Program-made: the position numbers and the translations under genes
Shown: positions 1 to 41,319 of the stretch, one piece after another
Numbering within the stretch: the first letter of the stretch is position 1
How the letters are laid out: each line of letters starts with the position of its first letter
Origin: Anabaena sp. UHCC 0187
Lineage (GTDB): Bacteria; Cyanobacteriota; Cyanobacteriia; Cyanobacteriales; Nostocaceae
DNA: 41,319 nucleotides
NCBI RefSeq assembly: GCF_009712035.1
Contig: NZ_VILB01000035.1
Coordinates: 1-41,319, forward strand
Direction of reading: 5' to 3'
The notes under the pieces: generated by a model
The model's database searches: none
Told to the model about the DNA's origin: nothing
What the model saw: the letters and a program-made list of their open reading frames with translations, nothing else

Positions 1-22
1 AGGGGGTTTTGTTTTTGGTTTG

Positions 23-847
23 TTATTTCCTCAAAGCGACTTCAGGTAAAACCTGATTTAATTTACCACTACGATAACCTTCTAAATCTAAGGTGACATA
101 GATAAATCCCCAAGTTTGAAATGCAGCTACTAGAGTTGGTAAATCTGTCGTCATCACAAAATCTTTAATTTTATCTGGTGATAATTCAATTCTGGCTGTA
201 TCACCTTCGCAACGAACTCGTAAATTTTGCCAACCCAGGTTTCGTAAATAAATTTCTGCTCTTCCTACTCGTTGTAATTTGGCTATGGTAATTTCTTCAC
301 CGTAGGGAAAGCGCGAACTTAAACAGGGTTGAGCAGGTTTATCCCACCAAGGTAAACCGAGTTGTTGGGAAATTTGCCGAACTTCGGCTTTGGTAACACC
401 GATTTCTGCTAAAGGAGATCGCGCACCTCTTTCTTTTGCAGCTTGAATTCCGGGACGATAATCATGTAAATCGTCTGCATTTACACCATCCACCACATAG
501 GGATAACCCAACTCTAAAGCCAAGGGTTTAAGAGTATCGTGTAATTCGCTTTTGCAAAAATAACAACGATTGACTGGGTTAGATGTGTAATTGGGATTGT
601 CCATTTCCTGTGTTTGGACAATTTTATGAGATATTCCGATAGTTGCGGCTTGAATTTTCGCGTCTTCTAATTCTTCTGGTAATAGAGAAGGAGAAACCGC
701 AGTTACAGCCAAAGCGCGATCACCTAACACATCATAAGCAATCTTAGCTACTAGTGTACTATCAACTCCCCCAGAATAGGCTATTAAAGCCTGCTCCATT
801 TCTGTAAATAACTCTTTTAACTGCTCTAGTTTTTCTGTCCAACTCAT
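23..847 (-). CDS. larE: LarE-type ATP-dependent sulfur transferase
   Basis: 274-aa cytosolic protein of the PP-loop (adenine nucleotide alpha-hydrolase) superfamily. The PP-loop SGGVDS lies at residues 25-30, and C95 and C98 (NRCYFCK) with C175 (PCLSSR) give three cysteines. Known of the family: LarE adenylates the carboxylate of a pyridinium dicarboxylate precursor and adds sulfur to it during synthesis of the nickel-pincer nucleotide cofactor of lactate racemase and related enzymes. Some LarE proteins donate sulfur from one sacrificial cysteine, while a three-cysteine class carries an iron-sulfur cluster; the pattern here fits the latter, by inference. No larB, larC or larA is nearby, so the precursor enzymes and user enzyme are elsewhere or the protein has another sulfur-transfer role. 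ATG start; the 183-bp spacer to the next gene holds AT-rich repeats of the kind TAAATCCTGATT. Confidence 0.85.
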   Translation of the reverse strand: MSWTEKLEQLKELFTEMEQALIAYSGGVDSTLVAKIAYDVLGDRALAVTAVSPSLLPEELEDAKIQAATIGISHKIVQTQEMDNPNYTSNPVNRCYFCKSELHDTLKPLALELGYPYVVDGVNADDLHDYRPGIQAAKERGARSPLAEIGVTKAEVRQISQQLGLPWWDKPAQPCLSSRFPYGEEITIAKLQRVGRAEIYLRNLGWQNLRVRCEGDTARIELSPDKIKDFVMTTDLPTLVAAFQTWGFIYVTLDLEGYRSGKLNQVLPEVALRK

Positions 848-1029
848 CCGACTAAAACCCCATAACGCCTAACCACTTCTATTTTAGTCATCCTCGTTCC
901 CATACAACAAATATTGTCTTAATCAGGATGCCCAAGATTAAAGGATTTTCAGGATATTTAGAATTAACTAATTAAATTAACAAATCAGAGACAAATAATC
1001 TAAAAAATTATCTTGTAAATCCCTAAATC

Positions 1030-2868
1030 CTATAAATCCTGATTCTGACAAATAATTTGACTATATTTAGCTATCAGACTGGCTAAAAGTTGTAAATCAA
1101 TCGGTTTGGAAATATACTCATTGACACCAGCAGCTAGACAAGTTTCTCTATCTCCTTTCATTGCCATTGCTGTTTGAGCAATAATCGGTATATGTTTATA
1201 TTTGGGGTTTTCTCGTAATTGCTGCACTAAATTTAAACCATTGGCATCAGGTAGACTCACATCCATTAAAATCACTGCTGGTTCGATTTCTTGGAGATTA
1301 GTCAACATTTCCGCGCCATTTTTCACCCAATTTACTTGATATCCTAATCTTTTCAAATAAATTCCCATTAATTCCCCATTGGGTAAATCATCTTCTACCA
1401 GCAAAATTACTGGTGGGGAAGTCATAGTGTCATTAGCGCAAGGATGACTTACTATCTCTAAATCATATTCTGCTGTTGTTTCTATTGCTGCTAAAACTTT
1501 TCCTGTGGGCTTGATTGGCAATAAAATACTAAAACGAGAACCTTGATTAACTACAGATTCTAACTCCAAACAACCACCATGAATTTCTGCCAATTTTTGA
1601 GTCACTACTAAGCCTAAACCTGTGCCTTCATTACGACCTGCTGCGGGGTTAACTACTTGACTATAGGGTCGAAATAGTCGAGATTGATCTTCGTCAGAGA
1701 TACCTGTACCAGTATCCCAAACTGTAAACCGCAAAAATCCGTCTTGATTAGCAATCAGCAACCCAACAGTGCCTTTTGTGGTAAACTTAACTGCATTGAA
1801 GAGTAAATTCAACAGCATTTGCTTAAGTCGCAAAGGATCAGCTATCAAATTTTTAACATCTGCCTCCATTTCTAAACGCAGTGTTAAACCTTTATGCGCT
1901 GCTTTCTCTTTCACTAAAGCTAAAACATTCCGGCACAAGGTAGAAACATCGACAATTTCCCATTGTACTTCTAGCTGATTAGCTTCAATTTTTGAGAGAT
2001 CCAAAATATCATTAATCAGCCCTAGTAAATGCTTACCGCTAGATTGGATAATATGTAAATACTCTTGATGACGGGCTTTGTCAGGTTCATAACCCTGCGC
2101 TAATAACAGATGAGTAAAACCAATAATCGAACTCAGGGGTGTGCGGATTTCGTGACTGGTATTAGCCAAAAACTGATTTTTAAGTTGATTAGTGCGTTCT
2201 AGTTCCTGATTAAAATTAGCTAACTGTTGACAATGTTGCTGCCAAGATTGTATTTGTCGAAGTTGTACTAAAGCTGCACGACAATTTTCGACAGTTTTTG
2301 TAATCAATTGCAATTTTAGAGGAGCAAAGGCATCCTTGAATAACCTGCAATCAAATGAAAAACTGCTTGTATTGATCATCAACCATCCTTTTACACCCCT
2401 ACTATCCTCAAATAAATACCAAGCACTTTGGTATTCTTGAGTCTCCATTTGCTCTAAATCTTTAAGTTTAATAGATTTATTGACTCTCAGAGTTAGCTTT
2501 TTCCCAGTTTGAGGTATTACCTCTAAATTGGGAGTCAATGATGGTGAATGGGCAATATAGGAGATTTGACCAACTGTTTGCTGTGGTTCAAATAGGGCAA
2601 TGCCTACGATACACTGGGTAAACCCAATGAGACTATCACTTAAACCTTTATGAAGTTCATTGACAACGATTTGCAAAATTTCCGCTTCTGTAGCCATTCC
2701 TGATGAGTTCGTAGTAGCCACAGAAATTAGATAATCTTTGAGGCGAATCTGCAACTTATTCAGGGTGGTTTCTAGCCACAACTGATACCGCAAATGTTCA
2801 ATTGTTGACAAAAGTGGCTTGCTGTCTATTTGTGAGTTTCGTTCTGGTAAGCTTGAAGATTGCTGCAT
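1030..2868 (-). CDS. Hybrid histidine kinase with C-terminal receiver
   Basis: 612 aa from the ATG at 2866-2868; a TTG two codons upstream is the only longer option. Order: an N-terminal region of about 220 residues that resembles a degenerate GAF-type sensor but lacks clear motifs, a short coiled coil, a HisKA domain with the phospho-accepting histidine at about H239 (SHEIRTP), an HATPase_c domain with N-box (N358), DTGTGI and GTGLGL boxes, then a receiver domain at 485-605 with acidic pocket E492/D493/D494, phospho-acceptor D536, T566 and K588. No transmembrane segment is seen, so it is probably a soluble sensor kinase. It is divergent from the permease gene at 3075 across about 200 bp that must hold both promoters. 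Signal and output partner are unknown. Confidence 0.9.
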   Translation of the reverse strand: MQQSSSLPERNSQIDSKPLLSTIEHLRYQLWLETTLNKLQIRLKDYLISVATTNSSGMATEAEILQIVVNELHKGLSDSLIGFTQCIVGIALFEPQQTVGQISYIAHSPSLTPNLEVIPQTGKKLTLRVNKSIKLKDLEQMETQEYQSAWYLFEDSRGVKGWLMINTSSFSFDCRLFKDAFAPLKLQLITKTVENCRAALVQLRQIQSWQQHCQQLANFNQELERTNQLKNQFLANTSHEIRTPLSSIIGFTHLLLAQGYEPDKARHQEYLHIIQSSGKHLLGLINDILDLSKIEANQLEVQWEIVDVSTLCRNVLALVKEKAAHKGLTLRLEMEADVKNLIADPLRLKQMLLNLLFNAVKFTTKGTVGLLIANQDGFLRFTVWDTGTGISDEDQSRLFRPYSQVVNPAAGRNEGTGLGLVVTQKLAEIHGGCLELESVVNQGSRFSILLPIKPTGKVLAAIETTAEYDLEIVSHPCANDTMTSPPVILLVEDDLPNGELMGIYLKRLGYQVNWVKNGAEMLTNLQEIEPAVILMDVSLPDANGLNLVQQLRENPKYKHIPIIAQTAMAMKGDRETCLAAGVNEYISKPIDLQLLASLIAKYSQIICQNQDL

Positions 2869-3074
2869 GGTCAACTAGACCGCTCAAAAAAATGTTCTGC
2901 CCACACATAAAAATGTAAACAGTATTTATGTATATTAACTTACGAATGCCTTTTATATATAACTCATAATTGGTAGTGATGAATGTGACGAAGATCCCAA
3001 AAATCATTGAATAAAATCACTTACTACCCATTTTCTTAACAGCAACTTCATAACTTCACAGTAACTTCATAATT

Positions 3075-3953
3075 ATGGATATACAACTTGTACAACAATT
3101 TGCTCAATTAATCATCAATGGTATTGCCGTTGGTAGCATTATTGCCCTAGCAGCGGTCGGACTGACCTTAACCTATGGGATTTTACGGTTATCTAATTTT
3201 GCCCACGGTGATTTTCTGACATTGGGAGCTTATTTGACCCTCATGGTCAATGGTATGGGTCTAAATATTTGGCTGTCAATGATTGTCGCTGCCTTGGGAA
3301 CAGTCGGGGGAATGTTACTAGCGGAAAAATTGCTGTGGTCGAAAATGCGGTCTATCCGTGCTAGTTCGACAACTCTGATCATTATCTCTATTGGTCTGGC
3401 TTTATTCCTTCGCAATGGGATTATTTTTCTCTGGGGAGGTAAAAACCAAAATTATAATTTGCCTGTGATTCCGGCTTTAGAATTTGGGACATTAAGAGTA
3501 CCGCAAAATCAATTATTGGTACTGGGATTAGCTATTTTAGCCATTTTATCCCTTCACTACTTGCTGCAAAATACCAAAATTGGTAAAGCAATGCGGGCAG
3601 TGGCTGATGATTTAGATTTAGCTAGAGTCTCTGGTATTAATGTTGATCGAGTAATTCTATGGACTTGGGTAATTGCTGGGACATTCACATCTTTAGGTGG
3701 CAGTATGTACGGGCTAATTACGGCTGTGCGCCCAAATATGGGCTGGTTTCTGATTTTACCCTTATTTGCTTCGGTAATTTTGGGAGGTATCGGGAATCCT
3801 TACGGAGCGATCGCCGCAGCCTTTATTATTGGTATTGCCCAGGAAGTTAGCACTCCTTGGCTAGGTTCACAGTATAAACAAGGTGTCGCCCTATTGATCA
3901 TGATTTTGGTGCTGCTCATTCGCCCCAAGGGTTTATTCAAAGGCACGATTTGA
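3075..3953 (+). CDS. livH: Branched-chain/neutral amino acid ABC permease, LivH/NatD type
   Basis: 292-aa inner-membrane permease with about eight hydrophobic segments. The N-terminal GLTLTYGILRLSNFAHGDF stretch and the GGIGNPYGAIAAAFIIG loop near the C-terminus, which contacts the ATPase, are typical of LivH. LivH pairs with LivM, two ATPases and a periplasmic binding protein to import neutral amino acids. In heterocystous cyanobacteria the corresponding N-I system (NatA-E) has its genes scattered on the chromosome, and NatD is the LivH-like subunit; the isolated position here agrees with that. No other transporter gene is adjacent. The start ATG follows a repeated ACTTCATAA sequence without a strong ribosome-binding site. 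The 3' end contains one arm of an inverted repeat (3908-3917 with 3952-3961). Confidence 0.9.
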   Translation: MDIQLVQQFAQLIINGIAVGSIIALAAVGLTLTYGILRLSNFAHGDFLTLGAYLTLMVNGMGLNIWLSMIVAALGTVGGMLLAEKLLWSKMRSIRASSTTLIIISIGLALFLRNGIIFLWGGKNQNYNLPVIPALEFGTLRVPQNQLLVLGLAILAILSLHYLLQNTKIGKAMRAVADDLDLARVSGINVDRVILWTWVIAGTFTSLGGSMYGLITAVRPNMGWFLILPLFASVILGGIGNPYGAIAAAFIIGIAQEVSTPWLGSQYKQGVALLIMILVLLIRPKGLFKGTI

Positions 3954-3961
3954 GCAGCACC
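3908..3961. terminator. Possible bidirectional terminator hairpin
   Basis: A perfect 10-bp inverted repeat, GGTGCTGCTC at 3908-3917 and GAGCAGCACC at 3952-3961, spans the last codons and stop of the permease gene and lies just beyond the psaX stop on the other strand. The loop of 34 nt is long and there is no T-run, so this is a weak terminator call; it could simply be an attenuating structure between two convergent genes. Confidence 0.3.
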
Positions 3962-3974
3962 AGTCTACTTCTAA

Positions 3975-4094
3975 CTATTCAATGATGTGGAAGTAGTAAG
4001 CTGCTACCAAAAAGTTCACAGCCAAAAGTAGCAATGCCCAACCAGTACGGAAAACGTAGGAAGGTTTAGCAGCAGGTTTGCCTTTAGCAGTCAT
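3975..4094 (-). CDS. psaX: Photosystem I subunit PsaX
   Basis: A 39-aa protein: a short basic, hydrophilic N-terminus (MTAKGKPAAKPSYVFRTGWA) followed by one transmembrane helix ending in AAYYFHIIE. The pattern P-S/T-Y-x-F-R-T-x-W-A followed by LLLAxNFLVAAYYF is that of PsaX, a small peripheral photosystem I subunit known from Thermosynechococcus structures and found in only some cyanobacteria; it helps bind chlorophyll at the trimer edge. The start is fixed by an AGGAGA ribosome-binding site about seven bases upstream of the ATG at 4092-4094. Monocistronic, convergent with the permease gene and followed by only a 21-bp gap. Such a short gene is easily missed by annotation. Confidence 0.88.
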   Translation of the reverse strand: MTAKGKPAAKPSYVFRTGWALLLLAVNFLVAAYYFHIIE

Positions 4095-4228
4095 AAGCGG
4101 TTCTCCTAATTTAGTGACTTTTTAAGAAATACCAAACTCATGCGCCAATTTTGCAAATTCTTTAAAAATGTTTTTGTAAGGTTGGTCAGTTGTCCGTTGT
4201 CCGTTGTCAGTGGACAATTTTCTTCTTC

Positions 4229-4268
4229 CCCCTGCTCCCTGCTCCCTGCTCCCTACTCCCTGCCCCCT
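4229..4268. repeat. Short tandem heptad repeat, CTGCTCC type
   Basis: About five imperfect copies of a CCTGCTC/CCCTACTC heptad, between psaX and lipA. It belongs to the short tandemly repeated repetitive sequences typical of heterocystous cyanobacteria. The copies end about 16 bp before the lipA stop. Confidence 0.75.
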
Positions 4269-4284
4269 ACAACCCCTACACCCC

Positions 4285-5181
4285 TCATTCCTCCCCGGCG
4301 TGGTAGGAACTGCGAACCAGGGGACCGGAACGGACGTGATTAAATCCCATGTCTTTGGCTATATTACCGAGTTCTGTAAATTCGGCTGGTGTCCAATATT
4401 TTTTAACGGGTAGATGATCTAAAGAAGGGCGCATATATTGGCCAATAGTGAGGCGATCGCATTTCACAGATCGTAAATCCGCCATTGTCTCAATCAATTC
4501 CTCTATTGTTTCTCCATGTCCCACCATCACACCTGACTTTGTAGGAATCATGGAATTAAATTCTTTAACTGTCGCTAATACAGCCAAAGAGCGGTCATAT
4601 TTTGCCCCTCGGCGCACGGTTGGGGTTAACCTGCGGACTGTTTCGACATTATGGTTAAAACAAGCTGGTTGAGCCTTGGCAATCATCTCTAGGCTATGAC
4701 GTTGGCTGGCTACACCCCCACTACCCCAAAAATCTGATGTCAGTACCTCAAGTTGAGTTTCGGGGTTGATGTGGCGGATAGTCTCCATTGTTCTCACAAA
4801 ATGGCTTGCGCCCCCATCAGCCAAGTCATCACGGGCTACAGAAGTTAACACCACATACCGCAATCCTAAAAGCTGTACTGATTCAGCTACCTTTTGCGGT
4901 TCTTCCTCATCTAAAGCCATGGGGGCATGACCTTTATCTACTTGACAAAAAGCACAGGCGCGGGTACAAGTTGGCCCCATTAATAAAAAAGTCGCCGTTT
5001 TTTGGGCGTAGCATTCACCCCGATTCGGACAACGCCCTTCTTCACAAATTGTGTGAATTTGTCGCTGCTTAATGATACGTTGGACAGTAGAGATTTCACT
5101 AGCTTTGCCAATGGGGCGACGCAACCAGCTAGGCATAGTCATAATTTCTGACTTCATATCAACTTGTTGTGGAGAATTCAT
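4285..5181 (-). CDS. lipA: Lipoyl synthase
   Basis: 298-aa radical SAM enzyme that inserts two sulfurs at C6 and C8 of protein-bound octanoyl groups, making the lipoyl cofactor of pyruvate dehydrogenase and glycine cleavage H protein. The auxiliary cluster cysteines are C46, C51 and C57 ([12 protein letters not shown]), the radical SAM motif CTRACAFC gives C72, C76 and C79, and the C-terminal RSSYHA contains the conserved serine that ligates the auxiliary cluster. Length is normal for the family. Many cyanobacteria carry two lipA copies; which one this is cannot be told from the window. The octanoyltransferase gene lipB is not adjacent. Single-gene transcription unit on the minus strand. Confidence 0.97.
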
Positions 5182-5514
5182 ATAGTGATTTGTTAGTTAG
5201 GTAAGAGGTAAAAGTCAAGAAGGAGTAATTATGAATTACATTGGCGTAGTGTGGCGGAAACCATACCCCTAATCGGCAACTTGGGTGAAGAAGTTTTTAA
5301 CAGCACAGGATGTTAGTGATGTGTAGTCTACACAACTATGATACAAATTGATGAGAACGTCAGTAGAAGTTTCCTACAACACTTGTGTTTTTGAAATTTC
5401 CACCAGAAAATCCTCTTTCCCAATCTACATAAATTTTGGATATAGTGAGAGAATTCTTAAGAGCAATCGGCAATCAGCCATCTAAACATAAAATTTTTAG
5501 TAGAGTAATCAGTT
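5182..5514. other. Intergenic region with a truncated dispersed repeat
   Basis: 333 bp between the divergent lipA and response regulator genes. At 5245-5264 a TAGTGTGGCGGAAACCATA segment matches, in reverse complement, a GGCTTCCGCCACGCTA segment at 40632-40647; this is a dispersed cyanobacterial repeat. The rest is AT-rich and should hold the two promoters. I see no convincing open reading frame or terminator. Confidence 0.5.
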
Positions 5515-6093
5515 GTGGCAAGTAACAAAATTTTAGTTATTGACGACACTACCGTTGTCAGAGTAAAAGTACGAGAAATGTTACCTCCGGGTAATTTTGA
5601 GGTAATCGAAGCAAAGGATGGGTTGGAAGGATACAATCTGATCCTCAAGGAAAAGGTTAGCTTGATCATGCTAGATTTTCTGTTGCCGAAAATGAGTGGT
5701 TGGGAAGTTTTTCAAAACATTCAGGCACAACCAGAGTTGCGGAAAATTCCTTTGGTGATCATGTCAGGCCGTAAGGAAGAGGTAACAGAAAAACTCATAG
5801 AACCATTTGAATATTTTGAATTTTTGGGCAAACCTTTTGATCAAAAGCAACTGATTGGGGCTATTAAGTCAGCAATGGTTAAGTCCAAAATTCCGCGCCC
5901 AGACTTAATCACACCCCCAGTTACTCCTGCAAACCAACAAGCTACCCCAGTTATAACTGCTGTTAATACAGTAGATTCATCCGCTGAAATAAATTTACTA
6001 AATGATAAAGTTGTCAAGATGCAAGTAGAAATTGATAGCTTGAAAAAACAGCTTAATCAAATTGTGACTTTTATTAAACAGAAAATTAAGTAG
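5515..6093 (+). CDS. Response regulator, receiver plus coiled-coil tail
   Basis: 192 aa, translated from a GTG codon (MASNKILVIDD). A CheY-like receiver domain occupies residues 4-122: acidic pocket D10/D11, phospho-acceptor D54 in IMLDFLLPKMSG, S84 and K106. A Pro/Thr-rich linker (125-155) leads to a C-terminal amphipathic coiled coil (about 158-192). There is no DNA-binding or enzymatic output domain, so output is probably by protein contact, perhaps oligomerisation through the tail. It lies 163 bp upstream of a REC-histidine kinase gene in the same direction; the two may form one phosphorelay, but that is inference. No start other than GTG gives the full first beta strand. Confidence 0.88.
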   Translation: MASNKILVIDDTTVVRVKVREMLPPGNFEVIEAKDGLEGYNLILKEKVSLIMLDFLLPKMSGWEVFQNIQAQPELRKIPLVIMSGRKEEVTEKLIEPFEYFEFLGKPFDQKQLIGAIKSAMVKSKIPRPDLITPPVTPANQQATPVITAVNTVDSSAEINLLNDKVVKMQVEIDSLKKQLNQIVTFIKQKIK

Positions 6094-6256
6094 TTTTGTT
6101 TTTAATAATTATTCTTGCCGTCTAAAATCCTCAGTCTGATAGAATATAGATTGAGCAATGCTAGGTTTTACTTAGCTAAAAAACGGCAGGATTTTTTTGT
6201 CATTTGTCCGATTAGTTAGTTTGAGTTTTACTACTGTATGACTCTTAATAAGAAGC

Positions 6257-7567
6257 ATGACTACTATACAAGAAAATAGTTTAATTTTAGTAGTGGATGA
6301 CAGCTACACCAATTTGCTAATTATTTCTGATTTACTAAAGTATTCAGGATTTGATGTTTCTATAGCTAGTGACGGAGAAAGTGCTTTACAACAGGTTGAA
6401 TGTAAACCACCTGATTTAATTTTATTAGATTTGGTGATGCCAGGGATAGATGGGTTTGAAATTTGTAAAAGATTGAAGAGTAACCCCACCACTAGCGATA
6501 TTCCAGTAATTTTTATGACTGGTATGGCCGATACAGATAGCAAGGTTAAGGGTTTTGAATTAGGTGCAGTAGATTACATTATTAAGCCTTTTCAGGCGAC
6601 GGAAGTATTAGCCCGGCTTAAAACCCATTTACAATTACGAAATTTAACAAAAACATTGGAGTTTAGAGTTGCTGCAAAGACATCGGAACTTACTAAAGCA
6701 TTAGCAGAATTACAAGCATCTCAAGCCCAACTTGTCCAGAAAGAAAAAATGTCTGCTTTGGGGAATTTAGTGGCTGGAGTAGCCCATGAAATTAATAATC
6801 CTTTAGGATTTATTGCGGGAAATTTGCAACCTGCTATAGAACATATACAGGATTTGCTTCATATTATTGATCTTTATCAAAGTTACTATCCCCAGCCTAT
6901 TCCCGAATTACAAGCAGAAATATCAGATATTGATCTAGATTTTATCCGTGATGATTTACCTAGTTTGATTGCTTCTATGCAGGAAGGTGTACTCAGAATT
7001 CGGGATATTACTACCAGTTTAAGAACATTTTCTAGGGGAGATAAAGATCGCCAAGTTCTTTGCAATATTCATGATTGTATTAATAGTACCTTAATTATTC
7101 TCAAACACCGTTTAAAATCTACTGCTAATCGTCCCGATATTCAAGTAATTAAAAACTATGCTAAATTACCGCTAATACAATGCTTTAGTGGGCCATTAAA
7201 CCAAGTATTTATGAATATATTAGCTAATTCCATTGATGCTATTGACGAATCTAATTATGGACGGACATTAGAAAATATTTTAGCAAATCCTAACAAAATA
7301 GATATTCAAACTAATCTCAGTGAAGATGGTAATTCTGTAATTATTGAAATTAAAGATAATGGAGTCGGGATGTCACCGACAACTCAAGAAAAAATATTTG
7401 AGCATTTATTTACTACCAAAGCTGTAGGACAAGGTACAGGTTTAGGTTTATCAATTGTCAAAGAAATAATTATCGTCAAACATGGAGGTAATATCGAAGT
7501 AAATTCTGTAGTAGGAAAAGGTTCGGAATTTGTGATTACTTTACCAATTAATAACAAAAATGGGTAA
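6257..7567 (+). CDS. REC-histidine kinase (response regulator fused to kinase)
   Basis: 436 aa. An N-terminal receiver (residues 8-125; D14, D15, D58, T88, K110) is joined by a coiled-coil linker (about 130-165) to a HisKA-type domain with HEINNPLGF (H177) and an HATPase_c domain with N-box (MNILANSID), DNGVGM and GTGLGLSI motifs. This receiver-first layout is common in cyanobacteria, where the receiver is thought to take phosphate from another kinase or gate the kinase domain. No membrane segment. The coding sequence ends at the edge of a heptad-repeat array, so the last residues (KNG) may have been set by repeat insertion. Probably functions with the preceding response regulator gene. Confidence 0.9.
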   Translation: MTTIQENSLILVVDDSYTNLLIISDLLKYSGFDVSIASDGESALQQVECKPPDLILLDLVMPGIDGFEICKRLKSNPTTSDIPVIFMTGMADTDSKVKGFELGAVDYIIKPFQATEVLARLKTHLQLRNLTKTLEFRVAAKTSELTKALAELQASQAQLVQKEKMSALGNLVAGVAHEINNPLGFIAGNLQPAIEHIQDLLHIIDLYQSYYPQPIPELQAEISDIDLDFIRDDLPSLIASMQEGVLRIRDITTSLRTFSRGDKDRQVLCNIHDCINSTLIILKHRLKSTANRPDIQVIKNYAKLPLIQCFSGPLNQVFMNILANSIDAIDESNYGRTLENILANPNKIDIQTNLSEDGNSVIIEIKDNGVGMSPTTQEKIFEHLFTTKAVGQGTGLGLSIVKEIIIVKHGGNIEVNSVVGKGSEFVITLPINNKNG

Positions 7568-7569
7568 TT

Positions 7570-7613
7570 GGGGACTGGGGACTGGGGACTGGGGACTGGG
7601 GATTGGGGACTGG
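7570..7613. repeat. Short tandem heptad repeat, GGGGACT type
   Basis: Six near-perfect copies of GGGGACT (one reads GGGGATT) immediately after the kinase stop codon. A classic heterocystous-cyanobacterium short tandem repeat. Together with the next array it fills the whole spacer between the convergent kinase and ndhB genes. Confidence 0.9.
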
Positions 7614-7642
7614 GAAGGGGGAATATTTATTGCCTATTCCCT

Positions 7643-7688
7643 TTTACCAATTACCAATTACCCATTACCAATCACCCATTACCCATTA
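7643..7688. repeat. Short tandem repeat, TTACCAA/TTACCCA type
   Basis: About six copies of TTACCAA, TTACCCA or TCACCCA in a row before the ndhB stop. The same family as the 15061-15102 array. Confidence 0.8.
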
Positions 7689-7700
7689 GTTAGGAATAAA

Positions 7701-9263
7701 CTAAAATTCCTGTGGCTGTTGATTTGTAATCACACTCACTTGTGTACTGGCAACTTTTGCTGCTTGTAACATCGGAGTGTTAGTAACGGAATTGTTAGCC
7801 AAAGTAAACAAGGGATTAGATAAAATTCCAGAGATAGTAGTAGCTATTAAAGTTACTATCAAACCCACTTGTAAAGGTCTAAGTCCTGGTAAATCCCAAC
7901 GAACTTGGGGATAATTCTTAACTACGTCGGACATTTCTTGTGGTTCTTTAACTACCATCATCTTCACTACACGAATGTAGTAATAGATGGAAACCACACT
8001 GGTAACTAAACCAAGTAAAACTAACCAGTAAAGACCAGCTTGCCAACCTGCCCAAAATAGGTAAATTTTCCCGAAAAATCCAGCTAGTGGGGGAATACCA
8101 CCCAAGGATAATAGGGAAATGCTCAAGCCTAATGTCAGGAGAGGGTCTTTTTGATACAAGCCAGAGTATTCAGAAATTTGGTCTGTTCCTGTTCGCAGAG
8201 AGAACAATACCACACAGGTAAAGCCGCAGAGGTTCATAAACAGGTATACCAGTAGATAGAAAATCATACTGGAATAGCCAGCATCAGTTCCCGCAATTAA
8301 GCCAATCATCACAAAGCCAGCTTGGGCAATAGATGAATAAGCTAACATCCGTTTCATGCTTGTTTGAGCTAGGGCAACAACGTTACCCAAAATCATACTC
8401 AGGACTGCAAGGGCGGTGAAAACAAATCTCCACTCATCTGCCACGATAGGGAAAACGGTGGTTAAGAGGCGGATAGCCAGGGCAAATCCTGCGGCTTTAG
8501 AACCAACGGATAAAAAGGCAATTACTGGAGTTGGTGCGCCTTCATAAACGTCCGGGGCCCATTGGTGGAAGGGGGCGGCGGAAATCTTGAAACCAATACC
8601 CGCAATTACGAAAACTAGGGCAATTACTAAACCTAGAGATTGACCAACATTTGCTGTGGCGATACCATTAGCGATCGCACTTAGTTCTGTTTGTCCACCG
8701 GATAAACCATACAGCAGGGAGACACCATACAAAAATACCGCTGTACTGGAAGCACCAATTAACAGGTATTTCAACGCTGCTTCATTGGAACGGGGGTCAC
8801 GTTTTGTATAACCTGTCAACAAATAAGAGGAAATACTCAGGGCTTCTAGGGAGATGAAAATCATCACCAACTCATTAGCACCGGATAAAAACATTCCTCC
8901 CAAAGTCGCCGTCATCAAAATGGCGATAAATTCGGCTAAAGGCGTGCCACTTTGTTCGACGTAGCGAATTGACATTAATATTGTTGACATTGCTGACAGG
9001 GCGATAATCCCCCGAAAGACAATACTCAGATCATCGCCATTAAAACTACCAGTAAAGGCAATGGGGTTAGTTGTATCCCATTGGAAGTATAGAGCGATAA
9101 TCGCGGCTGTTAAACCAGCGATCGCTAGATATGCAATCCAGCGAGCAGATGTCCGTCCCAAAATCAAATCAACAATCAAAACCCCCAAGAGGGTGATCAT
9201 GACGATTCCCTCTGGTAAAATCGTTCCAGCATTTAACTGGGATGCAAAATTAGCAAAATCCAT
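7701..9263 (-). CDS. ndhB: NAD(P)H-quinone oxidoreductase subunit 2
   Basis: 520-aa thylakoid membrane protein with about fourteen hydrophobic helices, of the antiporter-like (NuoN/MrpD) family. NdhB is a proton-pumping subunit of the photosynthetic NDH-1 complex, which takes electrons from ferredoxin for cyclic flow, respiration and CO2 uptake. Typical segments seen are [35 protein letters not shown] (conserved proton-path helix) and [16 protein letters not shown]. Single-copy and usually monocistronic in cyanobacteria, as here. The ATG start at 9261-9263 gives the usual [14 protein letters not shown]-terminus. The upstream 240 bp is AT-rich and holds its promoter. Confidence 0.97.
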
Positions 9264-9498
9264 GAGATATATAGGTTTTAGCGATTAAACATTAGAGATA
9301 ACACAAGTTTATTCTATCCATACTTCTTGACTAAAATTGCATTGATCTTTCTATCTTTAACAGTTGGAAATTTATATATTTGATTTTAACTATCCGCAAA
9401 TGTACGGCAATAACTCAAAATAAACGGTCGAGTATATAACTGAACTGTTCAGCGTGGGGCGATTTTCTTGAAAGAGTTAATACCGTTTTTTCAAATTC

Positions 9499-9852
9499 TC
9501 ACGCTGCTTTCGCTAGTGGCATGAATATTTCAATGGCTTCAAACGGTACAGATATTTTGTCTTCTTCTGTCCGTTCAATTAATCCGAGTTCTTCCAGTCT
9601 ATTTACGTCTGTGTGTACGTTTGAATAGTTTCTTTCGGCTGTTTTTGCCAGCGCGTAAATACTGCATGGCCCTGTTTTGCTTAAAGTATCAAGCAAATCA
9701 AGTCGAGCAGGCGTTAGTTCGCTAAAAAGTGATTTTGCAGATTCAAAGGAAAGTCTAAAATTTACTGGCTTTCCAATTTCGGAGTCTTTAATTTGTTGAC
9801 GAGCGGCTCGGATTGCAGAACCACGCTTGGCTACTTCAATAATTGCTTTCAT
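9499..9852 (-). CDS. HTH antitoxin, HVO_A0114-like DNA-binding protein
   Basis: 117 aa. The central part (about 45-105) is a winged-helix domain: LTPARLDLLDTLSKTGPCSI, then a recognition region NYSNVHTDVNRLEELGLIER and a wing leading to EDKISVPFEAIEI. This resembles the HVO_A0114 family of putative DNA-binding proteins that are partnered with TumE/DUF6516-type toxins. Its ATG overlaps the stop of the upstream toxin-like gene in the sequence ATGA (9849-9852, minus strand), so translation is probably coupled. Expected role: neutralise the toxin and repress the operon. Inverted and direct repeats at the toxin start are candidate operators. The pairing is read from gene order and fold, not from any test. 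Confidence 0.75.
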   Translation of the reverse strand: MKAIIEVAKRGSAIRAARQQIKDSEIGKPVNFRLSFESAKSLFSELTPARLDLLDTLSKTGPCSIYALAKTAERNYSNVHTDVNRLEELGLIERTEEDKISVPFEAIEIFMPLAKAA

Positions 9853-10142
9853 GATTCACTCCAGGTTTCAATGTCTCTTTCAAAATCGTCAAGCAATTTA
9901 TCAATGCTTGTGAATTTGTAATCTATTTCATGTGAGTTTATATGTTTATGATCTCCTTTTCCGCGTTCGTTGTCATATCTAATTCTACATTTTCCATTCT
10001 GCCCGTAAAATAATCTGTATTTGTATTTATGTGTGCTTGGTGGTGTTGGCTCTGGTAATTCCCATATAACCACCTCGACGATTGATCCGTCGTCATTAAC
10101 TTCTTTTGCTTTGGCGATTAGAGTGGCCTTCATATATTGCAT
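9849..10142 (-). CDS. TumE-like toxin (DUF6516 type)
   Basis: 97 aa. Hydrophobic N-terminal strands with the sequence WELPEPTPPSTHKYKYRLFY are followed by RIRYDNERGKGDHKHI, a basic/His-rich motif like the YDN-x-GDHxH core of TumE-family proteins, and an acidic helix (IDKLLDDFERDIETW). It is the first gene of a two-gene operon with the HTH protein. Either ATG10142 (MQYMKATL) or ATG10133 (MKATLIAK) may start translation; neither has a clear ribosome-binding site, and the second fits the family better. Biochemical activity of the family is not something I can state with confidence; a ribonuclease-like growth inhibitor is the usual expectation. Confidence 0.72.
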   Translation of the reverse strand: MQYMKATLIAKAKEVNDDGSIVEVVIWELPEPTPPSTHKYKYRLFYGQNGKCRIRYDNERGKGDHKHINSHEIDYKFTSIDKLLDDFERDIETWSES

Positions 10143-10180
10143 TTTAGCAATATATTTAACTTCTGTCGAGTAGCAATATT
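10134..10180. promoter_or_regulatory. Candidate operator at the toxin start
   Basis: ATATTGC (10134-10140) and GCAATAT (10147-10153) form a perfect 7-bp inverted repeat with a 6-bp spacer that overlaps the possible toxin start codons. A further copy, TAGCAATAT, occurs at 10171-10179, 26 bp from the matching TAGCAATAT at 10145-10153. Repeated half-sites at the start of an HTH-antitoxin operon suggest autorepression; binding is inferred. Confidence 0.45.
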
Positions 10181-10309
10181 ATGGGACGAAGGATGGGCAA
10201 GCGATCGCACTAAATTTTTTTTAAAATAGTAACAGTAGCATAATAATTACCAAAGCAATCCTAAAGGCTTTGCGGTATTGCGATCGCTATGTTTGACAAC
10301 CAAGAAAAA

Positions 10310-10333
10310 GGAAATAAGCGATCGCTTATTTCC
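10310..10333. repeat. 24-bp perfect palindrome centred on HIP1
   Basis: GGAAATAAGCGA at 10310-10321 is followed directly by its reverse complement, so a HIP1 octamer (10317-10324... centre) sits inside a perfect 24-bp palindrome between the two divergent toxin-antitoxin units. Two other HIP1 sites lie within 130 bp. It could form a cruciform or serve as a protein site; no T-run follows, so it is not a normal terminator. Confidence 0.6.
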
Positions 10334-10419
10334 GTCGCTAACTACTATACTTCAAACATGAGCCATAATAAATGAAGCCAAAACTCTATGAACTACCTAC
10401 CCACTACCAAAAAGTTTGA

Positions 10420-11015
<596 letters not shown>

Positions 11016-11470
11016 GAATATCATCAGGTATTAAGACGCTCATAATCAAGTTTGCAGTTGTAATTTATATAACTTTATCACTTCTTCATGTATAAGTTAG
11101 TTTTAACGTAACAACTATAAAAAAATGGCAAATTGGGAAAATTAAGCTAATTTAAAATTATTTATTTCCCCAACCCTTAACAACTGTGAGTCTTGTACCA
11201 TTAAATTCCAGGAATATTTTACAAACTATCGTCGCCAACTATGTACTAGATCAGTTAAAGATGGAAATAAGGGACTATTAACCCTCAAAGGTTGCTTTTC
11301 CCGTTCTCAAAAGAATCACTGTACCTAAAAATTGAGGAATTTCCCCCCTGTTAGGCAGTTTGTGTAAGTATAAAATCACTGCTTAGGCGTGATATTTCAT
11401 CTTGACATTTCGCAAAAATTAACTCAACTTAACTATTTAGCTGCATAGCTATTATTCTTTTTAAATTTCC
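11016..11470. other. Intergenic region before topA with a possible short ORF
   Basis: 455 bp. A GTG-initiated frame of 31 codons (11186-11281) begins VSLVPLNSRNILQTIVANYV; I do not recognise it and there is no good ribosome-binding site, so I leave it unannotated as a gene. The stretch from about 11230 to 11330 has a less AT-rich, coding-like look and might be a gene remnant. The last 70 bp should contain the topA promoter. No terminator with T-run was seen after the PIN gene. Confidence 0.35.
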
Positions 11471-14116
11471 ATGTCAATTCTCGTTATCGTCGAATCTCCC
11501 ACAAAAGCGCGCACCATTCGCAACTACCTACCAAAAGACTATCTGGTAGAAGCCTCAATGGGTCATGTCCGTGACCTACCCCAGTCGGCTAGTGAAATTC
11601 CCGCAGCCGTCAAAGGAGAAAAATGGGCGCAGCTTGGGGTCAATGTAGAAGCCGACTTTGAACCGATTTATGTCGTTCCCAAAGACAAAAAGAAAATTGT
11701 CACTCAGCTTAAAGAAGCCCTCAAAGGCGCAACTGAACTGATTTTAGCTACAGACGAAGACCGAGAAGGGGAAAGCATTAGTTGGCATTTATACCAATTG
11801 CTCAAACCCAAAGTCCCGACAAAGCGCATGGTATTTCACGAAATTACCAAAGAAGCCATTCAAAAAGCTTTGAAAGACTGCCGTAACATTGATGAGCAGG
11901 TAGTTCGCGCCCAAGAAACCCGGCGAATTTTAGATAGATTAGTAGGATATACCCTATCGCCACTGCTGTGGAAAAAAATTGCCTGGGGGTTATCCGCTGG
12001 ACGAGTGCAATCTGTAGCAGTGCGATTATTAGTTACTAGAGAACGTCAACGTCGGGCTTTCCATGAAGGTGCATACTGGGATTTAAAAGCCAGTTTAGAA
12101 CAGGAAAAAAGTCCATTTAGCGCAGTTCTGGTAACTCTTGGCGGCACGAAAGTTGCTACAGGCAGTGATTTTGACTCGACAACAGGCAGAATTACTGCTG
12201 GGCGCAATGTCGTCTTACTCAACGAAGAACAAGCAGAAGCCCTAAAAGCCCGCCTAGAAGGGAAACCTTGGACAGTGGCGGACATGGAAGAACGTCCCGT
12301 CACCCGCAAACCAGCGCCACCGTTCACAACTTCCACACTGCAACAAGAATCTAACCGCAAATTGCGCTTATCGGCACGGGATACGATGCGGGTGGCACAG
12401 AATTTGTATGAGCAAGGGTATATTACCTATATGCGAACAGATTCGGTGCATCTATCTGACCAAGCGATTACCGCCGCCCGTGCTTGTGTAGAACAAAAAT
12501 ACGGGAAACAATATCTTAGTCCCCAGCCTCGGCAATACACCACCAAGTCTAAAGGCGCACAAGAAGCTCACGAAGCCATTCGTCCCGCTGGTAGCAGTTT
12601 CCGCACCCCCCAAGACACCGGCTTAGGTGGACGAGAATTTGCTGTCTATGATTTGATTTGGAAGCGTACCGTCGCCTGTCAAATGGCTGACTCTCGCCAA
12701 ACTCAAGTTACTGTGCAAATTCAAGTTGAAGACGCTGGTTTTCGTTCCTCTGGTAAGCGCATAGATTTTCCCGGCTACCTCCGCGCCTATGTCGAAGGTT
12801 CTGATGATCCTGAAGCCGCTTTAGAAGATCAAGAAGTAATTCTACCTGCTCTTAAAGTTGGTGATCATCCTAAATGTAATGAACTGGAAGCAGTGGGACA
12901 CGAAACCCAACCTCCCGCCCGTTACACTGAAGCAACTTTGGTGAAAACCTTAGAAAGTGAAGGTATTGGTCGTCCTAGTACCTACGCCAGCATTATTGGC
13001 ACAATCATTGATAAAGATTATGCCCAATTGGTAAATAATGCCCTAATTCCCACTTTCACCGCTTTCGCTGTGACTGATTTACTGGAAAAACATTTTCCAG
13101 ATATTGTTGACCCTAGTTTTACTTCTAAAATGGAGCAAACCTTGGATGAAATTTCCACAGGTGAAGCGCAATGGCTACCATACTTAAAGAAATTTTATCT
13201 TGGTGAACAAGGTTTAGAAACTTTAGTGCGGGAACGGGAAACCGAAATTGATGCTAGTAAAGCTAGAACTGTAGAATTAGAAAATTTAGATGCTAAAGTC
13301 CGCATTGGTAAATATGGGCCTTACATCGAAGTTACCAATGGTGAGGAAGTAATTACCGCTTCTATCCCTAAAAACCTGACTCCGGCTGACCTGAACCCCA
13401 AACAGGTGGAAATCCTGCTCAAACAAAAAATTTCCGGACCTGACCAACTTGGTCGTCACCCCGAAACTGGAGAACCAATTTATATCAAACTTGGTACTTA
13501 TGGTCCCTACGTTCAGTTAGGCGATAAAACTGAGGAAAATCCTAAACCCAAACAAGCTTCTTTGCTCAAAGGTGTGACATCGGAAACGGTCACTTTAGAT
13601 ATGGCTGTGGGTCTATTATCCCTCCCCCGTGCCTTGGGAACTCATCCAGAAACTGGTGGCAAAGTTCAAGCTAGTTTAGGAAGATTTGGCCCCTATGTTG
13701 TTCATGATCAAGGGAAAGAGGGGAAAGATTACCGTTCTCTAAAATCCACGGATAATGTCTTGACAATTTCCTTGAATCGTGCTTTAGAATTATTGGCAGA
13801 ACCCAAAAAAGGACGTGCGGCCAGCAAGAGTAAGTCTAAAGAAGCTTTACGGGAGTTGGGTACACATCCAGAAGATGATTCACCAATCAATATCTATGAT
13901 GGACCCTATGGGCCTTACATTAAACACGGGAAAACTAATGTCAGCATTCCTGAAGGTGAATCAGTAGAAAATATTACGTTATCTACCGCTATTGAATTAC
14001 TTTCAGCCAAAGCATCTACAAAATCTCCGCGCAAAACCACTAAATCAACTACTAAGTCAACAACTACTACTAAATCCACAGCTACTAGAGGAAAAAAGAA
14101 AGACGCAGCCAGTTAG
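11471..14116 (+). CDS. topA: DNA topoisomerase I
   Basis: 881-aa type IA topoisomerase that relaxes negative supercoils. An N-terminal TOPRIM domain ([12 protein letters not shown], with E8; ATDEDREGE acidic triad) is followed by the core with active-site tyrosine Y320 in [10 protein letters not shown]. Instead of zinc fingers, the C-terminal third carries four repeats built around a KYGPYIEV / TYGPYVQL / RFGPYVVH / PYGPYIKH motif (about 610-840), each of the later ones preceded by GxHPE. The tail (845-881) is a low-complexity Lys/Thr/Ser stretch, probably for DNA contact. This is the usual cyanobacterial TopA layout. Good ATG start; single gene, with heptad-like GGGAGCA repeats directly after the stop. 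Confidence 0.97.
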
Positions 14117-14140
14117 AGTTAGGGAGCAGGGAGCAGGGGA
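14117..14140. repeat. Short GGGAGCA repeat after topA
   Basis: Two to three copies of the heptad GGGAGCA follow the topA stop, the complement of the type seen at 4229-4268 (TGCTCCC). Confidence 0.65.
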
Positions 14141-14399
14141 AATTTTTTCTGTTTTCTTCCTCCTGATAACTGACCACTGACTCCCAAACTTCTATTCCTT
14201 ATCACTAATTACCCATTACTAATTAAGGATGTGATAATCTAATAAGTAAGGCAGAACACAGAATTAAAATTTCCTAGTAGTCAATACCATACCGATGGAG
14301 ATGTGTCAACCTTGTTATAGGCTAAAGGTGCGATAATACGCCAGTTTCTGCGACCCTGTTAAATAAAATTGAGGTAGTATCTCAGGAGCGGTCAGTTTA

Positions 14400-14540
14400 A
14401 TGGATTATATAGAAAAGGTACTGGAAAAGCTGAAAGAATTAGCCCGGAAGTTAATTGATAGCCTGCTAGGTCCGGAGGGTGAACCGGAACCGGAACTGAT
14501 TCCGATTCCTGTACATGAACGTTCTATGCGCCGTCGCTAA
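14400..14540 (+). CDS. 46-residue acidic/proline small protein
   Basis: 46 aa. An amphipathic helix (MDYIEKVLEKLKELARKLID) leads into SLLGPEGEPEPELIPIPV and ends in a basic HERSMRRR tail. An AGGAG sequence about eleven bases before the ATG supports translation. Its charge pattern is orderly (acidic/basic helix, PEPE segment, triple Arg), which argues for a real gene. I believe similar short proteins occur next to aroQ in other Nostocales, from memory only. Its stop is 25 bp before the first aroQ start codon, so the two are probably co-transcribed. Function unknown; a membrane-surface or protein-binding helix is possible. Confidence 0.7.
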   Translation: MDYIEKVLEKLKELARKLIDSLLGPEGEPEPELIPIPVHERSMRRR

Positions 14541-14559
14541 AATCCTGAAGGTGTGAGGG

Positions 14560-15009
14560 TTGAATTTGCCAGCTTTAAGTATTCTTGTATTGCACGGGCC
14601 AAATCTAAATTTGCTAGGACTCAGAGAACCTGGAATTTATGGTTCTTTAACTTTGGCAGAGATTAATCGCTTGTTAGAGTCCAAAGCTATGGAACTACAA
14701 GTAGAAATATTACCCGTGCAGTCAAATCATGAAGGGGTTTTAGTAGATGCTATTCACGGGGCATTAGGAAAACATCAGGGGATTGTTATTAATGCTGGGG
14801 CTTACACTCATACTAGTGTAGCTTTGCGAGATGCGATCGCTGCTGTTAATTTACCTACTGTCGAAGTACATCTAAGTAATATTTATCGTCGGGAAGATTT
14901 CCGCCATCATTCTTATATCGCACCAGTGGTAATTGGCCAAATTAGTGGCTTTGGCGCTCAAAGTTATTTGTTAGGCTTGCAAGCACTGGTGTACTCTTTA
15001 AGGCAGTAA
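14560..15009 (+). CDS. aroQ: 3-dehydroquinate dehydratase, type II
   Basis: Up to 149 aa. Shikimate-pathway enzyme converting 3-dehydroquinate to 3-dehydroshikimate by anti elimination; forms a dodecamer. Visible signature: [17 protein letters not shown] with the catalytic Arg and Tyr, [16 protein letters not shown], and [17 protein letters not shown] with the catalytic His and substrate-binding residues. There is no ATG near the N-terminus: TTG codons at 14560 and 14566 are the options. The second sits six bases after GAGGG and gives [11 protein letters not shown], so it is the likelier start (147 aa). Downstream, two repeat arrays separate it from the next gene. Confidence 0.95.
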
Positions 15010-15048
15010 GAGGTAAGAGGCAAAAGGCAAGAGGCAAGAGGCAAGAAA
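15007..15048. repeat. Short tandem repeat, AAGAGGC type
   Basis: About five copies of AAGAGGC/AAGAGGT/AAAAGGC directly after the aroQ stop, a typical Nostocales heptad array. Confidence 0.85.
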
Positions 15049-15060
15049 GAGTTATTTCAA

Positions 15061-15102
15061 TTACCAATTACCAATTACCAATTACCAATTACCAATTACC
15101 AA
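15061..15102. repeat. Six perfect TTACCAA heptads
   Basis: Six exact tandem copies of TTACCAA ending nine bases before the ATG of the next gene, so the array occupies the position of that gene's leader and ribosome-binding site. Confidence 0.95.
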
Positions 15103-15110
15103 TTTAAATT

Positions 15111-16013
15111 ATGCGTTATTCTCTCCTCAATCGGGTTAGGGGTGCTTTTTTAGGAGCTTTCTTAGGAGAGAGTTTATCTAACCCGAAGATTTGTAATTTG
15201 GGTAAAATTGCTGTTTTGGGTACGGAAAGTTTAATCAGTTTGGGTAAGTTAGATGTAGATGACTGGTTAAAACGTCAACAACAAGCAGGTATTGAATTAG
15301 AAACAAATATTAACTCCTGGGGACAAATCATTCTCGCTACATTACCAGTGGTGATCTTTTTTCATGAAAATCCTGTAAAAATGCGAGAAAATATTTTAGA
15401 ACTGCTAAAAATATGCAACTGGCAATATGAGCCAGCTATAACAGATGCTAGTTTAATCCTAGGATATGCGATCGCTCAATCCCTCAATGAAAAACTTGAT
15501 CCCCGCACCCTGATTTTAGAAATAGTTAGTTTTTTAGATAAAACATCAACTTCTACATCACAACAATTAATAAAAGTCAATGATTTATTAAAAAAAGGGG
15601 CGGGACTAGAAACAGCAGTCAGGGAATTGAGTAGTATGGCTACACCATACAAACTATCGGAAAAATTAACTAGCAATATTGGTTTAGCTTTTTACTGCTT
15701 TCTGAGTACCTTAGAAGACTTTTCCCTCACTGTATTACGAGCTAATCAAAATCAAGGTGTTACAGGTGCCATTGCTGGAGCATTATCAGGCGCATATAAC
15801 AGTACAGTAGGTATACCTGTAAATTGGCAAAATTCTCCTGCACTCAACAACTCTCCGGGATGGGGAATTGACAGTTTTGAGCAGATGTTAAAGTTAACGG
15901 ATACAATGATGGCGGTGTGGTCTGGAGTCTATGACTTTAGCGATAATTATGGCGAATTTGCAGAGACAGGATATACTATCTTTGCGGCTCCTCATATTAT
16001 CCGTAGACGTTGA
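15111..16013 (+). CDS. ADP-ribosylglycohydrolase-fold protein, probably inactive
   Basis: 300 aa, all-helical, resembling ARH/DraG proteins in its ends: N-terminal RVRGAFLGAFLGESLSN in place of the usual GALLGxAxGDAxG, and VTGAIAGALSGAYNS in place of GGDTDTIAAIAGALxGA. In active family members both sites supply acidic metal ligands; here the first Asp is Glu-Ser and the GDTD cluster reads ANQNQG, so the two-magnesium centre seems lost. It may be a binding or scaffold protein rather than a hydrolase. The family assignment rests on these two motifs and helical make-up. No ribosome-binding site is visible because the TTACCAA array ends just before the ATG. Confidence 0.72.
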   Translation: MRYSLLNRVRGAFLGAFLGESLSNPKICNLGKIAVLGTESLISLGKLDVDDWLKRQQQAGIELETNINSWGQIILATLPVVIFFHENPVKMRENILELLKICNWQYEPAITDASLILGYAIAQSLNEKLDPRTLILEIVSFLDKTSTSTSQQLIKVNDLLKKGAGLETAVRELSSMATPYKLSEKLTSNIGLAFYCFLSTLEDFSLTVLRANQNQGVTGAIAGALSGAYNSTVGIPVNWQNSPALNNSPGWGIDSFEQMLKLTDTMMAVWSGVYDFSDNYGEFAETGYTIFAAPHIIRRR

Positions 16014-16675
16014 AGTGATGTCAGTAACCCAACTGGGCTTGCAAGAGTAATCAAGCAAGCCGTACTGACCAGACCACCCTAAGCCTAGTCGAAGGGTAGC
16101 CGTTATTTGAGTCACGACACCCCGGAATGCGAAGCTAGTTCCCTGCTCTGTCATTTGCAATTAAACAGTTTTAAGGTCACTGAAACAGTGTTGCAAGTCT
16201 AACAAGCTCTTATAACAGGTCGTTCGCGCCAGCGTGCCGGAGGCATCTAGCTAACATTACCCCAGAAATGGGAGGCTCTTGGGAGCAAAACATTATGCGT
16301 ACAGAGTTGGAAAATTTGAATCGGTAATTGTCCCGTTGAAAGTACATCACAACAGTACCCCGAATTTCCCAACTCCAAGGCGGTAATGAAAAAATATTCA
16401 AGACGGTTAAAACCGCACGAGCGGTCACTGAGCTTGTCAAAGTGTCGTTTCCCTCTCAGCACTGAAGTGTCTGAGTTTCCTACTTACCGGGTATTCTTAT
16501 GATTTTTGCGAAGCACGAAATTAATCGTGTAGTAAACTTAGAGACTGTTGTATTTAATCCTGAATGGGATTAAATGCGAATCGCTATCCCTCCCCAAGTT
16601 GTCATAGCTTGGGTAGCTTTCGCGGTAGCGTGCCAGAGGCATCAGCCATACTTGGGGTATTTCGCGGCAGGAAAG
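16014..16675. other. Long structured non-coding region
   Basis: 662 bp without a credible gene but with many inverted repeats. Seen: GTCAGTA (16020-16026)/TACTGAC (16063-16069) enclosing GGCTTGC/GCAAGCC; CACTG-AAA-CAGTG (16178-16190); GCTC-TTGG-GAGC (16275-16286); a 15-bp stem 16304-16318 with 16361-16375 (one mismatch, one G-T), flanked by CATTA/TAATG (16291-16295, 16384-16388); ACCGC-ACGA-GCGGT (16412-16425); and CTCAGCACT with AGTGTCTGAG (16455-16475). The wording GCGTGCCGGAGGCAT at about 16233 recurs as GCGTGCCAGAGGCAT at about 16628, a dispersed repeat. It does not match tmRNA, RNase P, SRP or 6S RNA as far as I can tell. It could be a non-coding RNA, a decayed mobile element, or a nest of palindromic repeats. 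Confidence 0.5.
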
Positions 16676-19306
16676 ATGAAAACGCAGCAATTTTTGCAGT
16701 CCTTGAGTCAGCAATTAAGGCAATGGCAGCGACAGTATAAAGTGCTATTCCGTCAAGGAAAGCACCATCAGAAACTGCATAGGAATTTTTTCAACAAGCT
16801 ACTTCTGTATTTATCAGCAAATAACCATCAAGGAAAACAAGGCAAACAGAAACAGACACAAAAATCAACTGCTAAATTAGTTAAAAAAAAAGCTGGCATT
16901 GATAAAGTTATTTTCAGATGGGTACATCAAAAACGATCCTCAATAATTTTGGTTTTGGCAATATTATCACTGACAACTGTGGTGGGTCATGATTTATATA
17001 ATCAACCAAGAATGAAAGTTAATAATATTGCCTTACAAACATTTACTGCTCCTTATACGGATAATATTGAAGATCGGCAAGAGACAGAAGATAAAAGAAA
17101 AGATGCTATAGATAAGTCTGTACCGATTTTGATGATTGATAACCATATAAATGAAAAAATCAATGATGAATTGGAAATAATTTTAGATACAAGTAATAAA
17201 ATTCGCGGGATAGCTGGCACTTTTCCATTTTTTGATACTTCAGTTTTATCAATTTTTAGCCAACGTTATCTTCGAGCTTTTCCTGAATCGGAATGGCAAA
17301 AGCTCAAAGTAACTTTAGAAAAGAATAGAAACCAAAACTTAAAAAAACAAAATGCAAAATTTTTGTTATCGCAGCGAAGTTTAGGAAATAGCAAAAAAAC
17401 CCCTGATTCATCAAGTTCTCCCACATTATCATTAGCCATACCTGCTCCCAATCATGAAAAACAGAGTGATGAAGCTGCCTTTATTCAGGCATTATCAGAA
17501 ATAGAAATTTATCAATTTACGGCATCAGAAGCTAATTTTTCAGAGCTAATTACTCAAATATCACAAGTTAGGCAAGGATATAGTCAAGCTATTGCGAAAG
17601 CATCACAAATAGAAACTGAAAAACTCAAACAAATTTATACACAACCCGTTATTTTGGAGTTATCTGATAATGATTGGGTGAAAACACAAGTAGGAATCCG
17701 TAAAAGTGCAGAGCGAATTCTTGCCCAAGGTATATCGGCTGGATTACCCAAAAATATTTTGAATAATGCCGTGAATTTGCAGGTGCAATTATCCGTACCT
17801 AGTGAAGCTGAATCTTTAGCAACCAATGTATTATTAGCGGTAATACAACCAAACCTCAAACAAGATGAAGCACAAACCAAACAACAAGCTCAATTAGCAG
17901 CGCAAGAAATACCATCTATAATCCTGCAAGTAAAAAAAGGAGAAGTAATTGTTAGTAAAGGAGAAAAGATTACAAAATGGAAATTTCAGGTATTAGAACA
18001 TTATCACCTGATTGGCCGCCAGATAAATTGGATGAGGTTAACAATTCTAGCAGTGATTATGACTGTAGGAATTCAGGTTTTTGTGTGGTTAGAAACAAAA
18101 AGTAATAACTATTTACGACAACGTGATCGCTTATTAGTTTTACTACTTACCCTCACTGTTCCCGGAGTATTAGCAATGGGTTTACCCTATACTACCTGGA
18201 GTGCTATTGGTTTATTATTGGGCAGTTTTTATGGACCAACTGTAGGTGTAGTGGTGATCGGCTTACTATCGTTCATACTACCAATTACCGTAAATACAAG
18301 TATTCTGCTACTACTATCTGGGGCTGTGGGTGGAATGTTTTGCAGTTATGTAGCCCATAGATTGCGATCGCGTGAAGAACTAGCATTATTAGGTGTGATT
18401 ACTGCATTAACCCAAGGGGGTGTATTCTTATTATTAAAAATCCTCACTGGTGGGGTATTCGGTTCAGGTTGGTATATCTTCCAAGAAGCAGGTTTATTTG
18501 CAGTATCTGGCTTATCTTGGAGTATTGTCGCTTTGGGTTTAAGTCCTTATCTGGAAACGTTATTTGATGTTATTACCCCCATTCGTTTGGCAGAATTAGC
18601 TAACCCCAACCGCCCATTATTAAAGCGACTAGCTACGGAAACTCCAGGAACTTTTCAACATACTTTATTAGTAGCTACCCTTGCTGAAGCCGCAGCTAAA
18701 CAATTGGGGTGTAATGTGGAATTAGTGAGGGCGGGAACTTTATATCATGATATTGGCAAAATGCACGATCCTTTGGGATTTATTGAAAATCAAATTGATA
18801 GTCCGAATAAACATGAAACAGAAATTAAAGATCCTTGGGAAAGTGCAAAACTGATTAAAAAGCACGTGACTCAAGGGTTGATAATGGCCAAGAAACATAG
18901 TTTACCCACGGCAATTCAGGCTTTTATTCCCGAACATCAAGGAACAATGGCGATCGCCTATTTTTACCACCAAGCCCAGCAAATAGCCCAGGAAAATCCT
19001 AGTATAATAGTAGATAAAGCAGATTTTTGCTACGACGGACCTATACCCCAATCACGGGAGACAGGAATCGTCATGTTAGCAGATTCTTGTGAGGCCGCAT
19101 TACGTAGTCTTAAAGATGCAACTCCAGAAAAAGCATTAAATATGCTGAATAATATTCTGCGGGCAAAATGGCAAGATGATCAATTAATAGATTCAGGATT
19201 GACCAGGGAAGAAATGCCAAAAATTGCCCAAATATTTGTGGATGTTTGGCAACAATTTCATCACAAACGGATTGCTTACCCTAAAGCGAAAGCTGGTAAT
19301 TCGTAA
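16676..19306 (+). CDS. PgpH-type 7TM-HD phosphodiesterase
   Basis: 876 aa from the ATG at 16676 (MKTQQFLQSL), preceded by AGGA. An in-frame ATG at 16574 would add 34 residues, but that stretch runs through a dispersed repeat, so I prefer the later start. Layout: cytoplasmic basic N-terminus, one membrane helix (SIILVLAILSLTTVVGHDLY), an extracytoplasmic 7TMR-HDED-like domain of about 330 residues, seven membrane helices, and a cytoplasmic HD domain with H662 (FQHTLL), H691/D692 (LYHDIGKM), PEHQGT and a late Asp (MLADSCEA). PgpH-family enzymes hydrolyse cyclic di-AMP, which in cyanobacteria bears on potassium, osmotic and night-time stress. All HD metal ligands look intact. Confidence 0.9.
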   Translation: MKTQQFLQSLSQQLRQWQRQYKVLFRQGKHHQKLHRNFFNKLLLYLSANNHQGKQGKQKQTQKSTAKLVKKKAGIDKVIFRWVHQKRSSIILVLAILSLTTVVGHDLYNQPRMKVNNIALQTFTAPYTDNIEDRQETEDKRKDAIDKSVPILMIDNHINEKINDELEIILDTSNKIRGIAGTFPFFDTSVLSIFSQRYLRAFPESEWQKLKVTLEKNRNQNLKKQNAKFLLSQRSLGNSKKTPDSSSSPTLSLAIPAPNHEKQSDEAAFIQALSEIEIYQFTASEANFSELITQISQVRQGYSQAIAKASQIETEKLKQIYTQPVILELSDNDWVKTQVGIRKSAERILAQGISAGLPKNILNNAVNLQVQLSVPSEAESLATNVLLAVIQPNLKQDEAQTKQQAQLAAQEIPSIILQVKKGEVIVSKGEKITKWKFQVLEHYHLIGRQINWMRLTILAVIMTVGIQVFVWLETKSNNYLRQRDRLLVLLLTLTVPGVLAMGLPYTTWSAIGLLLGSFYGPTVGVVVIGLLSFILPITVNTSILLLLSGAVGGMFCSYVAHRLRSREELALLGVITALTQGGVFLLLKILTGGVFGSGWYIFQEAGLFAVSGLSWSIVALGLSPYLETLFDVITPIRLAELANPNRPLLKRLATETPGTFQHTLLVATLAEAAAKQLGCNVELVRAGTLYHDIGKMHDPLGFIENQIDSPNKHETEIKDPWESAKLIKKHVTQGLIMAKKHSLPTAIQAFIPEHQGTMAIAYFYHQAQQIAQENPSIIVDKADFCYDGPIPQSRETGIVMLADSCEAALRSLKDATPEKALNMLNNILRAKWQDDQLIDSGLTREEMPKIAQIFVDVWQQFHHKRIAYPKAKAGNS

Positions 19307-19348
19307 TTAAGATGAAGCTGCATAGAATCAGACTTTAGGAATAATTGA

Positions 19349-19380
19349 CCGCAGATAAACGCAGATAAACGCAGATAAAG
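19349..19380. repeat. Three tandem GCAGATAAAC decamers
   Basis: Three copies of GCAGATAAAC (last one ending AAAG) about 70 bp before the first VWA gene. A common dispersed decamer repeat in cyanobacteria. Confidence 0.85.
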
Positions 19381-19445
19381 ATGGATGAATTATATTTGGA
19401 TTTTAACAGTTAAACTAGAGATAGAAAAATAACAAAAGGAAGATT

Positions 19446-20051
19446 ATGATGACGGATCGTGACTATACCTTAATTATTGACAAAAGTGGTAGTATGTCCA
19501 CCCCCGACCAAGTGGGTGGGAGAAGTAGATGGGAAATAGCCCAAGAATCTACCATTGCTTTAGCGAGAAAGTGTGAACAGTTTGATCCTGATGGCATCAC
19601 AGTTTACGTGTTTTCTGGCAAATTTAAACGTTACGATGATGTAACAACTGCCAAAGTTGCCCAAATATTTCAGGAAAATGATCCCGCCGGTACAACTAAC
19701 TTAGCCAGTGTCTTACAAGATGCCCTGAATAATTACTTTCAACGCAAAGCAGCAGGTACAACTAAACCTAATGGAGAAACAATTTTAGTCATTACTGACG
19801 GTGAACCAGATGATCGCAAAGCGGTATTTGAAATTATCATCAGTGCTACCCGACAAATGGAAAAAGATGAAGAATTAGGAATTTCCATGATTCAAGTCGG
19901 TTCAGATGCTCAAGCAACCAAATTTCTCAAAGCCTTAGACGATCAATTACAAAGTGTTGGTGCTAAATTCGATATTTGCGACACCATTACTTTAGATGAT
20001 TTAGAAGACATGAGTTTGGCTGATGTTTTAATGAATGCCATCACTGATTAA
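19446..20051 (+). CDS. VWA-domain protein, copy 1
   Basis: 201 aa, a stand-alone von Willebrand factor A domain. The complete metal-ion-dependent adhesion site is present: DKSGS (D12, S14, S16), T83/T84 in GTTNL and D118 in ITDGEPDD. No signal peptide or membrane helix, so cytosolic. Such VWA proteins bind partners through a Mg-bridged acidic residue and are often found with ATPases, FHA proteins or Ter-type stress genes. An AAGGAAG ribosome-binding site lies just before the ATG pair. It is about 75 percent identical without gaps to the next protein (hand count 150 of 201). First gene of a likely operon of two or three genes. Confidence 0.92.
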   Translation: MMTDRDYTLIIDKSGSMSTPDQVGGRSRWEIAQESTIALARKCEQFDPDGITVYVFSGKFKRYDDVTTAKVAQIFQENDPAGTTNLASVLQDALNNYFQRKAAGTTKPNGETILVITDGEPDDRKAVFEIIISATRQMEKDEELGISMIQVGSDAQATKFLKALDDQLQSVGAKFDICDTITLDDLEDMSLADVLMNAITD

Positions 20052-20086
20052 TTAAGAAAAATTACTAATATCTGGAGAGTTTAGTC

Positions 20087-20692
20087 ATGCTAGAAAACCG
20101 TGATTACACCTTAATTATTGATAAAAGCGGTAGCATGGCTACCCCAGATCAAAAAGGTGGTAGAACTAGATGGGCAACAGCCCAAGAATCTACTTTAGCA
20201 CTAGCAAGTAAATGTGAACAATTTGATCCAGATGGCATTACTATTTATTTGTTTTCTGGAAGATTTAAACGTTATGAAAATGTCACATCAGCCAAAGTCT
20301 CACAAATTTTCATGGAAAATGATCCGTCGGGAACAACAGATTTAGCTGGAGTTTTAAAACACGCTACCGATGATTATCTGCAACGCAAAGCCTCCGGTAC
20401 AACTAAACCCAATGGGGAAACAATTTTAGTAGTTACTGATGGTGAACCAGATGATCGTAAAGCCGTAATGAAGGTAATTATTGAAGCTTCTCGTCGTCTC
20501 GATAGAGATGAAGAATTAGCTATTTCCTTTATTCAAGTCGGTAATGATGCTCAAGCTACCCGCTTCTTGAAAATCTTGGATGATGAACTGCAAAGTGCAG
20601 GGGCTAAATTTGATATTTGCGACACTATCACAATGGATGATATGGAAGATATGAGTTTATCAGAAGTTCTTCTCAATGCCATTAATGACTAG
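20087..20692 (+). CDS. VWA-domain protein, copy 2
   Basis: 201 aa, same length and gapless alignment with copy 1; D12, S14, S16, T83/T84 and D118 are all kept, so both copies should bind metal. The differences cluster at residues 91-96 and 132-140, surface helices near the metal site, which suggests the two bind different partners after a tandem duplication. The spacer to copy 1 is only 35 bp and has CTGGAGAG as ribosome-binding site, so the two are co-transcribed. The stop is followed by a GAAATTA-type repeat and a hairpin at 20737-20797. Confidence 0.92.
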   Translation: MLENRDYTLIIDKSGSMATPDQKGGRTRWATAQESTLALASKCEQFDPDGITIYLFSGRFKRYENVTSAKVSQIFMENDPSGTTDLAGVLKHATDDYLQRKASGTTKPNGETILVVTDGEPDDRKAVMKVIIEASRRLDRDEELAISFIQVGNDAQATRFLKILDDELQSAGAKFDICDTITMDDMEDMSLSEVLLNAIND

Positions 20693-20705
20693 TATCTCTG
20701 TGAAT

Positions 20706-20729
20706 TAGAAATTAGAAATTAGAAATTAA
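20706..20729. repeat. Short tandem repeat, TTAGAAA type
   Basis: Three to four copies of TTAGAAA/AATTAGA between the second VWA gene and the palindromic element at 20737. Confidence 0.7.
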
Positions 20730-20736
20730 AAAATTT

Positions 20737-20797
20737 AGATCCCCGACTTCTGACATCAATTCATAATTTATTGATAAATAAAAAAAGTCGGGGATCT
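20737..20797. repeat. Palindromic element, copy A
   Basis: AGATCCCCGACTT (20737-20749) and its exact reverse complement AAGTCGGGGATCT (20785-20797) form a 13-bp stem enclosing an ATCAAT/ATTGAT inner stem and a core ATCAATTCATAATTTATT. The same core occurs in a decayed copy at 25805-25869. It may act as terminator of the VWA operon, though its nature as a dispersed element is clearer. Confidence 0.85.
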
Positions 20798-20821
20798 TAT
20801 CTCTAGTTAGGAATTATAAAT

Positions 20822-21358
20822 ATGGATTCCATTGATAAGTTATTAACTGAAATTAAAACTGAATATACAGAATCAAAAACCATACCACCACAGAATAATT
20901 TAACCCCAGTTAAATCTGTGATTTCAAATACTCCAAAATCTAATGTATCCATAGATAGCCTATTATCAGAAGTGGAAGCGGATTTTCCAGAAACCAAAAC
21001 TGAATATACTCAATACAAGTCTACCCAATCAAACAATAAATTACCTCCCATTCAATTTGTACAATCACCTGCTACTAAGTCAGATCGATTTATAGATAAC
21101 TTATTAGCAGATGTACAAGCTGATTTTTTGGAACAAGATGCGGCTGAGGAAATAAGAAAACAGGAAGAATTAGTACAGGAGAAAATCCGTCAAGAAAAAC
21201 TGAAAGCTAAACAAAAATTAGCCTTACAAAAACCTGCCAAAGCATGGTTAGCTAAATTAGATCCATTATCATCAGAAGGATTGTGGTTTGAAAGATTTGC
21301 TGAAGGTTATCCTGACAAATTAGCAGCCGCAATTGATTATTTGCAAACTAATTCCTAA
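20822..21358 (+). CDS. Protein with three amphipathic IDxLL motifs
   Basis: 178 aa, not recognised. It contains three copies of a 13-residue motif, SIDKLLTEIKTEY (3-15), SIDSLLSEVEADF (43-55) and FIDNLLADVQADF (90-102), separated by Thr/Pro/Gln-rich linkers that themselves look duplicated. A charged helix (105-135, Lys/Glu/Gln rich) follows, then a compact C-terminal part with AWLAKLDPLSSEGLWFERFA and LAAAIDYLQ. No membrane segment or signal peptide. The regular spacing of short amphipathic helices on flexible linkers suggests a scaffold that recruits several copies of a partner; the neighbouring VWA proteins are candidates, by inference. ATG start 25 bp after the palindromic element. Confidence 0.8.
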   Translation: MDSIDKLLTEIKTEYTESKTIPPQNNLTPVKSVISNTPKSNVSIDSLLSEVEADFPETKTEYTQYKSTQSNNKLPPIQFVQSPATKSDRFIDNLLADVQADFLEQDAAEEIRKQEELVQEKIRQEKLKAKQKLALQKPAKAWLAKLDPLSSEGLWFERFAEGYPDKLAAAIDYLQTNS

Positions 21359-21366
21359 CTCTCAAT

Positions 21367-21801
21367 TTACAACCATTTTCCCCCTCGAAACCGCCACCGA
21401 GGGAAAATAATTCTCATTAAGCTTTGTGAACTGATAAAAACTGCTAACCAAACAATACTATAATGCAGCAAAAATATACTTGGTGATAATTCATTTTTAG
21501 GCATAGGTATGGGTAAAAATCCCCATATCTTTACCCCACAAAATACAAATACCATTTCCCAAATCCCAGCGAAAAGCTGATAAACTGCTGGCCAGTCCCT
21601 ATCCCAACGAGATTTTTGCAGATAATTATATAAAATATCCCAACCTAGTCCGAAAATGGCGACATAGGCAAGTATCCAAAAATATATTAAATTAGGTTTG
21701 TTACTAATTAAACCTATGGCGAAAGGAATAGATACCAATACACCTACGGTTGCTAGTAATAATAATCGCGTTTGCCAACGACCAAGTAAAGTAGGAGTCA
21801 T
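21367..21801 (-). CDS. Conserved-looking four-helix membrane protein
   Basis: 144 aa, unrecognised. Four hydrophobic segments (about 12-31, 38-58, 72-92, 105-128) separated by short loops with Trp/Asp/Arg (SRWDRDWPAVYQLF) and a basic C-terminus (RWRFRGGKWL), so an inner-membrane protein with C-terminus probably in the cytoplasm. It is the only minus-strand gene inside the VWA/FHA stretch and ends nine bases from the stop of the previous gene, a tight convergent pair. It starts 85 bp from the divergent FHA gene. No enzyme motif seen. Confidence 0.75.
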   Translation of the reverse strand: MTPTLLGRWQTRLLLLATVGVLVSIPFAIGLISNKPNLIYFWILAYVAIFGLGWDILYNYLQKSRWDRDWPAVYQLFAGIWEMVFVFCGVKIWGFLPIPMPKNELSPSIFLLHYSIVWLAVFISSQSLMRIIFPRWRFRGGKWL

Positions 21802-21886
21802 AAAAATGTGTTGAATTACTTAACTTTTAATTAACATTTACACCACATAAAATTAAACTAGGGAAATATACAATTACTGACAGACA

Positions 21887-22438
21887 ATGAACGTATTAAC
21901 TTTACAGTGGCAAGATACAAATCAAAATATTACTCACAACATTTACGAACAACAGCCCAGTAAGAATCCAGGTACTGTCCGTATTGGAAGAGATCCCTTG
22001 CAATGCGACATTATTCTAACTCATCCAACTGTATCTGGTTTGCACGTTGAAATATTTTTTCACTCACAACAGCAACAATTTTATCTCAGAAACTTACGTG
22101 AATCAAATCCTCCTCAGATAAATGATAAACCATTAATTCGAGGAGAAATGGCTTTAGGAGAAGGTAGCCTAATTTATTTAGGACAACAAAAATTAGAAGT
22201 TACTGCTATTTCTGTTCACAAGATTACCCCAACAATTATTACACCACCACAGTTACAAATACACCCTCGATATCCACAACACTCTCCTACCCCAGTGACA
22301 CAACCAAAACCTATTTATGGTTTGCAATGTTCCAGATGCCATAAAGTTTCTCCAGCCGAAAATTTGAAAATAGGTTGTCCTTGGTGTGGTACATCCTTAG
22401 CAGCAGCAGTTAGTGTTCTATTTGCACCCAGCAATTAA
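21887..22438 (+). CDS. FHA-domain protein with zinc ribbon
   Basis: 183 aa. FHA domain at about 5-108 with the phosphothreonine-binding residues in place: IGRD (G34, R35), S50 and H53 (SGLH), and ND at 79-80. A Pro/Gln/Thr-rich linker (112-143) leads to a small zinc ribbon with C148/C151 and C164/C167 (CSRC, CPWC). Known of FHA domains: they bind phosphothreonine peptides; a zinc ribbon usually adds a protein or nucleic-acid contact. Together with the next gene, 32 bp downstream, it suggests a Ser/Thr-phosphorylation readout module, though no kinase is in the window. Confidence 0.88.
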   Translation: MNVLTLQWQDTNQNITHNIYEQQPSKNPGTVRIGRDPLQCDIILTHPTVSGLHVEIFFHSQQQQFYLRNLRESNPPQINDKPLIRGEMALGEGSLIYLGQQKLEVTAISVHKITPTIITPPQLQIHPRYPQHSPTPVTQPKPIYGLQCSRCHKVSPAENLKIGCPWCGTSLAAAVSVLFAPSN

Positions 22439-22470
22439 ACAATTGATAATTGACAATTAACAACGAACAA

Positions 22471-24429
22471 ATGACTAACTTACAAATTCAATTAAGTTGG
22501 GAAGATCCAGCAACAGGAGAAAGAAGAGAACCAAAGTTAAATATACCTATTGCTTTTGGTCGAGAATTTGCGCGTTTACCTACAGAAATTCAAGGACAGC
22601 GTGTTTCGAGAATGCTGTTAAATAGTCACGAAGTTTCTCGTTATCATGCACTAATTGAGTGGGAAGAAAACCATTTAGTTGTAATTGATCAAAATAGTGC
22701 GAATGGAGTTTATGTTAATGGTCAAAAACAAACACGCTGTCAGTTAGCTAATGGCGATACTGTGCAAATGGGGCCATATTTAATTATTGTCCAGTTTGGT
22801 ATTAATACTCTTATTTCTCCTCCTCGTAATCCTTCAACAATTCAATTTAATCCCCATACTAATCTTCCAGATTCTAGTGTATCACCTTTACCTGTAGTTA
22901 CACCTGTAGGTAGTAATTTTCCACCCCCATTTTTTCAAGCCGAAAAAGTAGAAATTCAGGCAATTCATGCTACAGGTTTACCAGTTAATGAATGTGATTA
23001 TCTGGCAATTGGTGCAGGTTTGGGTAGTTTTATTTGGGTTAATTTACTCAGAATTAGTGGTGTCAAAGCTAATAAAATTATGGCGGTGGGATTAGAAGCG
23101 CAACCCTATGCCCGTTATCAACGCCTTTGTCTTAATTCCCAAATTCCTTTACAGGAAAGATTGCGTTCTAATTCTGATTCTTGTCCTGATAATATTTGGG
23201 GTTGGCCGAGTTATGCTTTGCGGGAATCTTGGCATGATTTAATGCAAGGTAATTTTAAATCGACGTTTAAACATTTATGGCAAGTTTTTAGTGAACCAAC
23301 TTTTGCCCAAACCTATACTCCCAGGGCTGGGAATGTTTTTAATTCTCTAGATAGGGAAGCAAAACGCATTGGTTGGGAGCAAATTTATCATTATGGCAGA
23401 GTTAGAGGAATCCGCAAAACGGAAGATGGTAGATATTGTATTGCTTATGCTTTAGGACAAGGAGAATATGCTTTTATAGTTAGTCGTTATTTACATTTAG
23501 CTACGGGATACCCAGCCATTCAGTTTCTTCCAGATTTGCAAACTTATCGAGAAAAATATCAAGATTTTCAAGCTGTAGTGAATGCCTATGAAGATCACAA
23601 TCATGTTTATGAAAAATTAGAACGCCAAGGTGGTACGGTGTTGATTAGAGGACGGGGAATTGTGGCTTCACGGGTTGTCCAGCGAATTTATGAAGCGAGA
23701 AAACAAAATCAGCAGATTACAGTTTTACATTTAATGCGATCGCCTAAACCCCAAGGTAATAAATTTCAAAAAGCACAACGGACTGTTAAAAATCATTATG
23801 AATTTCAACCCTTTAACTGGCCAAAGGCCTGTTGGGGTGGTGAACTACGGGAAATGCTAGAAAAAGCTACTCCGGAAGAACGTAAAAGCTTTTTAGCCGA
23901 CTGGGGAGGAACAACTACTGCTGACCGTTTAGATTGGCAAAATATCACCGAACAAGGTTTAAAGGAAGGTTGGTATCAAATCACCTTTGGTCAGGTATTA
24001 AGAGTAGAAAAAGATGGACAAAATCGCACTATTACCGACATTCAATCGGAAGGTTTAGGAGAAATAAAATTAACCGCAGACTTTATTATTGATGCTACCG
24101 GATTAGATGCCAAAGTAGAAGCTAGTCCTTTATTAGAAGATTTAGTTAAACACTACAATTTACCTCTAAATTATTTAGGAAGATTAATAGTAGCGAATAA
24201 TTTTGAATTAGTAGAAATGCGAAATACTAAAGGACAAATGTATGCAGCCGGAGCAATTACCCTGGGCGGACCCTATGCCGCTGTTGATAGTTTTTTGGGT
24301 TTACAATATGCGGCATTGGTCGCAGTTGATGGATTATACATTGCCCATGCACCAGGAGTTAAAAGATTAAATGGTGTTAGTTCTTTGGGACAATGGTTAA
24401 AGTGGGTTTTTAACCAGTCACCATCATGA
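22471..24429 (+). CDS. FHA domain fused to FAD/NAD(P)-binding oxidoreductase
   Basis: 652 aa from ATG 22471; a TTG seven codons upstream is possible but unlikely. An N-terminal FHA domain (about 5-110: FGRE, SRYHAL, NSANGVYVNG) is joined by a Pro/Ser linker to a two-Rossmann flavoprotein: DYLAIGAGLGS (181-186) as dinucleotide site, a second nucleotide-binding turn GGTVLIRGRGIVASR near 400, DFIIDATGLDA near 550 and GAITLGGPYAAVDSFLGLQY near the end. This resembles the FMO / lysine N-hydroxylase-like oxidoreductase group; substrate unknown. FHA linked to a redox enzyme is uncommon and suggests control by protein phosphorylation. Probably co-transcribed with the FHA/zinc-ribbon gene. Confidence 0.85.
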   Translation: MTNLQIQLSWEDPATGERREPKLNIPIAFGREFARLPTEIQGQRVSRMLLNSHEVSRYHALIEWEENHLVVIDQNSANGVYVNGQKQTRCQLANGDTVQMGPYLIIVQFGINTLISPPRNPSTIQFNPHTNLPDSSVSPLPVVTPVGSNFPPPFFQAEKVEIQAIHATGLPVNECDYLAIGAGLGSFIWVNLLRISGVKANKIMAVGLEAQPYARYQRLCLNSQIPLQERLRSNSDSCPDNIWGWPSYALRESWHDLMQGNFKSTFKHLWQVFSEPTFAQTYTPRAGNVFNSLDREAKRIGWEQIYHYGRVRGIRKTEDGRYCIAYALGQGEYAFIVSRYLHLATGYPAIQFLPDLQTYREKYQDFQAVVNAYEDHNHVYEKLERQGGTVLIRGRGIVASRVVQRIYEARKQNQQITVLHLMRSPKPQGNKFQKAQRTVKNHYEFQPFNWPKACWGGELREMLEKATPEERKSFLADWGGTTTADRLDWQNITEQGLKEGWYQITFGQVLRVEKDGQNRTITDIQSEGLGEIKLTADFIIDATGLDAKVEASPLLEDLVKHYNLPLNYLGRLIVANNFELVEMRNTKGQMYAAGAITLGGPYAAVDSFLGLQYAALVAVDGLYIAHAPGVKRLNGVSSLGQWLKWVFNQSPS

Positions 24430-24478
24430 ACCAAAATTTACCTTTAATCTGTTCCTGGTCTTTTGTTTCTTCATTTTC

Positions 24479-25675
24479 TCATTCTAATGCTGTTCGTAAT
24501 GCCGGATATGGAAATAAGGTTTTAAATCCAGCCAAGCGTTCTTTTAATGGTTCTGGTGCAGCATTCCAAAGACTTTCATAATAGAAAAAAGCTACACCAA
24601 GTCCCTGCTGTTGGGCGGCTCGGACTTGAGCTTGAATTTGTTGAATTGTGACGAGTTTAGTTCTTAAACCTGCCATAATGCCAATCCCAGTAGGGATTAG
24701 TTGTTTAACTTCTTCCATTTCTGGACGGGAAAGTTTAGCAGTAAAATGATCCAAATTCTCCCGATAGACTTGCACAATTAATTCATCTACTATGTTTAAT
24801 CGCACCCAATTTAACCAATCTTGTAGTTGAAATTTGTAAGCAAAATCATAGTAATTAGGAGAGACAGAGAAAATCATTTTGGGTTTTATCTGCTTAACTG
24901 TTTGGTTAAGTTTCACCATAAAATCTGTAATTTTATTTGCCCGCCAACTTACCCATTCTGGATCTTGAGGATCTTTGGGTGGAGTCTTTTTGGTTTCTTT
25001 GGTATACAAAGCAACTGTATATTTATCATAGCCAAATTCATGAGGTAAACTCATGTGATCATCAAATTGAATACCATCAAGATCATATTTATTGCTAAGT
25101 TCTACCAGCAAATCGGTGATAAATTTTTGTACTTCTGGATGAAATGGATTTAACCATTTAACTTCACCAGCAGCACTAATAGATGTTTGACTACCATCCT
25201 GTTTTTGTGTAAACCATTCTGGTTTATTCATGGCTAATTCTGAAGTTGGTGGAGCCATAAACCCAAATTCAAACCAAGGAATTACCAGTAAATTTTGACG
25301 GTGAGATTTTTCAATTAAATCAGCGAGAATATCATGGCCATCTAAGCCTCGAAATACAAAGGGCTGAATTTCTAACCGTTTGGCTACTTCACTAGGATAC
25401 ATGACATATCCAGAATTCCAAACTACAGGATAAATAGTATTAAAATTGAGTTTTTGTAGTTGTATTACAGCTTCTTGAACTTTAGTTTTATCTCTGAGAA
25501 TATTTAGATCATTATTTGTCATCCACACACCACGAATTTCTTGACGTGGTATTTGAGCAATAGCGGGTGTGAAAATATTTCCCCAAAAGACTGTGAGTAA
25601 GGAAATTAAGAACAAAGGCAGAAATAGCTGTTTAAGTAATTTCTGGGAAAAGAACTTATGGAAATTGAATTTCAT
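24479..25675 (-). CDS. Secreted GHL10-type glycosidase-like protein
   Basis: 398 aa. An N-terminal basic region plus hydrophobic stretch (about 15-37) ending in AIA-Q looks like a signal peptide cleaved near residue 40. The mature part begins EIRGVWMTNND and continues as a TIM-barrel of the GHL10 / glycosyl hydrolase-like 10 (former DUF187) family: NTIYPVVWNSGYVMYPS, DGIQFDDHMSLP (acidic cluster at a strand end), and IFSVSPNYYDF. Family members are extracytoplasmic and linked to glycan or peptidoglycan processing; true substrate is not known. Monocistronic on the minus strand with a 344-bp upstream region. Confident in fold, not in substrate. Confidence 0.88.
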   Translation of the reverse strand: MKFNFHKFFSQKLLKQLFLPLFLISLLTVFWGNIFTPAIAQIPRQEIRGVWMTNNDLNILRDKTKVQEAVIQLQKLNFNTIYPVVWNSGYVMYPSEVAKRLEIQPFVFRGLDGHDILADLIEKSHRQNLLVIPWFEFGFMAPPTSELAMNKPEWFTQKQDGSQTSISAAGEVKWLNPFHPEVQKFITDLLVELSNKYDLDGIQFDDHMSLPHEFGYDKYTVALYTKETKKTPPKDPQDPEWVSWRANKITDFMVKLNQTVKQIKPKMIFSVSPNYYDFAYKFQLQDWLNWVRLNIVDELIVQVYRENLDHFTAKLSRPEMEEVKQLIPTGIGIMAGLRTKLVTIQQIQAQVRAAQQQGLGVAFFYYESLWNAAPEPLKERLAGFKTLFPYPALRTALE

Positions 25676-26019
25676 TTTAACTTGATAATATTCTAATGAG
25701 ATTTACTAGCATTCAATATCTTTGACGTATTTAATCAGAAGTAGTGCCTGAATTGCAATTTTTTTTTACTAAATGATCATCAAAATAAATTCTTGAATAA
25801 AATAATATCCCTAACTTCTTGTATCAATTCATAATTTATTAACAAGATCAAAAAATAAGTCGAGGATCTAAGTCTTGTGGTTTATGCCTGCGGCTCTTTA
25901 ATCATGAATTTTAACAAGGTAGCTGGGGAATGATTCCGTAAAAAGATCATAAATATACCATATAATAGTGTAAAAATATATAGAATATTTTCCAAATATC
26001 CATTACATTGCTGTTTAAA
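25676..26019. other. Intergenic region with decayed palindromic element
   Basis: 344 bp between two divergent genes. Contains palindromic element copy B (25805-25869) and otherwise AT-rich sequence, which should hold promoters for the glycosidase-like gene and the SGNH hydrolase gene. No small ORF stands out. Confidence 0.5.
25805..25869. repeat. Palindromic element, copy B (decayed)
   Basis: Shares the exact core ATCAATTCATAATTTATT (25823-25840) with copy A (20755-20772). Its arms, ATATCCCTAACTT and AAGTCGAGGATCT, no longer pair perfectly. Confidence 0.75.
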
Positions 26020-26775
26020 ATGCCAAGTTTTCAGCCTTATAAATCCATGCAACTATCTGTATCGCCAAAACTCTGTCAACCTTTAAAGATCGTCGCCTTG
26101 GGAGATAGCTTAGTATATGGATACGGTGATCCAGAGAAAGGCGGTTGGGTGGAACAACTGCGACGGTGGTGGATGTTACCGGATAGCGTGGGTCATGTAC
26201 TTTATAATTTGGGAGTCAGGGGCGATCGCACACAGCAAATTGCCCAACGATTAGAAGGAGAATTTCGTCACCGGGGAGAAATCCGCAATCGTGTACCAGA
26301 CTTGATTATTTTATCTGTCGGTGTCAACGATACGCCCCGATTAAGAAGTCCCAACGGCAGAAATTACACAGATTTTAGTCAATTTGAATCAGAAATCGCC
26401 ACGTTACTAGACCAAGCCCAACAACTCTGTCCTGTGCTGTTTGTGGGGATGGTTCCCGTAGACGAAACCAAAATGCCTTTCCTTGATTGTTTATTCTACA
26501 ATCACGCCGACCAATACTGCTACAAAGAAGCAACACGGCAAGCTTGTGAACAAAGACAAATTCCCTATTTAGACATTTTTGATCAATGGATGCAACGTAG
26601 TCAAGCTTGGAGAAGCGATCGCATTACCAGTGACGGACTGCACCCCAACACCCTGGGTTATCAAGACTTATTAGAAGCTGTACTCAACTGGAGAGAATTA
26701 TCACAATATCATTGTCAAGCTGATTATGGGGCAGAATTACAGCAGGAGTCAGGAGTCATACCAATTAAAAATTAA
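26020..26775 (+). CDS. SGNH/GDSL-family hydrolase
   Basis: 251 aa from ATG 26020; a TTG four codons upstream and an ATG at 26047 are alternatives. The SGNH blocks are visible: block I GDSLVYGYG with the catalytic Ser, block II GVRGDRTQQ with the oxyanion Gly, block III SVGVNDTP with Asn, and block V SDGLHPNTLGY with catalytic Asp and His. No signal peptide, so probably a cytosolic esterase or lipase of the arylesterase/TesA kind. The last residues (QQESGVIPIKN) come from an AGGAGTC repeat, so the C-terminus may have been extended by repeat growth. It lies 111 bp before the GTPase gene, same direction. Confidence 0.9.
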   Translation: MPSFQPYKSMQLSVSPKLCQPLKIVALGDSLVYGYGDPEKGGWVEQLRRWWMLPDSVGHVLYNLGVRGDRTQQIAQRLEGEFRHRGEIRNRVPDLIILSVGVNDTPRLRSPNGRNYTDFSQFESEIATLLDQAQQLCPVLFVGMVPVDETKMPFLDCLFYNHADQYCYKEATRQACEQRQIPYLDIFDQWMQRSQAWRSDRITSDGLHPNTLGYQDLLEAVLNWRELSQYHCQADYGAELQQESGVIPIKN

Positions 26776-26886
26776 AAATATTTCTCCCCTGCTTCTAGCC
26801 CGGACGCGTTGTACCACATAGGAATAGTTTTTGAGTTTTGTGTTATAACCCAGTTGTGAAAATGAACTCAAACGAAAGACTACTCT

Positions 26887-29445
26887 ATGGAACCAGATAA
26901 GCTGGCGCGATTGAAAGAGTACGGTGAATTTATCCTCCGCAAAATTGACTCTGTACCCCAACGCCCTTCCCAAGAGGAAGATTGGGTTCCCACTAGCCTT
27001 GATGATTGTTTGCTACGGCTGCGAGAGGCGGCGGAGAAAACTGTAGAATTGGCCAACTCACCGGTAAAAATTGGCGTAATGGGGGAATTTAGCAGCGGTA
27101 AAAGTTTGCTGCTAGGAAGTCTCATTGGTTACGCAGACGCTTTACCAGTGAGTGAAAATCCGACAACTGGTAATGTTACAGCGATTCACATTAAACCCCA
27201 GGATGGTTTTGCAACTACCCAAGTAGATAATTACACGGTGGAATATTTATCCCATGAAGGGGTAAACGAGTGCTTACACTTCATGCTCAAAGAAGCAAAC
27301 CGTCGCGCTACGTCTGCCGGGGTGACACCTTTACAGGTAGCTAAAATTAAAACTGGTAAAGATATCAGTATTTGGTGTGAGGAAGTTTGGAAAAGCTCAA
27401 ATAATTTAGAATTGCGTTATTTGGTGCGGGAGTTAGTGTCATTTTTGCGGGCTTATCAGGCTTATGGTGAGGCTTTATGCGGTCGCTTTTACCAAATTGA
27501 TGCTATCACCTCCCATGAAGGTTTACAACTGGCAGAAATGCCCATGGCGATTCAATCTCTCAAATTTGAGGATTTACCAGCAGCGCATATTCGCTTACCT
27601 AATGCTCCTCAAAAGTTAGGAACGCAATTATTACAAAACAGTTTTCCCTTAATTCGTCGCGTTGATATTGAAGTGAAAATATCACGAGAAATTTGGGATG
27701 TTACAGGTGCAGAAGAATTTGTCCTGTTAGATTTTCCGGGTTTAGGTGCAGCTAATTCTGGGACTAGAGATACATTTTTATCATTGCGAGAATTGGCACA
27801 GGTACAGACAATTTTAGTCTTACTTAATGGTAAATCGCCAGGGAGCGATCGCGCCAATAAAATTTTCACAATGATGCAGCAACAACGCCCAGGACAAGAC
27901 CTGAAGGATTTAATTCTTGTCGGTGTGGGACGTTTTGATCAACTACCTTTAGAAAGTGAAGGTGGGGAAAGGGAACTAGATTTATTAATTGCTAATCAAT
28001 CTAATTCTCAACCGTTACAAACCAATACAGTTTTCCAAAAATTGAAAGTTCTCAAAACCATTATTGATGGGGCTGAGGCTTTTACTACTCAAAAAGACAG
28101 AATTGTTTTATTATCACCACTGTTAGGATTAGCTGAATTTGCCAAACGTTCTAGTCAAGTAAAAGCAGGTTCAGAGGAATTTCTCGCTAATTTAGATTAT
28201 CCCGATTATCTGGAAAGACCGAAAAAGTTACAACAGAAATGGGGTGATTTAAGTGAGGCTTTATTAGCAGTAGATGGGAGGAATCAATTAGGTAAACAAT
28301 TAGGTTATTTTGCTCAAGATGGTGGGATTAGTAAATTAAGAGAATTAATTCAAACTCATGTTACTAATCATGGCTTAAAGCAATTATATGAAGATACCCG
28401 GCGGGCTGCTGATGGTATCCGTCAACAACAAGAATATCTCAAAGAAATTATTGCCGAAATTCACGAACAAGGCATACCCACACTTGATACTCCGGCTTTA
28501 ATGGAATTGAGAACAGCCATAGAAAGTTTAGATAAAATCTACAGAAACTTCCAAAAAGATTTAGGTAAAGAACAACTGAAAGATCGGAGAGGAATTGTAG
28601 TTAGTGATGTTATTAAAGATGAGCTAACTTTGAGAATTTTGAATTGGAGTCAGTGGACATTACTATTTAATAAAGTCCAAAATGGCACAATTACCTTAGC
28701 TGAATTTAAAGGTGCAGCCGGGAAATTATTTGATAGAGGAAATCGCGTAAATACTTCTCTACCAACTAAAAGTGATGACTTTTATCCAGCCTTTGAAAAA
28801 ACAGTTAAAGAACTGGAGAACTTTGCCAGCGATCGCATTCGTCAAGCCGTGATAGACTTATTAAGCTCCTTGGCACATCAAATCACCTTAGAACGGGAAA
28901 AACTGCAAGCCATTCTTCTCCCAGAAATGGAACAAGAAATTGAAGAGAAATTTGGACTTGAAGAAGCCGATTTATTTTATAAACTTTTATTAGGATGTGA
29001 TCCTCGTCAATGGAAAGAAGCCATTATTGCCGAAATCAATAACCATGATCAAACTATCAAACCAGAAAATATTTTTCCCCTAGCCAGACAAGATGAAAAA
29101 CACAGTGTAGGACAAATTTTTGATTGGTCTCCAGAAAGGAATCAAAACCCATCTAGAAGCACGAATCATCAACTTTTCGTTTTACGACTACGAGATGAAA
29201 TTACTGCTAGTGCTAGTCTTCACCTTGTGCAATATGTCAGCGAAAGCAATCAGCACGTAAATATAGAAATCAATGGGATTTTAGATCAAATTATTCCCAG
29301 TTTGCAAAACCTTTCCAAAAAAGAAGCACTACTCAGATATATTGCTGCGAGAGATTCACAAACTGAATTAGCTATTCCCGCTTGGTTGGAAATTCTAGCA
29401 GATATTGCCGCAATTAATGAAGCTGAATTATTTACCTGTATTTAA
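26887..29445 (+). CDS. Dynamin-like large GTPase (SrfC-like position)
   Basis: 852 aa. G1 P-loop GEFSSGKS at 66-73; G2 probably in NPTTGNVT (T93/T94); G3 DFPGLG starting at D282; the G4 position reads GRFDQL with D351, where dynamins normally have T/NKxD, so guanine recognition may be altered. The G domain is interrupted by a helical insert of about 130 residues between G2 and G3. The rest (about 450-852) is mostly helical, with coiled-coil-prone stretches, as expected for a dynamin stalk; no strong transmembrane segment. The bacterial dynamin superfamily remodels membranes or acts in stress and defence. The neighbour is a giant Hsp70-like ATPase, 124 bp downstream, as in srfB/srfC loci. Confidence 0.85.
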   Translation: MEPDKLARLKEYGEFILRKIDSVPQRPSQEEDWVPTSLDDCLLRLREAAEKTVELANSPVKIGVMGEFSSGKSLLLGSLIGYADALPVSENPTTGNVTAIHIKPQDGFATTQVDNYTVEYLSHEGVNECLHFMLKEANRRATSAGVTPLQVAKIKTGKDISIWCEEVWKSSNNLELRYLVRELVSFLRAYQAYGEALCGRFYQIDAITSHEGLQLAEMPMAIQSLKFEDLPAAHIRLPNAPQKLGTQLLQNSFPLIRRVDIEVKISREIWDVTGAEEFVLLDFPGLGAANSGTRDTFLSLRELAQVQTILVLLNGKSPGSDRANKIFTMMQQQRPGQDLKDLILVGVGRFDQLPLESEGGERELDLLIANQSNSQPLQTNTVFQKLKVLKTIIDGAEAFTTQKDRIVLLSPLLGLAEFAKRSSQVKAGSEEFLANLDYPDYLERPKKLQQKWGDLSEALLAVDGRNQLGKQLGYFAQDGGISKLRELIQTHVTNHGLKQLYEDTRRAADGIRQQQEYLKEIIAEIHEQGIPTLDTPALMELRTAIESLDKIYRNFQKDLGKEQLKDRRGIVVSDVIKDELTLRILNWSQWTLLFNKVQNGTITLAEFKGAAGKLFDRGNRVNTSLPTKSDDFYPAFEKTVKELENFASDRIRQAVIDLLSSLAHQITLEREKLQAILLPEMEQEIEEKFGLEEADLFYKLLLGCDPRQWKEAIIAEINNHDQTIKPENIFPLARQDEKHSVGQIFDWSPERNQNPSRSTNHQLFVLRLRDEITASASLHLVQYVSESNQHVNIEINGILDQIIPSLQNLSKKEALLRYIAARDSQTELAIPAWLEILADIAAINEAELFTCI

Positions 29446-29470
29446 TTGGTGAATATTCAGTCATCAAACA

Positions 29471-29495
29471 ATTTTGGATTTTGGATTTTGGATTG
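29471..29495. repeat. Tandem TTTGGAT heptads
   Basis: Three copies of TTTGGAT between the GTPase and Hsp70-like genes; part of the 124-bp spacer. Confidence 0.8.
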
Positions 29496-29569
29496 ACTTC
29501 ATAGATAAAATTAGGGGCTTTTACTATCAATGAATTATTTGTCATTAAATTAGATAAGGAACATCAAAA

Positions 29570-32500
29570 ATGCCTGTGGAAATTCGGCTTCTACCTAGCT
29601 TTAAATTAGGTGTAAAAGAAAATGCACAGTTGCATCTACCCTCCATCCAAATTATCCCTATTAACAGCAACATTCCGCACATTTCTCGGATTAACTGCAT
29701 AGTTAGAGGCACACCAAACGTATTAGCAGCACAAATTCAAAGAACCTATAGACAATTTCACTCAGCCACACCCAAACAAATTACTAATATTTGTCAATTA
29801 GGACAAGATTCCTGTCAATTAGATTCACCTTTAATCACCATAGTTGACTGTACTTTAAAGGTAATTGTGGAATATTTTGATTCCGACGCTGGGGGAAAAC
29901 CAAATTTGTCTATATCTAATCATGTATGTGCTGAATGTGATCTTTGGTTTATACCCAATTTACAAGAATCATCAAATCCACCTACAGAAAATTATCCGGC
30001 CATGAACAATTCGCAATTTGATCACTACCTGCATAATTTAAGTCAACAACTCAGTGAAAAACTCAACGAAAAACAAAGAAAAAGATTTCCTGGTTGGTTA
30101 GCTTTAGATTTTGGTACTTCTAACTCCACCGTGACACTTTTTGACCCCATAGAAGTCCCCATTGCCGAAGTTTTACCCAGAGAACAAGAACTGAGATTAA
30201 GAGAACGCATGGCTGAATGGTTAAATTCTTCTTCTGATTTAGCCTTACCAGATGTGAGTGGCGGCGAATGGGACAAATTTCTGGCTGATATTAGCAAAAA
30301 CTTAGAAATAGAATCACATGAATTAAGTGAAATTTTTGAAAGTGATAACAAAGAATTATTTTTAGAAGCAATTCGGCAAATTGAATTATGTTTAGGAACA
30401 AGTGATAGATTTCGGCGGGCTGTTAGTAAAAAACTTTATGCGATATATCATGAAGTTTTCCGTGTTCCCACATTAGAATCACAAAATTTAATTCCCGTAG
30501 TTTTAGATATTGATAGACGCAGTACAGAAATTCCCAGTGAAATGGAAGTATCGCAATTAATTCCCTTAAAACTACGCATGGGAAGAGATGCTAGAGATAA
30601 TAGAAAAAAAGCCATCGCCCAAGGAACAACTGTTTCAGTTAAAGAAATTATTAGCAGATTTCACCATTCACCCAAACGCTATTTTGGACAAGATCGATCT
30701 TTCCCCATTATCTTAGAAGAAGATGAAGAAAATATTCAAGTTAATCGCCTCATTCAAGCAGCTTGGGCGCAATTAATTGAATTAACAGAAGATTATCGGC
30801 AACGGGCTAGACGGAGATTTTCAGAAGGCGATTTTTTAACAGCAGTTGTTACCTATCCCACCGTTGCCCCTCCCATAGTTCGCAAAGAAATCAGGCAATT
30901 AGTAGAGGAATTAGGCATTGATGATGTGCAAACAGCTTATGACGAAGCTGTTTCTGTGGCTATCTTTTTCCTGTGGCGAGAATTTGGCGGAAATCTCAAT
31001 ATTGGCATTGAATCTTTTAAAACTCGCTGTCGTCAAAATGGCAATAAATGGTCACAAAATGTCCTAGTTTTAGATATTGGTGGGGGAACAACCGACTTAG
31101 CTTTAATTGAACTTACCCTGGAAGATAAAACGCCCTTCTTTGCAGATAATGAAGATCGAGGTTTAGGAGGACGTTACTATAAACTTACCCCTAAATTATT
31201 AGGTTCTTCTGGACATTTACAATTAGGTGGTGAATTAATTACTTTACGAATTTTCCGCCTATTAAAAGTGGCTATTTCTGATTTTCTTCTCACCGCAGTT
31301 ACTACAGGTGACATCGAAAGCGACAAATTAGAAGACTTAATCAACTCCGAATTAAACGAACGTTTTTTAGAAGACGGAAAATTTAAAACTGGTAGTTTAT
31401 TGAAATGTATAGATAAAGAAAATCCCGAAGGTGACGTTGCCTTTAAAGATGCCCTAGATACAGCCGAAAAAGTCTTACCAACTCGTTGGCAACAAGCAAC
31501 CCAACGCCTGCAAACCTTTTACACATTGTGGGATCATGCCGAAGCTGCTAAACTCAAATTAGGACAAAAACTACCCACAGATACTTCTTTATTAACCTTC
31601 ACTTTAAATGAACAACAAATTGGCGAACTTCTTGCCCAAAGTGCCGTTAAATTTCAAGTTAGAAGTTCTGAATCTATTTCTCTAACTTTAGATAACCAGC
31701 AATTTGATCGGGCTGCCATGTCTTCCATTAAAGAAGCAATTGGTATTGCTAAAGGTTTAATGGAAAGCCGTCTCAGTTCGGAAACTAATCAAAAAGTAGA
31801 TTGGTTGATTCTCTCTGGAAAAACTTGTAGTCTTGATCTGGTTCAACAACAAATTTACGAAGAATTTAGTCAATCACCTTATTTTGTTTGGAATCCTGAA
31901 CGAATTACCTTTGTTTTAGAATTTACAAAAATTGCCACTTCCGCAGGTGCTTGTTATGCCGAAAAACTGCGGCGCTTTCGATTTGATCCAGAAGAATCTA
32001 AAAATCTGTTACGCAAGGGTGCAAATCAATTAGAAATTGATGTCAAAAACCTGTTTTATTATCTTCCTTGCAACTTCAAACGCAAAACCCAAAGTAATGA
32101 ACCATTAGCCATTTTTAGTGCGGGACAAGAACTATATCAACTTGCACCTTGGGACACTGTGGCTAAAGTGCGGACACCTTGGCAGGGGATACAATTAACT
32201 AATATTATCCATCGTCAAGATTATGAAAACGGAACTTTTCGCCTCTGGGGTAGTTTCGATGGTAAAGTATTGATGGATAAATTAGGCATGGAAGAACAGG
32301 AATTTCTCAAAAAAATTAAAGTGCAATTTGAGATTGACCAAGCTTTACAATTTAGCGTTTTGCTATGTCGAGGTAATCCCCATTATTTAATAGATGTGGC
32401 TGGCATTGATATTAATTCAGTCATATCTAAAACTGCTGAAAATACCTTATTTAGTGATGGCAATTTGAAATGGAATATCGCTATTGAAAATCATCAACAT

Positions 32501-32983
32501 AACTTAAATCATGGTGATATTGCTGTCAATGTTTTAGAATCAGCCACAGTTGATCAACCTCATGCTTATCATTTAGTATTTGCAGTTGATAATAATCATA
32601 GTAAAATTATGGAAACATTTCATTATTTACAAGACGGTGTAAAGCAACCAGGAACAGGATTAATTAGTCAACCCTTGCCACCATTTCCCCAAAGTGGTCA
32701 ACATACCTTCTATATTTATCAAACTGATAGTGAGACAAATACTAAAAAATGGCTACGGATTGGTACACTCAGCAGACCGGATATTATCACAGATTATCCT
32801 TGTCAATATCATGTAACTCTTGATAATACAGGCATATTAAGAATGCACGCCGGTGCAGTTCCTTATTGGACATCTAATAATCAAGAATGTCTAGAACAAG
32901 AAGGATGTGTTTATCGGGCAGAATTGGAATTACAACCTAATGAAGTTGATAAAGAACGTGATCCATTTTGCGGTATTCATTAG
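29570..32983 (+). CDS. Giant Hsp70/actin-fold ATPase (SrfB-like)
   Basis: 1137 aa. Residues 1-165 form a beta-rich domain of unknown type. The Hsp70/actin ATPase core follows: phosphate-1 LALDFGTSNSTV (D180), phosphate-2 VLDIGGGTTDLALIEL (D502) and an adenosine-site-like LILSGKTCSLDLV (about 747-759). The distance D180-D502 is over 300 residues against about 190 in DnaK, so a long insert (about 200-330, charged, helical) sits in lobe I. Residues from about 830 look beta-rich, a possible substrate-binding part. No DnaK C-terminal signature. Size, divergent Hsp70 fold and a dynamin-like neighbour recall SrfB of proteobacteria. ATG start preceded by AAGGAACATC. Confidence 0.85.
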   Translation: MPVEIRLLPSFKLGVKENAQLHLPSIQIIPINSNIPHISRINCIVRGTPNVLAAQIQRTYRQFHSATPKQITNICQLGQDSCQLDSPLITIVDCTLKVIVEYFDSDAGGKPNLSISNHVCAECDLWFIPNLQESSNPPTENYPAMNNSQFDHYLHNLSQQLSEKLNEKQRKRFPGWLALDFGTSNSTVTLFDPIEVPIAEVLPREQELRLRERMAEWLNSSSDLALPDVSGGEWDKFLADISKNLEIESHELSEIFESDNKELFLEAIRQIELCLGTSDRFRRAVSKKLYAIYHEVFRVPTLESQNLIPVVLDIDRRSTEIPSEMEVSQLIPLKLRMGRDARDNRKKAIAQGTTVSVKEIISRFHHSPKRYFGQDRSFPIILEEDEENIQVNRLIQAAWAQLIELTEDYRQRARRRFSEGDFLTAVVTYPTVAPPIVRKEIRQLVEELGIDDVQTAYDEAVSVAIFFLWREFGGNLNIGIESFKTRCRQNGNKWSQNVLVLDIGGGTTDLALIELTLEDKTPFFADNEDRGLGGRYYKLTPKLLGSSGHLQLGGELITLRIFRLLKVAISDFLLTAVTTGDIESDKLEDLINSELNERFLEDGKFKTGSLLKCIDKENPEGDVAFKDALDTAEKVLPTRWQQATQRLQTFYTLWDHAEAAKLKLGQKLPTDTSLLTFTLNEQQIGELLAQSAVKFQVRSSESISLTLDNQQFDRAAMSSIKEAIGIAKGLMESRLSSETNQKVDWLILSGKTCSLDLVQQQIYEEFSQSPYFVWNPERITFVLEFTKIATSAGACYAEKLRRFRFDPEESKNLLRKGANQLEIDVKNLFYYLPCNFKRKTQSNEPLAIFSAGQELYQLAPWDTVAKVRTPWQGIQLTNIIHRQDYENGTFRLWGSFDGKVLMDKLGMEEQEFLKKIKVQFEIDQALQFSVLLCRGNPHYLIDVAGIDINSVISKTAENTLFSDGNLKWNIAIENHQHNLNHGDIAVNVLESATVDQPHAYHLVFAVDNNHSKIMETFHYLQDGVKQPGTGLISQPLPPFPQSGQHTFYIYQTDSETNTKKWLRIGTLSRPDIITDYPCQYHVTLDNTGILRMHAGAVPYWTSNNQECLEQEGCVYRAELELQPNEVDKERDPFCGIH

Positions 32984-32993
32984 CTTTAATTCC

Positions 32994-33122
32994 GTAGGTT
33001 GGGTTGACGTATGTTACCCAACATTATCAATTCTCGCTTTTTATTGGGTTGCACTATCACTTAAACCAATATTATCAATTCTCGCCCTTTGTTGGGTTGC
33101 GCTGTCGCTTAACCCAACCTAC
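32994..33122. repeat. GTAGGTTGGGTT palindromic element, copy 1
   Basis: Terminal 12-bp inverted repeats GTAGGTTGGGTT (32994-33005) and AACCCAACCTAC (33111-33122). Inside is a tandem duplication with a 48-bp period (the word ATTATCAATTCTCGC at 33023 and 33071). The same ends bound an element at 40388-40507. MITE-like in form; no coding capacity of its own. Confidence 0.88.
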
Positions 33123-33150
33123 TTTTTGCTATTTTCATCCTGACAAAATC

Positions 33151-34245
33151 ATGCAGAATTTACATAAACTACTAAATACAGAAAACTCAGAATTAGCCAA
33201 AATATTACGGTTTAATTTATATGGATTAGCCGCAACTTTAACAAAAGCAAATCAAGAATATCCGCTTGATACCGGATTTCAGACATCAGAAGAAATCCTC
33301 CAAGAACTTAATTATTTATTACAACCTACACCAGTTATAGAGGAACTACCTCAGAAAAAAAATGAATTAAAATTATTGAAATTACAAGAAGCTTTTAATT
33401 GTGATTCAGAATTAAATTTTTATCTAGGTAATTCTCCTATCCAAAGCCAAACCGATGCAGAAATATGGAATAAAATTCATCAAAAACTATTGCAAGTCCC
33501 TGAAGATTTAGCGACATCTTGGCGACAAATAGCTTTAAAATTAGCACAGGAATTAGGTGCAGTTGTAGATAATAGAAATCTTGAGGAATTGCCTTTTGTG
33601 CGTGATGAAATTATTTATCCGGGGTTAAGTGGTACAGTTAAAGCCAAAGGACTATGTTTATCTCAAACAGCCTTGGTAAATTCAGGAATTGCCCAAACTC
33701 ATCTTTCTGAAAATTTACATTTAATCGCTGGATTTTTACTTTTATATATTAAATTTATTGAGATAGATACAGAATTACATCATGCTTTGAAAAGTGTTTT
33801 TAGCTTTGATGTGGTTTCTTTACACTCTAAATCAGAACAACGCCATCAATATATTGACGCATTAAGTGATCGCTTTCACCGCATTCAAAAATCAGAAGAA
33901 AATACTGATACAGTTTTAAACTTATGTGCTTGGATTGACATGGATGAAGCCATTCATTCTTTAGTATTTATCCCCCCGGCTGAACGTTATTCCTGGTGGG
34001 GAAAATTACAAAAAGAATCCCGTCGTCTGCTTAGAAAAGCCGCTGACAAAGCTATTAAAGCAGGTAATGAAGTGCGACTCAAACAGTTATCAGGACTGTA
34101 TGCTGATGTTTGTGAATTTTCTAAAGATGACTTGCAATTAGACTGTGGTGGTAATCCAGGTGAAGTATTAACTTGTTTGCGAGTCTATGCCCGAATTAAT
34201 CAACAACAGTATCCAGGAAGGGTGATATTTAGGACTCTAAGGTAA
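33151..34245 (+). CDS. Unrecognised protein, third gene of GTPase/Hsp70 cluster
   Basis: 364 aa from ATG 33151 (MQNLHKLLNT). The frame stays open upstream to 33004, but those 49 codons are made of the palindromic element, so the later ATG is chosen. I recognise no domain. Mostly helical and charged, with one hydrophobic helix (HLIAGFLLLYIKFIEI, about 194-210) and a basic helix-rich end (WWGKLQKESRRLLRKAADKA). Following the Hsp70-like gene in the same direction and of a size like SrfA, it may be the third subunit of the system. The spacer of 167 bp with the inserted element may weaken co-transcription. Confidence 0.75.
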   Translation: MQNLHKLLNTENSELAKILRFNLYGLAATLTKANQEYPLDTGFQTSEEILQELNYLLQPTPVIEELPQKKNELKLLKLQEAFNCDSELNFYLGNSPIQSQTDAEIWNKIHQKLLQVPEDLATSWRQIALKLAQELGAVVDNRNLEELPFVRDEIIYPGLSGTVKAKGLCLSQTALVNSGIAQTHLSENLHLIAGFLLLYIKFIEIDTELHHALKSVFSFDVVSLHSKSEQRHQYIDALSDRFHRIQKSEENTDTVLNLCAWIDMDEAIHSLVFIPPAERYSWWGKLQKESRRLLRKAADKAIKAGNEVRLKQLSGLYADVCEFSKDDLQLDCGGNPGEVLTCLRVYARINQQQYPGRVIFRTLR

Positions 34246-34393
34246 GATAATATCTACAAGATTCCCTAAACATAAGTTTTTTAAATATGCCTTTTTCAAA
34301 GAAATCGCATTTCTATGTTTATTGAGAATATAGCTAGGTCATTATCAAGAATATTGAGAATACTGTCAATAATTGAACGAAGTTACTAGGGTA

Positions 34394-34421
34394 TTGACCT
34401 CTTGACTTTTTATGCTATTAT
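34394..34421 (+). promoter_or_regulatory. Candidate sigma-70-type promoter
   Basis: TTGACC (34394-34399), a 16-bp spacer and TATTAT (34416-34421) make a good consensus promoter reading to the right. No gene starts on this strand for 900 bp, so it may drive a short RNA ending near the hairpin at 34462-34495. Confidence 0.4.
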
Positions 34422-34461
34422 TTAGGTGTATGATCCAAGGGATTCTTGTGTTTACGAATAA

Positions 34462-34495
34462 TCTTTAACAAGCAACATACACGACTTGTTAAAGA
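34462..34495. terminator. Hairpin after cytochrome b gene
   Basis: A perfect 11-bp stem, TCTTTAACAAG (34462-34472) and CTTGTTAAAGA (34485-34495), with a 12-nt loop, 24 bp beyond the minus-strand cytochrome stop. No T-run follows on either side, so the terminator call is tentative. Confidence 0.45.
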
Positions 34496-34518
34496 AGAAG
34501 ATAATACTATTAAATTTT

Positions 34519-35244
34519 TTATTGACCACCAGAAAAAAACAACGGTAAGATAAACGCTGTGATAATTCCCCCCAACACAACCACCTCAATAATTTTCAAT
34601 AATAAACTACCCCCCATAAACTGATTAATTTCTCCCCTAATATGATTGGAAAAATTACCCAACCAACCACGTAAACGACTATACCAGTTAGCGGGGCTAT
34701 CTTCTGGGCGGAATTTCCATGATAATATTGACAGTAATAATGGCACACCACCAACTTTAGCTGACATCAAAACATGAATTGCTAAACAACAAATCATGAT
34801 TAACCAAGCTATTAAATGAGCATAATACCAAATATGATCAAGTTCTCCTGTGGGTAGCCATTCTTCCTTCATCATTCTCCCAGATACTACCGCCAAAACA
34901 GCAGCAAGTAACATTTTAGTATTTACTAAACGTTGTAGACTTACCCACCAAATTGGTTTACCAAATTGAGTTAGGTTTTGGATAGAGTCTGGTTGTAATA
35001 GTCGTCTTTTCCCAGCATGAAAACTATAAACAGCAAAAAATGGCAGTAAAATCAAGAAAAACACTGCCAATGTCCCGTGAATATCCTGGATAGAATTAAT
35101 TTTGGGAATGGGAATATATCCAAATCTTTTATCAAAAGTGTTGTAAACTAAGAATCCGCTAATAATTGCGCCAATAACTAAAATCCCGCTCATACCATGC
35201 AGGATTCGTAATATTAATGGTTGATAGGGGGCTGAACGATTCAT
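34519..35244 (-). CDS. b-type cytochrome, cytochrome b561-like membrane protein
   Basis: 241 aa with four to five transmembrane helices (about 14-34, 55-75, 108-122, 138-160, 215-238). Histidines placed at membrane edges, H16 (LRILHG), H56 (DIHGTLAVFF), H76, H143 (YYAHLIAW) and H157 (AIHVLMSAK), fit the bis-His heme b ligation of bacterial cytochrome b561 / Ni-hydrogenase b-type subunits. Likely role is electron transfer to or from the quinone pool; partner enzyme is not in the window. Monocistronic, divergent from the methyltransferase gene with a 92-bp gap. Confidence 0.85.
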   Translation of the reverse strand: MNRSAPYQPLILRILHGMSGILVIGAIISGFLVYNTFDKRFGYIPIPKINSIQDIHGTLAVFFLILLPFFAVYSFHAGKRRLLQPDSIQNLTQFGKPIWWVSLQRLVNTKMLLAAVLAVVSGRMMKEEWLPTGELDHIWYYAHLIAWLIMICCLAIHVLMSAKVGGVPLLLSILSWKFRPEDSPANWYSRLRGWLGNFSNHIRGEINQFMGGSLLLKIIEVVVLGGIITAFILPLFFSGGQ

Positions 35245-35336
35245 AAGTTGATGTGGTAAGTTTTCAAGAAGGCTAGTTTTATCTTAGTACATTAAAATAT
35301 AGGATTTATATTATCACTTATTGAAACTAAAATAAC

Positions 35337-36188
35337 ATGAATATTAAAAGTCCTCTCCGTTATCCTGGTGGTAAATCCAGAGCAATTAAAAGCATCTCTG
35401 AATGTCTCCCAGAAAAGTTTTCCGAATTCCGAGAACCCTTTGTTGGTGGTGGTTCAGTCTTCATTTATCTCAAACAACAATTTCCTCATCTCCAGATTGC
35501 CATTAACGATTTAAACCCAGAATTATTTCTGTTTTGGTATTTAGCAAAATCTGATTTATCGAAATTAGTTTCCGAAGTTATTCAAGTTAAAGAAAATTCC
35601 CAAGATGGAAAATTACTCTTTACCAAATTAGCTCATGTAGACGTTAACACCTTATCAGATTTAGAAAGAGCAGTGCGCTTTTTTGTTCTTAACAGAATTA
35701 CATTTTCGGGAACCATAGAATCAGGAGGATTTTCTCTAGAATCTTTTCATAAAAGATTTACTAACTCATCAATAGATAGGCTGGAAAAATTAGAAAGTAT
35801 ATTAACACAAGATATCAAAATTACCAACTTAGATTATAGTCATCTTATTAATGAACCAGGAAAAGACGTATTCATATTTTTAGATCCTCCTTATTTTAAA
35901 GCTGAAAAATCCAAATTATATGGTAAAAAAGGAGATTTACATACAGGATTTGATCATCAAAGACTTGCAGAAATATTAAAGCAATGTCCCCATAACTGGT
36001 TAATTACCTATGACGATTGCCCAGAAATTAGAGAAAACTTTCAATGGGCAAATATCATTGAATGGGAATTACAATATGGAATGAATAACTATAAACAAAA
36101 AAAAGCCGAAAAAGGTAAAGAACTATTCATTAGTAATTATGAAATAAAACCAAAACCCGAAAAATCTCTTCCTTCTCTACCTCTGTGA
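35337..36188 (+). CDS. D12-class N6-adenine DNA methyltransferase
   Basis: 283 aa. Dam-like (D12 class, alpha-type) order of motifs: SPLRYPGGKSRAI at 5-17, SAM-binding motif I FREPFVGGGS (31-40), and catalytic DPPY at 183-186 (FIFLDPPYF). The target-recognition part lies between about 60 and 170 and does not let me name the site; GATC-type Dam relatives are one option. No restriction endonuclease gene is beside it, so it appears solitary, as in many cyanobacterial methyltransferases. The last residues (PEKSLPSLPL) run into a dispersed CCTCTGTG repeat, so the C-terminus may have been set by repeat insertion. ATG start with no strong ribosome-binding site. Confidence 0.9.
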   Translation: MNIKSPLRYPGGKSRAIKSISECLPEKFSEFREPFVGGGSVFIYLKQQFPHLQIAINDLNPELFLFWYLAKSDLSKLVSEVIQVKENSQDGKLLFTKLAHVDVNTLSDLERAVRFFVLNRITFSGTIESGGFSLESFHKRFTNSSIDRLEKLESILTQDIKITNLDYSHLINEPGKDVFIFLDPPYFKAEKSKLYGKKGDLHTGFDHQRLAEILKQCPHNWLITYDDCPEIRENFQWANIIEWELQYGMNNYKQKKAEKGKELFISNYEIKPKPEKSLPSLPL

Positions 36189-36206
36189 CCTCTGTGCCTC
36201 TGCGGT
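36173..36206. repeat. Dispersed CCTCTGTG/CCTCTGCG repeat
   Basis: ACCTCTGTG occurs twice followed by CCTCTGCGG across the methyltransferase stop codon; a widespread short repeat in cyanobacterial genomes. Confidence 0.65.
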
Positions 36207-36304
36207 TCGTTCTCATTCCATAAAATATCCACCAACAGCAATAGCGCGAAATAAAAAGCCATTTTTCGGTAAAATCACATTCAACATCATAAAAAACCCG
36301 AACA

Positions 36305-37351
36305 ATGGATTTTACTATTTGGTCTAACTTACTCAAACAATTATTAGAACACCAATCACTATCCCGCACCCAAGCAGCAGAACTGATGCAGGGATGGATC
36401 AAAGAAACAATTCCCCCAGAATTATCAGGGGCAATTTTAATGGCCTTAAACTTCAAAGGCTTATGTGCAGAAGAATTAACAGGAATGGCAGAAGTCTTAA
36501 AATCTCTGTCTTCCGTACCCATAAATAAAAGCGAGAATACCCCATTTGTCCCGTTAATTGATACTTGTGGTACAGGTGGAGATGGGGCATCAACATTTAA
36601 TATTTCCACAGCAGTGGCCTTTGTGGTGGCTGCTGCTGGAGTACCTGTAGCTAAACATGGTAGTCGTTCTGCCTCCAGTCTCACAGGAAGCGCCGATGTT
36701 TTAGAAGCCTTGGGAATTAATTTGACTGCTGCCAGTGACAAAATTCAAGCAGCAGTCCAAGAGGTAGGAATTACATTTTTATTTGCCCCTGGTTGGCATC
36801 CAGCCCTGAAAGCAGTTGCGCCATTACGGCGAAATCTCAAAGTGCGAACCGTGTTTAATTTACTTGGCCCTTTAGTAAATCCCCTGAATCCCACAGGTCA
36901 GGTAATTGGTGTATTTGATCCCCAACTGATAGAAACCATGGCCGAAGCCTTAAATCTTTTAGGAACACAAACAGCAATTGTTCTCCATGGGAGAGAAAAA
37001 TTAGATGAAGCTGGTTTAGGAGATATTACCGATTTGGCAATATTAAACGATGGCAAAGTATACTTAACTACTGTTGATCCTCAAGAAGTAGGTGTGACAC
37101 CTGCTCCCATTACCGCTGTTAAAGGTGGTAACGTCCAAGAAAATGCCATCATTCTCAAAGAAGTTCTGCAAGGGAAAGGAACACAAGCGCAACAGGATAT
37201 AGTGGCGTTAAATGCTTCCTTAGCATTGCAAGTAGCAGGTGCAGTTCCCTGGCTAAATCATAGTCAAGGAGTGACTTTAGCTAAAGAAATTTTACAAAGC
37301 GGTAGTCCCTGGACAAAGTTGGAACATTTAATTGAATTCTTGGGGGATTAG
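36305..37351 (+). CDS. trpD: Anthranilate phosphoribosyltransferase
   Basis: 348 aa. Transfers phosphoribosyl from PRPP to anthranilate in tryptophan synthesis. Conserved segments: [16 protein letters not shown] (PRPP and metal site), [40 protein letters not shown] (anthranilate site), [13 protein letters not shown] and the [13 protein letters not shown] acidic metal-binding stretch. Length is typical. Stand-alone, as usual in cyanobacteria where trp genes are dispersed. The last 71 bp overlap, tail to tail, the coding sequence of the aspartic protease gene on the other strand. Confidence 0.97.
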
Positions 37352-38333
37352 CTTCTGAGTAAGCTTGAGGGCGAAATTCAACAACATTCCGTTTGATAGT
37401 TACGTCGTAGTTACCAAAAAAATCATGTCCTAAAAGTCCTGTTTCTAACTCTTTACCAGCGATCGCTACTGGAACTTTATTGATTGTCATTCCCCCAGCT
37501 TCCATAGAATCAAGATAGCCAATGGGAAATTCCACAGCTTTAGCACTAGCCGTATTAGCTTTAGCCGTTCCCACAGTTACTACTCCCAAAGCCGCTGCTA
37601 TCCTCTGGGTAATTACAGTCCCACTCGCCCCTGTATCCACAATCATCTCAAATCGTTGTGTACCATTGAAGGTAACTTCAATAATCGGTGTACCACCAAT
37701 TCGCCGCTTAATGGGGGCAATAAATACCTCATTATTGCGGGGGAGCATGGCTAATGGTGGCGAAGTAGACTTAGATAAAGATGGTTTCAGAGCTTTAACA
37801 GTGGGACGGGAGGGAACTATCCCATTACTCTGTGGTTTAGGAACATCAATTGCCACCGTTTGTGGCGGAGTTACGGAAGATGCCAAAGTTCTAGGTTGAG
37901 CTTTTCGACGGGCTAATGCAATTTGACGGCGGTATTCAACAATTTGGCGTTGAGCAAAAGAAAAATTGCCACTATCACGCCGGACTTGTTTCATCAAAGC
38001 GATCGCATCTTGCAACTGACTCACCACCAAATTCCAATCATCCTTAGATACAGCGGATTGGCTAATACTTGTAGCCCCAGCAGCTTTATCCAGTGCCATT
38101 TCAAAAGCACTTAATTGAGTGGGAGAAGGTTCTATGGGGGTTGGTGCTAGATTACCTGATAATGGTTTGGCTGGACGAGAAGACCTGATCGCGGCCAAAC
38201 TCCCATTTGACAAAGATTGCTGAGATTCACCAGTTGTCGTTGTCTGTTGATCTTGACTACAGGCAACAGTCAAAACCGCTAAACTAACGGAACAAGAAAT
38301 GAGGGCTGTGCGGGACAAAAAAGACTGAAGCAT
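37281..38333 (-). CDS. Lipoprotein retropepsin-like aspartic protease
   Basis: 350 aa from ATG 38333, which puts a lipoprotein signal at the N-terminus (LAVLTVAC with lipidation Cys at residue 25). An ATT/ATG-rich upstream extension of 27 codons is open but would hide the signal. Mature protein: low-complexity Ser/Thr/Gln linker, a helical part (about 75-145), a Pro-rich linker, then a retropepsin-like domain with DTGAS at 233-237 and RIAAALGV, ending with [15 protein letters not shown]. Single-domain proteases of this clan act as dimers. Probably anchored on the periplasmic face; substrate unknown. Convergent overlap with trpD of 71 bp (37281-37351). Confidence 0.88.
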
Positions 38334-38519
38334 AGTGAATGTTTTAACCGCCCTGGCTGCTCTTACCAAGTGTACTCCTCCCACCGAATTAAAAATGCTT
38401 GACTGTTGAATCATTTAATTTTTTATTAATTCCCGTCACAAATCTAAAAGCCTCAACTCATGGGATAATAAACAGTCGCAGTCGGAGACTGGGAAAAAAA
38501 TTAATTCAAAATTTAAAAA

Positions 38520-38556
38520 AACTGCCCCTACCCCCTGCCCCTGCCCCCTGCCCCCC
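38520..38556. repeat. CCCCTGC-type short repeat
   Basis: CTGCCCCTACC, CCCTGCCCCTGCC and CCCTGCCCCCC run together just upstream of carA, ending nine bases before its ATG. It takes the place of a normal leader. Confidence 0.75.
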
Positions 38557-38564
38557 AATTACCT

Positions 38565-39722
38565 ATGCCCCTATCTGACGCAATACCTGCTCTACTTGTC
38601 TTAGCAGATGGCTCTACTTATCGCGGTTGGTCTTTCGGTGCTACGGGAACCGCAATTGGAGAAATCGTGTTTAACACTGGCATGACCGGATATCAAGAAG
38701 TGTTAACCGATCCTAGTTACTGTGGTCAAATTGTCATTTTTACCTATCCCGAATTAGGTAATACTGGTATTAATCCCGAAGATGAGGAATCAACAAAACC
38801 TCATGTGAAGGGAGCGATCGCTCGTAATATATGTCACAAACCCAGTAACTGGCGTTCCACCCAATCCTTACCTAACTACCTGCAACAGCACCAAATTCCA
38901 GCTATTTACGGCATAGACACCCGCGCCCTGACTCGGAAAATTCGGACGTTTGGAGCGATGAATGGCGGCATTTCCACAGCAATTCTGGACGAAACAGAAT
39001 TGTTAGAAATGGTACAAGCTGCCCCCAACATGACAGGCTTAAACCTAGCTAAAGAAGTAACGACACCCGCCGTTTATGAATGGGAAGAAGCCACAACCGC
39101 TCCTTGGGAATTCAACCCCGAAGCAGTAGCTAAAATCAAAGAAACTTTCACCGTCGTAGCTTTAGACTTTGGTGTCAAGCGGAATATCTTGCGTCGGTTA
39201 GCCAGTTATGGTTGTCGCGTCATAGTTGTTCCTGCCGATACACAACCAGAAGAAATTCTCAAATACAATCCAGATGGTATTTTCCTCTCCAACGGGCCAG
39301 GAGACCCCGCAGCAGTGACAGAGGGTATCAACACCACTAGAGCCTTGCTATCAAGCCAAAAACCCATGTTTGGCATTTGTATGGGACACCAAATTTTAGG
39401 TCATGCCCTTGGTGCAGAAACATTTAAACTAAAATTTGGACATCGGGGTTTAAATCAACCTGCTGGCTTGCAAGAAAGAGTGGAAATTACCAGCCAAAAC
39501 CATAGTTTCGCCCTTGACCCAGACTCCTTACCCACAGCCACAGTCGAGGTCAGCCATTTGAACCTCAATGATCTAACTGTCGCTGGAGTCCGTCACAAGT
39601 CTCTACCTGTGTTTTCTGTCCAGTATCACCCAGAGGCCAGTCCTGGACCTCACGATGCTGATTACTTGTTTGAGCAGTTTGTGCTAAAAATGCAAGCAGC
39701 ACGTCAAGGCGCGATAGCCTAA
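38565..39722 (+). CDS. carA: Carbamoyl-phosphate synthase small subunit
   Basis: 385 aa. Glutaminase subunit that supplies ammonia to CarB for carbamoyl phosphate, feeding arginine and pyrimidine synthesis. The N-terminal CPSase small-chain domain ([20 protein letters not shown]) is followed by a class I amidotransferase domain with the nucleophile C272 in [14 protein letters not shown] and the His/Glu of [10 protein letters not shown]. Length is normal. carB is not adjacent, as usual in cyanobacteria. Followed after 130 bp by the STAS gene; carA, a STAS gene and mrnC in this order is, to my recollection, a shared arrangement in Nostocales. Confidence 0.97.
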
Positions 39723-39854
39723 CTTGAGTAAAAATAAAAATGTCATGATTGGTGATTAGTAAAAATCTTTGCCAATAACCAACATAGACAACTTGCTTGC
39801 AAATCATCTACACTGGAACGTTTACTTTTAGTAAAAGAGAATGAGGAGGAAATC

Positions 39855-40223
39855 ATAGCTGAACCACTAAATCTAACCGTGAGCCTGAGAGGTACACGCG
39901 AAGCCCGCGAAAACTGCCAGCTATTCCGCCTCACAGGTTTATTAGACGCTTTCTCTGAGCCGACATTTCGGAAGGTACTCGGTAGTAAAATTGATGAAGG
40001 TCCAAAAAACATAATTTTGGATCTTTCACAGATTGACTTTGTCGATAGTTCTGGTTTAGGTGCGTTGGTACAGCTTGCCAAACAGGCGCAAACCGCTGAA
40101 GGCACTTTACAAATTGTCACGAATGCCCGCGTTACCCAAACAGTTAAGCTTGTTCGTTTAGAAAAGTTTCTCTCCCTACAAGTATCAGTTGATGCAGCCC
40201 TAGATAACATCAAAGCACCTTGA
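39855..40223 (+). CDS. STAS-domain anti-sigma factor antagonist
   Basis: Single STAS domain, about 114-122 aa, like SpoIIAA/RsbV: QLFRLTGLLDAFSEPTF, then IILDLSQIDFVDSSGLGALV with the Ser pair that is phosphorylated in the family, and a C-terminal helix. Such proteins free a sigma factor or another partner when unphosphorylated. The first ordinary start is GTG 39879 with no ribosome-binding site. Eight codons upstream in frame, ATA at 39855 sits behind a strong AGGAGG with good spacing and would give (M)AEPLNLTVSLRGT, which looks like a natural start for this family; I give these coordinates, with GTG as the conservative choice. See finding on the overlapping short ORF. Confidence 0.8.
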   Translation: MAEPLNLTVSLRGTREARENCQLFRLTGLLDAFSEPTFRKVLGSKIDEGPKNIILDLSQIDFVDSSGLGALVQLAKQAQTAEGTLQIVTNARVTQTVKLVRLEKFLSLQVSVDAALDNIKAP

Positions 40224-40242
40224 TTGCTTGGCTGTAAAATCT

Positions 40243-40284
40243 AAATTAAGCTATCCGATGTTACATCTGGATAGCTTAATTTTT
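40243..40284. terminator. Strong hairpin terminator after STAS gene
   Basis: A perfect 14-bp stem, AAATTAAGCTATCC (40243-40256) with GGATAGCTTAATTT (40269-40282), a 12-nt loop and a T-run at 40280-40284. It lies 20 bp after the STAS stop. The matching A-run on the left could let it work from both sides. Confidence 0.85.
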
Positions 40285-40387
40285 AGCTATAGAAAAAATC
40301 TATCTCTTGATGATAAAGTAATCACACCTAATTTAATGTGCTATCTTAAAAGTTGAATATAATTCAATACAGTTCATTTAGAGAAAT

Positions 40388-40507
40388 GTAGGTTGGGTTC
40401 AACGAAGTGTGCTTCATTCCGAGAAGCTATGCTAAAGCGGAGATTTCCGTAGCCATAACCCAACATTTGCAAGACTTGATGAGGTTTTGTTCGTCAACCC
40501 AACCTAC
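40388..40507. repeat. GTAGGTTGGGTT palindromic element, copy 2
   Basis: Ends GTAGGTTGGGTT (40388-40399) and AACCCAACCTAC (40496-40507) are identical to those at 32994-33122, while the 96-bp interior is unrelated apart from an inner ATAACCCAACAT. 120 bp in total. Confidence 0.88.
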
Positions 40508-40858
40508 ATAAACCTGGAATTTTAGGCTTTATTTTTCACTGAACCATATTGGAATATAATTGGAATTCTTAAATTTTGATAGCCTGACTTTCCCAGTCAA
40601 AAATACTGGATGTTGATAATCGTGAATTATATGGCTTCCGCCACGCTATCAGAAAACACACCAGATAACTGGAAAGGTTATTTGATTAAGGCAACAGACA
40701 AGAATAAATCCCAAGGGTCAATCAAACAAGATCAGTAATTTTTGGTAATTGTTGCTAGTTTGGAATATGCTAGGTACGCGAACATTACTTTTGCAATCAG
40801 AGTAATGTTGGCAAAAATTGTCTCCCGATGTAGTGCTTTTTTAAGGAATGATTAATCT

Positions 40859-41319
40859 GTGAAGTCGAAGGAGGAAACAGGCCAACACGAAGAAGATGAA
40901 ACTGCTACACAGCATTCATCAGATATTAACCAATGGTTGGTAAATGCGACGCAACTGCCCCAGCAAATATCCCCAGATCAAATAAAACAGATAACTCCTT
41001 CAGCCTTGGCCTACTTGGGGGATGCAATTTATGAATTATATGTTAGAATGTTTTATCTGTGGCCACAACAGCGATTGGAAAATTACCATCGTTCCGTAGT
41101 GGATCAGGTAAGAGCAGAAACACAAGCGCTACATTTGCGAATGTTAACTCCTTACTTGAGGAGTAACGAATTAGAAATTGTTCGCAGAGGTCGTAACTCT
41201 GCCACAAGTCGTCATAAACGACTGAATCCCGAAATTTATCAACAGGCAACTAGTCTAGAAACCTTAGTTGGCTACTTATATCTTACTGATTACCCCCGTT
41301 TAACCGAGTTATTACAACC
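40859..41319 (+). CDS. mrnC: Mini-ribonuclease III, 3' end beyond window
   Basis: Partial: 153 codons, cut by the end of the window. From GTG 40859 (MKSKEETGQHEEDE), an acidic leader of about 45 residues precedes the RNase III-like catalytic domain: SALAYLGDAIYELYVR with the metal-binding Asp, HRSVVDQVRAETQALHL, RRGRNSATSRHKR and ATSLETLVGYLYLTD with the second acidic site. Lacks a double-stranded-RNA-binding domain, as Mini-III does. The enzyme trims 23S rRNA precursors and, in cyanobacteria, intervening sequences. A stop codon lies two codons upstream of the GTG, and no in-frame ATG precedes the conserved part, so GTG is the probable start; AAGGA is about twelve bases upstream. Confidence 0.92.
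   Translation, partial: MKSKEETGQHEEDETATQHSSDINQWLVNATQLPQQISPDQIKQITPSALAYLGDAIYELYVRMFYLWPQQRLENYHRSVVDQVRAETQALHLRMLTPYLRSNELEIVRRGRNSATSRHKRLNPEIYQQATSLETLVGYLYLTDYPRLTELLQ

Follow-up and report, generated by a model that had tools for sequence, protein, structure and literature searches.

The window analysed here, a stretch of 41,319 nucleotides from Anabaena sp. UHCC 0187, carries an operon-like unit of three genes, in which a dynamin-like GTPase (GTP) and a divergent Hsp70-type ATPase (HSP), both with intact catalytic motifs, are linked to a third gene (P3) and are mostly lost jointly with it (Table 1). The first-pass annotation had read three plus-strand open reading frames in a row, and all are present where it placed them. 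ORF calling takes P3 back to a TTG at 33004 (413 aa); the ATG at 33151 (364 aa), the start given in the first-pass annotation, is the start position in most relatives. Against three relatives, dN/dS is 0.08-0.11 for GTP, 0.11 for HSP and 0.17-0.24 for P3; named relatives include Dolichospermum, Anabaena and Nostoc, which bears out the first-pass attribution to a cyanobacterium.

Table 1. Genes, domains and motifs of the three-gene unit; residues are those of each protein and positions those of the window.
Feature	Residues	Position	Strand	Basis
GTP, dynamin-like GTPase gene	852 aa	26887..29445	+	ORF
GTP motifs: G1 GEFSSGKS; switch I T94; G3 DFPG; G4-like GRFD	66-73; 94; 282-285; 348-351			
GTP stalk, predicted long helices	481-528; 633-665; 761-811			predicted model
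HSP, Hsp70-superfamily ATPase gene	1137 aa	29570..32983	+	ORF, predicted model, fold matches, hhalign to DnaK
HSP N-terminal beta domain (strands at 3-127)	1-137	29570..29980	+	predicted model
HSP nucleotide-binding domain (NBD)	172-807	30083..31990	+	motifs, fold, profile
HSP NBD motifs: phosphate-1 DFGTSNS; K369; E459; phosphate-2 DIGGGTTD	180-186; 369; 459; 502-509			
HSP NBD further motifs: AEAAKLKLG; adenosine-motif LSGKT	657-665; 748-752			
HSP linker-like segment LEIDV	821-825	32030..32044	+	motif reading only
HSP C-terminal SBD-beta-like domain, no long helix after	about 836-1123	32075..32938	+	predicted model
P3, third gene	364 aa	33151..34245	+	ORF; conserved beside HSP

The nucleotide-binding motifs quoted for the two enzymes were located as described, with the G3 region of the GTPase reading DFPGLG at residues 282-287, and they are not chance occurrences because key residues are invariant among homolog rows (45 for the GTPase, 42 for the ATPase). 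In GTP these are K72, T94, D282 and P284, present in all 45 rows; the G4 aspartate, D351, is found in 37 and replaced by asparagine in the other eight. The description of this protein as dynamin-like holds good: the Pfam profile Dynamin_N matches at 35.6 bits (cut-off 27), dropping below the cut-off in two divergent homologs (L173 and L174), and fold matches run across nearly the full chain. The nearest solved folds to the predicted model are SynDLP, BDLP and mitofusin, with aligned ranges from residue 1 to about 846 and a high whole-chain rmsd. We conclude that GTP is a full-length dynamin-like GTPase with a predicted helical BSE/stalk architecture. Candidate basic residues in the loop at 606-628, where model confidence is low, are conserved only in part. 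No match between GTP and DnaK was returned by hhalign.

The second product had been called a giant Hsp70-like ATPase, a reading that can now be sharpened. HSP aligns with the DnaK profile in hhalign (96.4%, E 1.1e-9) and possesses an actin-fold NBD with phosphate-1, phosphate-2 and adenosine motifs, as judged from the fold of the model, the profile and conservation; D180, K369, E459, D502 and T507 are invariant in 42/42 rows. Fold alignments of the predicted model to Hsp70s extend to residue 1123, such that the Hsp70 architecture spans 172-1123, and suggest that the C-terminal domain is SBD-beta-like. In the segment between them, I823 and V825 are present in all 42 rows and D824 in 38, and this segment may be equivalent to the DnaK interdomain linker. 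Likewise, we presume that K369 corresponds to DnaK K70 and E459 to DnaK E171. All three equivalences remain motif readings, because the two terminal parts of HSP, N and C, aligned separately with DnaK in hhalign, gave only short motif matches that were not significant.

HSP nonetheless departs from DnaK, BiP and Hsp110 in carrying about 600 residues beyond the aligned DnaK stretch, as insertions and the N-terminal beta domain, and in lacking, in the predicted model, long helices after residue 830; the modelled chain ends shortly past the beta domain, the place of the helical lid in canonical Hsp70s. The Pfam HSP70 profile (PF00012) scores 14.1 bits on HSP, under its cut-off of 20.6, and HSP is therefore a divergent Hsp70-superfamily protein, not DnaK; the same profile matches 22 of 42 homologs at E <= 0.1, with a best E-value of 2.3e-6, and some of these may exceed the cut-off. 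The N-terminal beta domain has no Pfam match and occurs in 31/42 homolog rows, being missing from many Nostoc homologs. At short-form loci, remnants of it between GTP and HSP were looked for and discounted, since the 2 cases among 46 were both long forms for which a late start had been chosen; in L173 and L174 the HSP start had been set too far downstream and the domain is actually there.

P3 had been left unplaced, and so it stays: there is no credible match in Pfam, NCBIfam, PADLOC or PDB sequences, and hhalign finds none with GTP, HSP or DnaK. Matches to the Deltex C-terminal domain (1/14 homologs) and to Secretin_N_2 (4/14 homologs, best E 0.044) were taken as chance. The protein has conserved blocks of its own, PAERYSWWGKLQ and KDDLQLDCGG. 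Searches of PDB sequences gave no significant match for any of the trio proteins.

The combination of a large GTPase, an outsize ATPase and a third gene was initially likened to the SrfABC proteins, and this part of the earlier reading is only partly supported, through HSP. The SrfB profile (PF07520) matches 42/42 HSP homologs at E <= 0.1 (best E 3.5e-6), with the listed scores below threshold: the window protein scores 23.1 bits against a cut-off of 27.1, with the match at residues 450-520, the divergent homologs 25.8 (L174) and 22.6 bits (L173), and HSP genes in genome scans 21.3-25.9 bits, with none of 21 genomes over the cut-off. It could be, then, that HSP is SrfB, GTP SrfC and P3 SrfA, making the trio a distant member of the proteobacterial family with the same function, a reading that we regard as possible and lean somewhat against. 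Among Pfam profiles, SrfB matches HSP most often; it covers residues 450-490 before the phosphate-2 motif, a stretch outside the DnaK profile alignment, and in L174 it spans 119 profile positions where there is no Hsp70 match. The pattern of a three-gene set including a large GTPase is, according to the first-pass annotation, common to both, as presumably is the size of the third gene, about 400 aa. Against this, every SrfB score listed lies below the cut-off, HSP70 reaches among the 42 homologs an E-value as good as the best for SrfB, and P3 has no credible match in NCBIfam or Pfam. Neither does the GTPase match the SrfC profile, Virul_Fac (PF10139), at E <= 1 in the window or at E <= 0.1 in 13 homologs, the listing for all 45 GTPase homologs covering 25 of the 63 matching families. 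Virul_Fac also has no match in the organism's own genome, which is weak by itself because all 14 control genomes were silent too. The likeness to SrfABC lies in the large Hsp70/actin-fold ATPase, whose SrfB similarity is sub-threshold but recurs across the homologs. The cyanobacterial trio differs in being found in one order of cyanobacteria, while srfABC is described for alpha-, beta- and gammaproteobacteria (PMC6950479).

The order GTP-HSP-P3 on a single strand is identical in 106/106 loci at which all three genes are complete, 99 of them distinct, which supports P3 as a member of the set. The three genes adjoin each other in nearly all sampled members of the family, and profile searches placed neither enzyme in a family unrelated to Hsp70 or dynamin, so that neither result named as counting against the first-pass reading was obtained. 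Of 192 Nostocaceae genomes, mostly of known heterocyst formers, 186 match HSP, as do 12 of 225 other genomes of the order Cyanobacteriales. In five genomes of the family HSP and P3 are both missing and GTP has no full-length match; in G159 GTP and HSP are both fragmented and P3 was not seen within 15 kb around. P3 is relocated away from the GTP-HSP pair, still intact, in G051, and G284 carries HSP twice, at loci apart from each other, with the L181 copy lying within a complete triad. Against the pattern, L107 has HSP without an adjoining P3, and G271, a draft 89% complete, has an intact GTP with no detectable HSP or P3, 4.4 kb of contig lying beyond. Pairwise-distance correlations, calculated among the trio genes only and without a control gene, are 0.984 for GTP-HSP, 0.937 for GTP-P3 and 0.929 for HSP-P3. 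Genomes mostly keep or lose the trio as a whole, and such joint inheritance would also result if the genes had descended vertically while staying in one place.

A further Hsp70 would not be unusual, because these genomes hold several DnaK genes of their own, and HSP might simply be a general client-folding chaperone, the trio being mere neighbours and not a machine. That none of the trio proteins has a likely transmembrane helix, from which we take any complex to be soluble or peripheral, would suit such a role. We think it unlikely, given the joint retention and loss of the trio and the absence of an HPD motif from GTP, HSP and P3 alike.

The distribution also invites a function in heterocysts or nitrogen fixation, for example in membrane reshaping at heterocyst poles or septa. 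The trio occurs mainly in a family that includes heterocyst formers, and HetR is present in 11 of the 12 carriers from other families of the order (Fisher p = 0.006). A strict link is weakened by Cuspidothrix CHARLIE-1 (G166 = L061), which retains the trio with a merely residual nifD match; conversely, nifD is over its cut-off in four genomes without the triad (G164, G165, G179 and G213), and those same 12 carriers lie outside the family. We therefore give this explanation little credence.

Least probable of all, in our estimation, is an anti-phage or conflict system in which the GTPase guards the membrane while HSP and P3 sense or trigger. A precedent exists in the bacterial dynamin DynA, described as able to delay phage lysis (PMC9950537), and PADLOC gives GTP a match to LeoA; this match is weak (18.8 bits) and confined to residues 49-102 around the P-loop, and we rejected LeoA membership. 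PADLOC yields no specific model match, and the trio is near-universal in its family (186/192 genomes) and mostly in a fixed place, with downstream neighbours kept in 49/67 informative named loci. A mobile or viral origin is similarly disfavoured: HSP matched no plasmid or phage record, GTP and P3 matched no plasmid, and P3 has no match in IMG/VR contigs.

Our preferred reading, on which we are evenly poised between belief and doubt, is that the trio constitutes one cytoplasmic, membrane-associated machine in which the ATP cycle of HSP controls assembly or disassembly of GTP on membranes. GTP would oligomerise on the membrane via its stalk, and hydrolysis of GTP by the dynamin-like protein would lead to the membrane being bent, tethered, fused or severed. 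ATP binding and hydrolysis in the NBD of HSP would be relayed through the linker to the beta substrate domain, which may grip the GTPase, or its complex with P3, and so load or dismantle its polymers, much as Hsc70 strips clathrin coats. P3 might be the adaptor that joins HSP to the membrane or to a client, a guess that gives it the part usually played by a J-protein, since an HPD motif is absent from all three proteins. Physical interaction, what P3 does, which membrane is the target and whether the action is assembly or disassembly are inferred. In eukaryotic endocytosis, Hsc70 and auxilin carry out uncoating alongside dynamin on membranes; the resemblance of an Hsp70 beside a dynamin is an analogy of working only, and differs in that no trio protein carries the HPD motif.

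The pairing of the two enzymes has itself been seen before. A cyanobacterial dynamin-like protein gene followed by a DnaK-domain gene defines the 'chaperone' clade of a 2018 study (PMC5827413), and the order in the window fits that description; GTP-HSP is very probably the same pair. The section on that clade names no third gene, SrfB affinity, domain anatomy or distribution (PMC5827413). Other cyanobacterial dynamin-like proteins, SynDLP (Slr0869, KGK clade) and NosDLP/BDLP, are the closest solved folds of GTP by its predicted model; they differ from it in sequence (about 11-17% identity in fold alignments) and in the neighbouring gene, which encodes a KGK protein or, in tandem, another DLP (PMC5827413). 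Among titles and abstracts, in which subscription journals are thinly covered, none was found that dealt with the trio or with cyanobacterial SrfB. The dynamin-DnaK pair was already known; new here are the linkage of a third gene, the anatomy of the Hsp70, its affinity to SrfB and how the trio is distributed.

The cellular roles of bacterial dynamins are mostly unknown, and a dynamin that belongs to a fixed trio, beside a dedicated Hsp70 and one further protein, offers a testable handle on the control of bacterial dynamin polymers, in organisms (Nostoc/Anabaena) that are genetically tractable. If the SrfB link were confirmed, the unit would also supply a mechanistic frame for SrfABC, whose action is obscure. 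At its furthest, and we think this rather improbable, the trio may be a self-contained, ATP- and GTP-driven machine for coat assembly and uncoating, composed of a dynamin, its own Hsp70 and an adaptor, old in filamentous cyanobacteria, almost fixed in the family that includes the heterocyst formers and sharing a remote ancestry with SrfABC. Were that so, SrfABC, the 'virulence factor', would not be a toxin as such but the form that a general machine for remodelling membranes takes in proteobacteria.

Comparison with relatives shows that the dynamin-like GTPase (GTP), the divergent Hsp70-superfamily ATPase (HSP) and the third protein (P3) belong together as a set. All three genes are complete at 106 of the 117 loci examined (99 distinct, as seven pairs are identical sequence fetched twice), and the neighbourhood expected by the first-pass annotation is borne out: in all 106 they are adjacent on a single strand in the order GTP-HSP-P3, with median gaps of 153 bases (GTP-HSP) and 138 bases (HSP-P3). 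The 11 incomplete loci comprise L112 and L135, at contig edges; L071, with GTP past the contig edge and P3 matched only partly; L032 and L086, from one and the same genome, with GTP split; L035, with HSP split close to its start; L175 and L176, with genes in pieces and GTP missing from the latter; L168, where the P3 match falls in two stretches in one frame; and L034 and L107, where P3 is missing beside HSP. The P3 of G051, the genome of L034 and L185, is intact and relocated more than 1 Mb from GTP-HSP; a genome of the same genus (G195, L184) still has the trio together. Two HSP copies occupy separate loci in G284 (81% and 54% identity), the second within a full triad (L181). In G159 (L228), scored as an HSP match in the family sample, GTP and HSP are both fragmentary and no P3 was recognised within the 15 kb examined. 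The most divergent triads, L173 (G328) and L174 (G374), lie outside the window's family; their identity to the window is 35% for GTP, 43-44% for HSP and 39-41% for P3, and their HSP-P3 gap is 8-13 bases.

The window is contig C28 of a 57-contig, 5.1-Mb genome, and its three consecutive genes are as first described. Hydropathy gave no likely transmembrane helix in any of their products, and neither promoter-like sites (31, against 26.2, sd 6.3, in shuffled sequence) nor terminator-like sites (5, against 6.1) are in excess. The HSP-P3 intergenic repeats, TATCAATTCTCGC...TTGGGTTGC, fall inside an apparent open frame 5' of the P3 ATG. Elsewhere, a HEARO-bearing segment is cleanly missing from the close relative L020, whose flanks join at position 2397; it is an insertion without its own ORF of at least 100 aa. 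L020 also lacks the two FHA-domain genes, with about 215 bases instead and otherwise collinear sequence there, and it has both vWA/TerF-like genes.

Features of the window
Feature	Position	Strand	Remarks
HEARO RNA	16020-16260		Rfam RF02033, 107.6 bits
HEARO-bearing insertion	16020-16497		
vWA/TerF-like genes	19446-20692		tandem, 201 aa, about 75% alike
Segment missing from L020	21371-24480		spans both FHA-domain genes
FHA-domain gene	21887-22438		
FHA-domain gene	22450-24429		weak oxidoreductase match
GTP	26887-29445	+	852 aa, ORF
HSP	29570-32983	+	1137 aa, ORF
HSP-P3 intergenic region	32984-33150		two similar repeats
P3	33151-34245	+	364 aa; ORF list start instead TTG at 33004

The initial reading of the trio as Srf-like, made from architecture, is partly supported, through one component. 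Pfam matches of HSP homologs include SrfB in 42 of 42, HSP70 in 22 and MreB_Mbl in 12; the SrfB match lies at residues 450-520, partly upstream of the start of the DnaK alignment. Against the SrfB link, HSP70 reaches an equally good best E-value (2.3e-6, with 3.5e-6 for SrfB), and no HSP score among those listed reaches the SrfB cut-off. It is plausible that HSP and SrfB form a single branch within the Hsp70 superfamily. No links of the trio to SrfC or SrfA were found; its membership in Srf is not supported, which is a separate matter from working like it. P3, which could not be placed at first, still has no credible family match in Pfam, NCBIfam or PADLOC and none among PDB sequences; its sequence has no HPD motif and, by that sign, it is not a J-protein.

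An earlier classification of 121 dynamin-like proteins from cyanobacteria distinguishes six clades; one of these, the 'chaperone' clade, has DnaK-domain genes downstream of the dynamin-like genes, and a part in protein sorting during membrane remodelling was suggested for it (PMC5827413). Other work concerns SynDLP of the KGK clade and cyanobacterial membrane dynamics (PMC10104851, PMC9950537) and the distribution of srfABC (PMC6950479); the triad, its Hsp70 anatomy and its SrfB affinity did not turn up in the literature searched. We put at about an even chance a mechanism in which HSP would drive the assembly or, more probably, the disassembly of polymers that GTP forms on a membrane, which may be cytoplasmic, thylakoid or septal, with P3 as a putative adaptor.

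Profile searches of genomes covered the Cyanobacteria. Of 146 genomes from across the phylum, 18 have an HSP match, and every one of these belongs to the window's family; GTP matches these 18 and, marginally, two others. A larger phylum sample of 386 genomes gave 42 strong HSP matches, none outside the family, and five other genomes match at only E 1e-3 to 1e-2. Across the order an HSP profile matches 30 of 243 genomes, including 12 of 225 from other families (in G413 and G459 only in pieces), and none was found in plasmid and phage records. A named-genome scan gave 168 relatives, the best 80 of which bear what we take to be Nostocales-type generic names (some are unclassified), mostly of known heterocyst formers; these 80 include Plectonema, by tradition a genus without heterocysts. 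Downstream of the trio the window has three neighbours (cytochrome b561 and two genes that we read from sequence as DNA adenine methylase and TrpD), of which one or more is kept at 49 of 67 named loci with at least 5 kb downstream (of 80, 11 were too short and two lacked P3), which argues for mostly vertical inheritance at a fixed place.

Within the family, HSP matches 186 of 192 genomes, some not intact, and six have no match to a single-sequence query. Five of these (G155, G164, G165, G179 and G213) have no P3 that we could find and at most short GTP matches in the P-loop region (E 1e-5 or weaker); G213 is 88% complete and, at 3.2 Mb, might be a symbiont. The sixth, G271, an 89% complete draft, is an exception to joint loss, with GTP intact, 4.4 kb of contig beyond it, and no HSP or P3.

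All 192 family genomes match nifD at E <= 0.001, 151 of them above the cut-off, but the same search also matches Synechococcus elongatus, a control without known nitrogenase, so weak matches were not counted. Cuspidothrix CHARLIE-1 (G166) has a nifD match of only 3e-14 and keeps the triad (L061); nifD is above the cut-off in G164, G165, G179 and G213, where the triad was not found, and in G159, where it is fragmentary. Loss of nif without loss of the triad argues against nitrogen fixation as such. HetR is above its cut-off in 11 of the 12 HSP carriers from other families, against 120 of all 225 genomes from those families (Fisher p = 0.006, the genomes not being independent); G328 has no HetR match. 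This association, together with near-fixation in one filamentous cyanobacterial family, suggests a role for the triad tied to multicellular filaments.
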